Below are positions 1 through 64,000 of a DNA stretch of 64,000 nt, piece after piece. Position numbers and translations under genes: made by a program. The DNA comes from an uncultured delta proteobacterium (GTDB taxonomy: Bacteria; Myxococcota_A; Polyangia; Polyangiales; Polyangiaceae): positions 1-64,000 of the forward strand of contig CAIVJW010000156.1 in NCBI GenBank assembly GCA_903906315.1. The letters run 5' to 3'. Each line of letters starts with the position of its first letter. Within the stretch, counting starts at the first letter, position 1. The notes under the pieces are model-generated. The model searched no databases. It was given only the letters and a program-made list of their open reading frames with translations, and was not told the origin of the DNA.

Positions 1-634
1 CGTGGGTGGCCGGGCCGGGGGCGCGGCGCTCGGGCCCGCTCGTCGCGGTGGGCGGATCGCCGGGGCGCGCGCCGCTCGACGCGCGCCCCGCCGCGAAGGC
101 GACCAGCGCCGCGATCAGGGTGAGCCCCGATACGAGCACGAGGATGCGTGGATCGAGGCCGCGATCGCCGCGAGGGATCTCGGTCGCCTCCGGGGCGACC
201 CCAGGCCAGCCCAGGCTCGGCGGGGCAGGCTCGGCTCGGGGGGCGGGCTCGGTCCCCGCCGGCGTCGTCGGCGGAGCCGCATCGGGATCGGCCACGCGCG
301 GGGGCTCCGCCGGCGCGTCCTCGGCTGGCGCGGCGGCGGCTTCGACCAGCACGTCGTCGCCCGCCGCCTCCGGCCACTCGAGCAGCGGCCGCGCGGCGCG
401 GAGCCGCGTCACGAGCGCGCCGACGTCGCCGGCGCGCTCGTAGCTCCGCACGATCTCGCGCGCGTTCGCGTCCGCGCGCCCCTCGCCGACCGCGACCCCG
501 AGCGTCGCGGCGAGCTCGGCGAGCTCCTGCGCCGAGAACGCCAGCAGCATGCGTCGGCGGAGGTCCGCCGCGTCGGCGGCCGTCGGCCTCGATCCCCCGC
601 CGCTCACCGGCACCGTCGCGTCGCTGTCGGACAC
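1..634 (-). CDS. Death-like/effector-associated domain protein with one TM helix (partial, C-terminus off window)
   Basis: A GTG start (634-632) follows an in-frame stop at 646-644; the frame stays open to the window edge (211 codons). Residues about 24-85 form a small helical domain with the pattern LRRRMLLAF-S-ELAELAATLGV, then an AReIV-Y-ERaGd-LV-RLRAARP-LEW stretch. This pattern is typical of the short effector-associated/Death-like adaptor domains that recruit effectors in bacterial conflict and signalling proteins. An Ala/Pro-rich linker follows, then a hydrophobic segment at about residues 160-180 that looks like a single membrane anchor, then more low-complexity sequence. I infer a cytoplasmic adaptor domain tethered to the membrane. 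The missing C-terminus could carry the sensor or effector. Domain assignment is by pattern only. Confidence 0.6.
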   Translation of the reverse strand, partial: MSDSDATVPVSGGGSRPTAADAADLRRRMLLAFSAQELAELAATLGVAVGEGRADANAREIVRSYERAGDVGALVTRLRAARPLLEWPEAAGDDVLVEAAAAPAEDAPAEPPRVADPDAAPPTTPAGTEPAPRAEPAPPSLGWPGVAPEATEIPRGDRGLDPRILVLVSGLTLIAALVAFAAGRASSGARPGDPPTATSGPERRAPGPATH

Positions 635-639
635 GCGCG

Positions 640-645
640 GAGCTT
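640..645 (-). promoter_or_regulatory. candidate -10 element (TAAGCT)
   Basis: On the minus strand TAAGCT fits TAnnnT and ends 5 nt before the GTG start at 634. No convincing -35 is seen at 16-18 bp. It belongs to a recurring pattern in the window suggesting leaderless or very short leaders. Confidence 0.3.
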
Positions 646-684
646 AGCCCAGCGGAGGGGCGACGGACGAATCCCGGGGTGCGC

Positions 685-2649
685 TCACGCCATGCCGAGA
701 GCGCCCGCGAGCCAGTGCACCGCGAGCGCGACGACGTACGCGAGCGCGTACGTGTATCCCAGCACGAACGCCGCCCACTTGAAGGACCGCGTCTCGCGCC
801 GGATGGCGGCGACCGTGCTCGTGCACTGGCAGGCGATGACGAAGAACGCGAGCAGCGCGAGCCCCGTCCTCGTCGAGTACGCGGGGTGTCCGTCGCCGCC
901 TCGCGCCTCGCGGAGCCGCCGCGAGAGCGGGGCCGGGTCGTCCGCCGCGTTCTCGATGCCGAAGATGACCCCGAGCGTGCCGACCATGAGCTCGCGCGCG
1001 CCGAACGAGCCGATGAGCCCGACGTTGATCCGCCAGTCGAAGCCGAGCGGCCTCGTCACCGGCTCGAGCGCGCGGCCGATGCTGGCCGCCACGCTGCGCT
1101 CGATCGGCGCAGCCGGCTCCGCGGGCGCGTCCGTGATCGAGGTCGCGACGGGCGGCGCGGGGGGCGCCGATCCCGGCGCCGGCAGCGTCAGCAGCGCCCA
1201 CAGCACGACCGACGCCGCGAGGATCGTGGTGCCGACGTCGCGAAAGAAGCGCCAGGCTGCGCGGCCCGCCTTGCGCGCGACCACGCGGCCCTGGGGAGCG
1301 CGGTACGAGGGCATCTCGAGTACGAGCGGCAGCGACCGCCCGCGCGTGGCCGTGCGGCGCAGCACGAGCGACGCCGCGAGGCCGGCGATCATCCCCGCGA
1401 AATACAGGCCGACGAACACGCCCGATCGGAACAGCGCGCTCCGATGGCCGAAGAACGCGCCGAGCAGGAGCGCGTAGGTCGGGATCCGGGCCGAGCAGGT
1501 CATCAGCGGGAGGACCAGGATCGCGGTCAGCCGCTCGCGGGGGTCGCGGATGATGCGGGTCGCGCTGATCGCGGGCACCGCGCAGGCGTGTCCCATCAGC
1601 AGCGGAAAGAACGACCGCCCGCTGAGGCCCAGCAGGCGGAGCAGGCGGTCGACGAGGAACGCGCCGCGCGCGAGGTAGCCCGTCGCCTCGAGCAGCTCGA
1701 GCGCGATCGTGAGCACCACGATCTGCGGCATGAACGCGAGCACGGTGCCCGCCCCGCCGAGGACGCCCGCGGTCAGGAACGACGACAGCATGCCCTCGCC
1801 GATCCACGCCGTGAGCCTCGCGCCGGCCGCGCCCGTGGCCGCGTCGATCACCGCCGTCGCCGGGTCGGAGATCAGGAAGACCGCAGCGAAGATGGCCGTC
1901 GTCAGGGCGAGGAACACCACCGGCCCGATCACCGGGTGCAGGAGCGCCTCGTCGAGCCGCGCCGTGCGCGATCCCCGGCGGTCGGGCCGCGCGGCCGCGC
2001 CCTCCCGGTCGAGCAACGCCTGCGCACCGAGCGTGTCCGGCTCCCAGGCGTCCGGCGGCGCAGGGGGCGCGTCCTCGATCGCCTCCTGGATCGCCCGAAA
2101 GACCTCGACGCGCGACGCCGCTTCGCGCGAGCTCACCGCCACCACGCGCGCGCCGATCGCCGCACGCAGCCCGTCCACGTCGACGCGGTGCCCCGCGCCG
2201 TCGAGCACGTCGCGCTGGGTCACCACGAGCAGCAGCGGCAGCCGGCGCCGCGCCAGATCGCGCGTGAGCCGCAGCCCGAGCGGCAGCTGCGTGCCGTCGA
2301 CGACCTGCGCGATCAGGACGGGCCGCCCCGATCGCTCGGCCTGATCCAGGAACGCGCGCGCGACGCCCTCGTCCGTCGTCGGATCGCTCAGCGCGTCGAG
2401 CGCGTAGAGCCCGGGTAGATCCGCGATCGTCGCCTCGAGGCCGCTCGGGAGCGTGACGCTCGCCTCCAGGATCTCGACCGTCACGCCCGGAAAATTCCCG
2501 ACGTGGGCGTGCTGCCCGGTGAGCCGGTTGAACAGGGACGACTTGCCCGAGTTCGGTCGGCCGATGAGCAGGACGAGCGGCCGCTCGCCGGTCGCTGCGT
2601 CGGGGCCTGGGAGCGCCGGGGTCGCTCGCCCCGAGCAGTGCTCGCTCAC
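685..2649 (-). CDS. feoB: ferrous iron transporter FeoB
   Basis: Inner-membrane Fe(II) uptake protein with a GTPase domain and a polytopic permease (654 aa from GTG). G1 GRPNSGKS is at 30-37, the PGVT switch region near 54-57, and G3 DLPG at 77-80. G4 reads TQRD (144-147) instead of the usual NxxD. The Gate regions are recognisable: GHACAVPAISATR, then PLMTCSARIPTYALLLGA. The C-terminal region has ACQCTSTVAAI-RE where many FeoBs have a Pro-Cys pair. The start is chosen from the GTGA overlap with the feoA stop (2646-2648) and because G1 begins about 30 residues later. It is co-transcribed with feoA and probably repressed by Fur with iron. Confidence 0.95.
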   Translation of the reverse strand: MSEHCSGRATPALPGPDAATGERPLVLLIGRPNSGKSSLFNRLTGQHAHVGNFPGVTVEILEASVTLPSGLEATIADLPGLYALDALSDPTTDEGVARAFLDQAERSGRPVLIAQVVDGTQLPLGLRLTRDLARRRLPLLLVVTQRDVLDGAGHRVDVDGLRAAIGARVVAVSSREAASRVEVFRAIQEAIEDAPPAPPDAWEPDTLGAQALLDREGAAARPDRRGSRTARLDEALLHPVIGPVVFLALTTAIFAAVFLISDPATAVIDAATGAAGARLTAWIGEGMLSSFLTAGVLGGAGTVLAFMPQIVVLTIALELLEATGYLARGAFLVDRLLRLLGLSGRSFFPLLMGHACAVPAISATRIIRDPRERLTAILVLPLMTCSARIPTYALLLGAFFGHRSALFRSGVFVGLYFAGMIAGLAASLVLRRTATRGRSLPLVLEMPSYRAPQGRVVARKAGRAAWRFFRDVGTTILAASVVLWALLTLPAPGSAPPAPPVATSITDAPAEPAAPIERSVAASIGRALEPVTRPLGFDWRINVGLIGSFGARELMVGTLGVIFGIENAADDPAPLSRRLREARGGDGHPAYSTRTGLALLAFFVIACQCTSTVAAIRRETRSFKWAAFVLGYTYALAYVVALAVHWLAGALGMA

Positions 2650-2999
2650 GCGGCGCCCTTCTTCTCCTCGCCCGCCGCGCTCGCCTCGACCCGGATGCAA
2701 CGGGCGAGCGCGCGATCGACCGCGAACTCCCCGCCCGTGTGCGTTCGCAGGTGGATCGGCCCGCCGAAGGCGGCGCGCCGGAGCACCTCGACCCGGTCGC
2801 CGCGGCCGATCCCGATGGCCTCGAGCCAGCCCGCGAGATCCGCGTCGAGCGCGACGTCCACGACCGCCCCGACCGTGCCCGGCTGGAGCTGCGCGAGCGA
2901 CGTCGTCTCGGCGCGCGTGATCTGCGAGGGAGCCGCCTCCGCGCGAGCCGGACGCGCGAGATCCCAATCGAGGAGGGGTGCGGAGGCGCTCACGGTCAC
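2646..2999 (-). CDS. feoA: FeoA-type SH3-like iron transport accessory protein
   Basis: A 117-aa protein directly upstream of feoB, with its TGA overlapping the feoB GTG. Residues about 33-108 have the FeoA SH3-like pattern: SLAQLQPG-VGAVVDV at the start, a central LEAIGIGRGDRVEVLRRA, and a GG-F-VDRALA-CIRVE ending. FeoA acts in the cytoplasm on FeoB. An N-terminal extension of about 30 residues precedes the domain. The promoter region between 3000 and 3191 is shared with a divergent ATPase gene and holds a Fur-box-like palindrome 20 bp from the start. Confidence 0.9.
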   Translation of the reverse strand: MTVSASAPLLDWDLARPARAEAAPSQITRAETTSLAQLQPGTVGAVVDVALDADLAGWLEAIGIGRGDRVEVLRRAAFGGPIHLRTHTGGEFAVDRALARCIRVEASAAGEEKKGAA

Positions 3000-3018
3000 C
3001 GAGGGAAGGTAGCGTTAC

Positions 3019-3033
3019 TGAAAATCACTTTCA
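3019..3033. promoter_or_regulatory. Fur-box-like 7-1-7 palindrome
   Basis: TGAAAATCACTTTCA is an inverted repeat of two 7-mers around one base, with one mismatched pair. It agrees at 12 of 15 positions with the TGATAATnATTATCA Fur consensus (counting the central base). It lies 20 bp upstream of feoA, so Fur control of feoAB fits both the sequence and the family. It is notably AT-rich for this genome. Confidence 0.65.
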
Positions 3034-3191
3034 AGATCCTGCGCCACGATTTTCCTTCCGAGGGCCGCCCGCCGAGCGGGCCTCGGAGCTCTCGGCCCCA
3101 AAGACTTCTCGCTTTTTCGCACATGCACTATCCCCGTCCGGGCGCGCGGACGCCGCCGACGGGCTGGGCGTCGCGGCGCGGACGGAGCCGT

Positions 3192-5885
3192 ATGTTCGAC
3201 GACAGGAACACGTGGGGACTGGTGCGCGACGCGCGGGCGCCGCTGATCGGACGGGATGCCGATCTCGGCGCGCTCGAGATCGCGCTCGGCGCGGTCGAGC
3301 GGGAGGGCGAGCCGCGCGTGGTCCTCCTCCTCGGGCCCGCGGGCATCGGCAAGACCCGGCTCGTCTCCGACCTCATCGTCAAGCACCGCGTGCTCGGCAA
3401 GCGCCTCACGCCGCGGATCTACCGCGGCAGCGCCCGCGAGAGCGGCACCGCGTTCGGCGTGTTCGGTCGGCTCCTGCGCGCCCGCTTCGGCCTGCTCGAG
3501 GGCATGGACCCCGTCGTCGCCAAGGACCAGCTGCGCGCGCAGGTCGCGGGGGTCATGGGCGACGGCAAGGTCGGCGACGTCGCCTACTTCCTCGGCCAGT
3601 TCCTCGGGCTGCCTCTCGACGAGAGCCCGCTGACCCGCGCGGTCGGCGACGACCCGCAGCAGGCCGAGCACCTGCGCCGCGTGGTGCTCAAAGCCTTCTT
3701 CGAGGCCGACGCGCAGAACAGCCCGATCTGCCTCGTATTCGAGGACCTGCACGCGGCCGGCGACGACGCGCTGGGCCTGCTCCGGTACCTCGTCGAGTAC
3801 CTCCACGGCCCGATCCTCGTGCTCTGCCTCGCGCGGCCCGAGCTGCTCACGGCGCACGAGGACTGGGAGCGCGCGGGCGAGGGGCGGCTCACCCGCGTCG
3901 AGCTAGGACCGCTCAAGGACCAGGACGCCGTTCGCATGATGGAGCACCTGCTCGCGCCCTGCGCCCGCCCCGGCGAGGCGATCCCGCAGCAGCTCATCGA
4001 CGCGGCGTGCACCTTCGCCGGCGGCAACCCGCTGCTGCTCGAGCAGATGGTCCGCATCTACCACGACACGGGCGTCCTCGAGGAGGAGGCCGAGCTCGAG
4101 CAGGCGCCGCGCTGGCGCGTCGACCTCGAGAAGCTCGCGTCGGTCGAGCTGCCGGTCACCATCGAGGACGCGGTCAACCAGCGCATCGCGGCGCTCGAGC
4201 CCCACGAGCGCGCGCTGCTCGAGCAGGGCGCGGCGATGGGCAGCGTGTTCTGGTCGGGCGCCTTCGTGCCGCTCGCGCGCAGCGGTCGCGAGGCGCCGGA
4301 CCTCTGGGCGGTCGCCGCCGATGCGGACGCGAAGGTCGCCGAGGCCTCGCTCGCCGAGCTCGTCGATCGCGACTACCTGCTGCGCCTGCCCGACTCCACG
4401 TTCCCGGGATCCGAGGAGTACATCTTCAAGCACAACAAGGAGCGGGAGGCGATCCGCAAGCGCACGCTCCCCTCCGTCGCGAAGCGGCACCACCGGGTGA
4501 TCGCCGACTGGCTCGACCACCAGCCCAGCCTCCGCGAGAACGAGGAGTACGTCGCGATGCTGGCCGAGCACCGCGAGAAGGCGGGCGACCTCGGGCGCGC
4601 GGGGATCGCCTACCTCGAGGCCGGCACCGTGGCGCGGCGGCACTACGCGAGCTCCAAGGCGTGCGACTACTACGCGAGGGGGCTCGCGCTGCTCGGCGAC
4701 TCGCACGCGGGGCGCCGCATCGACGCGCTGCACGACCACGGCGACGTGCTGCAGCTCCTCGGTCGCGTTGACGACGCGCTCGCCGCGTTCCGCGAGATGC
4801 TGACGCTCGCCTATCAGCTCGACCTTCGATCGAAGGGCGGCGCCGCGCACAACCGCATCGGGCGGCTGTATCGCGACACCGGCGCGCTCGACGACTCGGC
4901 GAAGCACCTCGAGACGGCGCTCGCCCTCTTCGAGTCCGCCGCCGACGAGCGCGGCATCGCTTCGAGCATCGACGACCTGGGCAAGCTGCGCTGGCTCAAG
5001 GGCGAGTACGACCTCGCGCTCGCCGGGCTGCGCGACGGCCTCGCGCGCAGGCGCAAGATCGGCGACCGCCGGTCGATCGCGCTGTCGCTGAACAACCTCG
5101 GCCTGGTGCTCGAGGACTCCGGCGAGTTCAAGCAGGCGCTCGAGGCGTTCGAGCAGGCGCTCTCGATCCGGCAGGAGATCGGCGACCTGGTCGGCGTCGT
5201 CGTGACGCTCAACAACATCGGCACGGTCGCCCAGGATCAGCGCGACTTCGTGCGCGCGGCCAGCCTCTTCGAGGAGGCGCTCGAGGTGGCCAAGCAGATC
5301 GGCGATCGCAACCGCATCGCGCTGCTCCTCACGAACATGGGCGAGTGCCTGTATCGCAGCGGGACGCCCGGGCGCGCGATCGAGCTCCTGAAGGAGGCCG
5401 AGGGCCTCTGCGACGAGCTCGGCGACAAGCTCGGCCTCGCCGAGGCGCTGCGCGGGCTCGGCAAGGCGTACCTGCTCCAGAACGACCTCGCGAAGGCCCG
5501 CGAGCACATCGGTCGCGCAGTGGACCTCTTCGCCTCGCTGCGCAGCAAGGTGCACCTCGGCATCGCCCTGCGGACGCTCGGGGAGATCACGGCCGCCGGC
5601 GGCTGGGGCGCGGCGCACACGAAGAGCGCGCGCGAGTACTTCGCGCGAAGCGCCGGCATCTTCGAGCAAACCGGCAACGAGGTGGAGCTCGCGCGCACCT
5701 TCAAGGTGTTCGCGCGCTTCCTCCGCACCGAGCGCGAGTTCGCTGCGGACGACGCCTCGCAGCGGGAGGCCGAGCGCATGGAAGCGCGCGCCGATGCGGT
5801 GTTCGGCCGCTTGCGCATCTCGTCGATCGGCCTCGCCACGTCGCCGCTCTACGGGCGGGATCGCTCGGCCTCGAGGCCCGAGTGA
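3192..5885 (+). CDS. AAA_16-type P-loop ATPase with C-terminal TPR array
   Basis: An 897-aa putative signalling ATPase. An LIGRDADL box (about 18-25) and Walker A GPAGIGKT (48-55) are followed by a Walker B-like LVFEDLH near 180, the signature of AAA_16/STAND-like predicted ATPases. A winged-helix/linker region leads into at least eight TPR-like repeats from about 460 to 860, with the recurrent pattern N-LG-vledsGef-qALeaFeqAL. No kinase, cyclase or DNA-binding domain is visible; related proteins in myxobacteria often carry an N-terminal kinase. The start at 3192 sits just before the conserved box; an in-frame ATG at 3123 would add 23 residues. It is divergent from feoAB and convergent with the next gene. 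Function is unknown. Confidence 0.85.
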   Translation: MFDDRNTWGLVRDARAPLIGRDADLGALEIALGAVEREGEPRVVLLLGPAGIGKTRLVSDLIVKHRVLGKRLTPRIYRGSARESGTAFGVFGRLLRARFGLLEGMDPVVAKDQLRAQVAGVMGDGKVGDVAYFLGQFLGLPLDESPLTRAVGDDPQQAEHLRRVVLKAFFEADAQNSPICLVFEDLHAAGDDALGLLRYLVEYLHGPILVLCLARPELLTAHEDWERAGEGRLTRVELGPLKDQDAVRMMEHLLAPCARPGEAIPQQLIDAACTFAGGNPLLLEQMVRIYHDTGVLEEEAELEQAPRWRVDLEKLASVELPVTIEDAVNQRIAALEPHERALLEQGAAMGSVFWSGAFVPLARSGREAPDLWAVAADADAKVAEASLAELVDRDYLLRLPDSTFPGSEEYIFKHNKEREAIRKRTLPSVAKRHHRVIADWLDHQPSLRENEEYVAMLAEHREKAGDLGRAGIAYLEAGTVARRHYASSKACDYYARGLALLGDSHAGRRIDALHDHGDVLQLLGRVDDALAAFREMLTLAYQLDLRSKGGAAHNRIGRLYRDTGALDDSAKHLETALALFESAADERGIASSIDDLGKLRWLKGEYDLALAGLRDGLARRRKIGDRRSIALSLNNLGLVLEDSGEFKQALEAFEQALSIRQEIGDLVGVVVTLNNIGTVAQDQRDFVRAASLFEEALEVAKQIGDRNRIALLLTNMGECLYRSGTPGRAIELLKEAEGLCDELGDKLGLAEALRGLGKAYLLQNDLAKAREHIGRAVDLFASLRSKVHLGIALRTLGEITAAGGWGAAHTKSAREYFARSAGIFEQTGNEVELARTFKVFARFLRTEREFAADDASQREAERMEARADAVFGRLRISSIGLATSPLYGRDRSASRPE

Positions 5886-5889
5886 CGCG

Positions 5890-5918
5890 CGCGGGCCCGC
5901 CCACGGAGGCGGCCCGCG
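5890..5918. terminator. GC hairpin between convergent genes
   Basis: CGCGGGCC (5890-5897) pairs perfectly with GGCCCGCG (5911-5918) across a 13-nt loop. It fills the 45-bp gap between the ends of two convergent genes, so it can serve both strands. No U-tract follows. Confidence 0.45.
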
Positions 5919-5930
5919 TCCGTCGCGCGC

Positions 5931-6713
5931 TCAGCGCACGACCCGGAAGCCGCCTTCCACGTGGCTCAGGGTGAGGCCGAGGGCGAACCGCTTGCCGCCG
6001 CCGGACGCGCGGAGCGGAGGGCCGCCGGCCGCGTCGACCACGCGCACGAGGCGACCGTCGTCGCTCGGCACGAGGCGCAGGCGCGTGGGGTCGAGCGGGG
6101 CGACGCGGTAGTCGGGCGCGCCGAAGTATTGCGCGTAGTGGGCCCGCTGGTCGGCCCGCAGCTCGTCCGCGGGCACGTCGAGCGCCCGACCGAGCTCGGT
6201 CATCTTGACCTCGGTGATCGCGTCGATCGCGCCCGCGTCGCGCGCGGCGAGCGCGCGGTGGACGTCGAGGACCAGCGCGATCGCGTCGCCCTCGTCGCCG
6301 GGCCCGAACGGCCGCGCGTCTTGCCACGCCCACCGCCCGTGCGCCGCGGCCGGCGTGAAGGCGAGCCTCGCGACCGGCGCGCTCCCTCGATCGGGCAGCG
6401 GGTGATCGCCCTCGTCGAACGCGAAGCCCGCGAGCGGCTCGTCCGGACCGGCGACGCCCCACTCGGTCGAGAACACGCGCAGCGAGAACGCCTTGGCGGG
6501 CGGCGGCGGCGCGGGCGAGCCCTCCGGTGGTGGCGGCGGGCCGAGGACCACGTCGAGCGTGTTCTCGCCCTCGACGACGTACGGGTCGAGCTTCGTCTGC
6601 AGGAAGCGCGGACCGCCGCCGAGCTCCTCGAACACGGTGGCGCCGTTGAGGCGGAGCTCGGCCACGAGGCCCTCACTCTTCACCTCGATCACGAAGATCG
6701 TCGTCGAGCCCAT
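5931..6713 (-). CDS. protein of unknown function, second gene of a coupled pair
   Basis: A 260-aa protein with no signal peptide; I do not recognise a family. The N-terminal 60 residues look like a beta-sandwich unit (TTIFVIEVKSEGLVAELRLN, then VVEGENTLDVVLGPPPP). A Pro-rich linker follows, then a second part with VHRALAARDAGAIDAI and a Tyr/Phe-rich stretch near HYAQYFGAPDY that resembles the small accumulated-repeat folds of SnoaL/NTF2-like proteins, though this is only suggestive. The ATG overlaps the upstream stop by one base (TGATG), so the two genes are translationally coupled and their products probably work together. Confidence 0.65.
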   Translation of the reverse strand: MGSTTIFVIEVKSEGLVAELRLNGATVFEELGGGPRFLQTKLDPYVVEGENTLDVVLGPPPPPEGSPAPPPPAKAFSLRVFSTEWGVAGPDEPLAGFAFDEGDHPLPDRGSAPVARLAFTPAAAHGRWAWQDARPFGPGDEGDAIALVLDVHRALAARDAGAIDAITEVKMTELGRALDVPADELRADQRAHYAQYFGAPDYRVAPLDPTRLRLVPSDDGRLVRVVDAAGGPPLRASGGGKRFALGLTLSHVEGGFRVVR

Positions 6714-8119
6714 CAGCCTGCGTGCTCCTCGAGCACCGAGAACGGTCGCTTCTCCCAGAGGAGGCGCTCGTCCACGATGCAGAACTCGTTCTCGATCTCG
6801 ATCCAGCCCCACGCGGCCGATGCGGTGACGGTGCCCTTGATGCCGTCCCACTTGAGCTCCAGCAGGAGCGTGGGCTTCTCGTCGGCGTAGTCGGGCGCGG
6901 CCTTGATGCTGAAGCCCGATTTGGCCGCGACCTCGATCGACAGCACCTTCTTGCTCATCAGCTTCAGCTCGGCGCCGACCTTGCCGTAGACGTAGCCGCC
7001 GGCCTCGCCGAAGGCCTTCGCCTTCTCCGGGGTCACGCGCGCCCACTTGGCGTTCACGTTGATGCCGCCCGAGAACTCGACGAAGAACCCGGCCTCGCTC
7101 GCGGCCAGGTCCTTCATGAACTGGGGGAGCCCGGCGAGCGGGCCGAAGGGCACGCGGATCTTCGCGGCGATGAGCGGGTTGAAGCCGATCGCGGCCTCCC
7201 ATTTGTAGTACGCGCGGTGGTCGGCGCCCCACTCGCTCCAGCCCGCCGACACGCTGGCCTTGCCCTTGAGCACCTCGAACTTGGGGCTCTTGAGCACGCT
7301 GCCGAGCACCTTGTCGATGAACCAGTCGATGCGCTCCTTCAGCGCGCCCCACTTCTCGCCGTCGAGCGTGACCGTGAGCCGGTCGCTCGGGTAGCTCTTC
7401 ACGACGTACGACTTCCCCTGGCCGGTGCAGCCGTGGGCGGACACGTTGTACGTCTTGGGCGCGACGCCCGAGAGCCATCGCAGCATGAGCGTCCCGGTCG
7501 GCGATCCGACGAACCAGGGCATCGCCTTCAAGCTCGTCTTCGGCTTCTTCTCGGTCTGGGTGAAGAAGCCCGTCACGCTCCACTCGGGGTGGTGGTCGCA
7601 GCCGCCCTTCCACTTGCCCTCGAGCGTGATCGCGTCGCCGCTCTCGGCGGGCACGACCTCGAGGACGCCGTCCTTGCTCGGGCGGCGCGGCGCGGTCGCG
7701 TGGCTGCAGTGGACGTCGGCGTGCACGAGCTCGCAGACCGGCACGGGCTCCTCGCGCGGGCGCTCGGGCTCCTTCTGCACCGGGGCCTTGCCGGGGCGGC
7801 TCGCGCCGGGGCCGATCGCGACGGGGATGGTGAGCGCGACGAGCTCGCCCTGGTCGAACGCCCCGTGCAGCCGCGTCGCGACGAGCGCGTCGTGCTCGCG
7901 CGAGGGCCGGTAGAGCGCGGCGCCGAACGTCTCGGCGTAGAGGTCGAGGACGGTCTCGCGCTGGTACGGGTCGCAGAGCAGCTCCGCGATCGTCGTACGC
8001 GCGAACACGCGCCCGATCGCGCGCGCCGGTTCGTCCTTCGTGAGGTCTCGCCGGTGCACCACGAGGACGTCCTCGAAGCTCGACCGGAAGCGGAAGCTCC
8101 TGCGTTGCTGGGAGTTCAT
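6713..8119 (-). CDS. large protein of unknown function, first gene of a coupled pair
   Basis: A 468-aa protein without signal peptide or clear TM segments. Residues 1-100 are mixed alpha/beta (FEDVLVVHRRDL, YAETFGAALYRPSREHDALV). A Pro/Glu-rich linker leads to HADVHCSHAT and a GKWKGGCDHH motif with several Cys/His residues. The rest (about 170-460) is rich in alternating aromatic strands ending in TLLLELKWDGIKGTV-ASAAWGWIEIENEF, suggesting a long beta-structure. The composition recalls proteins encoded near type VI spike genes in myxobacteria, but no VgrG, PAAR or toxin motif is present here, so I assign no role. It starts at an ATG 188 bp from the divergent gene at 8308. Confidence 0.65.
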   Translation of the reverse strand: MNSQQRRSFRFRSSFEDVLVVHRRDLTKDEPARAIGRVFARTTIAELLCDPYQRETVLDLYAETFGAALYRPSREHDALVATRLHGAFDQGELVALTIPVAIGPGASRPGKAPVQKEPERPREEPVPVCELVHADVHCSHATAPRRPSKDGVLEVVPAESGDAITLEGKWKGGCDHHPEWSVTGFFTQTEKKPKTSLKAMPWFVGSPTGTLMLRWLSGVAPKTYNVSAHGCTGQGKSYVVKSYPSDRLTVTLDGEKWGALKERIDWFIDKVLGSVLKSPKFEVLKGKASVSAGWSEWGADHRAYYKWEAAIGFNPLIAAKIRVPFGPLAGLPQFMKDLAASEAGFFVEFSGGINVNAKWARVTPEKAKAFGEAGGYVYGKVGAELKLMSKKVLSIEVAAKSGFSIKAAPDYADEKPTLLLELKWDGIKGTVTASAAWGWIEIENEFCIVDERLLWEKRPFSVLEEHAG

Positions 8120-8307
8120 GGGCGCACGTACCCCGCGGAAGAGCGGCGATTTCAGCTAATCCGAAACGGCGCGGCCGGTCAACCGGGGCGGGTCGGCGCG
8201 TCCGCACCGCGCGCGGCGTGCGGTCCGTTCGTGATCGCGAGGTCCTCGGGCGCCGTGAGCTTCGGCGCCTCGTGCGTTCGGGAGAGGCGTGTGCCACACG
8301 TTGCCCC

Positions 8308-8676
8308 GTGCGACCCCTCATCGATGGCATCGTGGACGCGCTCGTCGAGCGACACCGCGCGAGCGGGCGCGTCGATCTGAACGACCTCGCCGAGGTCATC
8401 GGCTCGCGCGCGGTCGACTACGAGGAGGTCGATCACCTCGTCGGCCGGCTCGAGGCCCTCGGCCTGCGCGTCGGCGACCCGCCGACCTCGCGCGACGTCG
8501 CCGGCATGCGGGCGATCCTCCAGGCGGCGCACCGGCTGCGGGGCGCGCTCGGTCGCAACCCGACGGTCGCCGAGATCGCGGTCGAGTCCGGCAGCCCCGA
8601 GCACGCCGTGCGTCGCGCGCTCGAGGCGGCGGGGCGTGTCGTCGGGGGCGCGCCGCCGCCGGGCGACCGCCGCTGA
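8308..8676 (+). CDS. small protein resembling sigma-70 region 1.1 joined to a region-3-like helix set
   Basis: A 122-aa cytoplasmic protein from a GTG. Residues 2-56 (LIDGIVDALVERH, VDLNDLAEVIGS, VDHLVGRLEALGLRVG) follow the layout of primary sigma region 1.1. Residues about 66-112 (MRAILQAAHRLRGALGR, PTVAEIAVESG, EHAVRRALEAAG) match the LGR-PT-EEIA pattern of sigma region 3. The promoter-binding regions 2 and 4 are absent, so it cannot be a working sigma factor. It could be a sigma mimic, an RNA polymerase-binding regulator, or just a pair of small helical domains. It lies directly upstream of lptA in the same direction, 53 bp away. Confidence 0.6.
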   Translation: MRPLIDGIVDALVERHRASGRVDLNDLAEVIGSRAVDYEEVDHLVGRLEALGLRVGDPPTSRDVAGMRAILQAAHRLRGALGRNPTVAEIAVESGSPEHAVRRALEAAGRVVGGAPPPGDRR

Positions 8677-8729
8677 TCCGCGCCCCGTGGCATTGCGCGG
8701 GCCGTCGGCCTGGCGCACCATCGCGCGTC

Positions 8730-9296
8730 GTGAGGCTCGCGCGTCGACCCGTGCTGTCCGCCGTCGCGATCGCGGGCGCGGTGCTCTGCGTGGGCGTCGC
8801 GGCGGCCCGCACGCCGCCCGGGGACCGCGCGGGCGCCGTCGATCCCCTCGACATGGCGGCCGATCGCCTCGACCTCGACGTCGCCGCCAAGGCGGCCGTG
8901 CTCACCGGCAACGTGCGCGTGAAGAAGGGCGCCGTCACGGTCGCCTGCCCGCGCGTGGACGTGCGCTACGACGAGGTCCCCAACGTCACGTGGATGAAGG
9001 GGTCCGGCGGCGTCGTCGCGACGGTCGAGGGCGTTCGCGCCGAGGCGCCCGAGGTGGAGCTCGACGTGGGGCGCCAGGTCCTCGAGCTGCGGGGGGGCGT
9101 GCGGCTGTCGCGCGGGGGCGGGTGGCTCACGGCCGAGCGAGCGAGCATCCAGGTTTCCACGGGGAAGGTCTCGATGAGCGAGGTGAAGGGATCGATCCCC
9201 GCGGGCCAGCCGCTCGGCTCGGCGCTCGCCCCGCCGATCGCGCCGTCGCCTCCGGCCGCCGCGCCCGCCTCCGGCGCCGCGAATGCCCCGAAGTGA
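8730..9296 (+). CDS. lptA: LptA/OstA-like LPS transport periplasmic protein
   Basis: A 188-aa exported protein: Arg-rich N-terminus, hydrophobic core (VLSAVAIAGAVLCVGVAAA), then an OstA-type beta-jellyroll: MAADRLDLDVAAKAAVLTGNV, VTVACPRVDVRYDE, VELDVGRQVLELRGGVRLSRG, WLTAERASIQVSTGKVSM. A Pro/Ala tail follows. In the Lpt system this domain bridges LPS across the periplasm between the LptB2FGC extractor and LptDE. The GTG at 8730 is chosen because it opens directly on the signal peptide. Its 3' end overlaps lptB by 14 bp. LptC is not present next to it, although LptC shares this fold and could be an alternative identity. Confidence 0.8.
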   Translation: MRLARRPVLSAVAIAGAVLCVGVAAARTPPGDRAGAVDPLDMAADRLDLDVAAKAAVLTGNVRVKKGAVTVACPRVDVRYDEVPNVTWMKGSGGVVATVEGVRAEAPEVELDVGRQVLELRGGVRLSRGGGWLTAERASIQVSTGKVSMSEVKGSIPAGQPLGSALAPPIAPSPPAAAPASGAANAPK

Positions 9297-10005
9297 CGCC
9301 CTGCCGGCGCTGGCCTGCGAGGGTCTGACGGTCGATCTCGGGGGCCGCGCGGTCCTTCGCGGCGTGTCGCTCGCCGTCGCGCCCGGCGAGATCCTCGGCG
9401 TGTTCGGGCCGAGCGGGGCGGGCAAGAGCACGCTGTTCGGCGCCCTCGCCGGCGAGGTGCGGATCGCGGCCGGGCGGGTTCGGATCGGGGGAGAGGACGT
9501 CACGCGGGCTCCGCTATGGCGGCGCGCTCGGTCGGGCCTCGGCTGGCTGCCACAGGGGCCGAGCGTCCTGTGGGACCTGACGGTCGCCCAGAACCTCGCC
9601 GTATTCCGCGCGGCGGCGGGCGGCTCTGCGGACGAAGCCGCCCGGACCGCCGTCGAGCTCGGCCTCGCCGACCGCCTCGACGTCGTGGCCTCGGGGCTGT
9701 CGGGCGGGGAGCGGCGCCGGCTCGAGCTCGCGCGCGCGGTGTGCGCCGGCCCGCGCGTCCTGCTCTGCGACGAGCCCTTCGCCGCGATCGACCCGCACGG
9801 GGCCGCGAGCGTCGCCGCGCGCTTGCGCCGCCTCGCCCACGATCAAGGCGCCGCCGTCCTGATCGCGGATCACCACGTCGCCGAGGCGCTCGACCTCTGC
9901 GACCGGGCGGCCCTCCTGCTCGGTGGCGAGGTCGCGATCACGCTTCCTCCAGCCGATTTCCGCCGCAGCGACCTCGTCCGCGCGCACTACGCGGTGCTCG
10001 TCTAG
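9283..10005 (+). CDS. lptB: LPS export ABC transporter ATPase LptB
   Basis: A 240-aa ATP-binding subunit powering LPS extraction from the inner membrane. Walker A GPSGAGKST is at 42-50, and a Q-loop region GLGWLPQGPSVLWDLTVAQN resembles the LptB-specific GYLPQ-S-F-LTV-N stretch. The signature is LSGGERRR near 139, Walker B VLLCDEP near 165 and the H-loop at ADHHVAEA. Gene order lptA-lptB followed by hpf/ptsN supports LptB over a branched-chain amino-acid ATPase. It overlaps lptA. In most proteobacteria rpoN follows; here it does not. Confidence 0.9.
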   Translation: MPRSDALPALACEGLTVDLGGRAVLRGVSLAVAPGEILGVFGPSGAGKSTLFGALAGEVRIAAGRVRIGGEDVTRAPLWRRARSGLGWLPQGPSVLWDLTVAQNLAVFRAAAGGSADEAARTAVELGLADRLDVVASGLSGGERRRLELARAVCAGPRVLLCDEPFAAIDPHGAASVAARLRRLAHDQGAAVLIADHHVAEALDLCDRAALLLGGEVAITLPPADFRRSDLVRAHYAVLV

Positions 10006-10210
10006 CGTCGGTCGGACCCTTCCCTCCCGCCCTCGACCGGGCGGCGCCGGTCCGGCTGCGGCGTCGGCGCGGCTCGGAATGGCGCGATCCTTCGTCGTCC
10101 CACCCCCTGTATTCGCGCGGACGGCGCTCCGCAGGGCCTCGGATTCGAAGTCCCCCGGCGCACCCCTGCGCCCGGCGACTCGGAATCGACGCGACCGCCC
10201 ATGTGTTGCC

Positions 10211-10241
10211 TTGCGGGGGCCGAAGGCTCGGGTGGTACCAT
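10211..10241 (+). promoter_or_regulatory. weak candidate promoter before hpf
   Basis: TTGCGG (10211-10216) and TACCAT (10236-10241) are separated by 19 bp, 59 bp upstream of the hpf ATG. The spacing is slightly long. Apart from this, the 294-bp gap 10006-10299 between lptB and hpf holds nothing I can assign and no rpoN remnant. Confidence 0.25.
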
Positions 10242-10299
10242 CGAAGTGCGCGAGCCTGATGCCCCGACGATCCGAGGACAGGAAGGAAGGCCAGACCCG

Positions 10300-10677
10300 A
10301 TGAACATTTCCATCACGTTCAGGCACATGGCGGGAACCGACGCGGCCAAGGGCTATGCCTACGACAAGGTGGCGAAGCTCCAGAAGTTTCTCCGGCAGCC
10401 GATGACTGCGACGGTCACGCTCTCCGTCGAGGGCCTGCACCATGTGGCGGACGTGGGGATCGCTTCGGGCAGCGCGCACTTCCACGCGACGGAGCGGAGC
10501 GAGGACATGTACGCCTCGATCGACACCGTCCACGACAAGCTCGAGCGGCAGATCCGCGAGAACAAGGGTGTCACGATGGCGAAGAAGCGCGGCGGCACGC
10601 CGGCCCGCGAATTCGCCGTGGAGACCGAGCGCGCCGCGGCCGCGCCCGTACCCGCGCCTTCTCGGCCGCGTGGCTGA
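10300..10677 (+). CDS. hpf: ribosome hibernation promoting factor (HPF/RaiA family)
   Basis: A 125-aa ribosome-associated protein that binds the 30S decoding region in slow growth. It begins NISITFRHMAGTDAAKGYA, followed by KLQKFL, VTLSVEG, AHFHATERSEDMYASIDTVHDKLERQIRENKG, the typical S30AE fold. The C-terminal 30 residues are a basic, Ala/Pro-rich tail unlike the dimerisation domain of long HPF, so this is a short-type protein with an extension. A purine-rich GGAAGGAAGG (10281-10290) lies 9 nt before the ATG. It sits between lptB and ptsN as in the standard rpoN cluster. Confidence 0.9.
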   Translation: MNISITFRHMAGTDAAKGYAYDKVAKLQKFLRQPMTATVTLSVEGLHHVADVGIASGSAHFHATERSEDMYASIDTVHDKLERQIRENKGVTMAKKRGGTPAREFAVETERAAAAPVPAPSRPRG

Positions 10678-10845
10678 ATGCCCCGTCGCGCTCTCGGGCC
10701 CGTGAGGGCATGACGGCGCGGCGCACGTGGGCTAAGCAGAGGGCGGGACGCGCGGGCGACGAGGCCAGCGTCCCGCTCGGGCGCGACGGGGGGCGCATCC
10801 CGAGGCGCAGCGGATCCGAGCACCAAGGAGCGGCGACCGGACGAC

Positions 10846-11319
10846 ATGGGAGTAGTCGACATCCTCACCGCCGAGCGCGTCTCGGTCGCCGGCGTCGCGG
10901 AGGGGGAGGTTCGGTCCAAGATCGAGGCGCTTTCGCGGCTCGGTGCCCTCCTTGCGCGGAACCATGCGGAGGTCTCGGCCGCCGAGATCGAGGGCGTGCT
11001 CTTCGAGCGCGAGCGCCTCCAGTCCACCGGCGTGGGCGGCGGCGTCGCCATCCCGCACGGCGTGGTCGACCGGCTCGAGGCCCAGCTCGGCGCGGTGTTG
11101 CTCTGCCCGCGAGGCATCGACTTCGACGCGATCGACCAGGAGCCCGTCACCATCCTCTTCGCGGTGATCGGCCCGAAGAAGACCGGCGAGCACCTCAAGA
11201 CCCTCGCCCGCGTCTCGCGCCTGCTCCGCCTCGAGGACTTTCGCGCGCGCCTGCTCGCGCAGCCGGGCGGTGCGAGCGCGTTCGAGCTGCTCCACGCCGA
11301 GGACTCGAGGGGAGGCTAG
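10846..11319 (+). CDS. ptsN: PTS IIA-like nitrogen regulatory protein (EIIA-Ntr)
   Basis: A 157-aa phosphoacceptor of the regulatory PTS. The family pattern is complete: LTAERVSV, KIEALSRLGALLA, LFERERLQSTGVGGGVAIPHG with the phosphorylated His in IPHG (about residue 70), then EPVTILFAVIGPKKTGEHLKTLARVSRLL and a closing LL-AEDSRGG. It is shared with the rpoN clusters of proteobacteria, where EIIA-Ntr links phosphorylation state to potassium transport, cell-envelope or nitrogen control. The 168 bp before it hold no gene; the next gene starts 5 bp after its stop. Confidence 0.92.
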   Translation: MGVVDILTAERVSVAGVAEGEVRSKIEALSRLGALLARNHAEVSAAEIEGVLFERERLQSTGVGGGVAIPHGVVDRLEAQLGAVLLCPRGIDFDAIDQEPVTILFAVIGPKKTGEHLKTLARVSRLLRLEDFRARLLAQPGGASAFELLHAEDSRGG

Positions 11320-11324
11320 CTCGA

Positions 11325-12451
11325 ATGGCGGAGGTGCGGCGGCTGGGTGAAGGGCAGGTGAGCCGCGCCGTGTTGACGGTGCGCGAGCTGATCGCCGACC
11401 CGGGCCTGGGCGTCGAGGTCGTCGTCCTCGCGGGCGCCACGGGCCTCGAACGGACCATCCGGCACGCGCGCATCCAGAAGTCCGGGCTCGCGCTGGCCGG
11501 GCACTTCCACGGCATCGTCCCGACGCGCATCCAGATCTTCGGGCAGACCGAGCTCTCGTACCTGCACCGGCTCACGCGCCCGGAGCGCGAGGCGGCGGTG
11601 AGGGGCCTCTTCGGCCTGGATCTGTGCTGCGTGGTCCTGACCCAGGGCACGCGATCCTTCGGCAGCGACGCCTCCGGCGAGGGCGTGCTGCCCGTGCCCG
11701 AGCTGCTCGAGATCGCCGACCGCACGAGCACGCCGCTGCTCCTGTCCGACGACCGCTCCAGCGTGACGATCACCGCGCTCCACGCGCTGCTCGACGACCG
11801 CCTCGCCCCGCGCCTGAGCTTGCACGGCGTGCTCGTCGACGTGTTCGGCGTCGGCCTGCTCCTCAGCGGCGAGAGCGCGATTGGCAAGAGCGAGTGCGCG
11901 CTCGACCTCGTGATGCGCGGCCACCGCCTCGTCGCCGACGACGTCGTCCGCTGCGACTACCGCCCCCCCGGCATGGTCTTCGGCGAGCCCGCGGATCTCC
12001 TGCGCGACCACCTCGAGGTGCGCGGCCTCGGCATCCTCAACATCAAGGATCTCTTCGGCGTGACGAGCACGCGCGAGCGCAAGCGCATCGACGTCGTCGT
12101 CACGCTCGTCGAGTGGTGCGAGGACACCGAGTACGATCGGCTGGGCCTCGACGATCGTCGCGCGGAGATCCTCGGCGTGCCCGTCCGCGAGCTCATCATC
12201 CCGGTGCGACCCGGGCGCGACATGGCCTCGATCCTCGAGGTCGCCGCCCGCAACGAGCTGCTGAAGAACGCCGGCCACCACGCTGCGCGCGAGTTCTTCA
12301 ACAGCATCGAGGGGGCGCTCCTCAGCGAGCGCGGTCCCGGCGCGGCCTCGGGCCACACGCCCTCGTACATGCCCGTCCGCGGAGACGAGTCCTCCGCGCC
12401 CCCCCCCGTCATCCCCCGCCCCGCTCCGGGCCCCGCACCGAGGTCCCGCGA

Positions 12452-12455
<4 letters not shown>
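11325..12455 (+). CDS. hprK: HPr kinase/phosphorylase
   Basis: A 376-aa bifunctional kinase/phosphorylase acting on the regulatory Ser of HPr. The N-terminal domain (about 1-145) includes RIQIFGQTELSYLH and LTQGTR. The catalytic domain has the Walker A SGESAIGKSECALDL near 183-197, a DDVV segment, and the family signature EVRGLGILNIKDLFG. A Pro-rich tail (about 325-376) extends beyond the usual end near residue 310-320. Its stop overlaps the rapZ ATG (ATGA). With ptsH next door carrying the Ser site, the kinase/substrate pair is intact. Confidence 0.94.
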
Positions 12456-13494
<1,039 letters not shown>

Positions 13495-13498
<4 letters not shown>

Positions 13499-13772
13499 GC
13501 GGCCCCGTTCAGCGACGGTTCGTGATCGTCAACCAGCGCGGGCTCCACGCCCGAGCGGCGACCAAGCTCGTCCAGCTGGCGGGCAAATTCCCCTGCTCGA
13601 TCCACGTGGAGGGCCCCGACGGCCAGGTCGCGAACGGCAAGAGCGTGATGGGCGTGCTCTTGCTGTGCGGCTCGGTCGGCACCGAGATCGGCATCCGCGC
13701 CGACGGGGACAGGGCGGCGGAGGCCGTCGACGCGATCGGCGAGCTCATCGCCGAGCGCTTCGGGGAGCCCGA

Positions 13773-13776
<4 letters not shown>
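13495..13776 (+). CDS. ptsH: phosphocarrier protein HPr
   Basis: A 93-aa phosphocarrier. The catalytic His is H18 in NQRGLHARAATKLVQLA and the regulatory Ser is S50 in NGKSVMGVLLL, so it can take phosphate from EI and from HprK. The GTG overlaps the rapZ stop, and GAAGGAGGT (13481-13489) is a strong ribosome-binding site 5 nt before it. Its own stop overlaps the ptsI GTG. With no EIIB/EIIC genes nearby the phosphate probably goes to EIIA-Ntr. Confidence 0.95.
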
Positions 13777-15566
<1,790 letters not shown>

Positions 15567-15582
15567 GGCGGCTCGGCCGGCC

Positions 15583-15608
15583 GATCGCGCCGGGGCCCGG
15601 CCGCGATC
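15583..15608. terminator. hairpin between convergent ptsI and lipoprotein gene
   Basis: GATCGCG (15583-15589) pairs with CGCGATC (15602-15608), and the enclosed CCGGGGCCCGGC adds a further inner stem with one bulge. It spans the 40-bp gap and reaches the stop codon of the minus-strand gene. No U-tract. Confidence 0.45.
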
Positions 15609-16959
15609 ACCGCGCGAGCTTGTAGATCGACGCGCTCCCCGGCGCCCCGCCGGCCCAGTAGATCGCGCCCTCGTCGACCGCGACGCTCTGTCCCGCCTCG
15701 CTCGCGAGCTTCGTCTCGGCGATCGAGGCCTTGTCGATCTTCACGAGGCCCCCGTCACCGATCGCGAAGATCGACGTCGCGTCGGTCGCGAACGCCGACA
15801 CGCCCTGCGTCTTCGCGGCGTGGGTGGCCGTGCAGAGCGGCGTGCACTCCCCGAGCTCGACCTTCATGATGCCGTCCTGCATCCAGTAGAGCGTCGTGCC
15901 GCTCACCTGGGGCTTGCTCGCGGACCCCTTGCCGAGCGCGAGCTGCTCGCCGGCCGCGCCGCTCGCCCCCTTCGGCGCGCGCCACACCGTGCCCTGCGTG
16001 AAGCTCGGCGTGACGATGCTCGTCCAGTAGACGCTCGTGCCGTCGACGGCGACCCCGAACGGCGCGACCGTGTTGCCCTGGTCGCAGGCCTCGGCGAGCT
16101 TCTCGCCCGCCGCGGAGCCGTCCTTCCACATGCGCATGACGGCCGTGCAGTGCTGGTCGCCCGAGAGCGTGGTCCAGTAGAGGTGCGCGTCGTCGACCGC
16201 GATCGCCTGCGGGTGCTGCAGGCCGTCCGCCGACCCGAGGTCCTTCGATTCCGAGCCGTCGAGCGTCACGCGCTTGATCGACGTGCCCGTGCCGTCGATG
16301 AGGTACGCGTATTTCTCGTCAATGGTAAACGCCGAAACGGTGCCGCCGTGGATAGTCTGGGGCTTGCCGCCCGCCTTCGCGACCTTCTCGATCGACCCGA
16401 GGAAGTAGACGTCGGTGGCCGACAAGGCGAGCGCCGCCGCGGAGGCGAGCTGGGTCGCGAGCGTGGTCGGGCACGCGCTCCCGGTGCAGCCTCCTCCGCC
16501 GCCTCCCGCGCCGCCGTCCGGCTGGACTCCCGTGGGCGCGAAGACCGCGCGGAGCGTCGTCGTCGTGCCCGCCTTCAGCGTGTACTTGGGGTCTGCGCCG
16601 AGGACGGTCCCGGATGCAGGGTCGACGTAGTCCAGGAACGCGGAGCCCTCGGCGGCCTTCGCGGTGAGCGTGAGCGCGCCGTGCAGCTCGGCGTGGCACG
16701 TGCTCGCGGCAGCGCACTCGACCGGCGCCTCGGCCGGATGGCCCGCGATCGTGACGGTGCCCTGGCCGCTGACCTCGAGGTCGACCGTGGTGACCGCGCC
16801 CGTGGGCGTCGCGCCTCCTGCCCCGAGCGACGAGGTGGCGGCGTTGTCGTCGGCCCCGCCGCACGCGACGACGACGCTGCACGCCGCTGCTGCGATGAAG
16901 CTCGCCGCGACCCATCCGGTGAATCGAACCCCGTGGAGCTGGAGCGCGCGGCGATGCAT
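15607..16959 (-). CDS. lipoprotein with beta-propeller-like repeats
   Basis: A 450-aa envelope protein. A basic start, a hydrophobic stretch and a lipobox VVACG (Cys near residue 33) mark a lipoprotein. A region of about 100 residues follows with a VDLEVSGQGTVTI-AG and KAAEGSAFLDYVDP layout, resembling the Bacterial repeat/BACON-type beta module. After a Gly-rich linker and CTGSACP come repeated blades of the form AIAVDDAHLYWTTL, GVAVDGTSVYWTSI, SVAVDEGAIYWAGG, the common myxobacterial YWT-type propeller. A binding or structural surface role is inferred; no catalytic motif seen. Confidence 0.8.
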   Translation of the reverse strand: MHRRALQLHGVRFTGWVAASFIAAAACSVVVACGGADDNAATSSLGAGGATPTGAVTTVDLEVSGQGTVTIAGHPAEAPVECAAASTCHAELHGALTLTAKAAEGSAFLDYVDPASGTVLGADPKYTLKAGTTTTLRAVFAPTGVQPDGGAGGGGGGCTGSACPTTLATQLASAAALALSATDVYFLGSIEKVAKAGGKPQTIHGGTVSAFTIDEKYAYLIDGTGTSIKRVTLDGSESKDLGSADGLQHPQAIAVDDAHLYWTTLSGDQHCTAVMRMWKDGSAAGEKLAEACDQGNTVAPFGVAVDGTSVYWTSIVTPSFTQGTVWRAPKGASGAAGEQLALGKGSASKPQVSGTTLYWMQDGIMKVELGECTPLCTATHAAKTQGVSAFATDATSIFAIGDGGLVKIDKASIAETKLASEAGQSVAVDEGAIYWAGGAPGSASIYKLAR

Positions 16960-17034
16960 TTCTGCAGCTTACACGCGCGCGGTTTGCGCGGCGATGGTCG
17001 CGACGATGCGCGGCGGCCCGAGGCACGTTTTCCC

Positions 17035-17064
17035 TTGAGGCCCGTGCCCATTCCTCCTTAGCCT
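17035..17064 (+). promoter_or_regulatory. candidate sigma-70 type promoter before the 5'-nucleotidase operon
   Basis: TTGAGG (17035-17040), 18-bp spacer, TAGCCT (17059-17064). The ATG at 17076 is only 11 nt beyond the -10, so transcription would start about 4-5 nt before it. Confidence 0.45.
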
Positions 17065-17075
17065 CCGCCCGCCCG

Positions 17076-19397
17076 ATGCTCCTTCGTCGCTACCTCGGCT
17101 CGCTCGCGCTCTCCGCCGCAACGCTCGCCGGCGGTGCCGGCGCACTCGGGTGCAAGGACCCGGACCCTTCGCCGCGCCTCACCGGTCAGGTCCACATGAC
17201 GCTGATCCACACGTCGGATCTGCACTCTCGGCTGTTCCCCTACAGCCTGCAGCTCGGGCAGGTGGACGCGGGGCTCGGGCTCGGCCAGTCCGGCACGGTC
17301 GTCGACGTCGGCGGCGCCGCGCGCGTCTCGTACATCGTCGGCCGCGAGCGCGCCCGGGCGAACCGCGTGCTGCACCTCGACGGCGGCGACTGCTTCCAGG
17401 GCGCGCCCATCTTCAACTTCTTCTCCGGCGAGGCCGAGATTCGCGCCCTGTCCGCCATGGGCACCGACGCGATGATCGTGGCCAACCACGAGTTCGATCG
17501 CGGAGCACTGAACCTCGGGCGGCAGCTGCAAAACTGGGCCTCGTTCCCGGTGCTCGCGGCAAACTACCTGTTCGAGGACACGAAGAACCCGGGCGCCGCC
17601 CCGCTCGGCGCGATCGTGAAGCCGTTCACCGTCTTCACGCTCGACGGGCTCCGCGTCGCCGTCATCGGCATGGGCAACCTGTCGTCGATGACCTCGATCT
17701 ACGACAGCCCGAACAAGCTCGGCATCGCCCCGCTCGAGACGACGGAGGTCGCGCAGTTCTACGTCGACCTCCTCCGTCCGCTGGTCGAGGTCGTCGTGTT
17801 CGTGACGCACCTCGGGCTCGACGTCGATCAGCGCATGATCGAGGGCACGACCGGTATCGACGTCGTGCTCGGCGGCCACAATCACATCGTGCTGCAGCCG
17901 CCGAAGACGGTGAAGGACTGCTCCGCTCACTACGACGAGAAGGCCAAGAGCTACTTCATTGGCCTCGTCGGGCCGGAGGCGGGAGACCCGAGCTCGGGGT
18001 GCGCCTCGGACGCGGACTGCGACAGCGGGTACTGCGCCGCCGGCATCTGCAAGATCAAGCGCTACTGCCGTCCTCGCGACGTACTGCTCGCGCACTCGGG
18101 GGCGTTCGCGAAGTACGTCGGTCGCCTGGACCTCGTCCTGTCGGACCAGAAGAAGGACCTCGACGACCCCGCCGCGTACGACTCGCTCAACTCGTTCGAG
18201 GTCATCTCGCACGACTACCGGCTCTTCCCGGTCAACAGCGAGACGCCCGAGGATCCCATCGTGTCCTCGACGCTCGAGCCGTATCACCAGGGCCTCGACC
18301 GCGTCGCGGCGCTCGACCTGCTCGTCGGCTACGCCCTCGATGGGTCGAAGCGCAACTCGACGAGCGGCGGCGACTCGCCGCTCGGGAACATGATCGCCAC
18401 CGCGATGTGGCTGCGCCTCGGCATCCAGACCGACTTCTCGCTGACGAACACGACGGGCATCCGCGCCGACCTCGTCCCCGGCCCGATCACGGTCGAGCAG
18501 ATGTACAACATCTTCCCGTTCGACAACGCGATCACGAAGATGCAGGTCTCCGGCTTCGAGGTGCAGGAGCTCTTCGATTTCGTGGCGCGTCGCTCCGCCG
18601 GCCGCGGCTGCAAGTCACAGGTGCAGATCGCCGGTGCGCGCATCACCATCGACTGCGCAAAGCAGCTCACGCCGGAGGTGCCTCCGGGCGTGGCGACGGG
18701 CATCTACATCGGATCGGCGATCGACCAGTCGACGAGCAAGCCGTACACCTGCAAGTCGGACGCGGACTGCCCTGGCTCCGGGGACAAGTGCTCCACGGGC
18801 GACGACTGCGCGTCCGGGCTCTGCCTCGGTGGCGCGTGCAAGTACCCCGGCAGCTGCGCCCTCGACTCGAACACCTGCTGGCAGGCGATCACCCCGATCT
18901 CGAGCTACGAGCTCGCCACGTCGGACTACCTCGCCGGGGGCGGGTCCGGCTTCCGCGTGCTCCAGCGCAACACGACGCAGCTCAACACGGGCGTGCAGCA
19001 GCGCGACGCGCTCATCGACTACATCCGCGCCGGCAAGCCGTGCGGCGCCGACGACTCGGGAAAGCTCAAGGGCTGCAGCAAGGACGGCGACTGCGCGAGC
19101 GTGGGAGTCGGCTACGCCTGCGCCTGCCCGGAGGCGGTCCACGACGACGCGACGTGCAGCACGGACGCGAAATCGAGCTGCGGTGCCGGCCAGTGCGTCC
19201 TCGCGCAGTGCCGCACCGACGTGGCGGCGTTCCAGCGCAAGACGTGCGAGGCCGCCCCGAACGCTCTCGTCCGCAAGCAGTGCGAGGCGGCGCTCTCGCC
19301 GTGCGCGGCGGCCGGCGAGACGTGCAAGTTCCTCGCGTGCGTCGACCGTAAGATCGGCAATTACTCCGACGGGCGTCTGCAGATGGTGGGTCAATGA
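17076..19397 (+). CDS. 5'-nucleotidase/UshA-family lipoprotein with Cys-rich insertions
   Basis: A 773-aa exported metallophosphoesterase. Lipobox GALGC near residue 26. The dimetal motifs are visible: HTSDLHSRLFP, DGGDCFQG, ANHEFDRG, VTHLGLD, GGHNH. The C-terminal nucleotide-binding domain follows with GGDSPLGNMIATAMW, TNTTGIRADLVPGPITVEQMY and FPFDNAITKMQVSGFEV. Unusual are Cys-rich inserts of the form C-SDADCDSGYCAAGICK (about 308-330) and three or more similar ones in the last 230 residues, typical of myxobacterial surface proteins. It probably releases phosphate or nucleosides outside the inner membrane. Stop overlaps the next ATG. Confidence 0.88.
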   Translation: MLLRRYLGSLALSAATLAGGAGALGCKDPDPSPRLTGQVHMTLIHTSDLHSRLFPYSLQLGQVDAGLGLGQSGTVVDVGGAARVSYIVGRERARANRVLHLDGGDCFQGAPIFNFFSGEAEIRALSAMGTDAMIVANHEFDRGALNLGRQLQNWASFPVLAANYLFEDTKNPGAAPLGAIVKPFTVFTLDGLRVAVIGMGNLSSMTSIYDSPNKLGIAPLETTEVAQFYVDLLRPLVEVVVFVTHLGLDVDQRMIEGTTGIDVVLGGHNHIVLQPPKTVKDCSAHYDEKAKSYFIGLVGPEAGDPSSGCASDADCDSGYCAAGICKIKRYCRPRDVLLAHSGAFAKYVGRLDLVLSDQKKDLDDPAAYDSLNSFEVISHDYRLFPVNSETPEDPIVSSTLEPYHQGLDRVAALDLLVGYALDGSKRNSTSGGDSPLGNMIATAMWLRLGIQTDFSLTNTTGIRADLVPGPITVEQMYNIFPFDNAITKMQVSGFEVQELFDFVARRSAGRGCKSQVQIAGARITIDCAKQLTPEVPPGVATGIYIGSAIDQSTSKPYTCKSDADCPGSGDKCSTGDDCASGLCLGGACKYPGSCALDSNTCWQAITPISSYELATSDYLAGGGSGFRVLQRNTTQLNTGVQQRDALIDYIRAGKPCGADDSGKLKGCSKDGDCASVGVGYACACPEAVHDDATCSTDAKSSCGAGQCVLAQCRTDVAAFQRKTCEAAPNALVRKQCEAALSPCAAAGETCKFLACVDRKIGNYSDGRLQMVGQ

Positions 19398-20860
19398 GCG
19401 TTCGCGCGAGCTCCCTCCGCTTCGGCCTCGTGATCGGCGCCGGCGTCGCCCTCGCGGGCTGTGGGGTCGAGCCGGCCACCGAGTTCGGCGTGTCGACCTT
19501 CGAGGTCGTCGTGACGAAGGTGAACGGCGCCCCGCCGCCGACGGCCGACAAGCCGCTCGGCGCGAACCACGGCGACACCAAGGACACCTGGGACTTCACG
19601 GTCTCGGCGAAGACGGCGACCGGCGAGCTCGACAAGGAGTTCAATGGATACGTCCGGCTCAGCGTCAATCCCGGCGCCGTCGAGGCCGTGCGTGGCGTGG
19701 CCGCGCGAGGGCGCAATGTCCTCCTGCGCGACGGCAAGGCGGCGGGCTCGGTCGACGTCCTGCTCGTCTACGGCCCGGTTCGCCTGTGGGCCGAGGACCT
19801 CGGCTACCTGCCGGTCGGTCTCACCAGCACGAAGAAGCCCTCGTGCTCCAATGGCGCGGACGACAACGGCGATCGGCTGATCGACTTTCCGGCGGACCCT
19901 GGCTGCTACGCCGCCGATGACGACAACGAGGACGGCGGATCGTACGCCGCCGGCGTCTCCGCGCCGATCCACTACGCGCTGCCGCGCATCAGCGACGTCC
20001 GCGGCCCTTCGGGGACGCCGTACCCGTACGACGCCATCGAGGTGAAGGCCGACCCGCCGCAGGAGCTCGTCGTCACGCGCGTCGCGAGCGACGGCTTCTA
20101 CGTCACCGACGTGGCCGCAGCGGAGGCGAGCCACGGCTTCAACTCCATCTTCGCGTTCAACTTCTCGATGCCGGCCGGCATGCGCGTCTGCGATCGGGTC
20201 ACGTACCTCGCCGGCACCGCGAACGTGTTCTTCGGCTTCACCGAGCTGTCGTTCCCGTCGTTCCAGCTCTCGTTCCCGCACGTCGGCGACAAGTGCCTCG
20301 TCCCGGAGCCGGTGCTGCTCGACAAGAAGGTCCTCGGCGACCCGCGCGCCATGAAGGCCATCGAGAGCTCGCTCGCGCGCGTCGAGGGCTACCGGATTGG
20401 CAAGTTTCTCGGCCCCGACGTCGCGAAGGGCAACAAGCCCGGCGTCGGCCGCTCGAACTGCGACTTCAACGGCAACGGGCAGATCGACTACGAGACCGAC
20501 CTCGAGGGATCCTGCTCCGACGTCTGCACGAAGGACCCGGACTGCAGCGAGTGGACGGCTTACCTGGCCCGCAACACCTTCAAGATGGCGCTGGGCGAAG
20601 GCCCGAACGCCGCGATGATCCTGGCCAACGCCACCTCGGTCTCGGGCTTCGACCCCGTGGGGCACGTGGGCGAGGCGATCCCCTCGATGACTGGCACGCT
20701 CCGCTTCTTCAGCGGCGGCAAGCTCAACTGGACGCTCGAGGCGCGCTGCTCGGACGACATGGTCTGCAAAGGCGCCGGATGTCAGGCGAAGGCGCTCTCC
20801 TCCCAGCAGGCGTGTGTCCGACTCCGTAGCATCGAAGACAACGATCAAGGAACGAACTGA
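19394..20860 (+). CDS. lipoprotein, middle gene of the 5'-nucleotidase operon
   Basis: A 488-aa lipoprotein (lipobox ALAGC near residue 23). It contains a Ca-binding-like acidic stretch SNGADDNGDRLIDFPADPGC and a later CDFNGNGQIDYETDLEG, patterns seen in myxobacterial secreted proteins where D-N-G-D loops bind calcium. The rest is predicted beta-rich with no enzyme motif. It overlaps the 5'-nucleotidase gene (ATGA) and ends 5 bp before the outer-membrane barrel gene, so all three are likely one operon and a surface complex. Function unknown. Confidence 0.8.
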   Translation: MSVRASSLRFGLVIGAGVALAGCGVEPATEFGVSTFEVVVTKVNGAPPPTADKPLGANHGDTKDTWDFTVSAKTATGELDKEFNGYVRLSVNPGAVEAVRGVAARGRNVLLRDGKAAGSVDVLLVYGPVRLWAEDLGYLPVGLTSTKKPSCSNGADDNGDRLIDFPADPGCYAADDDNEDGGSYAAGVSAPIHYALPRISDVRGPSGTPYPYDAIEVKADPPQELVVTRVASDGFYVTDVAAAEASHGFNSIFAFNFSMPAGMRVCDRVTYLAGTANVFFGFTELSFPSFQLSFPHVGDKCLVPEPVLLDKKVLGDPRAMKAIESSLARVEGYRIGKFLGPDVAKGNKPGVGRSNCDFNGNGQIDYETDLEGSCSDVCTKDPDCSEWTAYLARNTFKMALGEGPNAAMILANATSVSGFDPVGHVGEAIPSMTGTLRFFSGGKLNWTLEARCSDDMVCKGAGCQAKALSSQQACVRLRSIEDNDQGTN

Positions 20861-20865
20861 CTTCC

Positions 20866-22674
20866 ATGCGATCCCGAGCACTCGTCGCTTCGCTGGCCTC
20901 CACGGTCCTCCTCGTCACGCTGTCGCCGCTCGCCGCGGCCGAGGAGCCGCCGGTCGACAAGGCGCGCGCGCCCGAGGGGGCCGGCGCGCCCTTCGCGCCG
21001 CCGTCCACTGCCGAGGCTCCCAAGTCGGAGGCCCCGGCGCAGGCGGTCGAGTTCGCCCCGCCCGCCGCTGCCTCGGCGCCGCCCGGCGCCGCCGCCGCGC
21101 CCGCCGCGCCAGAGGGCACGCCGGGGGTCGGGACGCTGACGGGCGGCGAGTCGCCGACGCGCATCGGCGACTTCATGGATACCCGCCTGACGTGGACGTT
21201 CGGCGATGACGACGTCCTCCACCAGACCGGGCAAGCCTTCCCGCTGTCGCCCAATGCCAGCATCGGCGATCGCAAGCAGTACCGGCTGTTCTTCGACAAC
21301 CTGAACTCGCGCTTCGGTGGCCGCGAGAACCTGACGCACCTGGCGCTCTACAAGAAGATGCCGGGGTTCATCAAGAACCTCGACACCGAGGCGTCGCTCG
21401 TCCTGCGCTTCGACATCGGCTCTCTCGCGTCGAACAGCGGCAACCTGAACCAGGCCATCTATGACGCGGGCTCGTACATTCGGGCCTTCTATCACACGGA
21501 CGGCAAGGCGAATGGCAAGGAGGGCTTGGGCCTCACGTTCTGGCCGCTCGACACGGACCGCTTCCGGCTCGGCTATCTCTACGACATCTCGTGGGGCGGG
21601 ACGAACGCCTACATCAACCAGTCGATCTTCCCGCGCCTGCAGGGCAGCGCGCCCGGCGCCAAGATCGGCTACGACCACGAGTACTTCAGCGTCTACGCCG
21701 GCGTGAAGACGGCGCAGATCGTCCAGGTCGAGCAGACGCTGACGCCCGGGACGAGCGAGGTCGAGCAGATCCGTGTCGGCCAGACGAACTACGGCGTCCT
21801 CGGCGGCGCGAGCGCCGACCCGTTCGACATGCTGCGTATCGACGTCGGCGGCGGGTACTTCCAGCAGGGCAAGTTCGACCTGCCCGATGTGGCCGGCAAG
21901 CCGGTCTACACGTACGGCGTCTCGGCCCGGGTCGTCGCGCACCACAAGGACCAGCCGGTCGCTCAGTCGATCGACTTCCTGCTCTACCGGAACGACCCGA
22001 ACAAGGCGCAGATCATCTTCAGGCCCGAGACGTACACGGCCGGCAAGACGACCTGGTCGGTCAGCGCCGAGTTCTCGAACCTGTTCCAGAACCTGAAGGA
22101 CTTCGACGCCGCCGGGCAGACGGCCACGCAGCAGGCGCGCGCCGCCGCGCTCCAGGCCAACGTGAAGAGCGGGTTCCTGCGGGCCAGCGTGACGGGCATC
22201 TATCGCGACCTGCCGTTCGTGCTCCGCAATCAGCCGAGCTACATCCCGTTCGAGACGCTGCCGAAGGACGCGAAGACCACCGACGAAATGTTCTTCGCCG
22301 CGGCGCTCGATTACTACTTCGACAGCATCCACCTGACGCCGGGCCTGGGCGCAGGTCTGCAGATCCCCTCGACGTTCCAGTCGGAGTCGACGGACTCGTC
22401 GAGCGCGCCGATCAACCGCACCGTCGTCGTGCGCGAGCAGGGCAACATCGCCATCTTGCCGGTCAACGCGAAGGCGCAGCCGATCATCCAGGCGCGCTTC
22501 AGCCTGCGCTGGGACATCTCTCGCATCCTGTCCGCGATGGTGTGGGCGCAGTTCATCCACGACAACAACGGCACGTTCGTCCAGCGCGATCCGAGCGAGG
22601 GGACCGTGGCACTCCGCACGTTCATCAGCCCGGACTTCTTCGGTCTCGGAACGAGCGTGCAGGCGCGGTTCTAG
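20866..22674 (+). CDS. outer-membrane beta-barrel protein
   Basis: A 602-aa protein with a Sec signal peptide (cleavage likely after PLAAA near residue 25), a Pro/Ala-rich linker to about residue 95, and a long run of alternating amphipathic strands with many Tyr/Phe residues (FRLGYLYDISWGG, YFSVYAGVKTAQIV, FRPETYTAGKTTWSVSAEFS). It ends in VQARF: a terminal Phe, as expected for BAM-assembled barrels. It may act as a channel or anchor for products of the two lipoprotein genes just upstream. No specific family is recognised. Confidence 0.8.
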   Translation: MRSRALVASLASTVLLVTLSPLAAAEEPPVDKARAPEGAGAPFAPPSTAEAPKSEAPAQAVEFAPPAAASAPPGAAAAPAAPEGTPGVGTLTGGESPTRIGDFMDTRLTWTFGDDDVLHQTGQAFPLSPNASIGDRKQYRLFFDNLNSRFGGRENLTHLALYKKMPGFIKNLDTEASLVLRFDIGSLASNSGNLNQAIYDAGSYIRAFYHTDGKANGKEGLGLTFWPLDTDRFRLGYLYDISWGGTNAYINQSIFPRLQGSAPGAKIGYDHEYFSVYAGVKTAQIVQVEQTLTPGTSEVEQIRVGQTNYGVLGGASADPFDMLRIDVGGGYFQQGKFDLPDVAGKPVYTYGVSARVVAHHKDQPVAQSIDFLLYRNDPNKAQIIFRPETYTAGKTTWSVSAEFSNLFQNLKDFDAAGQTATQQARAAALQANVKSGFLRASVTGIYRDLPFVLRNQPSYIPFETLPKDAKTTDEMFFAAALDYYFDSIHLTPGLGAGLQIPSTFQSESTDSSSAPINRTVVVREQGNIAILPVNAKAQPIIQARFSLRWDISRILSAMVWAQFIHDNNGTFVQRDPSEGTVALRTFISPDFFGLGTSVQARF

Positions 22675-22760
22675 CTGCCGCCCTCGGCGGCCTTCGGATC
22701 CCGAGGGGATTTGGCCCCGGATTCGGAGCGCTCGCCGAGCGACGGTGTCGGGAGGGGCCC

Positions 22761-23033
22761 ATGACGACGACCGTGCGGGTCCCGACGGCGCTGCGCTCGC
22801 TGACCGGCGGCGCGGACGAGGTGCTGTGCGCCGGCGAGACGGTGCGGGAGGTCCTCGGCGAGCTCGAGCGGCGCTTCCCGGGGATGCGGGCGCGCCTCGT
22901 CGACGACAAAGGGGTCCGGCGCTTCGTGAACCTGTATGTCGGCGACGAGGACATCCGCTTCTTGGGTGGCCTCGACACGCGCCTCGACGGCGCGGCGGTG
23001 ATCTCCATCGTGCCCGCCGTGGCAGGCGGGTGA
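22761..23033 (+). CDS. MoaD/ThiS-family ubiquitin-like sulfur carrier
   Basis: A 90-aa beta-grasp protein ending in the diagnostic Gly-Gly (VAGG). The body has the MoaD/CysO pattern: TTTVRVPTALRSLTGG, VREVLGELERRFPGMRARLVDD, RRFVNLYVGDEDIRFL, LDGAAVISIVPAVAGG. The C-terminal Gly would be adenylated and thiocarboxylated by a MoeB/ThiF-type enzyme. None is encoded next to it, so the pathway (molybdopterin, cysteine, other) cannot be told. GGAGGGG lies directly before the ATG. Confidence 0.85.
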   Translation: MTTTVRVPTALRSLTGGADEVLCAGETVREVLGELERRFPGMRARLVDDKGVRRFVNLYVGDEDIRFLGGLDTRLDGAAVISIVPAVAGG

Positions 23034-23073
23034 GCGGCGCGCCGGCGTCCGGCGACGGTCGGCGAAACGCTCC

Positions 23074-23108
23074 GTAGGGCACCGAGATCCCGCGACCTCG
23101 GTGCCTAC
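23074..23108. terminator. hairpin between convergent genes
   Basis: GTAGGGCACCGAG (23074-23086) pairs with CTCGGTGCCTAC (23097-23108), 12 bp with one bulged G and a 10-nt loop. It lies in the 91-bp gap between convergent genes and can stop both. Confidence 0.6.
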
Positions 23109-23124
23109 GTGGGCGGCGCGCGGG

Positions 23125-24096
23125 CTACTTCTTGCGGAAGCCGAACGTCGCGATGACCGGGAGGCCGCTGCCCGCGGCGGTCTCGACGCTCTTGCCGTCG
23201 GCGCTCACGGCGCCCTCGCCGACCTTCACCCAGCCGGCGTACGGAGCCCACTCTTCGGTCGCGCCGTCGGCGCCGTGCACGAAGAGCTCGACCGCCGCGC
23301 CGGCGTCCCAGCCCGCGTCGTTCGGCACCGAGAGCTTGGCGGCCGGGCAGAGCACCGTGCTGATCGGGCCTGCGGCGTAGACGATGCCGAGCGAGAGGCT
23401 TGGGTCGACGCCCGGCGGATCCTTGCCGGCCGGGACGCGGACGGCGCGGAGCTGCTGCTTCTCGGGGGTGTCGTAGACCAGCTCGTCGAACGTGACGGAG
23501 CTCGCCGCGTCGAGCGTGATCGTCGCGCCGCCGGAGGTGGCCACCGCGCCGGGGGCGAGGACGGGCCCATCGGCCGGCAAGCGGGGAGCGACGGCGCCGT
23601 CGAAGGTGAAGTCGAGCGTGCCCGGCTCGAGGGGCTGGGCAAACTTGCCCCACTGCCAGCCGTCGCCGAACTTGAACGCGGCCTGCTTCATGGGCAGGCC
23701 GGTCGCGTCGAGGATCGCGCTGCCGGAGGCGTCGGTCGCCTTCGGGTTCGTGCAGAGGTCGATGCCGCAGACGTAGACCTCGACGTCCGCCGCGGGCTTG
23801 CCGTCGAGGCCGACGAGCCTCACCGTCACCTTGCCGACGTCCTGCTTTGCGGGGCTGCTCGAGTGCCCGGGCCCGGCGCACGTCGGGCCTGCGCCGCCGG
23901 TGCCGGCGCCGCCCGAGCCCGCCTGGCCACCGGATCCGGTCGACTGACCGCCGCCTCCGCCGGTCGCGCCGCCCGCGCCGGTCGTGCCGCTCGACGAGCT
24001 CGTCGAGGCGGGCGTGGTGGACGAGGAGCAGGCCGCCGCGCCGAGCGTCAGCGCGCAGGCGACCAAGACCGAGAGGGTGTGGGTGCGAGGGTCCAA
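23125..24096 (-). CDS. lipoprotein with Gly/Ser-rich linker
   Basis: A 323-aa lipoprotein (lipobox GAAAC near residue 23). Residues about 24-80 are a Ser/Thr then Gly-rich linker of GGAGTGG type, then CAGPG and a beta-rich domain beginning VTVRLVGLDGKPAADVEVYVCG, which resembles a carboxypeptidase-regulatory/transthyretin-like module. The remainder includes GAVELFVHGADG-type strands and ends in FGFRKK. No catalytic residues seen. Likely surface or periplasmic; function unknown. Confidence 0.75.
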   Translation of the reverse strand: MDPRTHTLSVLVACALTLGAAACSSSTTPASTSSSSGTTGAGGATGGGGGQSTGSGGQAGSGGAGTGGAGPTCAGPGHSSSPAKQDVGKVTVRLVGLDGKPAADVEVYVCGIDLCTNPKATDASGSAILDATGLPMKQAAFKFGDGWQWGKFAQPLEPGTLDFTFDGAVAPRLPADGPVLAPGAVATSGGATITLDAASSVTFDELVYDTPEKQQLRAVRVPAGKDPPGVDPSLSLGIVYAAGPISTVLCPAAKLSVPNDAGWDAGAAVELFVHGADGATEEWAPYAGWVKVGEGAVSADGKSVETAAGSGLPVIATFGFRKK

Positions 24097-24110
24097 GGTC
24101 GCCCCATGAT

Positions 24111-24128
24111 GCCCGCCGTGCGGCGGGC
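24111..24128. terminator. GC hairpin between two minus-strand genes
   Basis: GCCCGCC, loop GTGC, GGCGGGC: a perfect 7-bp stem in the 144-bp gap downstream of the thioredoxin-like gene. It may end that transcript; it could also be leader structure of the next gene. Confidence 0.3.
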
Positions 24129-24240
24129 GCGCAACCCGGTGCGAGGGAGGCGAGTCACGGAAGGTGGAGCCGGCTCCGCGGGCGTCGCGGCCCCGGGGAG
24201 GCCACCGCGCCGGGGGGCGCAGCGGAGGATTCCCGAGGTC

Positions 24241-25017
24241 TCAGGGCTTGGCGTTCTTGGCTGCCAGCGCGAGGAGCTCCGGCATCGGGCCGCCGTAGCC
24301 CTGGAGGACCTTCGTGATCGTCATCGTGCGCGGGTCCACGATCGCCTGGAGCGGCAGGCCGACGCTGCCCATCGGCAGGAACGTGCCATTCGGATCCGAG
24401 ACGACGGCCACGGTATCGCCGATCTTGAACTTCGTCCGCCACTTGTCGGCGAGCTTGACCGTGGCCTTCACCCGGCTCGCGTCCTCGATCATGAGGGTGA
24501 TCACGCGAATGCCCTTCTCCTTCCAGGCCGGCATCTCCTTTTGCAGGTCGCCCGCCTCCTGGATGCAGGCCCCGCACCACTCGGCGGAGGTGTCGAGGAG
24601 AATGGCGTTGATGCCCTTCGACCCGTCGCAATCGTAGTAGTCGCTGATGGCGACCGTGCTCGGCTCGGTCGCGCCTTCCGCGTAGCCCTGCCACTTCAGC
24701 GCGCCGCTCACGGTCTTGCCTTCGGCCTTGCCGTAGGGTGAAGCGGGGTACGGGCAAGCGTTCGAGGCCGCGCCTCCGCCTCCGCCGCCGGGGCCCGCTC
24801 CTCCGCCGCCGGTCGCGCCGGTGCCGGTGGTGTCGCCTGTGCCGGCGGTCTCGCCCGTGGTGTCGCTGGCTCGCAGGTCCTGCTCGCCGAGGGAGAGGCC
24901 GTCGGCGCCGGTCATCGCGTTGCACGCGCCCGAGGCCGCGAGCAGCAGCGCGCCGACCGTGACCCATGCGTGCCCCTGAGCCACTCGCGCGTCCGATCCC
25001 CGAGCCTTGGTCGTCAT
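24241..25017 (-). CDS. thioredoxin-fold lipoprotein (TlpA/AhpC-like)
   Basis: A 258-aa envelope thiol protein. A lipobox near residue 32 (ASGAC) is followed by a Thr/Gly-rich linker and a CPYP segment. The thioredoxin active site CGAC lies in DTSAEWCGACIQ, and a cis-Pro region GSVGLPLQAIVDP follows, then TKVLQGYGG. This layout is that of peroxiredoxin/TlpA-type redoxins anchored to a membrane. A role in extracytoplasmic disulfide reduction or oxidant defence is inferred. The ATG at 25017 gives the full lipoprotein signal; upstream open sequence is not needed. Confidence 0.82.
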   Translation of the reverse strand: MTTKARGSDARVAQGHAWVTVGALLLAASGACNAMTGADGLSLGEQDLRASDTTGETAGTGDTTGTGATGGGGAGPGGGGGGAASNACPYPASPYGKAEGKTVSGALKWQGYAEGATEPSTVAISDYYDCDGSKGINAILLDTSAEWCGACIQEAGDLQKEMPAWKEKGIRVITLMIEDASRVKATVKLADKWRTKFKIGDTVAVVSDPNGTFLPMGSVGLPLQAIVDPRTMTITKVLQGYGGPMPELLALAAKNAKP

Positions 25018-25160
25018 CCGGGAGCCTCCTGGCGCGCGAGCTGCGCGCTCTAAGCCACGATCCCCCGAGCCTACCACCACTTCCGCTCGCTCGGTCGCAA
25101 TCGGATCGCCGCTGCCGGAGCCAGGCCGCCTCGCCGCCCGCGGGCCCATTTGGGTGAGCC

Positions 25161-26342
25161 GTGGCGCTCGTGGGTCGGCACCTCGCCCCCGTGGGAATGT
25201 TGAGGCGATCCGGCGGCGCGGTCGATTTCCAGGCAGCGAGCGGCGAAGCCGAGGCCATGCGACGGCTCGCCGACGCGGGGCTGTCGCTCGAGCGGCTCGA
25301 GTCGTTCGCCTCGGTGGCGGAGGCCCTGCCGGGCATCGCGCTCGGGGTGGTGCGTGCCGACGGTGCGCTCCTCGTCCGGGTCGAGGGCAGCACGGTGGCG
25401 CGACTCGCGAGCCGCGGCGTGAGGCTCGAGGTCGGCGCGCCGGCCTGGCTCGAAGGCGTCCTCGGGGCCGCGTGGAGCGGGCAGGCGAGGATCCTGTCGA
25501 CGGGGGCGCCCCGCGCGTCGGCGCCACTCCGCGGCGCCGCGGGGTCGGGCGATGGCGCGCACTCCGCCGCGCGGATCGGACGCGACGTGCCGGGGCGCGC
25601 CCTGATCGTGCCCATCACGGGCGCCGCGGAGGCGTGGGTGCTCGTGGTCGGTCGCGTCGGGCCCGGCGAGGTGTTCTTGCCCGCGGACCTCGCGCCGCTG
25701 ACCGTCGCGCGCGCGCTGGCCGAGTCCTGCCTCACGCGCATCCGCGCCTCGTCGGCGGTCGGCGAGCTCGTCGCGCGCGAGTCGGCCATGCTCGAGGCGA
25801 GCTCGGAGGCGCTGCTGGCGGTCGACGCGACCGGCGTCGTACGTGCCATGAGCCCGGTCGCCGCGGATCGCCTCGGCGTCGGGCGCGATCGCGTCCTCGG
25901 GCGGCGCCTCGCGGAGGTCGCCGCGCTCTCCTCGCTCGCGCCCGTTGCGGCCGCACCGGCCGGGGCCGGGGCCCCTGCGGGCGTGGTGGTCGTTCTGCAG
26001 GGCACGCCGATGCTCGTGCGCGTCGTGGCGCACGAAGGTGGGCTCGTCCTCGCGCTGACGGCGCCGCACGCCGCGGCGCTGGATGCCCTCGGAGCGCCGT
26101 CCGCGAGCCGCGCGGTCGAGGAGGGGCCCGGCGACCCACGCGTGCCGACGTGGGGCGAGATGGAGCGCGTGACGATCCGGCAGGCTCTGCGGCAGCACGG
26201 GGGCAGCGTGGCGCGCGCCGCCAAGGCGCTCGGCGTCGCCAAGGGCACGGTCTACAACAAGATGCGTCGGTACGGCATCGACCTCCCGACCGGCGCGCCG
26301 TTGCGAGGCAGCGTGGACGACCCGGCCGCGTCGGACGGCTGA
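25161..26342 (+). CDS. GAF/PAS regulator with Fis-type HTH, lacking the sigma-54 AAA+ domain
   Basis: A 393-aa cytoplasmic regulator (GTG 25161; an in-frame ATG at 25197 is possible). Residues about 25-205 look like a GAF-type sensor (SVAEALPGIALGVVRADGALLV to ALIVPITGAAEAWVLVVGRVG). Residues about 210-310 look like a PAS module (SEALLAVDATGVVRAMSPVAADRL). Residues about 345-380 are a clear Fis-family HTH (TIRQALRQHGGSVARAAKALGVAKGTVYNKMRRYGI) as at the end of NtrC/AcoR proteins. The AAA+ domain with its GAFTGA loop that such proteins use to activate sigma-54 is missing. It probably represses or activates ordinary promoters. Confidence 0.8.
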   Translation: MALVGRHLAPVGMLRRSGGAVDFQAASGEAEAMRRLADAGLSLERLESFASVAEALPGIALGVVRADGALLVRVEGSTVARLASRGVRLEVGAPAWLEGVLGAAWSGQARILSTGAPRASAPLRGAAGSGDGAHSAARIGRDVPGRALIVPITGAAEAWVLVVGRVGPGEVFLPADLAPLTVARALAESCLTRIRASSAVGELVARESAMLEASSEALLAVDATGVVRAMSPVAADRLGVGRDRVLGRRLAEVAALSSLAPVAAAPAGAGAPAGVVVVLQGTPMLVRVVAHEGGLVLALTAPHAAALDALGAPSASRAVEEGPGDPRVPTWGEMERVTIRQALRQHGGSVARAAKALGVAKGTVYNKMRRYGIDLPTGAPLRGSVDDPAASDG

Positions 26343-26389
26343 GGCGGGCGCCGTCGTCCGAACGAGGGGCGAGCCTCGGGCGCGTCCGC

Positions 26390-26395
26390 TATGCT
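26390..26395 (+). promoter_or_regulatory. candidate -10 element (TATGCT)
   Basis: TATGCT ends 8 nt before the ATG at 26404 and no ribosome-binding site fits between, consistent with a leaderless or near-leaderless transcript. Confidence 0.35.
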
Positions 26396-26403
26396 CGGGG
26401 CCA

Positions 26404-27741
26404 ATGAGGCGCGTCTCGGCTGTCGGCGATCGTGCTCGCCGCGGGGGGCGGGTCGCGGTCGCTTCGCTGGCGCTCGGGGCGGCGCTGCTCGGCGTTGCGC
26501 CGTCGGCGCGCGCCGGGGTGGCCGAGGACGCCGAGCGCGTCGAGCGGGCGCTCTCGCTGCGCGGGGTCGAGGTCTCGCGGATCGCGCCGCTGTTCCTGGA
26601 CCACGGCCGGATTCGGGTGATCGCGCCGCCCCTCGGCGGCGGTGCGGCGGGCTGCGCGACCGTGATCTTCCTCGGTGGGCGATCGGTCGAGTACGTCGTC
26701 GACGCGCTCGGCGGCGAGGATCGGCCCGGCGCGTCGCCGGTCGCGGTGGATCCGATCAAGAACGTCGACGCGCGCACGCGCAGTGTCTCGGGCGTGGCGG
26801 CCCTCGTGCGGTGCGGTGCGGCTCGGGCCGACCTCGCGCGCATCCTCGTCGAGATGAGCTCGCCGCGCGGGGCGGTCGAGGTGTTCGTCGTGCGCTCGGC
26901 CGAGCCGCTCGGCCCGCTCGGCGACGTGCTGCCCGAGCGCGCGCCCGGGCCCACCGCGCCGCGCGGCGAGCCGGGGCCGCTGCCCGAGCCCGGGCCGCTC
27001 GAAGCGCGCATCGCCGCGGTCGAGCGGCGCGCGCAGGTCGAGGGCGCCGCGCGCCTCGCGCACGTCACGATGCGCGCGTCGGCTCGAGGAGCGGGGGAGT
27101 TCGAGCTTCGGCTCGCCGAGGGTTGCCACCGGATCGTGCTCCTCGCGGAGGTGCCCGCCGACCGCCCTCGGCCGCCCACGGATGTCGACGCGGAGGCGAA
27201 GCTCGCGCCGGGCGGACGCCTGCTCGCGCGCGATCGGGGCGAGGGGCCGGACGCGCGGCTCGAGCTGTGCCTCGGCGAGGCTTCGGTGGTCGAGGTGCCG
27301 TTCGTCGGTGCCGCGGGGGCGGTCGTCGTCGCGATGGTCGACGCCCTCTGGCCGCTGCCGTCCGCGCTCCCGTCGCAGTGGGGGCCGCGCGCGCGAGCGA
27401 GCCTTGGCGGGGCGCTCCGCAGGCGTCGCGCGCCCGCGCCGACGAGCCCGCCGGTCGTCGAGGCGCTCGGCGCGCAGGGGATCACGGCGGTGCCGGTGCC
27501 GACCGAGCCGGGGCGCTGCTACCTCGCCGCGCTCGGGCTGGTGCGCGGCGAGGCGCGCGGCCTGCGGCTCGGGGCGCGGCTCGGCGAGCGCACGGCGCGT
27601 GACGAGGTGTCGGATCGAGGGGACGGGGTCGCGCTGACGTTCTGCGCGGAGACCGAGGAGGTCGTCGTGCTCGACGTCGAGGCGAGGGGCGCCACGCCCT
27701 GGTGGACGCTCATCGTGTGGCCGATCGGAGCGACCCGGTGA
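26404..27741 (+). CDS. secreted protein with Cys-paired beta-sandwich-like repeats
   Basis: A 445-aa exported protein: an Arg-rich start, a hydrophobic core and a likely AxA cleavage near residue 37 (PSARAG). It appears to hold three loosely similar units, each opening with a G-x-C strand (GGGAAGCATVIFLGG, LAEGCHRIVLLAEV, TEPGRCYLAALGLV) and closing with a second Cys about 50-80 residues later (VRCG, LELCLGE, TFCAET). The same unit is found in the next gene. The layout recalls PPC-type beta-sandwiches. Stop overlaps the next GTG (GTGA), so the two are coupled. Function unknown. Confidence 0.7.
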   Translation: MRRVSAVGDRARRGGRVAVASLALGAALLGVAPSARAGVAEDAERVERALSLRGVEVSRIAPLFLDHGRIRVIAPPLGGGAAGCATVIFLGGRSVEYVVDALGGEDRPGASPVAVDPIKNVDARTRSVSGVAALVRCGAARADLARILVEMSSPRGAVEVFVVRSAEPLGPLGDVLPERAPGPTAPRGEPGPLPEPGPLEARIAAVERRAQVEGAARLAHVTMRASARGAGEFELRLAEGCHRIVLLAEVPADRPRPPTDVDAEAKLAPGGRLLARDRGEGPDARLELCLGEASVVEVPFVGAAGAVVVAMVDALWPLPSALPSQWGPRARASLGGALRRRRAPAPTSPPVVEALGAQGITAVPVPTEPGRCYLAALGLVRGEARGLRLGARLGERTARDEVSDRGDGVALTFCAETEEVVVLDVEARGATPWWTLIVWPIGATR

Positions 27742-29441
27742 CCGCCCGCCTGGCGATCGTCGCCGCGCTCGCGCTGGTCTCGCTGGTCGGTTGCGGCGCA
27801 GGCTCTCGCGCCGCGGTCCCCGACCGCGCGCCCCCGCAGGGCGCGTCGAGCCTGCGTGCGTCCGGCGAGCCGATCGATGGGCGTGGCCTGCTTCAGGAGG
27901 AGGGCACGCGCGCGGCGGTCGGGGGCGGAGGCGCGCTCGTGGTCCTCGGCGCGGACGTCGGTTCCGAGGGCGACCGCATCGGCGCGTTCCTCGAGATCCC
28001 CGAAGCCGAGTGCGCGCTGATTTTCGCGCGCGCGACGCCGACGGTGCTCGACCTCGACCTCTTCGCGTACGAGGACGAGGGCGCGACGTTCGCCTCCGAC
28101 GAGAGCTCCGACCCCCAGCCGACGCTGCTCCTCTGCCCGCCGCACCCGCGGCGCGTCTACGCCGCCGCGCGTGTCGCTTCGGGCGCGGGGATCGTCGCCC
28201 TGGGCGCCGTCGCCGTGCCGCGGGCCGCGGCCGAGGCCGTCGCCGCGGCGAGCCGCGCGCGCGCTCGCGGTGACGACAGCGGTCGCCTCGCGTCGTGGCC
28301 GGGGCTCGAGGCCAAGATCGCCGAGCGGCGGGCGACGCTCGGCGGGCGCTGGGAGGACGTGAAGCGCGCGGTCGTCCCGGTCGACTCGCGCGTCGCGGCG
28401 CGCGTCACCCTGCCCGTCGCGGCCGGCCGCTGCGTCGACGTGCTCGTGTCGCCGAGCGAGGAGGTGGGCTCGCTCGAGGTCCTCGCCGAGGACGGCGCCG
28501 GGCGCGTCCTCGCCCGAGGCCGCGATCGCGGGCGCGATCGGGGGCTCGTCCTGTGCTCGCACGCCGCCGCCGAGGTCTCGCTCACGCTGCGCGCGCGCGC
28601 TTCGCAGGGCGTGGCCGTCGTGGTGGCGGCGCGATCGCGCGTCGGCGGAGAGGCCGAGCTCGCCGAGTCGGTCCCGATCGATCGCCTCACGCAGTCGCTC
28701 GAGGTCGCCCCGGCGCGCGCGGCCCTCGATCGCGCGCTCGTCGCGCAAGACTACGCGCCACCGATCACCGTCGGCACGGGCACGGCGCGCGTCGGCTCGC
28801 GCGAGGCGCTGTCCGTCGACCTCGCGGCCGGCTGCGCGCGGGTCGACGTGGTCGCCGGGCGGCCGCTCGGCGGCGTCGTCGCCGACCTGTGGGACGATCG
28901 CGGCTCACGGATGGCGAGCGCGCGAGGCGGCGCGGTGACGACGCTGTTCGCGTGCGGCCCCGCGGGCAAGGCCAGGATCGACCTCGAGGCGGCCGGCCCG
29001 CCGGGGCCGTTCGCCGTCGAGCTTCGTCGATCGCGCACGGCGCCGGCCGCGCTCGTCGCGCACCCGGTGGCCGCCTCGCGCCTGCTCGCGCGCCTCGAAG
29101 CGGGCCGCGCGTCCGGATCGGCCGTCCTCGCCGCGGCCTCCGCGGAGGTCGTCGCCCTCGACGAGTCCTCGCGCAGGACGCTCCCGCTCCCGATCGCGCC
29201 CGGCTCCTGCACCGAGGTCGTGGTCGCGATCGGCCCGGGCGGCGCGGGCGTGGACCTGCGCCTCACCGACGGCGCCTCGACGAGCGCGGCCGTCGCGCGC
29301 GCCCGCCACGTCGTCAGCGACCGCGTTTGCGCCCCCGCGGAGGGCGGCGCGGGGGCGAGGGCGGGCGCGATCGAGATCGGGCTCGCGGCGGGGAAGGCCG
29401 ACGCGCTGGTGCTGGTGAGGACGGCTCCCGTCGGGGAGTAG
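27738..29441 (+). CDS. lipoprotein with four Cys-paired beta-sandwich-like repeats
   Basis: A 567-aa lipoprotein (lipobox SLVGC near residue 19). Four units with the pattern x-G-x-C, a D/R-rich middle and a second Cys are seen: PEAECALIFARA to LLLCPPH; VAAGRCVDVLVSP to LVLCSHA; LAAGCARVDVVAG to LFACGPA; IAPGSCTEVVVAI to RVCAPAE. The second halves (DLDLFAYEDEGATF, ADLWDDRGSRMASARGG) resemble PPC-type domains. A disulfide per unit outside the cytoplasm is plausible. It is translationally coupled to the upstream secreted protein with the same units. No enzyme motif; function unknown. Confidence 0.7.
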   Translation: MTARLAIVAALALVSLVGCGAGSRAAVPDRAPPQGASSLRASGEPIDGRGLLQEEGTRAAVGGGGALVVLGADVGSEGDRIGAFLEIPEAECALIFARATPTVLDLDLFAYEDEGATFASDESSDPQPTLLLCPPHPRRVYAAARVASGAGIVALGAVAVPRAAAEAVAAASRARARGDDSGRLASWPGLEAKIAERRATLGGRWEDVKRAVVPVDSRVAARVTLPVAAGRCVDVLVSPSEEVGSLEVLAEDGAGRVLARGRDRGRDRGLVLCSHAAAEVSLTLRARASQGVAVVVAARSRVGGEAELAESVPIDRLTQSLEVAPARAALDRALVAQDYAPPITVGTGTARVGSREALSVDLAAGCARVDVVAGRPLGGVVADLWDDRGSRMASARGGAVTTLFACGPAGKARIDLEAAGPPGPFAVELRRSRTAPAALVAHPVAASRLLARLEAGRASGSAVLAAASAEVVALDESSRRTLPLPIAPGSCTEVVVAIGPGGAGVDLRLTDGASTSAAVARARHVVSDRVCAPAEGGAGARAGAIEIGLAAGKADALVLVRTAPVGE

Positions 29442-29553
29442 GCCGGCGGTTCGCACCACGCCGCCCAGGGCGGGCGCGGATCACCTCGCCTTCCGGGCCC
29501 ACGGGCCCGATTTCGAGCCATTTCGTCCGCGGCGCCTGCAACTCCGACGCGCC

Positions 29554-29583
29554 GTGAACGAACCGCGCGGCGCGTGATAGCGT
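29554..29583 (+). promoter_or_regulatory. candidate promoter before the acyltransferase gene
   Basis: GTGAAC (29554-29559), 18-bp spacer, TAGCGT (29578-29583). The upstream GTG at 29582 would lie within the -10, so this promoter favours the TTG at 29618 as start. Confidence 0.35.
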
Positions 29584-29617
29584 GAGGCTCCTCGCCCCCC
29601 GCGAAAGGAAGAGCCTC

Positions 29618-30448
29618 TTGTCCCTCTTCATCGACGACGAGGTGCGCGAGCGCCTCGAGCGCCTCGAGATCCCCTTCAACCGTTACGGCGTCGACCCGTA
29701 CGGCATCTCGAAGTCGCACCTCGCGCGCTTCTATTCCGCGCTCAAGCTCTTCTATCGCCACTACTTCTCCGTCAGCGTGAACGGGCTCGAGCACGTCCCG
29801 CCTCGCGGGCGCGCGATGCTCGTCGGCAACCACTCGGGCGGCGTGGCGCTCGACGGCGCCATGGTCATCGCCTCGCTCTTCTTCGACGCCGAGCCGCCGC
29901 GCCTTGCGCAGGGCATGGCCGAGAAGTTCATCAACCGCTTCCCGTTCGCGTCGCTCTGGTCGAACAAGCTCGGTCACTTCACCGGCTTGCCCGAGACGGC
30001 CATCCGCCTGCTGGAGGACGACCGCTGCCTGCTCGTCTTCCCCGAGGGCTCGCGCGGGACCGCGAAGCTCTACGGCGAGCGCCACAGCCTCGTGCAGTTC
30101 GGCAGCGGCTTCGTGCGCCTCGCGCTGCGCACCGGCGCGCCGATCGTGCCGTTCGCCTTCGTCGGCGGCGGCGAGGCCATCCCGACGATCCTCAACTCGT
30201 ACGCGCTCGGGAAGCTGGTCGGCGTGCCCTACGTCCCCGTCACGCCGTGGGGCGTCGCGCTGCCCCTGCCGGTGGCGCTCTGCATCGAGTACGGCGAGCC
30301 CATGCATTTCTCGGGCACCGGCGCCGAGGACGACGAGGTCATCGCGGTCCACGTCGACGAGGTCAAGTCGCGCATCGCGGCGCTCATCGATCGCGGCCGC
30401 CGTCGCCGATCGGGCGAGCTCGTCACGACCGAGGGAGGCGCGCGATGA
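29618..30448 (+). CDS. 1-acyl-sn-glycerol-3-phosphate acyltransferase-like protein (PlsC family)
   Basis: Membrane-associated acyltransferase (276 aa). The HX4D catalytic motif is in VGNHSGGVALDG and the substrate-binding block is FPEGSRGTAKLYGE; a later GTGAPIVPFAF-type strand (TGAPIVPFAFVGGGE) fits the family. It may acylate lysophosphatidic acid or another lipid. I chose TTG 29618 because AAAGGAAG (29604-29611) stands 6 nt before it and a promoter overlaps the earlier in-frame GTG at 29582, which would add 12 residues. Its stop overlaps the following SDR gene (ATGA), a pairing that suggests one lipid pathway. Confidence 0.82.
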   Translation: MSLFIDDEVRERLERLEIPFNRYGVDPYGISKSHLARFYSALKLFYRHYFSVSVNGLEHVPPRGRAMLVGNHSGGVALDGAMVIASLFFDAEPPRLAQGMAEKFINRFPFASLWSNKLGHFTGLPETAIRLLEDDRCLLVFPEGSRGTAKLYGERHSLVQFGSGFVRLALRTGAPIVPFAFVGGGEAIPTILNSYALGKLVGVPYVPVTPWGVALPLPVALCIEYGEPMHFSGTGAEDDEVIAVHVDEVKSRIAALIDRGRRRRSGELVTTEGGAR

Positions 30449-31380
30449 GGGTCGTCATCCCCGGGATCTCCGGCCTGCTGGGTCGCATGGTGGCCGAGGC
30501 GCTCGTCGCCAAGGGCCACGAGGTCATCGGCATCGATCGGCGCGCGTGGCGCAACGCGCCCGACGGCGTCGAGATGCACGACGTCGACATCCGCAAGCGC
30601 GCCGCCGAGGACGTCTTCCGCAAGCGCCGCCCCGACGCGGTCGTCCACATGGCCACCGTCACGCACCTCTTCGAGGCGCCGACCGAGGAGCGCTATCGCA
30701 TCAACCTCGGCGGGACGCGCGCGGTGTTCGACTACGCGCATGCTCACGGCATCGCGCACGTGATCTTCGTCGGCCGCCACACGTACTACGGGGCCGGGCC
30801 CGACGCGCCGCTCTACCACCCCGAGGACGATCCGCCGATGGCGGTTTCGACCTTCCCCGAGCTCGCCGACCTCGTCGCCGCGGACCTCTACGCGGGCACC
30901 GCGCTGTGGCGCTACCCGGATCTCACCACGACCGTCCTGCGCATGGCCTACACGCTCGGCCCCACCGGGCACGGCACGCTCGCGGCCTTCCTCCGCGGGC
31001 GCCGCGTGCCCGCCGTGCTCGGCTTCGATCCGCTCTTCCAGTTCCTGCACGAGAGCGACGTGGCGTCCGCGATCTGCCTCGCGCTCGACCGTCGCCCGCG
31101 CGGCGTCTTCAACGTGGCCGGCCCGCAGCCCGTGCCGCTCTCGGTCCTGGCGCGCGCGACCGGCCGATCGACCCTGCCCCTGCCCGAGTTCGTCTTCGCC
31201 AAGCTGCTCGGGCGCTTCGGGCTCCCCCGCCTGCCCCCCGGGGCCCTCAGCCACATCAAGCACCCCGTCGTCGTCGACGCCTCGGCCTTCCGCGCGGCCA
31301 CCGGCTTCGTGCACGAGGCCGACGAGGTCCGGTGCATGGAGGAGTTCCGCGCGGCCTTCCCGCCCCCGCTGCCGCGCTGA
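30445..31380 (+). CDS. NAD-dependent epimerase-like extended SDR without the usual YxxxK
   Basis: A 311-aa Rossmann protein. The dinucleotide motif GISGLLG is at 7-13, and IDRRAW, DVDIRK, and VVHMATVTHLFE follow the extended-SDR scheme. Where the catalytic Tyr-xxx-Lys is expected the sequence reads STFPELADLVAADLY, with neither residue in place, so classical epimerase/dehydrogenase chemistry is doubtful. FLHESDVASAICLALD and FNVAGPQPV are typical of the substrate half. Coupled to the PlsC-like gene. Possibly a regulatory or substrate-binding relative. Confidence 0.8.
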   Translation: MRVVIPGISGLLGRMVAEALVAKGHEVIGIDRRAWRNAPDGVEMHDVDIRKRAAEDVFRKRRPDAVVHMATVTHLFEAPTEERYRINLGGTRAVFDYAHAHGIAHVIFVGRHTYYGAGPDAPLYHPEDDPPMAVSTFPELADLVAADLYAGTALWRYPDLTTTVLRMAYTLGPTGHGTLAAFLRGRRVPAVLGFDPLFQFLHESDVASAICLALDRRPRGVFNVAGPQPVPLSVLARATGRSTLPLPEFVFAKLLGRFGLPRLPPGALSHIKHPVVVDASAFRAATGFVHEADEVRCMEEFRAAFPPPLPR

Positions 31381-31485
31381 ACGCCCCGGCTTCGCCCGTC
31401 TTGGCCGTAGTCGCGGCCGCTCGACTCCCCTAACGTCCCACCCGGGCCGGCGTCGCGCCGGCTCGAGCCAGGGAGTCGACGAGCG

Positions 31486-33153
31486 ATGAGCGGAGAGCGG
31501 CAGGATGGTCCCGGTACGAAGGCTGCGCGCGGGGTCTCCCGGCGGGACTTCCTCAACGGCGTGCTGGTCGGCGTGGTCGGGCTCGCGGGGGGCTGCTCCG
31601 CGGACGAGGCGGCCGCCACCGCGGACGGCGCCGGGGGCGGCCCCGCGGCCTCGCTGCCGCCGGGGCTCGACAAGGGCGACGCGCGGGAGCTCGGCCACGC
31701 CCTGCGCGACGGCAAGAGCTGGAAGATCCCTGCGGCGTCGGGCGACCTGCTCGACTGCGTGGTCATCGGCGGGGGCATCAGCGGCCTCTCCGCGGCGTGG
31801 AAGCTGCGGCGCCTCGGCCGCGACGCGATCCTGGTCCTCGAGAAGGAGACGCCGGTCGGCGGCCTCTCGCGATCCGACGGGACCGCGCCGCTGCTCTACT
31901 CGCAGTGCACCGCGTACACGGTGTTCCCGTACAACGACAATCTCATCGAGCTCTACACGGACCTCGGCGTCGTCACGGGCCTCGACCCGACCGGCAGGCC
32001 CATCCTCGCCGAGGGCTACGAGGTCGCCGCGCCCGTCAACAACGTGCACGTCGGCGGCGTGTGGGTCGCGGATGCGTGGGAGGCCGGCCTCGAGAAGCTG
32101 CCCTTCGACGAGAAGCTCAAGGGCGATCTGGCCGCGTTCCGCGCCGACATGAAGGCCTGGTACGCGTTCGTCGGCACCGACGGCAAGGCCGGCTTCGACA
32201 CCCCGAGCGACGCCTCCACCGCCGACGCGGACGTCCGTGCCCTCGACCAGCTCAGCCTCGCCGAGTACGTCGCCAAGAAGGGCTGGGACCCGCGCGTGTC
32301 CGAGTTCTTCGATCCGTACGCGCGATCGGCGTTCGGCACGACGCACGACCGGCTCTCGGCGTGGGCGGCCATCAACTTCCTCGGTTCGGAGTACCAGCCG
32401 ACGATCGCCCGCCCCGGCGGCAACGCGCACCTCGCCCGGGCCCTCGCGCAGAAAATCGGCGCGACCCGCCTCAAGACGGGCGCGTTCGTGGTCCAGGCCC
32501 GGAACGTCGGCGACGAGGTCCACGTGACGTACCTCGACGGCGGCGTCGCCCGCACCGTCCGCGCGCGAGCGGCCATCTACGCCGCGCCGCGCTTCGTCGC
32601 TCGCCACGTCCTGCCCGACCTCGTCGCCCAGGGCCGCGACGAGGCCGGCAGCTTCGCCTACACGCCGTACCTCGTCGCCAACGTGCACGTCACGCGCACG
32701 CCGGCCGATCTCGGCTACGACAACTGGGTCCACGACCCCGGCTACGTGTTCACCGACCTCGTCGTCGCCGACTGGGCCGGCCAGAAGGATCCGGCCGCCG
32801 CGCCGCTCGATCGCCCGAACGTGATCACCGCCTACTGCCCGTTCGTCGGGTCCGGCCGTCGCACCGAGCTCGGCGAGCTGCCCTTCGCCGACCTCGAGCG
32901 CATCGTGCTCGGCGACCTCGAGCGCCTGTTCCCGGGCATTCGCGCGACCGTGACGCAGCTCGACCTCTATCGCTGGGGCCACGCGATGCTCGCCCCCGGC
33001 AAGGGCTTCGTCTTCGGCGCGCCCCGCGTCGCCTCGCAGCAGCCCTCCGGCCGCATCTCCTACGCGTGCACCGACGTCGACGGCCTCCCCGCCTTCGAGA
33101 ACGCCGTCGCCTCCGGGCTCCGCGCCGCCGTCGAGGCCTCCGCGCAGATCTAG
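31486..33153 (+). CDS. Tat-exported FAD-dependent amine oxidase-like lipoprotein
   Basis: A 555-aa protein with a twin-arginine motif SRRDFLNG (18-25), a hydrophobic core and lipobox LAGGC near residue 37, so it is probably exported folded with FAD and lipid-anchored. The flavin-binding motif VVIGGGISGLSAAWKLRRLG, the following LVLEKETPVGGLSRS, and a C-terminal ISYACTDVDGLPAFENAVASG block match the NAD(P)-binding_8/amino-oxidase superfamily. The substrate is unknown. It starts 105 bp after the SDR; TAACGT at 31431-31436 might be a -10. Confidence 0.85.
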   Translation: MSGERQDGPGTKAARGVSRRDFLNGVLVGVVGLAGGCSADEAAATADGAGGGPAASLPPGLDKGDARELGHALRDGKSWKIPAASGDLLDCVVIGGGISGLSAAWKLRRLGRDAILVLEKETPVGGLSRSDGTAPLLYSQCTAYTVFPYNDNLIELYTDLGVVTGLDPTGRPILAEGYEVAAPVNNVHVGGVWVADAWEAGLEKLPFDEKLKGDLAAFRADMKAWYAFVGTDGKAGFDTPSDASTADADVRALDQLSLAEYVAKKGWDPRVSEFFDPYARSAFGTTHDRLSAWAAINFLGSEYQPTIARPGGNAHLARALAQKIGATRLKTGAFVVQARNVGDEVHVTYLDGGVARTVRARAAIYAAPRFVARHVLPDLVAQGRDEAGSFAYTPYLVANVHVTRTPADLGYDNWVHDPGYVFTDLVVADWAGQKDPAAAPLDRPNVITAYCPFVGSGRRTELGELPFADLERIVLGDLERLFPGIRATVTQLDLYRWGHAMLAPGKGFVFGAPRVASQQPSGRISYACTDVDGLPAFENAVASGLRAAVEASAQI

Positions 33154-33166
33154 CCGCGCTTTCCTC

Positions 33167-33195
33167 TTCGATCCGCGGGGCTGGCAGTCTACCTT
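33167..33195 (+). promoter_or_regulatory. candidate promoter before the POT transporter gene
   Basis: TTCGAT (33167-33172), 17-bp spacer, TACCTT (33190-33195). The ATG is 8 nt beyond the -10, again implying a nearly leaderless message. Confidence 0.4.
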
Positions 33196-33203
33196 CCCGC
33201 GCC

Positions 33204-35189
33204 ATGTCCGACGCCGTAACCGCCGACTCCGCCGGCGCAGAGCCCGCCGTCCCCAAGGGGCACCCGCTCGGCCTGTATCTCTTGTTCGGGACCGAGATGT
33301 GGGAGCGCTTCTCGTACTACGGGATGCGCGCCCTGCTCGTTCTCTACATGATCGAGCAGTTCGGCTGGCAGCCGTCGAACGCGTCCAGCGTCTACAAGTG
33401 GTACACGAGCCTCGTCTACCTGACCCCGCTCGTGGGCGGCTTCCTCGCCGATCGGTTCCTCGGCCTGCGGTCGTCGATCATGATCGGCGCCGTCCTGATG
33501 GCGATCGGCCAGTTTCTGCTGGTCCTCGATCCGCTGCCCATCTTCTACACGGCGCTCGCGTTCCTGATCGTCGGCAACGGCTTCTTCAAGCCGAACATCT
33601 CGACGCTCGTCGGGCGCATGTACAAGCAGGGCGATCCGCGCCGCGACGGTGCGTTCACCATCTTCTACATGGGCATCAACCTCGGCGCGTTCCTCGCGCC
33701 GTTCGTCTGCGGCGGCCTGCGCAGCGCGACGAAGAACTTCCACTACGGCTTCGCTGCGGCCGGCGTCGGCATGCTGCTCGGCCTCATCATCTTCACCCTC
33801 GGGCAGAAGCGCATTCTCGCGGACGTGGCCGCCGCGGGTAACAGCGTCGCCGTCGTCAAGAACGAGCCGAAGAAGGAGGACCGCGCCCCGACGTCGGAGG
33901 ACGACGACGAGAAGGCGCCCGGCGAGACGGGCTTCGCCGGCCTGATCGCGAAGGTGTGGCCGATTGGCCTGCTCGGCCTCTCCGTGCTGGTGCCGCTGCA
34001 CGCCATCTACGGCTTCATGCGCGGCACCGTCACCCTCAAGGACGCGGTCATGCACACCGCGCTGGCCGGGATCGCGGGCTGGATGGGCTACAACCTCCGC
34101 ACCATCCGCGGCCGCGCGCGCGACAAGTCGACGGTCATCTTCGTCCTGTTCATGTTCACGGTGCTCTTCTGGATGGCCTTCGAGCAGGCCGGCAACGCGC
34201 TGAACATCTGGGCTGAGTACAACACCGACCGTCACCTGGGCTCGTTCGAGTACAGCGCCGAGGCGTTCCAGTCGGTCAATCCGGCGTTCATCTTCCTGCT
34301 CGCGCCGCTGTTCTCGGTCCTCTGGGTCTGGCTCGCGAAGAAGGAGCTCAACCCGTCCACGCCGATGAAGTTCCTCGCGGCCATGTTCCTGATGATCGCG
34401 TCCTTCGGGGCGATGGTCGCGGGCGCCGCCGCCGAGAACTCCACCTCGACGCGCGTCTCGCTCGAGGCGCTCCCGGCGCGCGTCGACGTCGCCAAGCTCG
34501 ACGCCGGCCGTATGAGCTACGACCCCGCGAAGAAGGAGCTCGAGGTGCGCGGCGTGCTCCCCTCGTTCGCGGTCATCGAGGCCTTCGAGGCCGCGGTCGA
34601 CGCCGACTACAAGGCCGAGCTCACCAAGATCGAGGACGCCTCGAAGAGCGCGAGCAAGGAGAAGCCCGCGAAGGTCGAGCTGCGCGGGCTGCCCGACGGC
34701 GCCTCGCTCACGCTGAAGGGCGAGGACGTGACGAAGTCGCTCGCCGGCTGGGACCCGGCGACCCACACGCTCACGGTCATCGGATCGGTCGGCGGCGCGG
34801 CCAAGCGCGCGCTGCTCTCCGCCGCGGTCCCGGCGTCCTGGCGCGACGCCGTGACGGCCGTGTCGGACAAGAGCCAGGCCGCGCGGATCGGCGGTTTCTG
34901 GCTGTTTCTGAGCTACCTGCTCGCGACGCTGGGCGAGCTGTGCCTGTCGCCGGTCGGCCTCTCGATGGTCACCAAGCTCGCGCCCGCTCGCTTCGCCTCG
35001 CTCTTCATGGGCGTCTGGCTGCTCGCGAGCTCGGTCGCGCAGTACCTCGGCGGCAGCCTCGGCGAGTCGTGGGGCAAGGTCCCGCCGGTCGACTACTTCT
35101 GGATCTTCGTCTTCACCTCGGCGGGCGGCGCGGCCGTCCTCGCGCTGCTGGCGAAGCCGATCCGGAAGCTCATGCACGGCGTGAACTAG
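33204..35189 (+). CDS. POT-family proton-dependent oligopeptide transporter with a large extra domain
   Basis: A 661-aa inner-membrane symporter for di/tripeptides. EMWERFSYYGMRALLVLYM is the ExxERFxYYG signature of helix 1; GGFLADRFLG, NGFFKPNISTLVG and FTIFYMGINLGAFLAP are the PTR2 family blocks; GELCLSPVGLSMVTKLAP marks helix 10. Two insertions stand out: a charged cytoplasmic linker of about 40 residues after helix 6 (KKEDRAPTSEDDDEKAP), and about 145 residues (about 410-556) between helices 9 and 10. The second is beta-rich, at the place where mammalian PepT1/2 carry their extracellular domain. Most bacterial POTs are about 500 residues. Confidence 0.9.
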   Translation: MSDAVTADSAGAEPAVPKGHPLGLYLLFGTEMWERFSYYGMRALLVLYMIEQFGWQPSNASSVYKWYTSLVYLTPLVGGFLADRFLGLRSSIMIGAVLMAIGQFLLVLDPLPIFYTALAFLIVGNGFFKPNISTLVGRMYKQGDPRRDGAFTIFYMGINLGAFLAPFVCGGLRSATKNFHYGFAAAGVGMLLGLIIFTLGQKRILADVAAAGNSVAVVKNEPKKEDRAPTSEDDDEKAPGETGFAGLIAKVWPIGLLGLSVLVPLHAIYGFMRGTVTLKDAVMHTALAGIAGWMGYNLRTIRGRARDKSTVIFVLFMFTVLFWMAFEQAGNALNIWAEYNTDRHLGSFEYSAEAFQSVNPAFIFLLAPLFSVLWVWLAKKELNPSTPMKFLAAMFLMIASFGAMVAGAAAENSTSTRVSLEALPARVDVAKLDAGRMSYDPAKKELEVRGVLPSFAVIEAFEAAVDADYKAELTKIEDASKSASKEKPAKVELRGLPDGASLTLKGEDVTKSLAGWDPATHTLTVIGSVGGAAKRALLSAAVPASWRDAVTAVSDKSQAARIGGFWLFLSYLLATLGELCLSPVGLSMVTKLAPARFASLFMGVWLLASSVAQYLGGSLGESWGKVPPVDYFWIFVFTSAGGAAVLALLAKPIRKLMHGVN

Positions 35190-35280
35190 TCACGAGGGTC
35201 CCGCGAGCGGCCCCGCACGAGGCCGCTGCGAGGCCGAGCCCCGCGATCCTGCGGATCGCCGCCGGCGCCTCCGAACCGAC

Positions 35281-35314
35281 GCGAGCCGCGGCCCCTTCCC
35301 GGGTCGCGGCTCGC
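35281..35314. terminator. 10-bp hairpin between convergent genes
   Basis: GCGAGCCGCG (35281-35290) pairs perfectly with CGCGGCTCGC (35305-35314) over a 14-nt loop. It lies between the convergent transporter and speD genes. Only a weak T-stretch follows. Confidence 0.6.
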
Positions 35315-35332
35315 TGCGTTTCGTGGGGTCGG

Positions 35333-35677
35333 CTAGGGGCGCTCGAGGACGCGCTCGTCGAGCAGCGCGAGGCGCCCCTCGGGCATCGCGGCCGCGATCG
35401 CGGCGACCGCGCGATCGACGCTGTCCTTCGTGCTGCACGACGCGACGTCGACGAAGAGGCGCCCCTCCTCGGGCCACGAGTGCAGCGCGAGGTGCGACTC
35501 GCCGACCACCGCGCACGCCGTCACCCCTTGCGGCGAGAACGGCACGACGACCTCCGCCAGCGCCGTGAAGCGCCCCGCGACGACCGCGTCGGTCAGGGCA
35601 CCCCGGAGCGCGGCCGCGTCGTTCAGCCAAGGCGCGGGGCAGCCCTCGAAGATGGCGAGCGAGACGTAGAGCTTCAT
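35333..35677 (-). CDS. speD: S-adenosylmethionine decarboxylase proenzyme (SpeD, class 1B)
   Basis: A 114-aa self-cleaving enzyme producing decarboxylated SAM for spermidine synthesis. The cleavage site Glu60-Ser61 in VVGESHLALHSWPEEG gives the pyruvoyl group; H66 and C81 (DVASCS) match the family's processing and catalytic residues. Length is that of the short prokaryotic class. No spermidine synthase gene is adjacent. A TAGGCT hexamer 21 nt upstream may be the -10. Confidence 0.92.
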   Translation of the reverse strand: MKLYVSLAIFEGCPAPWLNDAAALRGALTDAVVAGRFTALAEVVVPFSPQGVTACAVVGESHLALHSWPEEGRLFVDVASCSTKDSVDRAVAAIAAAMPEGRLALLDERVLERP

Positions 35678-35698
35678 GGCCTCACCGCGGTGCGGCGG

Positions 35699-35704
35699 AG
35701 CCTA
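35699..35704 (-). promoter_or_regulatory. candidate -10 element (TAGGCT) for speD
   Basis: Minus-strand TAGGCT ending 21 nt before the speD ATG. The same hexamer recurs before genes at 45641 and 47575. No clear -35. Confidence 0.35.
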
Positions 35705-35866
35705 GCACCGCGGGCGATCCGCGGCGCAGGCAGAGGCCGCCCCGCACCCGCCGGCTGTCGTGGCGCGTGCGCGGGCGCCGCGCAGCAAGTGCCGCCCCTC
35801 GACGCGGCGAGGGCGCCCGTCGGTGGTCGCCGCGGGCGCTTTCGATCGCGTCCGCCTCGTGGTCCC

Positions 35867-36646
35867 ATGCGCCGCATGACGCCGCTCATCCACGTGCAGG
35901 GCAAGGTCGCGATCGTCACCGGCGGCAGCCGCGGCATCGGCGAGGCCATCGCCCGCGCGCTCGGCCTCGCGGGGGGGAAGGTCGCGATCGCGTCGCGCAC
36001 GATCGACGGCGTCCGCGCCGCGGCCGAGCGGCTTCGCGCCGAGGGGATCGAGGTCGAGCCCTTCGCGTGCCACACCGGCAAGACGGAGGAGGTCGACGCG
36101 CTCGTCGCCGCCGTCGTCGCGCGCTTCGGCAAGGTCGACGTGCTGGTGAACAACGCAGCGACGAACCCGTACTTCGGGCCCATGATCGCCGCCGACGACC
36201 GCGCCTTCGACAAGACCTTCGAGGTGAACGCGCGCGGCTACTTCGCGGCGGCCCGCGCGGTCGCCCGGCACCTCGTCCTGCGCGGCGCGCCGGGATCGGT
36301 CCTCCAGGTGGCCAGCATGGTCGCGCTCGCGGGCGCGCCGCTCCAGGGCCTCTACGCGATGACCAAGGCCGCGGTCGTCTCGATGACCCAGACGCTCGCG
36401 GTCGAGCTCGGCCCGAGCGGCATCCGCGTCAACGCGATCGCGCCCGGGCTCGTCGACACGCGCTTCGCCTCCGCGCTCACCGGCAACCCCGACCTCGTCG
36501 CCCGCGTCGTCGCGCGCACGCCGCTCGGCCGCTACGCGCAGCCCGACGAGATCGCCGGCGCGGCGCTCTACCTCGCGTCGGACGCGGCGTCGTTCGTCAC
36601 CGGCCACACGCTCGTGGTCGACGGCGGCTACACCATCGCCGGCTGA
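35867..36646 (+). CDS. short-chain dehydrogenase/reductase
   Basis: A 259-aa classical SDR. The cofactor motif TGGSRGIG is at about 18-25, NNAAT follows, and the catalytic Ser lies in QVASMVA, with Tyr163-xxx-Lys167 in GLYAMTKAA. The C-terminus IRVNAIAPGLVDT and ASFVTGHTLVVDGGYTIAG is typical of FabG-like enzymes. The substrate cannot be told from sequence; 2,3-enoyl or 3-oxoacyl/alcohol oxidation are possible. ATGs at 35867 and 35876 are both in frame. Convergent with the next gene, with only 19 bp between. Confidence 0.88.
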   Translation: MRRMTPLIHVQGKVAIVTGGSRGIGEAIARALGLAGGKVAIASRTIDGVRAAAERLRAEGIEVEPFACHTGKTEEVDALVAAVVARFGKVDVLVNNAATNPYFGPMIAADDRAFDKTFEVNARGYFAAARAVARHLVLRGAPGSVLQVASMVALAGAPLQGLYAMTKAAVVSMTQTLAVELGPSGIRVNAIAPGLVDTRFASALTGNPDLVARVVARTPLGRYAQPDEIAGAALYLASDAASFVTGHTLVVDGGYTIAG

Positions 36647-36665
36647 AGCGGCGAGGGGCGGCGCC

Positions 36666-37124
36666 CTACCAGCGGTGCCAGGCCGGGTGGCCTTCCTTCA
36701 CCGCGACGAAGGTGCCGCGGCAGGTGGCCGTCACCTTGCCGCCGCCCTCGAGGGTCGCCTCGACGACGGCGCGGTCGTCGGTCGACTCGACCACGCGCGC
36801 GACGAGCCGCACGGGCCCCATGGGCGTCGGGCGCTTCATGGTCACGTGGAAGTCGGCCGTCACCGTGCACGGCGGGGTCTCGACCGCGCGCCGCTGCATG
36901 AGGTGGTAGGTCGCCGCCCAGTTCGAGTGGCAGTCGAGGAGCGCGCCGATGATGCCGCCGTTCATCACGCCGGGGAACGCCTCGTGGTGGTCCTCCGGGG
37001 TGAACTCGGCCACCAGCGTGTCGCCCTCGACGCGGCTCTTGATGCGGAGCCCCTTCTCGTTGGCCGGCCCGCAGCCGAAGCAGCGATTGTGGGGCGCGAA
37101 GCGATCCTGCAGGCTGGCTTCCAT
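36666..37124 (-). CDS. hot-dog fold thioesterase (PaaI-like) with CFGCG motif
   Basis: A 152-aa hot-dog protein. The N-terminal HNRCFGCGPANEKGLRIK is a signature of a PaaI-related subfamily whose Cys pair may bind metal. FPGVMNGGIIGALLDCHSNWAA corresponds to the hot-dog helix with its catalytic region, and VTADFHVTMKRPTP to the second strand set. It probably hydrolyses an acyl-CoA. It starts 14 bp after the sucA stop, with GAGGGACC upstream, so it is likely co-transcribed with sucA. Confidence 0.85.
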   Translation of the reverse strand: MEASLQDRFAPHNRCFGCGPANEKGLRIKSRVEGDTLVAEFTPEDHHEAFPGVMNGGIIGALLDCHSNWAATYHLMQRRAVETPPCTVTADFHVTMKRPTPMGPVRLVARVVESTDDRAVVEATLEGGGKVTATCRGTFVAVKEGHPAWHRW

Positions 37125-37138
37125 CGGTCCCTCCTCGT

Positions 37139-40021
37139 TCACGCGAACGCCTCGTCGATCAGCATCTTCTGCTCGAGCAGGTGGCTGGCCTTCGAGCCCG
37201 TCGCGGGGCTGGCGCTCGGCGCGCGCGACACGCAATGGACGAGGAACCGGTGGCCGAACAGGGCCGGCAGATTGGCATTCACGAAGTACCACGCTCCGTA
37301 GTTGCGAGGCTCCTCCTGCACCCAGATGAGGCGCGTGCCGGTCTTGTACGGGGCGAGCGCCTCGGCGAGCGCCTCGCCGAACGGGTAGAGCTGCTCGAGC
37401 CGCAGGATGGCCACGTCGCGGCGGCCGCGGTTCTCGCGAGACGTCGCGAGGTCGTAGTAGACCTTGCCGGAGCAGACGAGGATGCGCTTCACGTCGGCCG
37501 GATCGACGCCCGAGGTGTCGGGGATGACGCGCTGGAAGCGGCCGTGGGTGAGGTCGTGGAGCGTCGACACCGGGCGGTGCGGGCCCTTCGAGGTCGCGGG
37601 CACGCGCAGCATGCTCTTCGGCGTCATCACGACGAGCGGCTTGCGCCAGGGGCGGCGCACCTGGCGGCGCAGGAGGTGAAAGAGCTGCGCGGGCGTCGTC
37701 GGCGCGACGACCTGGATGTTGTCCTCGGCGCAGTTCTGCAGGAAGCGCTCGACGCGCGCGCTCGAGTGCTCGGGGCCCTGGCCCTCGAAGCCGTGCGGGA
37801 GGTAGAGGACGAGCCCGCTCAGGCGGTGCCACTTGTCCTCGCTCGACGTGAGGAACTGGTCGACGATCACCTGCGCGCCGTTGAGAAAATCGCCGAACTG
37901 CGCCTCCCAGATGACGAGCGCCTCCGGGTAGTCGAGGCTGTAGCCGAAGTCGAAGCCGAGGACGCCCTGCTCCGAGAGGGGGCTGTTGTAGACCTCGAAG
38001 CGCCCGGGCTTCTCCGTCACGTTCCACGCCGGGGCGAAGGGATCGCCCGTCTCGACGTCGACCACGTAGGCGTGCCGGTGGCTGAACGTGCCGCGGCGCG
38101 CGTCCTGGCCCGACAGCCGCACGGGGGTCTGCTCGGCGAGCAGCGTCGCGTACGCGAGCACCTCGCCCGTGCCCCAGTCGAACGGCTCGCCGGCGGCGAG
38201 CTTGTCGTGCCGCCCCTTGAGAAGCGGCCCGATCTTCGGGTGCAGCTTGAAGCCCGCCGGCACCTCCAGCATCCGCTGGCTGATGTCGAGGATCCGCTCC
38301 GCGGGCAGCGCCGTGTCGACCTCCGGCGTCGCCGCGTCGGGGCCGCCGCGGTAGCCCTTCCACACGCCGCCCATCGCGTAGGTCACCGGGGCGAAGCCCT
38401 TGTGCTTCACCTCGTCGAGCGCGGAGGCGAGCACGCCGCGCCGCCGCTGCACGAGATCGTCGGCCTGGGCCTGGTCGAGCTGGCCCATCTCGACGAGGTG
38501 CTTGACGTACACCTGGCGGACCGTCGGCTTGCGATCGATCGCGGCGTACATGCGCGGCTGCGTGTAGCGGGGCTCGTCGCCTTCGTTGTGGCCGTACCGC
38601 CGGTAGCAGTACATGTCGATGACGACGTCCTTGCCGAAGCGGTCGCGGAAGTCGATCGCGAGGTGGGCGACCTGCGCGACGGCCTCCGGGTCCTCGCCGT
38701 TCACGTGGAACACGGGGACCTTGAGCATGCGCGTGATGTCGCTCGCGTAGCGCGTCGATCGGCTGTCGACCGGGTTCGTGGTGAAGCCGATCTGGTTATT
38801 TACGATCACGTGGACCGTGCCGCCGGTCCGGTAGCCCTCGATGCCCGAGAAGTTGAGGGTCTCGGCGACGACGCCCTGGCCCATGAAGGCCGCGTCGCCG
38901 TGGATGAGGAGCGGCATGATCTGCCGGCGCGCCTCGGGTGTGCCGATGCGGTCCTGCTTGGCGCGGACGCGGCCCTCGACCACCGGGTCGACGAACTCGA
39001 GGTGGCTCGGGTTGAAGGTGAGCGTGAGGTGGACCTGCTTGCCCGTCTCGAGCCGGCGATCGGTGGAGTAGCCGAGGTGGTACTTCACGTCGCCGGAGCC
39101 GAGGTAGCGGTCCGCGTCGGCGTCCTCGAACGCCGCGAAGATCTCGCGCAGGCTCTTCTCCATGATGTTGGCGAGCACGTTCAGCCGGCCGCGGTGGGCC
39201 ATGCCGATGACGATCTCGTCGACGCCGTGGGCGCCTGCCTGCTCGATGACGAGGTCGAGCAGCGGGATCATGCTCTCGGCGCCCTCGAGCGAGAAGCGCT
39301 TGGTCCCGGCCGCGTAGCTCTTGTGGATGAACTGCTCGAAGATCTCGGCGTCCGTGAGCTTGGTCAGGATGCGGAGCTGCTCGGCCCGCCCGAGCGCGAG
39401 GCGGTTGGCCGACGACTCCATGCGCCCCTGCAGCCACAGGCGCTCCTCGCGGTCCTCGATGTGCGTGAACTCGACCCCGATCGACCGGCAGTACGTCTCC
39501 TCGAGGTGGCGGATGATCTCGCGCAGCGTCGCCACGCTCGCCTGGCCGGCGAGGTCCATGGTCGGGAACTGGCGGTCGAGATCGTCGGCACCGAGGCCGA
39601 AGTTCTGGAGGTCGAGCTCGGCGGGGGCGGGGGGCGGCAGGCCGAGCGGGTCGACGTGCGCGAAGAGGTGGCCGCGCACGCGGTAGGCGTTGAGCAGCGC
39701 GTAGACGCGCCCCTGCAGCGACGCCTCGACCAGGACCCGCTGCTCGTGCGAGAGCGGCGGCGCGTGATCGACGTGGCCTTCCGGATCCGCGAAGAGCGGC
39801 TGCGCCAGCGACCGGTCGATCGCGCGGGCGAGATCGCCGCTCGTCGCGACCGGCCGGGGCGGCGCGAGGTCGGCGGGCGCCGATCCATTGCGCCTCGAGC
39901 CCTCGCCCGACCGCCCCTCGAAATGGGCGCGCCAGCTCGGGTCGACCGACTCCGGGTTGTCCAGCCAGCGAGCGTAGAGCTCCTCGACGAATCCGACGTT
40001 GACTCCGAAATCAAGCTGCAT
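37139..40021 (-). CDS. sucA: 2-oxoglutarate dehydrogenase E1 component
   Basis: A 960-aa thiamine diphosphate-dependent E1 of the TCA-cycle 2-oxoglutarate dehydrogenase complex. The N-terminal FVEELYARWLDNPESVDPSW segment binds E2. ThDP-binding and active-site blocks include GMAHRGRLNVLAN, GDVKYHLGYS, NPSHLE, HGDAAF-GQGVVAETLN, NNQIGFTT, and the Glu-containing transketolase part with SEQGVLGFDFGYSLD and EAQFGDFLNGAQ. The end PRNYGAWYFV-ANLP is typical. Full length for the family (about 900-960). sucB and lpd are not adjacent. Divergent from pgi over 84 bp. Confidence 0.96.
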   Translation of the reverse strand: MQLDFGVNVGFVEELYARWLDNPESVDPSWRAHFEGRSGEGSRRNGSAPADLAPPRPVATSGDLARAIDRSLAQPLFADPEGHVDHAPPLSHEQRVLVEASLQGRVYALLNAYRVRGHLFAHVDPLGLPPPAPAELDLQNFGLGADDLDRQFPTMDLAGQASVATLREIIRHLEETYCRSIGVEFTHIEDREERLWLQGRMESSANRLALGRAEQLRILTKLTDAEIFEQFIHKSYAAGTKRFSLEGAESMIPLLDLVIEQAGAHGVDEIVIGMAHRGRLNVLANIMEKSLREIFAAFEDADADRYLGSGDVKYHLGYSTDRRLETGKQVHLTLTFNPSHLEFVDPVVEGRVRAKQDRIGTPEARRQIMPLLIHGDAAFMGQGVVAETLNFSGIEGYRTGGTVHVIVNNQIGFTTNPVDSRSTRYASDITRMLKVPVFHVNGEDPEAVAQVAHLAIDFRDRFGKDVVIDMYCYRRYGHNEGDEPRYTQPRMYAAIDRKPTVRQVYVKHLVEMGQLDQAQADDLVQRRRGVLASALDEVKHKGFAPVTYAMGGVWKGYRGGPDAATPEVDTALPAERILDISQRMLEVPAGFKLHPKIGPLLKGRHDKLAAGEPFDWGTGEVLAYATLLAEQTPVRLSGQDARRGTFSHRHAYVVDVETGDPFAPAWNVTEKPGRFEVYNSPLSEQGVLGFDFGYSLDYPEALVIWEAQFGDFLNGAQVIVDQFLTSSEDKWHRLSGLVLYLPHGFEGQGPEHSSARVERFLQNCAEDNIQVVAPTTPAQLFHLLRRQVRRPWRKPLVVMTPKSMLRVPATSKGPHRPVSTLHDLTHGRFQRVIPDTSGVDPADVKRILVCSGKVYYDLATSRENRGRRDVAILRLEQLYPFGEALAEALAPYKTGTRLIWVQEEPRNYGAWYFVNANLPALFGHRFLVHCVSRAPSASPATGSKASHLLEQKMLIDEAFA

Positions 40022-40105
40022 CGCGCTGCGGGGGAAATAACGCGGTCGCGCGCGCCGCGCCAGTCCCGTCTTCCGGCGCTCGAGCGGGTCCGCTAGGAGG
40101 GGATC

Positions 40106-41725
40106 ATGAGCGTGTCCGCCAGCACTTCAGCGAGCCTCTCGCTCGCTCATCTCCAGGGTCACCTGCTCCACGTCGAGGCGCTCGGCTTCACGCTCGACAC
40201 GAGCCACATCGCGTTCCCCGAGGGCTTCTTCGAGCAGATGGAGCCGCGCGTGCAGCACGCGATCGGCGCGATGGGCGCGATCGAGGCGGGCAGCGTCGCG
40301 AACGTCGACGAGCAGCGCAAGGTCGGGCACTACTGGCTGCGCACGCCCGAGATCGCGCCCGACCGCGCGATCCGCGCCGCGATCGAGGAGACGCTGACGC
40401 GCATCGGCGACTTCGTGACGGACGTCCACGCCGCACGCATCCGCCCCGGGCGCGCCGCCCGCTTCCAGCGCGTGCTCGTCATCGGCATCGGCGGATCCGC
40501 GCTCGGGCCGGAGCTCGTCGCCGCCGCGCTCGGGTCGCCGGCCGACCGGATGCAGGTCTTCTTCTTCGACAACACCGACCCGGACGGCATGGATCGGACC
40601 CTCGACGCGATCGGCGACGGGCTGCCGGAGACGCTCGCGGTCGTCATCTCGAAGTCGGGCGGCACGAAGGAGACGCGCAACGGCATGATCGAGGCGGCCG
40701 CCGCCTACGATCGACTCGGCCTCTCGTTCGCGAAGCACGCCGTGGCCATCACGGGCGAGGGGAGCGCGCTCGACGTGCTCGCCGTGAAGCAGGGCTGGCT
40801 CGCGCGCTTCCCGATGTGGGACTGGGTCGGCGGCCGCACGAGCGAGACGTCGGCCGTCGGCCTCTTGCCCGCGGCGCTTCAGGGGCTCGACGTGACGGCC
40901 CTGCTCGCGGGCGCGAGCCAGATGGACGAGGCCACGCGCCTCGCCGAGACGCGCAGGAACCCGGCGGCGATGCTCGCGCTCGCGTGGCACTCGGCGACGC
41001 ACGGCAAGGGCAAGAAGGACATGGTCGTCCTGCCCTACAAGGACCGGCTCGAGCTGTTCTCGCGCTACCTGCAGCAGCTGGTCATGGAGTCGATCGGCAA
41101 GCGGCTCGACCGGGCGGGCAAGGTGGTCCACCAGGGCCTCGCGGTCTATGGAAACAAGGGGTCGACCGACCAGCACGCGTACGTGCAGCAGCTGCGCGAC
41201 GGGCTCGACAACTTCTTCGTCACGTTCATCGAGGTGCTGCGCGATCGCGCCCCGGCGCGCGGCGGGATCGAGGTCGAGCCGGGCTTCACGACGGGCGACT
41301 ACCTCTCGGGCTTCCTGCAGGGCACGCGGCGCGCGCTCGCCGAGGGGGAGCGCGAGTCGCTCACGATCACGATCGAGGAGCTCGACGCGGCGGCGCTCGG
41401 CCGGCTGATCGCGCTCTACGAGCGAGCGGTGGGGATCTACGCCGAGCTCGTCGACGTGAACGCCTACCACCAGCCCGGGGTCGAGGCCGGCAAGAAGGCC
41501 GCCGAGGCGGTCCTCGCGAAGCAGTCGCAGATCGTGGCCGCGCTGCGGGCGCGGGCCCCGCAGGCGCTGACGGTCGCGGTCGTCGCGGAGGCGATCGGGT
41601 CGACGGACTACGAGACGGTGCTGTCGGTGCTGCGCCACCTCGCGGCGAACCCGGGCCGAGGCGTGGCGTACGCGATCGCGCCGGGCGCGGCGCTGCTCGA
41701 CGCGACCTACGCCTGGAAGGGCTGA
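40106..41725 (+). CDS. pgi: glucose-6-phosphate isomerase
   Basis: A 539-aa glycolytic enzyme interconverting glucose-6-phosphate and fructose-6-phosphate. The SIS-type sugar-phosphate sites [13 protein letters not shown] and [13 protein letters not shown] are present, as are the signatures [14 protein letters not shown] and [18 protein letters not shown] with the catalytic His. The first signature has T-S-E-T where enteric enzymes have F-S-L-W, as in many bacterial PGIs of this subtype. A strong AGGAGGGG (40095-40102) precedes the ATG. It ends 1 bp from the stop of the convergent gene with no terminator between. Confidence 0.95.
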
Positions 41726-41726
41726 T

Positions 41727-42428
41727 CTAGAGCGATCCCGAGAGCCCGACGCCCATCGTGCGGTCGCCGACGCGCATCGGCGCGACGGTGACGCGGCTCG
41801 AGAGGTCGTTGCGCAGCAGGTACGTGTCCTTGAGGACCGCGCCGGCGATCGCGAGGGCGAGGCCGGCGCTCTGCCCGAGGCCGTCGAGCACGAGGACGGC
41901 GGTGCCGAGGTCGGCCGACGGTGCCGTTCCGATGGTCACGAAGGGCCCGACGACCGGGATGTAGAGCGGGCCGAACCGCGCTGCGCTCGAGGCGGCGGAG
42001 GCGACCGCGCCCGTGAGCAGCGAGAGCACCCAGAGCGAGCCGAGCGTCACGGTGCCGCCGATGAACATGCCCTTGCGCATCTCGGTCACGGGCCGATACC
42101 CCGGGCGGACCGGCTGCCCCTCGACGTAGTCGAGCTGGGGCGGGCCGATCATGGCCGCGGGCATCATCGCGTACATCGGCGGCAGGGGGTAATAGCCCTC
42201 GGGCGGGGGGTAATAGCCCGGCGGGGCAGGGGAATAGCCCTGGGGCGGGGGGGAATAGCCCGGCGGGGCAGGGCGCGCGGCGGGAGGCGCCGACGGTTGC
42301 GCAGCCGCTGGCGGCGCGGGCGGGGTCTGCGCCCCGGCTGCCGTCGTCGCGGCGACGAGGGCGATCGAGGCCCCGACCGCGAATCGTCGCGCACCGCCGG
42401 GACCCACTGATCGGTTCACGCAACGCAT
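41727..42428 (-). CDS. membrane protein with signal peptide and Pro/Tyr-rich heptad repeats
   Basis: A 233-aa envelope protein. The signal peptide (FAVGASIALVAATTAAGAQ) is followed by a Pro/Ala-rich linker and four 7-residue GY[SY]P-P- repeats (about residues 53-80) encoded by a 21-bp DNA repeat. The C-terminal part has a Gly/Ala-rich hydrophobic pair (GMFIGGTVTLGSLWVLSLLTGA and a later VLDGLGQSAGLALAIAGAVL) and ends MGVGLSGSL. I chose the ATG at 42428 because AGGAGG lies 7 nt upstream. Similar small proteins are common in myxobacteria; the function is unknown. Confidence 0.75.
   Translation of the reverse strand: MRCVNRSVGPGGARRFAVGASIALVAATTAAGAQTPPAPPAAAQPSAPPAARPAPPGYSPPPQGYSPAPPGYYPPPEGYYPLPPMYAMMPAAMIGPPQLDYVEGQPVRPGYRPVTEMRKGMFIGGTVTLGSLWVLSLLTGAVASAASSAARFGPLYIPVVGPFVTIGTAPSADLGTAVLVLDGLGQSAGLALAIAGAVLKDTYLLRNDLSSRVTVAPMRVGDRTMGVGLSGSL
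42185..42268. repeat. 21-bp in-gene tandem repeat, four copies
   Basis: The core AATAGCC recurs at 42191, 42212, 42233 and 42254 within G-rich units. It encodes GY[SY]P heptapeptides on the minus strand and keeps the reading frame, so copy number could vary between strains. Confidence 0.8.
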
Positions 42429-42593
42429 CGCGGCCTCCTGCGCGGCGTTCGCCGCGGGCGGGAGCATAGGCGGCGCGCGAGGGAACTCAACGCCCGAACG
42501 CGCGCCCGGCGCCGCCGCGAGGCCGCGCCGCACAGGGAAGCCGGCGCGACCGCTGCCGCTCTCCGCCCGCCGTGCGGCCGGGGATCGGCCGGA

Positions 42594-42749
42594 CTAGGGC
42601 TGCGCCGCGAACGACGCGACGACCGTCTCGTACTTCGCGACCGCCTTCTTCCAGCGCTTCAGGCGCTTGCCGGGCTTGGTCGGGGCGCGGCCCGACTTGG
42701 CGTCGATCTTCTCTTTGAGGTGGGTGAGCTGGCGTTCGGGGCGGTTCAT
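42594..42749 (-). CDS. small basic hypothetical protein (51 aa)
   Basis: A 51-aa Lys/Arg-rich protein (NRPERQLTHLKEKIDAKSGR, then KPGKRLKRWKKAVAKYETVV). It is predicted to be helical with clustered basic residues, so nucleic acid binding is possible. Evidence that it is a gene: third-position GC bias and a defined ATG and TAG, but no clear ribosome-binding site; an in-frame extension upstream is open. Function unknown. Confidence 0.5.
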   Translation of the reverse strand: MNRPERQLTHLKEKIDAKSGRAPTKPGKRLKRWKKAVAKYETVVASFAAQP

Positions 42750-43094
42750 GGGGGCGCATGCGTATCCAAGGGCGCCCGTGGGCGCAAGGGCCTCGGCGTG
42801 TCGACCCCCCGCTTGGGGGGGCTCCGCGCCGGCCCCGGCGCCTGCCACGACCGCCGGGCCTCCGGCGGACGGAGCGCGGCGGCGTCCGCGTGGGGGTCAC
42901 GAATGACCCGCGGACCCGTCGACCGGATCGCTTCCGACAGGATCGGCGGCGGGGCGCGGACGAGGCCCGATCCCTTCGTGCCCTCGCGCGACGGTCGCGC
43001 CGGGAAGAGGGCCCATCCCCAGCGTTCGCCGGGACCGCGTGGGCCCGGCTGCGCAGCTCGACGGACTCCCTCCGCCGACCTCGCCGTCGCCGCG
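42750..43094. other. 345-bp stretch with no gene recognised
   Basis: Open frames here have no consistent codon bias or start signal. The only structure seen is the C/G hairpin at 42805-42820. Confidence 0.5.
42805..42820. terminator. C6-GCTT-G6 hairpin
   Basis: Six C, a GCTT loop and six G form a perfect stem, extended by flanking bases. It is about 275 bp downstream of the minus-strand operon ending at 43095 and upstream of the small gene, so it could end that transcript. Confidence 0.3.
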
Positions 43095-43376
43095 CTACGC
43101 CGCGCCTTCGTCGGGCCCGAGCCGCCCGTAGGCGTGCACGCCGTACATGGTCGCGACGAGGCCAGCGAGCGTGATCGCTTGCCCCGCCTCCGAGGGGCCG
43201 ATGCCCACGATCGCGAGCCCGATCCCGACCAGCGCGCCCCCGCCCGCGAGCGCGCGGCGCGCGGCGCGCACCTGGCGTTCGTCGACGGACCCGCCGACCG
43301 TGGCGGGCTCGTCCGGCGCCGTCGCGACCGGCCGTGCCCGTCGCGCGCGGCGCCTGGGCTTCGCGGGGTCCGTCAC
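43095..43376 (-). CDS. small two-helix membrane protein
   Basis: A 93-aa protein: an Arg/Lys-rich N-terminus ([12 protein letters not shown]) and two hydrophobic helices at about 44-62 (ALAGGGALVGIGLAIVGIG) and 67-85 (QAITLAGLVATMYGVHAYG). The positive N-terminus predicts both ends in the cytoplasm. Its GTG overlaps the stop of the upstream lipoprotein gene (GTGA), so the two are coupled. No family recognised. Confidence 0.65.
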   Translation of the reverse strand: MTDPAKPRRRARRARPVATAPDEPATVGGSVDERQVRAARRALAGGGALVGIGLAIVGIGPSEAGQAITLAGLVATMYGVHAYGRLGPDEGAA

Positions 43377-43885
43377 TTGTAGCCCTGGGTCCGGGCGTGG
43401 GTGACGAAGTCGGACACGTCGCGCGCGAGCTGGCCTTCGCACGCGATCGTGGTCTGCGAGTGCGCGTCGCCGACGAGGTCGTCGTAGACGTAGTTCTCCT
43501 GGTAGAGCACGACGAACCGGCTCTCGCCGTCGCTGCCGCGGACCAGGCGAAGGCGCTCGTCCTTCTCGTTGCGCGGCGGGATCGCGCCGCCGAGCTCCGC
43601 CGCGTCGGCGGCGGTGACGTAGGCGATCCCGAAGGCGCGGCCCTCGACGCCGACGTCGACGTGCAGCGTCTTGTCGCTCGGGAGGCGCACGTCGCGACCC
43701 GGCCCCGGCCGCACCCCCTCGCGGATCATCGTCTGGCGGATCACCTCGAGCGCGCGCCGCTCGTCGAGCGTCCGGGTGGCGTTGGGCGTGCGCGCCTCGC
43801 CGCCCCGGCAGCCGAGGGCCGATCCCGCCGACGCGAGGGCGACGAGGACGGCGGTTGCGCGGGCGACTCCGGCGAATCGGCTCAT
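43373..43885 (-). CDS. lipoprotein of unknown function
   Basis: A 170-aa lipoprotein (lipobox SALGC near residue 25). The mature part starts with a short helix (DERRALEVIRQTMIREG) then an alpha/beta domain (LHVDVGVEGRAFGIAYVTAADAAELG, FVVLYQENYVYDDLVGDAHSQ) that looks like a small ligand-binding fold. The ATG at 43885 directly opens the signal peptide; one at 43906 is also in frame. Divergent from the exopolyphosphatase gene 50 bp away. Confidence 0.7.
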   Translation of the reverse strand: MSRFAGVARATAVLVALASAGSALGCRGGEARTPNATRTLDERRALEVIRQTMIREGVRPGPGRDVRLPSDKTLHVDVGVEGRAFGIAYVTAADAAELGGAIPPRNEKDERLRLVRGSDGESRFVVLYQENYVYDDLVGDAHSQTTIACEGQLARDVSDFVTHARTQGYK

Positions 43886-43935
43886 GGGTCCGCGGAGGGT
43901 AGCCAACGCGAGGCGGCTTCGCTACTGCTCGCCCC

Positions 43936-45564
43936 ATGGCACGCCTGGCGGCAATCGATCTCGGCTCGAACGCCATCCGTCTCCGCATCGTCGATGTCGA
44001 CCCGCCGCGCGACACGCCCGACGGGCCGCGCTTCTTTGCGTTTCGCGAGGTCGCCGCGGAGCGGGCGAGCGTGCGGCTCGGCCACGACGTGTTCACCCGA
44101 GGCGAGATCGAGCCGGCGGTCCTCGCCCAGGCCTGCGAGGCGCTCAAGCGCTTCCGCGGGACGATGGACGCGACGAAGGTGGACCGGTACCGCGCCGTCG
44201 CGACGAGCGCGGCCCGCGAGGCCAAGAACGGCGATCTCCTCGTGGAGCGCGCCGCGCGCGAGGCCGGCCTGCACGTCGAGATCATCGAGGGCATCGAGGA
44301 GGCTCGCCTCGTCCAGCTCGCGGTGGCCGAGCGCGTCTCGCTCGGCTCGCGCCGCGCCGTGCTCGTCGACATCGGCGGCGGGTCGACCGAGCTGACCGTG
44401 CTGCGCGACCGCCGCGCGGAGTACGCCCGATCGATGCCCGTCGGCACGGTGCGGCTCGTCGAGGCCTTCCTCGAGGGGCGCGGCGCCGTCGACGCGACGC
44501 ACCGCATGCTGATGGAGGAGTACGTCGAGCGCGCCTGCGGCGACGCCGTCTCCGAGGTGCTCGACGTGTCGGCCGAGGGCGGCGTGCAGCTCCTCGTCGG
44601 GACCGGCGGCAACATCGAGACGCTCGCCGACCTGTGCCCGGTCCCCTCCGCGTTCCCCGAAGGGCGCGCGATCCACGTGCCCTCGATGGAGCGCCTGCTC
44701 GGCGAGCTCTGCGCGCGCACGGTCGACGAGCGCGTCGCGATCTGGGGCCTGCGCCCGGACCGCGCCGACACGATCGTCCCTGCCGCGGGGGTGCTCGGGT
44801 GGCTCGCGCGCGCCTTCCGCCTCGACTCGATCGCCGCGCCGGGCGTCGGCCTGAAGGAGGGCGTGCTCGTCGACCTGGCGCGCGCGCACTTCTTCCCGGG
44901 GGGCTTCTCGGGCGAGGCCGCGGCCATCACGGACGCCTGCCTGCGCCTCGGGCGCCGCTACCAGTTCGACGAGGCGCACGGCCAGCTCGTCGCGCGCCTC
45001 GCGACGCGCCTCTTCGACGACCTCGCGCCCCGCCACCGCCTCGGGCCGCGCGACCGCGTGCTCATCTCGGCGGCCGCGCTGCTCCACGACATCGGCGACT
45101 TCGTGCGCTACGAGGGCCACCACAAGCACAGCTACTACTTGATCGTGCACAGCGACGTGATGGGCCTCTCGCGCGAGGAGCTCGACGTCGTCGCGAACAT
45201 CGCGCGCTACCACCGCAAGAGCCCCCCCTCGCTCGAGCACGAGAACTTCCGGGCGCTCGGCCGCGACGCGCGCGCGAAGGTGAAGGCCATGGCCGCGATC
45301 CTGCGCGTCGCCGACGCGCTCGACCGCGAGCACCGGGGCAAGGTCGCCGACGTGAGCGGCCGCATCGACGGCGCGACGCTCGTCCTCGAGGTGCAGGGCG
45401 CCGACGAGTACGCGCTCGAGGAGTGGACCGTGCAGCAGAAGAGCGGGATGCTCCGCGAGGCGTTCGGCCTGGAGGTGCGCCTCGCCGACGCGCGTCGCGG
45501 CCCGCCGGCTTCCGTGCACGACCCCGCCCGCGGCGCCGCGTCGACCCCGCGCGACCAGGGCTGA
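43936..45564 (+). CDS. Ppx/GppA exopolyphosphatase-family protein with HD domain
   Basis: A 542-aa ASKHA-fold phosphatase. AIDLGSNAIRLRIVDV is the first phosphate-binding loop, RAVATSAAREAKNG and EIIEGIEEARL follow, and DIGGGSTELTVL is the second; GTGGNIETLADL completes the site. Residues about 340-500 are the HD-type C-terminal domain with LLHDIGDFVRYEGHHKHSYYL, IARYHRKSPPS and LRVADALDREH. It hydrolyses polyphosphate or pppGpp in relatives; which substrate is used here cannot be told. No ppk is adjacent. Confidence 0.92.
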   Translation: MARLAAIDLGSNAIRLRIVDVDPPRDTPDGPRFFAFREVAAERASVRLGHDVFTRGEIEPAVLAQACEALKRFRGTMDATKVDRYRAVATSAAREAKNGDLLVERAAREAGLHVEIIEGIEEARLVQLAVAERVSLGSRRAVLVDIGGGSTELTVLRDRRAEYARSMPVGTVRLVEAFLEGRGAVDATHRMLMEEYVERACGDAVSEVLDVSAEGGVQLLVGTGGNIETLADLCPVPSAFPEGRAIHVPSMERLLGELCARTVDERVAIWGLRPDRADTIVPAAGVLGWLARAFRLDSIAAPGVGLKEGVLVDLARAHFFPGGFSGEAAAITDACLRLGRRYQFDEAHGQLVARLATRLFDDLAPRHRLGPRDRVLISAAALLHDIGDFVRYEGHHKHSYYLIVHSDVMGLSREELDVVANIARYHRKSPPSLEHENFRALGRDARAKVKAMAAILRVADALDREHRGKVADVSGRIDGATLVLEVQGADEYALEEWTVQQKSGMLREAFGLEVRLADARRGPPASVHDPARGAASTPRDQG

Positions 45565-45584
45565 CGCCGCCGGGCGGCCGGCGC

Positions 45585-45590
45585 TAGGCT
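45585..45590 (+). promoter_or_regulatory. candidate -10 element (TAGGCT)
   Basis: TAGGCT lies 50 nt before the ATG at 45641 in the 76-bp gap after the ppx-type gene. No clear -35. Confidence 0.3.
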
Positions 45591-45640
45591 ACGCCCGCCC
45601 GTACGCCGCGAGGCGCGCTCCCCGTCCCCCGGAGACCTGC

Positions 45641-47332
45641 ATGGCCCTCATCGCCTTCAGCAACGACCCGAAGATCGCCGAGCAGCAGATGCACGCGATC
45701 ATCTTCTACCTGACGTCGTTCGGTTACATCGACGGGGAGTTCGACGAGGCCGAGCGATCGTTCGTGCGCGACTACATTGCCAAGCTCGTCGCCGTCCGCG
45801 CCGACGAGGCCCACCTCGATCCGGACGCGCGCGCCGACGTCGTCGGGCGGTGGACGGAGCACTTCCACGAGGTGCTCGCCGAGAACGACGCGAAGATCCG
45901 CGCCCTGTTCACCGAGAGCGTGGCGGAGGGCGAGGACACGCACAAGTTCGTCCTCGCGAAGCTCAAGCTCCGCTGCTTCGAGCTGTTCAAGGACTTCGAC
46001 GAGGACAACCGCGCGGGCCTGCTCTCGACGGTCGACGAGCTGATGTACGCCGACGGGGTCGTGCACCCGAGCGAGCTGGCCTTCCGCAACGAGCTCTACC
46101 GGCTGCTCCTCGCGCCGATGGAGCTCGACGACGCGGAGATCGAGGCGATCCCCGCCGGCGCCGTGGTGATCGGCGAGGCGCGCACGCTCTCGGCGCGCCT
46201 CGCCGACCACCCGTTCCTCAAGACCTTCGAGTGGGAGTACGCGAAGGACGCCGAGACGTTCGCCAAGCAGGCCGAGACCGATCTCCACCTCATGCGGCGG
46301 GTGATGGAGAAGCTCGACGAGCAGCGCGCGCGGGGCGCGGGGCGGCTCGCGACGGGCGCCGATCTCGGCGCGTTCGCCGGGCAGGAGCCGTTCCTCGACG
46401 GGCACGTCTACGTGGTGCCGCCGCGCTCCGGCAAGGCCTACGAGCTGCTCGTGCTGGGCGACCTGCACGGCTGCTACTCGTGCCTGAAGGCCGCGCTGCT
46501 CCAGGCCGACTTCTTCGGCAAGGTGCAGGCCTACCACGACGATCCGGTCCACGCGCCCGAGATGAAGCTCGTCTTCCTGGGCGACTACATCGACCGAGGC
46601 CGCTTCAGCTACAGCGGCATCCTGCGCACGGCGATGGAGCTCTACCTCGCGGTGCCGGACCACGTGTACCTGCTGCGCGGCAACCACGAGTACTACGTCG
46701 AGTACAAGGGCCGCACGCTCGCGCCGGTGCGCCCCGCCGAGGCGTTCACCGCGATCGCCGACGTCGCGCCGAAGGAGGTCTTCTCGGCCTACATGAAGCT
46801 CTTCGAGGCGCTCCCGAACCTGCTGTTTTTCGACCGCACGATGTTCGTGCACGCGGGCATCCCGCGCGACGCGACGATCGCCGAGCGGTGGACGGGGCTC
46901 GAGTCGCTGAACGACCAGGAGATGCGCTTCCAGATGCTCTGGAGCGATCCGAGCGAGGCCGACGTGATCCCCGACGAGCTGCAGAAGGAGAACGCGCGGT
47001 TCCCGTTCGGGCGGCGCCAGTTCCGGTCCTTCATGGGCAAGCTCGGCGCGACGACGATGATCCGCGGCCACGAGCGTGTGGTCGAGGGGTTCCGCGAGAT
47101 CTACGACGCCCCCGAGGCGCGGCTGCTCAGCCTGTTCTCGGCCGGCGGGCGGACGAACGCGGACCTGCCGCCGCAGAGCAACTACCGCGAGGTCACGCCC
47201 ATGGCGCTGTCGATCTCGCATCGCGACGGGGTCACGCAGCTGAACCCGTTCGCGATCGAGTACGAGCGGTACAACGACCCTCGCTACAACTCCTTCTTCC
47301 GCGAGAGCCTCGCGGTCGAGGCCGCTCCGTGA
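45641..47332 (+). CDS. TerB-like domain fused to PPP-family protein phosphatase
   Basis: A 563-aa cytoplasmic protein. Residues about 1-170 are helical and acidic with TerB-like elements (TSFGYIDGEFDEAERSFVRDYI, VDELMYADGVVHPSELAF), a metal-associated module. Residues about 265-500 carry the complete PPP signature: GDLHGC (about 274), GDYIDRG (about 313), LRGNHE (about 345), HAGIPRD (about 403) and a late RGHE (about 474), so it should be a Mn/Fe-dependent Ser/Thr phosphatase. It may counter the many Ser/Thr kinases of such bacteria; the TerB part could sense metal or membrane stress. Confidence 0.85.
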   Translation: MALIAFSNDPKIAEQQMHAIIFYLTSFGYIDGEFDEAERSFVRDYIAKLVAVRADEAHLDPDARADVVGRWTEHFHEVLAENDAKIRALFTESVAEGEDTHKFVLAKLKLRCFELFKDFDEDNRAGLLSTVDELMYADGVVHPSELAFRNELYRLLLAPMELDDAEIEAIPAGAVVIGEARTLSARLADHPFLKTFEWEYAKDAETFAKQAETDLHLMRRVMEKLDEQRARGAGRLATGADLGAFAGQEPFLDGHVYVVPPRSGKAYELLVLGDLHGCYSCLKAALLQADFFGKVQAYHDDPVHAPEMKLVFLGDYIDRGRFSYSGILRTAMELYLAVPDHVYLLRGNHEYYVEYKGRTLAPVRPAEAFTAIADVAPKEVFSAYMKLFEALPNLLFFDRTMFVHAGIPRDATIAERWTGLESLNDQEMRFQMLWSDPSEADVIPDELQKENARFPFGRRQFRSFMGKLGATTMIRGHERVVEGFREIYDAPEARLLSLFSAGGRTNADLPPQSNYREVTPMALSISHRDGVTQLNPFAIEYERYNDPRYNSFFRESLAVEAAP

Positions 47333-47560
47333 CCGCGGGCGGCGGGCTGCACGCGCCCGCTGCACCCGGCTCTCCCTTCGAGGCGGCGCGACCCGGCTGC
47401 CGGTGCCGCTGCGGTGATCCGCGCGGAGGGAGCCCGTCGAGGCGCGGCGAGGCCGACGCCAGCCGGGCGATCCCGGTGGCTGGGCCGCCTCGCCCGTCGA
47501 ACGTGGCCACGTCGCCGACGCCGGCGGACTCGATCCGCCGAGAATCCGCCGCAGCGGTGC

Positions 47561-47566
47561 TAGGCT
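47561..47566 (+). promoter_or_regulatory. candidate -10 element (TAGGCT)
   Basis: Ends 8 nt before the TTG start at 47575. The 242 bp gap 47333-47574 otherwise holds nothing recognisable. Confidence 0.35.
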
Positions 47567-47574
47567 CGCCGCCG

Positions 47575-48216
47575 TTGCGACCCTTCACGCCTCGCCCGTC
47601 CGCCCGCGTCTGCGCGGGGCTCGTCGCCTGCCTCGGCCTCGCCGCGTGCCGCGCGTCCGTGCCGGATCCGAGGGACGCGGTGCGCGCCTACGCCGACGCG
47701 GCCGCGCGCGGGGACGCCGCGGCGCTGCGCGGGATGCTGAGCGACAAGGGGCGCCGCGCGCTCTCGGGCCCCGAGGTCGCCCGGCTGGTCGAGGATGAGC
47801 GCGCCGAGCTTCGGGACGCCGCGCGCGTCCTTTCGGCGCCCGGCGTCTCCGTGAAGGCCCGCGCCACGCTCCGCTGGGCGGATGGCGAGACGGCCTCGCT
47901 CGAGCTCCTCGACGGCGCCTACCGCGTCGCCGCGGCCGACGCGCTGCCGTCGGGGGCGAAGACCCCGGTGGAGGCGCTCGGCGCGCTCCGCCGCGTGCTC
48001 GCCCGACGCAGCTACGCGGGGCTCGTGCGGCTGCTCTCGCCGCAGACCCGCGGCGCGATCGAGGGCGATCTGCGCTCGCTCGTCGAGGGCCTCGAGCGGC
48101 CCGAGGGCCTCGAGGTGCGGGTCGCGGGGGACGCCGCCACGGTGCAGATCCCCGGCGGCCACGAGGTGAAGCTGCGCCGCGAGGCGGGCGTCTGGCACGT
48201 GGAGGACTTCGATTGA
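47575..48216 (+). CDS. lipoprotein of unknown function
   Basis: A 213-aa lipoprotein (lipobox GLAAC near residue 24) from a TTG; an in-frame GTG 18 nt upstream is possible but overlaps the suspected -10. The mature part has two similar halves, each with a helix of AVRAYADAAARGDAAALRGML type (second half ALGALRRVLARRSYAGLVRLL) followed by strands, like NTF2/DUF4878 proteins. Stop TGA overlaps the next gene's TTG (TTGA), so it is coupled to the DUF4159 gene. Confidence 0.7.
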   Translation: MRPFTPRPSARVCAGLVACLGLAACRASVPDPRDAVRAYADAAARGDAAALRGMLSDKGRRALSGPEVARLVEDERAELRDAARVLSAPGVSVKARATLRWADGETASLELLDGAYRVAAADALPSGAKTPVEALGALRRVLARRSYAGLVRLLSPQTRGAIEGDLRSLVEGLERPEGLEVRVAGDAATVQIPGGHEVKLRREAGVWHVEDFD

Positions 48217-49061
48217 CGCGAGGTGCGCCCGGGCGCGGCGGGGACGGCGGACGCTCTGACCCGGGCGCTCCGCGAGGCGGCGCCGCGCCGAGGATCCCGC
48301 GGCGGGGCGCGCTGGCGGCGATCGCCGGGGCGGCGGCGAGCCTGTGCACGGCGAGGCGCGCCCGCGCCTTCGGTGAGGAAGGCGCGTTCAACCCGCGGGT
48401 GCTCCTGACCGGGACGGCCGAGCTCGAGGGCGTGCGCGCGACCGCGCCGGCCCGCTGGGCGCGCGAGCTCATCGGTCGCACGAGCGCGCCCGCGCGGCTC
48501 TCGCCGTCCACCGTGCGCGCCGACGACCCTGCGCTGCTGGCCGAGCCGTTCGCCGTCTGGGGTGGCGGAGGCGACGTCCCACCGCTCACCGACCGCGAGG
48601 TGGGCGGGCTCGCGCGGTTCATCGCCCTCGGCGGCGTGCTGCTCGTCGACGACTTCGCCCCCGAGGAGGGCGGCGCCTTCCGCAAGGCCGCTCGCCGCGA
48701 GCTCGCGCGCGCCCTGCCGGAGGGCTCGCCGATCCCGATCGGCACGGAGAACGTCATCTTCCGCTCGTTCTACCTGCTCAAGCGCGCGGCGGGCCGGGTC
48801 GAGGGGCCGCCCAAGCTCGAGGCGATCATCCGCGGGGGACTCCCACAGGTGATCTTCTCGCAGCACGATCTGCTCGGCGCGCTCGCGCGGTCGTCGGGCG
48901 GCGTGCACCCGCTCTCGGTCACGCCCGGCGGCGAGCCGCAGCGCGAGCGGGCCGTGCGCCTCGCGGTCAACGTCGCGATGTACGTGCTGTGCTCGAACTA
49001 CAAGGACGACCAGGTGCACGCGAAGTTCCTCAAGGGGCGCAAGGGGGGCGGCGGCCCGTGA
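48213..49061 (+). CDS. DUF4159-family protein with export signal
   Basis: A 282-aa protein. PRRGALAAIAGAAASLC near residues 30-46 looks like a Tat-like signal. The mature domain starts NPRVLLTGTAELEG and contains the DUF4159 features LARFIALGGVLLVDDF and LKRAAGRVEGPPKLEAI, then VNVAMYVLCSNYKDDQ. DUF4159 genes normally sit with MoxR ATPase, DUF58 and VWA/BatA genes; here the VWA/GATase protein follows 10 bp later but MoxR and DUF58 are absent. The start is a TTG overlapping the previous stop, so its N-terminus is uncertain. Confidence 0.75.
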   Translation: MTRGAPGRGGDGGRSDPGAPRGGAAPRIPRRGALAAIAGAAASLCTARRARAFGEEGAFNPRVLLTGTAELEGVRATAPARWARELIGRTSAPARLSPSTVRADDPALLAEPFAVWGGGGDVPPLTDREVGGLARFIALGGVLLVDDFAPEEGGAFRKAARRELARALPEGSPIPIGTENVIFRSFYLLKRAAGRVEGPPKLEAIIRGGLPQVIFSQHDLLGALARSSGGVHPLSVTPGGEPQRERAVRLAVNVAMYVLCSNYKDDQVHAKFLKGRKGGGGP

Positions 49062-49071
49062 TCGCGCGCCC

Positions 49072-51306
49072 ATGATGACGCGAACCTTCTCCCTTTCGGG
49101 CGACCTCGGCCGCTCGTACGTCGTCGTCGCCGTGGCGCTCGCGGTGATCAGCGGCGCGCTGCTGATCGTCGAGATCGCGCGAGGCGGGCGCGATCGCCGC
49201 GCGCGCGTCGCGATCGGCGCGAGCGGGGTGCTCGCGGTCGTCGCGCTGCTCGCCGCCGTGCTGCGGCCGGTCGCCATCCTCTCGCGCGGAACCCTCGTCG
49301 GCCCGCGCGTCGTGGTGCTCGTCGACGGATCGCGGTCGATGGACCTGCCCGCGGACTCGGGCACGCGGCGCGAGGCGGCGGCGCGCGCTGTCGCCGATCT
49401 CTCGAGGCGCGCCTCGGACGTGCGACTCTCGGTCCTCCAGTTCGGCGAGGGCGCGCCGACGCCGATCGCGCCCGGCGTCGCCAGGCCGCTCGCGCGTTCC
49501 GACCTCGCGGCCGCGCTCGAGGCCGTGTCGCGATCGGCCGACGAGCGCCCGGCCGCGATCGTCGTGGTGTCCGACGGCCGCCTCGACCGCCCCGGCCCGG
49601 AGGGGACGGCGGCCGGGGTGCGCGCGGCGCTCGGCACGCTCGCCGTCCCCGTGCACACCGTGGCGGCGGCGCGGTCGGACCCGGTCGACGCGACCATCCG
49701 CGCCGTCCGCGCCGCGGGGGCGGCCGTCGCGCACCAGCCCTTCTCGCTGCGGGTCGAGATCGGGTGCTCCGGCGGGCTCTCGTGCGACGAGATCCCCGTG
49801 GTGGTCCGTGAGCTGCGCGAGCAGGGCGCGGCGACGCCGCTCGCGGCCGGCACGGCGCACGTCCGCGACGGCGTCGGCGCGGTCGAGCTCCCCATCACGA
49901 TCGAGCGGGCGGGCGCGCGCATCGTCGAGGTCGAGATCAAATCCCCCGCGGGCGACACGATCCCCGACGACGACCGCCGCCTCGTCACGCTCGACGTCAC
50001 GCGCGACCGCGTGCGCGTGCTGCACGTCGCGGGGCGGCCGACCTACGACGTGCGCGCGCTGCGCATGTGGCTCAAGTCGGACGCGTCGGTCGACGTCGTG
50101 GCCTTCTTCATCTTGCGCACCCCGACCGACGACGTCGTCGCCTCGCAGGACGAGCTCGCGCTCATCCCGTTCCCGGTCGACGAGCTCTTCACCGACCAGC
50201 TGCCGACCTTCGACGCCGTCGTCCTGCAGGACTTCAACGCGGAGCCGTACGGCCTGGCCAAGCACCTGCGGTCGCTCGCGCGCTACGTCGACAAGGGCGG
50301 CGGCCTCATCATGGTCGGCGGGCCCGACGCGTTCGTGTCCGGGCACTACGAGGGCTCTCCGCTCGCCGATGTGCTGCCCGTCGCGCTCCCGCGCGTCGAG
50401 CGCGAGAAGGACCGCGAGGCGGTGGGCGTCGACCTCGCGGGCTTCGTGCCGCGCTTCACCGAGGCCGGGCGCGGCGCGCCGGTGCTCGCGCCGCTCCGCG
50501 CCCTGATCGGCGAGGACCTGCCCGAGATGCCGGGCGTCGACCTGGTCGGCGACGCGCGCCCCGGTGCGACGGTGCTGCTCGCGCACCCGACGCGCACCAC
50601 GAAGCGCGGAGCGCCGATGCCGGTCCTCGCGCTCGGGGAGCATGGCAGTGGCCGCACGATGGCCCTCGGGATCGACGGGACGCACCGCCTCCTGTTTTCG
50701 AGCTTCGCCGCGAGCGCGGCGGGACGCGCGCACGGCGCCTTCTGGGACGCGATGCTCGGCTGGCTCATGCGCGACCCGCGCTTCGAGCCGGCCTCCGTCG
50801 ACGTGCGCGGCGGGTGCATCGCCGGCGCGGAGACCACGCTCCTCGTGCACCCCTTGCCCGGCGAAAAGGGCCCGCTGTCGGTGCGCGTGCGGCGCCTCGG
50901 CAGCGGCGAGGTCGTGCGCAGCGTAGCCGTGGCCCTCCCGCCGGAGGGCGGGCCCGTTTCGGTGGGCGTCGGCGTGCTCGAGGCGGGCGGCTACTCCGCC
51001 ACGGTCGAGATCGGCGCGGGCGAGGCGAAGGGGCCGACGACGCGACGCGACTTCGCCTGCGAGAAGGGCGGCGACGAGTGGGCCGATCCCCGCCCGGACG
51101 GCGACCGCCTGCGGGCCGTGGCCGCGGCGACCGGCGGCGCCGCCGTCGGAGCGGAGGACGCGGGCTCGCTCCCCTTGCCGGCTGCCACGCAGGTCGCGGC
51201 CGAGCGCCACGTGGCGCCGGTGCTGCCTCCTTGGGCCTGGACCCTCGCCGCCGCCGCGCTCCTCGGCGTTCACTGGATCGCGCGGCGACGCGCGGGCCTC
51301 GTGTAG
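49072..51306 (+). CDS. membrane protein with VWA-like and class I glutamine amidotransferase-like domains
   Basis: A 744-aa inner-membrane protein. Two TM helices are at about 15-33 and 48-66. A VWA-like region follows with VVVLVDGSRSMDLPADSG (a MIDAS-like DxSxS partial: D-G-S-R-S) and VVVSDGRLDR. The middle (about 315-560) resembles the DUF1355/GATase domain: LHVAGRPTYDVRALRMWLKSD, ARYVDKGGGLIMVGGPDAFV, ALGEHGSGRTMALGIDG. The last TM helix is near 720-738, with a RRR anchor. This protein type accompanies DUF4159; its role in envelope/aerotolerance-like complexes is unproven. Confidence 0.82.
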   Translation: MMTRTFSLSGDLGRSYVVVAVALAVISGALLIVEIARGGRDRRARVAIGASGVLAVVALLAAVLRPVAILSRGTLVGPRVVVLVDGSRSMDLPADSGTRREAAARAVADLSRRASDVRLSVLQFGEGAPTPIAPGVARPLARSDLAAALEAVSRSADERPAAIVVVSDGRLDRPGPEGTAAGVRAALGTLAVPVHTVAAARSDPVDATIRAVRAAGAAVAHQPFSLRVEIGCSGGLSCDEIPVVVRELREQGAATPLAAGTAHVRDGVGAVELPITIERAGARIVEVEIKSPAGDTIPDDDRRLVTLDVTRDRVRVLHVAGRPTYDVRALRMWLKSDASVDVVAFFILRTPTDDVVASQDELALIPFPVDELFTDQLPTFDAVVLQDFNAEPYGLAKHLRSLARYVDKGGGLIMVGGPDAFVSGHYEGSPLADVLPVALPRVEREKDREAVGVDLAGFVPRFTEAGRGAPVLAPLRALIGEDLPEMPGVDLVGDARPGATVLLAHPTRTTKRGAPMPVLALGEHGSGRTMALGIDGTHRLLFSSFAASAAGRAHGAFWDAMLGWLMRDPRFEPASVDVRGGCIAGAETTLLVHPLPGEKGPLSVRVRRLGSGEVVRSVAVALPPEGGPVSVGVGVLEAGGYSATVEIGAGEAKGPTTRRDFACEKGGDEWADPRPDGDRLRAVAAATGGAAVGAEDAGSLPLPAATQVAAERHVAPVLPPWAWTLAAAALLGVHWIARRRAGLV

Positions 51307-51365
51307 CTTCGTCGGGGCGAGGACTCCGCTTGCAATCGGTCCTCGCGAACCGTAGCGTCGCAGCC

Positions 51366-51803
51366 GTGAGGGTCCGTCAGGACGGGGCAGGGGCGGCGGT
51401 GAGGCTCGGCGGGGCCTCGGGCTCGCGCGCGTTCGTGCTGGCGTTCGTCGTGATCGCGGGCTGCGGCTCGAGCGGCGACGCGACCTCGGCCACCCCAGGC
51501 GATTCGACGACGTCGGTCGTCGGTGGCGGCGGAGGCGGCGAGGGCGGGACCGGCGGCCAAGGCGGCCAGGCGGGCGTCGGCGGCGCCGGTGGTCGAGCGG
51601 GTGGAGGCGGCGCGGGCGTCGGCGGTGCCCCTGCGCACGGTCGCTCTGCCGGCGACCTCGTGAGCGCGGGCCAGGTGGCCAGGAGCCCCGGCTTCAAGAT
51701 GGTGTTCACCCTCGGACAGCCGAGCCAGAACCAAGAGAAGATGTCGTCGCCGAAGTACCGAGTCCAGGGCGGGCTCGTCGGCGCCAGCGGGAGCTTGCCA
51801 TGA
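51366..51803 (+). CDS. short lipoprotein with Gly-rich linker
   Basis: A 145-aa lipoprotein (lipobox VIAGC near residue 34). Residues about 35-92 are a Gly-rich linker (VGGGGGGEGGTGGQGGQAG and similar). The end carries FKMVFTLGQPSQNQEKMSSPKYRVQGGL, a pattern found in myxobacterial proteins close to surface beta-structures. The stop overlaps the ATG of the collagen-like protein gene (ATGA), implying coupled expression and perhaps an anchor for it. Confidence 0.65.
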   Translation: MRVRQDGAGAAVRLGGASGSRAFVLAFVVIAGCGSSGDATSATPGDSTTSVVGGGGGGEGGTGGQGGQAGVGGAGGRAGGGGAGVGGAPAHGRSAGDLVSAGQVARSPGFKMVFTLGQPSQNQEKMSSPKYRVQGGLVGASGSLP

Positions 51804-53419
51804 GGAATCGTTCGGTCCGTCGTGGGCTGTTGTCGGCAACTGCGGTGCTCTGCGCGCTGACGGCATTCGGTGGCGCAGCGAGCGCGGCCGGCGTGCCGAC
51901 GACGGTCACGCACCAGGGGCGCCTCTATGACGCGAACAACGAGCCCATCTCGCAGCAGATGGACATCAAGTTCGCCATCTACGACACCCCAGGTGCGAAG
52001 AACCCGCTATGGACCGAGACGCACGCCGTCTCGTTCGATGACGGGTATTTCTCGGTCGCGCTGGGATCGGTGGCCCCGTTCGACAAGCTCTTCGACGGCT
52101 CGGTCCGGTACCTCGGGATCAGCGTCGGCGCCGATCCGGAGATGACCCCGCGGGCGGAGGTGGGCAGCGTCCCGTACGCCCTCCTCGCCGGGGACGTGAA
52201 TGGTGACATCCACCCGTCGTCCGTGACGGTGAATGGCACGCTCGTGATCGATGGCAATGGCAAATGGGTCGGTCCGGCCGTCGGTCTCCAGGGGCCGCAG
52301 GGCCCCGCGGGCGCCGCCGGTCCCGCGGGCGCTGCCGGTCCTGCGGGCGCTGCCGGTCCTGCGGGCGCGGTTGGTCCTGCCGGGGCCATCGGTCCTCAGG
52401 GCCCCGTGGGGCCGCAGGGCCTCGCTGGCAAGGACGGCGCCGCGGGAGCCGTCGGTCCGGCGGGCGTCGCGGGTGCGCAGGGGCCGGCCGGCAAGGACGG
52501 GTCGGCCGACACCGCGTGCCCCGGGCCGCGCATCGGTGGTGCGTGCCTGCTGGGCCACAGCAACCTGCAGCAGAGCGCGTTCGTCGGCGCCGCGCTGCAG
52601 TGCGCGACGCTGGGCGGGGACATCTGCACCGACAGCCAGGCGTGGCCCTTCACCGTCGGCATCTGGCAGAACCAGTACCTCGGGACGACGGTCGCCGGGA
52701 GCGCGCACTGGACGGCGTCCTTCGGCGACAACGACGCCGGCTACTGGTCGGGCGCCAACGGTGGCACGGGCGACGATCACAGCAGCAACAGCGCGTACGG
52801 CTACGTCTGCTGCGGCGGTTCGACGCCGGTGAACTCGCGCGTGAAGGCGCAGGCGGTTGGCGGCGTCCAGGTGACGGCGATCCACAACGCCGCGGACACG
52901 AACTGGGCCGGTGCGGTGGCCTACTGCGGTGCGCTCAACTCGGATATCTGCAGCGACTCGCAGACGCTCATCATCCGGAAGGCCGGCTTCCTCACGGTCG
53001 CGAACTGGACGAACTCGCACGCGGACAACGACGCGAGCCTCTACAACGCGATCACCGGGCAGACGAGCGACGACACGCACCCGTCATACACCTACGGATT
53101 CGCGTGCTGCGCGTCGAACCTGCCGCTGGACCTGAAGTGCCCGGTCGCGCCGACGTCGGGCGTCTGCGCCGTCTCCATTCACAACACGGCGGACACGGCC
53201 TTCGAGGCCGCGGCGACGGCGTGCGCCAGCCAGGGCGCCGACCTCTGCTCCACGGCCCAGGCCTCCGTGCTCCGCACCGTGAACCAGCTGACGGTGCCGG
53301 TCTGGACGAACTCGCATTCGGACAACGACTCGAGCAACGCCGCGGTCGGCGTGGGTAACGGCGTGCCCGACAACCCGCTGCTCACCGCGCAGTACGGCTA
53401 CGCCTGCTGCGTTAAGTAG
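51800..53419 (+). CDS. secreted collagen-like protein with three Cys-rich repeat domains
   Basis: A 539-aa secreted protein. Sec signal (FGGAASAAG near residue 30), then a beta domain of about 110 residues (THQGRLYDANNEPISQQMDI to PRAEVGSVPYALLAGD) that often precedes collagen stretches. Collagen-like Gly-X-Y triplets run from about 162 to 235 (GPQGPAGAAGPAGAAGPAG). Three related domains follow (about 236-335, 350-432, 440-538), each with a CA-L-G-DICTDSQ / DLCSTAQ block, a Trp-Thr-N-S-H-DND block and a terminal YGYACC. The paired Cys suggest disulfides. Probably a surface or matrix adhesin. The 3' end is followed by a hairpin and a repeat array. Confidence 0.85.
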   Translation: MRNRSVRRGLLSATAVLCALTAFGGAASAAGVPTTVTHQGRLYDANNEPISQQMDIKFAIYDTPGAKNPLWTETHAVSFDDGYFSVALGSVAPFDKLFDGSVRYLGISVGADPEMTPRAEVGSVPYALLAGDVNGDIHPSSVTVNGTLVIDGNGKWVGPAVGLQGPQGPAGAAGPAGAAGPAGAAGPAGAVGPAGAIGPQGPVGPQGLAGKDGAAGAVGPAGVAGAQGPAGKDGSADTACPGPRIGGACLLGHSNLQQSAFVGAALQCATLGGDICTDSQAWPFTVGIWQNQYLGTTVAGSAHWTASFGDNDAGYWSGANGGTGDDHSSNSAYGYVCCGGSTPVNSRVKAQAVGGVQVTAIHNAADTNWAGAVAYCGALNSDICSDSQTLIIRKAGFLTVANWTNSHADNDASLYNAITGQTSDDTHPSYTYGFACCASNLPLDLKCPVAPTSGVCAVSIHNTADTAFEAAATACASQGADLCSTAQASVLRTVNQLTVPVWTNSHSDNDSSNAAVGVGNGVPDNPLLTAQYGYACCVK

Positions 53420-53423
53420 AGAT

Positions 53424-53441
53424 GGGGCCGCGAGCGGCCCC
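53424..53441 (+). terminator. 7-bp GC hairpin after the collagen-like gene
   Basis: GGGGCCG, loop CGAG, CGGCCCC, starting 5 nt after the TAG at 53419. A stable stem without U-tract. It merges with the first unit of the 90-bp repeat array. Confidence 0.5.
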
Positions 53442-53776
53442 AAACCCCACGGTCCTTCGGACCGTTCGCGCGGCGCGGGCCGCGCGTTCGGCTGGGGCGG
53501 TGGCGTGGTCGCGGGGGGCGCGAGCGGCCCCAAACCCCACGGTCCTTCGGACCGTTCGCGCGGCGCGGGCCGCGCGTTCGGCTGGGGCGGTGGCGTGATC
53601 GCGGGGGGCGCGAGCGGCCCCAAACCGCACGGTCGTTCGGACCGTTCGCGCGGCGCGGGCCGCGCGTTCGGCTGGGGCGGTGGCGTGGTCGCGGGGGGCG
53701 CGAGCGGCCCCAAACCGCACGGTCGTTCGGACCGTTCGCGCGGCGTGGGCCGCGCGTTCGGCTGGGGCGGTGGCGT
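53431..53776. repeat. 90-bp intergenic tandem repeat, nearly four copies
   Basis: Units start at 53431, 53521, 53611 and 53701 (CGAGCGGCCCCAAACC), period exactly 90 bp, the last partial. Copies differ by single bases (CCCAC/CGCAC, TCC/TCG, GTGG/GTGA). Each contains a hairpin: ACGGTCC-TTC-GGACCGT in the first two copies, weakened by a CG change in the others. Together with flanks it fills the 459-bp gap 53420-53878 between the collagen-like gene and holA. Because 90 is a multiple of three, several frames stay open and spell repetitive peptides that are not convincing genes. Confidence 0.9.
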
Positions 53777-53878
53777 GAGCGATCGTTCGGGCCCGGCGCA
53801 CGGCGAAGTGCGCGCGGAAGCGAGCTTGCCGGTTGGCTCGTCCTTGACGCGACGCGCGCCCCGCTCGATGCGTGCGCC

Positions 53879-54934
53879 GTGACGCCCGACCAGGCCCTCG
53901 CCACCGCGCGCGCCGGTAAACTGCGCCCTGTCTACCTCGTGCTCGGCGAGGAGCGTTGGCACACGCAGCGCGTGGTGTCGGCGCTGCGGGAGGCCACGAC
54001 CAAGGGGGGCGTGGCGGGGTTCAACGAGGACAAGTTCACCGCCGGCGAAGCGAGCGCGTCGGCCGTCGTGTCCGCCGCGCGCATGCTCCCGATGATGGCG
54101 CCGCGCCGCTTCGTGCTCGTTCGCGGGCTCGAGCGCTGGGAAAAGAAGGCCGCGGACGACGAGGACGAAGCCGGCGCGGAAGAGGACTCGGCGAAGGGCT
54201 CGCGCGGGGCTGCCCCGCTCGATGAGCTCGCCGAGTACGTGAAGGCGCCCGTCGACTCGACGGTGCTCGTGCTGGTCGCGACCAAGCTGAACGCGCAGCG
54301 TCGCCTCGTCACGGCCGCCAAGAAGGGCGACTTCGTGGTGGCCTGCGAGGCCGTCTCGCGCGGCGCGTTGCCTGGGGTCGTCACGGCGATGGCGCGCGAG
54401 CGCGGCCACGCGATCGACGCCCGCGTCGCGGATCTCCTCGCGGAGACCGCCGGCCCCGAGCTGAGCCCCGTCGCCGACGCGGTCGAGCGGCTGTCGCTCT
54501 ACGTCGGCCCGGGCGCGGCGATTGGCGAGGACGCGGTTGCGGCCGTCGTGACGCGGCTGCGGCAGAGCACGGTCTGGGAGCTGCTCGACACGATCGCGAC
54601 GCGCCGGCTGGACCGGGCGCTCGCGGTGCTCGACGACGTCTTCGACGTCCGCGACGGGGGCCTGCGCCTGCTCGCCACGATTGCGTGGTCGGTCCGTCAG
54701 CTCACGAAGTTCGAGTCGGCGCTCGCCGCCGGCGCGAGCGGGCCCGAGGCCGCGCAGCGCGCTGGCGTGCCCGGCTTCAAGGTCGGCGAGGTCGCGCAGA
54801 CGGTCCGCCACATGCCGCGCGGCAAGCTCACCACCTGGCTGCGCCTCCTGGCCGAGGCCGACCTCGCGCTGAAGAGCTCGAGGCGCCCCGCGCACGCGAT
54901 CCTGGAGGCGATGATCGTCGACATGTGTCGGTGA
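53879..54934 (+). CDS. holA: DNA polymerase III delta subunit
   Basis: A 351-aa clamp-loader subunit that opens the beta clamp. The start has KLRPVYLVLGEERWHTQRVVSALREA, then AARMLPMMAPRRFVLVRGLERWEK, the clamp-contacting region of the family. The C-terminal collar domain is recognisable (LLATIAWSVRQLTKFESAL, RLLAEADLALKSSRRPAHAILEAMIVDM). A Glu/Asp-rich stretch around residues 85-105 (DDEDEAGAEED) is an insertion compared with the usual protein. Start is a GTG. Stop overlaps the MFS gene GTG. Confidence 0.9.
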   Translation: MTPDQALATARAGKLRPVYLVLGEERWHTQRVVSALREATTKGGVAGFNEDKFTAGEASASAVVSAARMLPMMAPRRFVLVRGLERWEKKAADDEDEAGAEEDSAKGSRGAAPLDELAEYVKAPVDSTVLVLVATKLNAQRRLVTAAKKGDFVVACEAVSRGALPGVVTAMARERGHAIDARVADLLAETAGPELSPVADAVERLSLYVGPGAAIGEDAVAAVVTRLRQSTVWELLDTIATRRLDRALAVLDDVFDVRDGGLRLLATIAWSVRQLTKFESALAAGASGPEAAQRAGVPGFKVGEVAQTVRHMPRGKLTTWLRLLAEADLALKSSRRPAHAILEAMIVDMCR

Positions 54935-56385
54935 CGCGGCGGACGCACCGCCCCCTCACCGTCGTCGGCCTCCTGCTCGCCATCGCGATGGCCGCCCTCG
55001 AGGCGACCGTCGTCTCGACGGCCATGCCGACCGTCGTCGGGGACCTCGGTGGCATCGAGCACTACGCCTGGGTCTTCACCGCGTACCTCGTGATGTCGAC
55101 CGTGACCGTGCCGATCTACGGCAAGCTCGCGGACCTCCACGGCCGCAAGCCCGTGCTCCTGTTCGGCATCGCTGCGTTCCTCATCGGATCGGTCGCGTGC
55201 GGCTTCGCGACCTCGATGCCCGCGCTCGTCGCGTTCCGCGGCGTGCAGGGTCTCGGTGCCGGCGGCATCCAGCCGATCACCATGACGCTCGTCGGCGACC
55301 TCTTCGCGCTCGAGGAGCGGGCCTTCATGCAGGGCGTGATCGGGTCGGTGTGGGGCGTCTCCGGGCTCCTCGGCCCGCTGGTCGGCGGGCTCATCGTCCG
55401 GGCGTTCTCGTGGCGCTGGGTGTTCCTACTGAACCTGCCGTTCGGCATCGCGGCGGGCGCCTTGCTGATCGCGTGCCTCCACGAGCGCGCCCCCCGCGCG
55501 GCGCATCGCTTCGACGTCCCCGGAGCGATGCTCCTCGGCGGCGGCGTGATCGCGCTGCTGTTCGGCGTGCGGGGCGGGCCGCAGGCGCTCCCGGTGATGG
55601 GCCTCGCGGCGGCGCTGATCGCCGGCTTCGTCTGGGTCGAAAAGCGCGCGCCAGAGCCGCTTCTCCCGCTCGAGCTCCTGGGCCGGCGCCTCATCGCGGT
55701 GTCGAGCGCCACGGGCGCGCTGGTCGGCGGCGCGATGTTCTGCACGCTCACGTTCTTGCCGCTGTTCGTCCAAGGTGTGCTCGGCGGGTCGCCGACCGAG
55801 GCGGGCGCCGCGATCGCTCCGATGGTCGTGGGCTGGCCGCTCGCGAGCACGATCTCCGGCAAGATCGCGCCGCGCTTCGGCTTTCGCATGCTCGCCCGCG
55901 TCGGCCTCGCCGTGACCGCGGCGTCGACGGTCGCCCTGGCGCTCGTCGCGCGTCCGGGGGTCGGGGCGTGGGGGCCGCGGATCGTCACGGCCTCCTTCGG
56001 CGTCGGCATGGGTCTCGCGAACACGGCGCTCATCCTCGCGGTGCAGACGAGCGTCGACTGGGGCCAGCGCGGCGTCGCGACGGCCAGCACGATGTTCTTC
56101 CGCACCATCGGCGGCGCGCTCGGCCTCGGCGCGCTCGGTGCCCTGCTCGCCGCAGCGCTCGAGGCCGGCGGCGACGTTCCGGTCGGCGCGGCCAGCCGCC
56201 TCCTCGGCGGCGAGCGAGGCGTCGCCCTCGACCCCGCGCTCGCCGCACGCGTGTCGGGCGCCCTCTCGACGGGCCTCCACGCCGTTTTCTGGGCCATCGC
56301 AGGCCTCGCGATCGCCGCGTTCCTCGCGAGCCTGCTGCTGCCGCCCGACGCGGCTCCGCGCGGCGCGGTGCCCGCGGACATCTGA
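54931..56385 (+). CDS. MFS transporter, DHA2/EmrB-like drug exporter
   Basis: A 484-aa transporter with about 14 predicted helices. Helix 1 region VVGLLLAIAMAALEATVVSTAMPTVVGDLGG contains the LEAT-VV-TAMPTI motif of the family, motif A-like YGKLADLHGRKPVLL follows, then FRGVQGLGAGGIQP and GVSGLLGPLVGGLI (motif C, antiporter). It would export small hydrophobic compounds by proton antiport. Start GTG overlaps holA stop (GTGA), an odd pairing probably reflecting compact packing. Confidence 0.87.
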   Translation: MTRRTHRPLTVVGLLLAIAMAALEATVVSTAMPTVVGDLGGIEHYAWVFTAYLVMSTVTVPIYGKLADLHGRKPVLLFGIAAFLIGSVACGFATSMPALVAFRGVQGLGAGGIQPITMTLVGDLFALEERAFMQGVIGSVWGVSGLLGPLVGGLIVRAFSWRWVFLLNLPFGIAAGALLIACLHERAPRAAHRFDVPGAMLLGGGVIALLFGVRGGPQALPVMGLAAALIAGFVWVEKRAPEPLLPLELLGRRLIAVSSATGALVGGAMFCTLTFLPLFVQGVLGGSPTEAGAAIAPMVVGWPLASTISGKIAPRFGFRMLARVGLAVTAASTVALALVARPGVGAWGPRIVTASFGVGMGLANTALILAVQTSVDWGQRGVATASTMFFRTIGGALGLGALGALLAAALEAGGDVPVGAASRLLGGERGVALDPALAARVSGALSTGLHAVFWAIAGLAIAAFLASLLLPPDAAPRGAVPADI

Positions 56386-56462
56386 AGGCGCCGCCGCCTC
56401 GAAAAGCGGGGTTCTCGGCCGCCGCGGGCGCCCGTCGCGCGGTGAGCGTGTATGATCCTCCC

Positions 56463-57080
56463 ATGCGATCGAAGCTCGTCGACCCCCCTTCGTACGAGGA
56501 GCTCCTCGGCAAGGTGCGCGATCTGCCCGAAGGCCACCGCGCCAGCATTTTCGACGGCGCGATCTACGTGGTCGAGCCGGCGAACGCGGCGCGCGCGCAC
56601 ACCCTCGGAGAGATCTCGGCGACGCTGTTCGCGGGCTCGCCGCTCGGCGACCCGGTCCCCGAGGGCTTCACGTTCCTCGACGACGTCGAGGTCGCCTATG
56701 GCGACGACGGCCTGCTCGTCACGGACATTGCGGGCTGGCACCTGCCGCACGAGCGCCTCGCGGCCGCGGCGTCGCCGATGCGGATCGCTCCGGCCTGGGT
56801 GTGCGAGGTGCTGGGCGGCTCGTCGCGGGCGTTCTCGCTCACGGCCAAGCGCCGCGCCTACGCGCAGCTCGGCGTTCACTCGCTCTGGGTGGCGGACCCC
56901 GAGGCTCACGTGCTCGAGGTTTTTCAGAATCAGCGCGGCAAGTGGCTGCTCACCGCGGCGTACTCCGAGGAATCGAACATCGCGCCCGCGCCGTTCGAGG
57001 CCGTGCACTTCGACGCCTCGGACCTGTGGTTGCGGACGGCGACCCGCCCGTCGCGCCCCCGTGCGCGCACGACGCGCTAG
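56463..57080 (+). CDS. Uma2-family PD-(D/E)xK nuclease-fold protein
   Basis: A 205-aa protein of the Uma2 (DUF820) family. PSYEELLGKVRDLPEGHRASIFDG is the typical N-terminus. The nuclease-like residues D88 (VTDIAGW), E115 (CEVLGG) and K129 (TAKRRAYAQLGV) are in the usual order, so the active site appears intact. VHSLWVADPEAHVLEVFQ follows the family ending. Uma2 genes are dispersed and multicopy in many soil bacteria and their biological role is not settled. A Cys replaces the usual residue before E115. Confidence 0.85.
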   Translation: MRSKLVDPPSYEELLGKVRDLPEGHRASIFDGAIYVVEPANAARAHTLGEISATLFAGSPLGDPVPEGFTFLDDVEVAYGDDGLLVTDIAGWHLPHERLAAAASPMRIAPAWVCEVLGGSSRAFSLTAKRRAYAQLGVHSLWVADPEAHVLEVFQNQRGKWLLTAAYSEESNIAPAPFEAVHFDASDLWLRTATRPSRPRARTTR

Positions 57081-57085
57081 CCGGC

Positions 57086-57109
57086 GAAGGCCCGCCGCTC
57101 GCCGCGGGC
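57086..57109. terminator. 8-bp hairpin between convergent genes
   Basis: AGGCCCGC (57086-57093) pairs perfectly with GCGGGCCT (57102-57109) over 8 nt, inside the 45-bp gap between the convergent Uma2 and kinase genes. Confidence 0.55.
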
Positions 57110-57125
57110 CTCCGTCGCGCCGAGG

Positions 57126-58508
<1,383 letters not shown>

Positions 58509-58515
58509 GCGGCGC

Positions 58516-58521
58516 AACGTA
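58516..58521 (-). promoter_or_regulatory. candidate -10 element (TACGTT)
   Basis: Minus-strand TACGTT ends 7 nt before the kinase GTG at 58508. A possible -35 CTGGAC lies 16 bp upstream (58543-58538). Confidence 0.35.
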
Positions 58522-58548
58522 GCACGGTCGTCCTCCCGTCCAGCTCCT

Positions 58549-59703
58549 TCAGCGGGGGGCCGGCACCAGGAAATGGTCGGCCAGGATGTTCCCGGTCTGG
58601 ATCAGCGTGGATAGCGCGAGCAGCGCGGTCGCCCGGTCGCGCCGCGCGAGGGCGCAGAGGACGACGCCCGGGTAGAGGAAGTCGAGGCCTCGCGCGAACC
58701 CGCCCGGGCGGGCCCAGACCTGCGCCGACGAGCACAGCCCGAGCAGCGCGAAGAGCCCGGTCGCGATCGCGAGGCCGCTCCGATCGGCGCGCAGGGCGAG
58801 CAGGTGTCGGCCGATCATGGCGAGGAGCGGCGCCCCCACGGCGACGGCGACGACCGTGCTGCCGGTCGGCGTCGGGTGGCGCGCGAAGTCGGCGACGTGC
58901 GCGACCACGCCCCCGAGCGGCGCCGTCAGGTTCATCAGGCCGCCGCCTCCCGCGTCCGGCGGCAGGGCGCCGCGCAGGAAGATCGCCCACCCGACCGCCG
59001 GCAACACGGCGGCGCTCACCCTCGCGGCGTCGCGAATCCGCCGATCGAGCGCGAGCGACAGCGCGAGGCCCGCCGGCAAGAGCGCGTACGTCTCGCGGCC
59101 GAGCACGGAGGCCGCCAGCGCGACGGCGGCGAGCCCGAGCCTCCCGCGGTCGAACAGCACGATGCCCAGGAGCCCGAACGCCTGCGCGGCGAGCTCGACG
59201 TTCGCGACGTCGGTTGCGCACACGAGCGCCCCGCTCGCGGCCAGCAGGAAGCCCCACGCCGGGTGCGCCCCGCGCGATCGCACGAGCAGCGCGGCGAGCG
59301 CCCCGATCGCGGCGGCGAACGCGAGGTTGTACGCGACGATCACCCGCGGGATGCACGGCGAGGCCCCGCCGCACGTGGTCGCGGCGATCGCGGGTAGCAG
59401 GATGCGCCCGTAGCGGTAGCGCGGCGCGTCGATCGCGCGCGCCATGTCGCCCCTGCGGAGGAGGGGATCGTGCGCCACGAACAGGTACTGCTGCCCGTCG
59501 GTCCCGAAGCCCTCGGCCTCCAGCGGATAGCCCTCCTCGGCCACGAAATCGGGCCTCCAGGGCTGCAGTCCGCCGACGCGGAACACCGCGAGCACCGAGT
59601 GGCTCGGGTGGGTGAGCGTCTTCACCGCGACGACGCCCGCGTGCAGCGCGAGCGCGAAGATCGCCGTGGCCAGGACGAGCCGCACGGATTCGCGCGAGGA
59701 CAT
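58549..59703 (-). CDS. polytopic membrane protein, GT-C-like
   Basis: A 384-aa integral membrane protein with about 9-10 predicted helices. After the first helix there is an extracytoplasmic loop with GTDGQQYLFVAHDPL and later DAPRYRYGRILLPAIA. That DGQxY...YRYxRILxP pattern is typical of a family of uncharacterised GT-C-type glycosyltransferase-like membrane proteins, and an acidic residue at the loop start is usual in GT-C enzymes. It may transfer a sugar from a lipid carrier to a surface polymer. It lies head-to-head with a GT2 gene, supporting that idea. Confidence 0.7.
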   Translation of the reverse strand: MSSRESVRLVLATAIFALALHAGVVAVKTLTHPSHSVLAVFRVGGLQPWRPDFVAEEGYPLEAEGFGTDGQQYLFVAHDPLLRRGDMARAIDAPRYRYGRILLPAIAATTCGGASPCIPRVIVAYNLAFAAAIGALAALLVRSRGAHPAWGFLLAASGALVCATDVANVELAAQAFGLLGIVLFDRGRLGLAAVALAASVLGRETYALLPAGLALSLALDRRIRDAARVSAAVLPAVGWAIFLRGALPPDAGGGGLMNLTAPLGGVVAHVADFARHPTPTGSTVVAVAVGAPLLAMIGRHLLALRADRSGLAIATGLFALLGLCSSAQVWARPGGFARGLDFLYPGVVLCALARRDRATALLALSTLIQTGNILADHFLVPAPR

Positions 59704-59806
59704 GGGCTCCCTTACCACTTCTTCCCGGCGTCGGGCCGTCCGAGGTGCCGCGCGCCCAGCGCGCGGTTGACCCGGCGCCGGTGGTCGGGCTACGCGTCTC
59801 CCCGCC

Positions 59807-60577
59807 ATGGCCCCCGAGCTCACCCTGTCCGATCCCGAGGCGCTCGCCCGCACGCTCTCGGAGCCCCGCGCCGCGGGCGCTGCGCCGCTCGTGACGATCG
59901 TGATGCCGGCCTACAACGAGGTCGACACGATCCGCGACATCGTCGCCGCCGTCCTCGCCGTGCCGATCGCGTCGAGGGAGATCGTCGTCGTCGACGACGG
60001 CTCGACCGACGGCACCCGCGACGTCCTCGCGCGCGACGTGGCCACGATCCCCGGCGTGCGCGTCGTGCTCCACGATCGGAACCGAGGCAAGGGCGCCGCG
60101 CTGCGCACGGGCTTCCGCGAGGCGCGAGGCGACTACGTCTGCGTGCAGGACGCCGACCTCGAGTACGACCCGCGCGAGATCCCGCGCCTGCTCGAGCCGC
60201 TCGTGCTCGACCTCGCCGACGTCGTCTACGGGTCGCGCTTCCTCGGCGGCCCGCACCGCGTGCTCTACTACTGGCACTCGGTCGGCAACTCGCTGCTCAC
60301 GACGGCCTCGAACATCGTGACCGACCTGAACCTGACGGACATGGAGACCTGCTACAAGGCCTTCCGTCGGTCGCTGCTGCAGCAGGTCGAGCTCTGCGAG
60401 GATCGCTTCGGCTTCGAGCCCGAGGTGACCGCGAAGGTCGCGCGCCTCGGCGCTCGCGTCTACGAGGTGCCCATCTCGTATCGTGGGCGCACCTACGCGC
60501 AGGGCAAGAAGATCGGCCTCCGCGACGCGTTCCGCGCGCTGTACTGCATCGGGAAGTACGGCGTGCTGCGGCGGTGA
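59807..60577 (+). CDS. family 2 glycosyltransferase, polyprenyl-phosphate sugar synthase-like
   Basis: A 256-aa cytoplasmic GT-A enzyme. [18 protein letters not shown] is the nucleotide-binding start, [16 protein letters not shown] and [17 protein letters not shown] (DxD metal site) follow, and the end [33 protein letters not shown] is typical of dolichyl/undecaprenyl-phosphate mannose or glucose synthases (DPM1 type). No C-terminal TM helices are present. Stop overlaps the next GTG, so it is coupled to the sulfatase-like protein. Confidence 0.88.
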
Positions 60578-62583
60578 CGCGACCGCCCGTCTCCCGGGGG
60601 GGAGCGTCGAGCTGGGGCGACGCACGGCGGGTCGGGCTCTCGCTCGCCGCAGGCTCGGTGCTGCTCGCCGCCGTGGACGTGGTCGCGGTCGTGCTCACGG
60701 TGCCGCGGCCGAGCGCCGGCCTCGGCCTGCGCGCCGCGCACCTCTTGACGGCCGCCGTCGAGACGGTGGGCGTGGGGTCGGTCGCCGCGATCGCGCTGGC
60801 CGGGGTCGCGTGGCTCGCCGCGCGCGCGCCTGGCTGCGCCGGCGCGCGCCGCCTCTTCTTCCCGCTCGCGTACTTCGCGCTGTCGACGCTCGCCGTCGAC
60901 CTCGCGATCGGCGACGACCTCCGCCGCCAGGCCGCGTTCACCCCGGATCTGCGCTTCGAGAAGGCCGTGCTCCTCGCGCTGGTGCTCGGCGCTGGCCTCG
61001 TCGCCCCCCTCGCGCACCTCGTCGGCGCGTGGCTCGGCCGATCGCCGCGATCGCGCGCCGTGCCGGTCCTCGTCGCGCTCGCCGCGCTCGCCGTCGACCA
61101 GCGCCTCTTTCGTGACGACTTCTTCGGCCTGCACGGCGCCGTGGCCGTGTGGGCCGCGATCTTCGCCGGCGCCGCGCTGGCCCCGCTGGCACAGTCGGCG
61201 ATCGCCTCGATCTCCGCCCGCCGCGGCGGCCCTCGTGTCCTCGCGGTGGCCGCCGTCGTCGCGCTCGCCGGCGTGGTCGTGCCGCCGCCGAACGCGGTGC
61301 GGTTCGAGCTCTTCCGCCAGCCCTGCGCGGTCGCGCCCTGGGTGCTCGCGTCGACCCTGTGGCGATCGCCCGATCCGATCGCGTCCGCCCCGGACCCGAC
61401 CGGCCCGTGGTTCGCGTCGCGCGCCGGCCTGCCGCCGGTCGCTCCGACGCAGCCGCCGCTCGTCTCCGATCCGCCCGTGGTCGTGCTCGTCACGATCGAC
61501 GCCCTGCGCGCGGACGTGCTCGAGGACCACGCGAACGACGCCCGCCTGCCCACCTTCACCGCGCTGCGCGCGCGCGGCGCCGTCTTCACGCGGGCCCTGG
61601 CGCCCGCGAGCCAGACCGCGCTCTCGCTCACGAGCCTCTTCACGGGCCGGTATTTCTCCGAGCTCCGCTGGGCGCATTACGGGGTGGGGGAGACCCGCTT
61701 CCACTACCCGGCGGCCGACCCCTCGCCGCGCCTGCCCGAGCTCCTCGCCCCGGTCGGCGTCCCCACGGTCATCTTCAAGGGGCTCACCTTCCTGCGGGGC
61801 GATTTCGGCGTCGCGCGCGGCTTCCGTGAGGACCCGGTCCGCATCGACGGCGCCCGGCACGCGAACGCCCGCGAGCTCATCGACCCGCTCCTCGCTCGCC
61901 TCGGGCGCGTGCGCGGCGGGCCGCTCTTCGCCTTCACTCACCTGCTCGAGCCCCACGCGCCCTACGACCGCGCCACCACCGGGGGCACCGTCCATGATCG
62001 CTACGTCGCCGAGATCGCGATCGTCGACGCCGCGCTCGCCCGCGTGGTCAGCGCGCTCGAGCGGCGCGCCGGATCGCGCTGGATCCTCGTCGTCACGGCC
62101 GATCACGGCGAGGCGTTCGGCGATCACGGCACGAACGAGCACGCGAAGTCGCTCTACCAGGAGCTCGTCCACGTGCCGCTCCTCGTCGTCGGGCCGAGCG
62201 TCGCGCCGCGGGTCGTCGACACCCCCGTCGGCCTGATCGACCTCGGGGCGACGCTGCTCGACGTCTTCGGCGTCCCCGTGCCCGCGGCCTGGAAGGGGCA
62301 GAGCCTCGTGCCGCTGCTCGCGGGGCGCGACGCCGCGCTCGATCGCCCGCTCCTCGCCGAGGGCCGCCTCCGTCGGTCGCTCGTGACGCCCGACCGGGTC
62401 GAGGTGATCGACGACCCGCGGCGCACGACCGTCGAGGTGTACGACCTCGCCGTCGATCCGGCCGAGACGCGCAACCTCTTCGGCACCGACCCGCGCGGAG
62501 ACGCCGCTCTCCGGGCGCTGCGGCGCTTCTTCGCCGTCCACGCCGATACCCGGGGGGGGTATCGGCCGCCTTACAAGAACTAG
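60574..62583 (+). CDS. sulfatase/phosphotransferase-like membrane protein
   Basis: A 669-aa protein. About five TM helices in residues 20-250 carry an extracytoplasmic alkaline-phosphatase-superfamily domain from about 300. [13 protein letters not shown] gives the first metal Asp; [10 protein letters not shown] and a later HVPLLVVGP are the conserved sulfatase blocks. At the nucleophile site the sequence is [17 protein letters not shown] instead of CxPxR, so formylglycine chemistry is unlikely; a Thr or Ser nucleophile as in LtaS/EptA-type phosphotransferases fits better. Coupled to the GT2 gene, it may modify a glycan or lipid. Confidence 0.82.
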
Positions 62584-62641
62584 CGCCGGTCGCCTTGCGC
62601 GCGAGCTCGCCGGGCGCGCTCGCGCGGCGAGGGGGGCATGC

Positions 62642-62647
62642 TAGGGT
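62642..62647 (+). promoter_or_regulatory. candidate -10 element (TAGGGT)
   Basis: Ends 8 nt before the ATG at 62656, with no ribosome-binding site between. The same hexamer recurs at 63186 and 63267 before the last gene. Confidence 0.35.
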
Positions 62648-62655
62648 CCGCGGCG

Positions 62656-63111
62656 ATGAGCGACCTGTCGATCGACGCCACGGCCTACCTCAACGAGCAC
62701 CTCGACGGCTGGAACCGCGCGATGGGGCTGACGTTCGTTTCGGCGACGGCCGACGAGGTCGTCGCCGAGCTCGTGGTCGGGCCGGTGCACCTGCAGCCCT
62801 ACGGCATCGTGCACGGCGGCGTGCACGCCGGCATCATCGAGACGGTGTGCTCCGCGGGCGCCGCGGTGCACGCGTTCTCGGCCGGCCGCAGCGTCGTCGG
62901 CCTCGAGAACCACACCTCGTTCATCCGCGCCGTGCGCGCGGGCAAGCTCCGCGTGCGCGCCCGCCCGCTCACGCGCGGCCGGCGATCGCAGGTGTGGGAG
63001 GCGACGGTCGAGGACGACGCGGGCAAGATGGTCGCGACGGGGCGCGTTCGGCTGCTGTGCCTCGAGCCCGACGCCGAGGTCGCGGGCGGCGCCGTGCGCG
63101 CCCCGGGCTGA
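62656..63111 (+). CDS. PaaI-family hot-dog thioesterase
   Basis: A 151-aa acyl-CoA thioesterase-like protein. YGIVHGGVHAGIIETVCSAGA is the PaaI motif with the HGG loop and acidic residue used for catalysis (Glu in place of the usual Asp). GLENHTSFIRAVRAGKLRVRARPLTRGRRSQVWEATVEDD is the characteristic hot-dog second half. It stands alone between the sulfatase-like gene and the Pta-like gene, with a likely own promoter. Confidence 0.88.
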   Translation: MSDLSIDATAYLNEHLDGWNRAMGLTFVSATADEVVAELVVGPVHLQPYGIVHGGVHAGIIETVCSAGAAVHAFSAGRSVVGLENHTSFIRAVRAGKLRVRARPLTRGRRSQVWEATVEDDAGKMVATGRVRLLCLEPDAEVAGGAVRAPG

Positions 63112-63278
63112 GACGCCGCGGCGCCCTCAGGGTGCCGACCTTTCGGCGTGAACCCTCGACTTTCGCCGCGGCTCTGCGGCGGTGCTAGGGTCCGCCCTCG
63201 CGAGGGGGAGTGTCCGGCAGTCAACGCCAGGGATCCCGGTTCGACGTACCTCCGGCCCTGGTGACTAGGGTGAGGTCA

Positions 63279-64000
63279 TGGCGAAAAGCATCTTCGTGAC
63301 GGCAACGCAGCGCGGCTGCGGCAAGACGGCGGTCGCGCTCGGTCTGGCGGGCGCGCTCGAGCGCACCTTGGGCCGCGTGGGCTATTTCAAGCCCATCGGC
63401 CACGCGGGCCCCGACGGCGTCGACCCCGACGTCCTCCTGATGAAAGAGGCCCTCGGCCTCGACCAGCCGATGTCGGAGCTGTGCCCGGTCACGATCGACC
63501 AGGTCAGCGAGGCCGTCGCGCGCGGCGCGTTCGACGAGCACGAGGACAAGATCCTCGGCGCGTTCGCGCGCTTGCAGGCGGCCTACGACGTCGTCGTGTG
63601 CGAGGGCACCGACTACTTCGGGTCGATGGCGTCGCTCGAGTTCAACATCAACGTGGCGCTCTCGAAGAACCTCGGCGCGCCGATCGTCCTCGTGGCGAGC
63701 GCGGCGCCCGCGGACGACGGCGACCTCGTGAGGTCGGTCGGCGAGACCGTCACCCACGTCCGCGCGATGAAGGAGAGCTTCGATGAGCAGGGCTGCGAGC
63801 TCATCGGCGTCGTGCTCAACCGCGTGGACGCCGTCCACCACCGCGAGATCCACCGCCTCGCGCAGGAGGCGCTGAAGGCCGAGAACATCCGCCTGCTCGG
63901 CAGCCTCCCGCGCACCGACATCCTCGAGAAGCCCCGCCTCGACGAGATCGTCGCCGCGCTCGGCGCCGAGGTGCTCTCGGGCGAGGACCGCCTCGACGGC
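63279..64000 (+). CDS. P-loop BioD/phosphotransacetylase N-terminal-like protein (partial)
   Basis: The first 240 codons of a gene running off the window. It starts SIFVTATQRGCGKTAVALGLAGAL (P-loop GCGKT), then RVGYFKPIG, DPDVLLMKEALGL, VVCEGTDY, and VVLNRVD, the dethiobiotin-synthetase-like domain that opens long bacterial phosphate acetyltransferases (Pta). The transferase part would lie downstream. It could instead be a short BioD/DRTGG protein. The 167-bp upstream region has inverted repeats (CCAGGG...CCCTGG) and TAGGGT hexamers at 63186 and 63267. Confidence 0.75.

Follow-up and report, generated by a model that had tools for sequence, protein, structure and literature searches.

The window, a stretch of 64,000 nucleotides from an uncultured delta proteobacterium of the family Polyangiaceae, contains one tandem array that is by far the strongest of the stretch. 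It was placed by TRF at 53424–53777, with a period of 90, 3.9 copies, 97% matches, 0% indels and a score of 659. The original prediction of a 90-bp tandem repeat in nearly four copies that differ at single positions is thereby confirmed, except that the copies are 97–99% identical rather than exact and that the array starts 7 bases before the 53431 originally given. The array is flanked by a gene for a collagen-like protein and by holA, and the features of the locus are as follows.

51800–53419, plus strand: upstream gene for a collagen-like protein (Pfam Collagen, 8.5e-13), whose TAG stop codon at 53417–53419 abuts the element
53412–53470, plus strand: copy 1, the sole canonical 59-nt element of the array, with stop-codon leader, hairpin 1, AAACCCC and hairpin 2 (covariance model R1, trained on an alignment that included this copy: 73.1 bits, E 1.9e-14)
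53423–53442, plus strand: hairpin 1, TGGGGCCG-CGAG-CGGCCCCA, nearly invariant in the family (98.9% of cells paired)
53442–53448, plus strand: conserved linker AAACCCC, the first A of which is paired within hairpin 1
53449–53465, plus strand: hairpin 2, ACGGTCC-TTC-GGACCGT, locus-variable and covarying, with no T-run after it
53466–53513, plus strand: locus-specific spacer, within the 90-bp repeat and outside the dispersed family (query positions 1–90 are matched by this array alone)
53514–53603, plus strand: copy 2, with a G.G mismatch in hairpin 1
53604–53693, plus strand: copy 3, with a G.G mismatch in hairpin 1 and one hairpin 2 pair lost
53694–53777, plus strand: copy 4, 84 of 90 bp
53879–54934, plus strand: holA (DNA polymerase III delta), downstream on the same strand (Pfam DNA_pol3_delta, DNA_pol3_delta_C)

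Copy 1 starts with TAGAGATGGGGCC, and copies 2–4 start with GTCGCGGGGGGC or ATCGCGGGGGGC. The G.G mismatch in hairpin 1 is shared by copies 2–4, and in copies 3 and 4 CCGCACGGTCG replaces CCCCACGGTCC and one closing pair of hairpin 2 is lost. Copy 1 folds as two hairpins at −27.4 kcal/mol (z −3.2), whereas copy 2 no longer folds canonically because of its mismatch. Copies 2–4 are thus derived, which leaves copy 1 as the single canonical one. The palindrome ACGGTCC/GGACCGT had been taken for the core of the unit; the inverted repeat is present, short of one closing pair in copies 3 and 4, but the part conserved in the family is the GGGGCCG/CGGCCCC hairpin together with AAACCCC, and ACGGTCC belongs to a second hairpin that varies from locus to locus. 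Of the two landmarks proposed to bound the array, holA stands, whereas the terminator-like hairpin at 53423–53442 is no separate landmark: it forms hairpin 1 of copy 1 and so belongs to the element itself. Open frames do exist on both strands as had been noticed, but they appear to be incidental: arrays elsewhere in the family have periods of, for example, 35, 49, 50, 52, 55, 56, 64 and 70, often no multiple of three, and for this reason a coding function was rejected. Reading the units as integron attC sites was also set aside, since the units are not known to hold R-box motifs and are too short.

When the genome of the window organism (8.79 Mb in 455 contigs) was searched, the full 90-bp unit was matched at the window locus only, and dozens of other loci matched its first ~40 nt, at lower identity and mostly at unit positions 1–41. 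The first ~40–59 nt of the unit are a member of a dispersed family, and the 90-bp unit as a whole is local. The 13-mer GCGGCCCCAAACC occurs 68 times in the genome (38 on the plus and 30 on the minus strand), against 0 for its reversed control, which bears out the earlier suggestion of a dispersed intergenic repeat family; occurrence at this locus alone is true of the full 90-bp unit and not of its family part. A 20-mer with at most three mismatches was found 218 times against 15 for the control, a count that is inflated because the word is partly palindromic. About 60 loci were fetched, and 35 of them were aligned gap-free to give a 59-nt element with the consensus [stop codon]-GTnnCGAT-GGGGCCG-CRAG-CGGCCCC-AAACCCC-hairpin 2. 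The leader GTnnCGAT overlaps or abuts the stop codon, and hairpin 1, GGGGCCG-CRAG-CGGCCCC, is nearly invariant among the aligned loci. Hairpin 2 usually has 7 bp and a 3-nt loop, and shows compensatory changes between loci, such as GCGCTCC/GGAGCGC, GCCCACC/GGTGGGC, GCGGTCC/GGACCGC and GGGCGGC/GCCGCCC. The 90-bp array is one local, partly decayed array of this family of 59-nt double-hairpin elements.

The pairing of the hairpins is real. In this genome 89% of cells are paired in the two-hairpin structure, against 36–56% when the strands are slid, and in an independent alignment from Minicystis rosea 97.8% are paired against 27–60%, although sequences in both alignments were picked for a recognisable hairpin 2, which favours the percentage paired and not the covariation. 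Double-changed cells number 32 here against 12.2 in shuffled alignments (score 0.164 against 0.065), and 20 against 4.9 in M. rosea (score 0.132 against 0.047); these covariation figures concern hairpin 2, as hairpin 1 varies too little for such testing. In this covarying structure in many copies the element resembles the mobile/repeat or terminator-stem RNA motif candidates of comparative screens (e.g., PMC11109978) and of Rfam. However, Rfam gave 0 matches at the gathering score in the window and chance-level matches only in related loci, the main text of PMC11109978 does not mention Sorangium, Minicystis or Myxococc-, and no published description of the element was found in the literature. 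The double-hairpin element is previously uncatalogued.

Its distribution among genomes is narrow. The pattern GATGGGGCCGCNAGCGGCCCCAAACC, with at most two mismatches, was scanned over 184 genomes of the order, one of them belonging to the genus of the window organism, together with reversed controls. It was found in 318 copies in M. rosea (G087, CP016211), 74 in the window genome, 30 in a Byssovorax sp. metagenome-assembled genome (MAG; G003, JANYGI) and 1 in G019, and in 0 copies in all other genomes of the order; the reversed controls also gave 0. The family covariance model gave results in agreement with these counts, plus 7 hits in one genome of a Polyangium-like genus (genus as we infer it). 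A looser frame, CGATGGG..CCCAAACCC, occurs in 12–15 copies with different stems in several Polyangium-like genomes. Some of these copies (L359, L373 and L374) follow stop codons and have T-runs, but most belong to a longer repeat that is not tied to stop codons. This longer dispersed repeat (L361–L369 and L376, in G103, G104 and G014) reads CCGGGGTTTCACCCCGG...GGTCAACGATGGGGCTACGCTCGGCAAGCCGAGCTACGCCCCAAACCCCGGGG and shares the CGATGGGG..CCCCAAACCCC frame. A wider distribution in Myxococcota by the looser frame was considered and rejected: the frame is genuinely present in the Polyangium-like genus, but its matches in G435 and G397 are not after stop codons and may be unrelated. In the former (L406, G435:C135:19702-20082), a genome from a different family of the same class, there are three tandem units of ~175 bp, each with CGATGGGGGAGCCGGRACGGCTCCCCCAAACCCC, and in the latter, a distant Myxococcota genome, the repeat CTTTCCTCGATGGGGCTGCGCGCCCCAAACCCCCGCCAGGGGTTGGC is present at two loci (L407 and L408, G397:C128 and C773). 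No element match was found in viral contigs, and a phage origin was rejected on this ground.

The element is a feature of gene ends. Its position was tested with the 5'-most copy at each locus and with sense ORFs of at least 80 codons ending close by. A stop codon lies close to the first copy at 26 of 33 loci here, 62 of 82 in M. rosea and 12 of 17 in the Byssovorax MAG, and the commonest offset is −10 from hairpin 1 (14, 22 and 6 loci, respectively). When genes were predicted with a simple caller, the gene upstream had the orientation of the element at 22 of 22 sites here and at 50 of 61 in M. rosea; the latter genome has 11 of 61 sites without a sense gene upstream, 6 further sites inside predicted genes and only 4 between divergent genes. 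One array of the window genome (L060, G000:C123, ~20690–20951, minus strand, 98/129-bp spacing) starts ~12 nt after a tRNA-Cys gene, and therefore the link is with gene ends rather than with translation. At −10 the stop codon is TAG at most loci here and TGA at most loci in M. rosea. The idea that the element includes a preference for TAG was considered and rejected, since 22 of 26 here exceeds a rough window baseline of 13 of 32, but in M. rosea TGA makes up 81% against a baseline of 75%. A stop-codon read-through signal of the PYLIS or SECIS kind was likewise rejected, as no frame is kept past the element and M. rosea mostly has TGA. The element is carried by a small fraction of genes only, and these are mostly not common to the three genomes: 3 of the 26 upstream genes from here have a homologue among the 62 sampled M. 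rosea genes, which are a partial sample, and one of the three belongs to a family that also has a match in the Byssovorax MAG.

It could be supposed that the repeat is a DNA-level signal, such as an uptake sequence or a nucleoid or chromosome-segregation site, which is merely located in gene ends. The uptake signals of Neisseria and Pasteurellaceae form terminators (PMC1852404), and there too a fixed repeated sequence makes a hairpin at gene ends; in addition, copies of the element on the plus and minus strands are nearly equal in number. However, the orientation is fixed to transcription, and the covariation of hairpin 2 preserves pairing rather than sequence. The copies are also far below the 1,000 or more that are typical of uptake signals (PMC1852404), and the element is not an inverted pair of one short word, has a second, sequence-variable hairpin and has no known link to transformation. 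A DNA-level signal is therefore very improbable.

An RNA-level role is probable: the position, orientation and structure indicate that the element probably acts as a transcription terminator or as an mRNA 3'-end signal or stabiliser. Like intrinsic (Rho-independent) terminators, it has a GC-rich stem-loop after the stop codon at the gene 3' end. In the Byssovorax MAG hairpin 2 is also directly followed by a U-tract (at least 4 T in 8 nt) at 8 of 15 copies, against 1 of 38 here, and the mean T content after hairpin 2 is 0.38 there against a background of 0.16. Apart from this single copy, the U-tract is absent from this genome and from M. rosea, and none follows the window copy; unlike intrinsic terminators, the element has an invariant hairpin 1 sequence and AAACCCC. 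Over 40 kb of the window, canonical hairpin-plus-T sites do not exceed their frequency in shuffles, so that, with U-tracts lacking after the element here, termination may be Rho-dependent. At rpsI, 25 genomes were compared, and in all of them the protein ends in ...QYSKR. In 11 of the 24 relatives an ordinary terminator, a hairpin ending in a T-rich tail, follows within 130 nt, and in sitting at such a place the element again resembles intrinsic terminators. Here, the native TAG is followed at once by three element copies with a 64-bp period, which suggests that the element may have replaced the ancestral terminator at this gene. Since another, weak hairpin-plus-T candidate is present ~320 nt downstream, the terminator of this gene may be something other than the element.

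The same observations can be read in another way, namely that the element is no terminator but an mRNA 3'-stabilising structure, blocking exonucleases upstream of the true termination site, which might be Rho-dependent. A pair of highly stable GC hairpins immediately following the stop codon would suit such a block, as would the lack of a U-tract in two of the three genomes; the U-tracts of the Byssovorax MAG and the use of the element after a tRNA, which needs no mRNA protection, do not. A purely stabilising role is possible, if doubtful.

Among known elements, those of the REP class come nearest. According to Di Nocera et al. (2013, PMC3733652), most REPs are situated downstream of genes, and the TAG stop is in many cases provided by a GTAG REP. 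Like REPs of the GTAG/CGTC type, the element is a short palindrome dispersed in high copy number, which for the most part lies outside genes and shortly after them, in many cases touching or providing the stop codon; it also shares with them a stem of ~8 bp, a loop of ~4 nt and a range of tens to hundreds of copies in few species. Unlike them, it has no conserved unpaired GTAG or CGTC tag at the palindrome end, where the leader GTnnCGA-T stands beside the stem, and it consists of two different hairpins in fixed order, an invariant one and then a covarying one. It is also strictly in sense orientation, and its clusters are direct rather than inverted: among 102 M. rosea copies, neighbours within 200 bp are inverted in 0 cases and direct in 26, so the inverted dimers of REPs (BIME/REPIN) are absent. 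Mobilisation by a RAYT was rejected because no Y1 transposase (PF01797) was found in the window genome; it was likewise missing from the Byssovorax MAG and from G103 and G104, two of the three Polyangium-like genomes, and one weak match was found in M. rosea and two in G014. By lacking the tag, the inverted dimers and the transposase, and by adding a covarying second hairpin, the element is REP-like in behaviour only. The flanks of 24 single M. rosea copies were no more alike than shuffled ones (p 0.35); a target-site duplication from the TGATC-like left and right flanks of single copies was rejected, as their pairing is not above shuffles, and the element in this respect differs from MITEs and IS-derived elements. 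As tested, it combines REP-like behaviour with terminator-like anatomy and is a member of neither class.

This likeness raises the question of a selfish palindrome with no host function, moved as single-stranded DNA by a transposase and surviving where it is least harmful, just after genes. The patchy distribution among genomes, the small fraction of genes that carry the element and the mostly non-orthologous sites also fit a selfish repeat tolerated at gene ends, and the gene-end preference of REPs, with the TAG supplied by GTAG REPs, is a precedent (PMC3733652). On the other hand, the transposase missing from this genome, the Byssovorax MAG and two of the three Polyangium-like genomes is against it, as are the missing inverted dimers and target-site duplication; the U-tracts in one genus are not accounted for, and a survival filter acting symmetrically at convergent gene pairs gives no reason for the strict sense orientation. 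This reading is considered unlikely.

Tandem arrays are found at many loci of the family, each with its own spacer, and their periods include 35, 42, 49, 50, 52, 54, 55, 56, 64, 70, 77 and 90, among others. M. rosea has arrays of up to 7 copies with a 54–55 bp period. Its genome was assembled from PacBio reads at 217x (PMC8436480), so the arrays are not artefacts. In the window genome, 17 of ~63 element loci lie within 150 bp of a contig end, where ~1 would be expected; thus, arrays interrupt the short-read assembly, and the counts fall short of the true copy numbers. At one such end (L090, G000:C240:1-40, minus strand) an Illumina adapter, AGATCGGAAGAGCACACGTCTGAACTCCAGTCAC, stands untrimmed in the assembly shortly after hairpin 1 and AAACCCC. 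These contig ends, the adapter and the uniqueness of the 90-bp unit as a whole are what could be said for an ordinary local tandem repeat or an assembly artefact with no wider meaning. Such an artefact had been named as a possible undoing of the repeat, but the copies are distinguishable from each other, arrays are present in PacBio-finished M. rosea, and for the family as a whole the idea is refuted by dispersal and covariation; its probability is close to nil.

The explanation we prefer, with moderate confidence, is that the array arose when a dispersed, lineage-specific double-hairpin element of Polyangiaceae-type myxobacteria was amplified locally; the element lies in sense directly after genes and would act in RNA as a 3'-end signal. 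The M. rosea sites that have no sense gene upstream or fall inside predicted genes speak against this. Hairpin 2 would be a stem of the intrinsic-terminator kind, with a U-tract in one genus and without it here, and hairpin 1 with AAACCCC would be an invariant module for reinforcing termination or shielding the 3' end of the mRNA. The family may have spread by copying to new gene ends, sometimes displacing an ancestral terminator. Tandem amplification at many loci could then have arisen by slippage or by unequal recombination between direct copies, with the local spacer carried along, and copies 2–4 of the window would be decaying passengers with damaged hairpins. A more specific and rather improbable version is that hairpin 1 with AAACCCC would be a 3'-end signal recognised by its sequence, for which these myxobacteria would have a specialised RNA-binding or termination factor; the signal would provide gene ends without a U-tract in very GC-rich genomes and spread like a mobile module, replacing older terminators.

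M. rosea, which has 318 copies and whose genome was called the largest of any bacterium when it was published, and its relatives thereby gain an uncatalogued, structurally conserved gene-end element, which a few soil myxobacteria carry after dozens to hundreds of their genes. Because nearly all sister genera lack it, one can trace where it was gained, how it spread and where it was lost. The element also opens two questions to experiment: how transcripts are ended in very GC-rich bacteria that are poor in U-tract terminators, and how short structured repeats multiply when no transposase is obvious. Many of the contig breaks seen when these genomes are assembled from short reads are also explained by its arrays.

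The window holds other repeats. The collagen-like stretch of the gene at 51800–53419 is an 18-bp tandem repeat (52307–52407), and the C-terminal part of its product, which follows this stretch, contains Cys and has three similar modules. The second-strongest tandem repeat of the window lies at 42181–42273, with a 42-bp period, 2.2 copies and a unit of the GGCAGGGGTAATAGCCCTCGG type.
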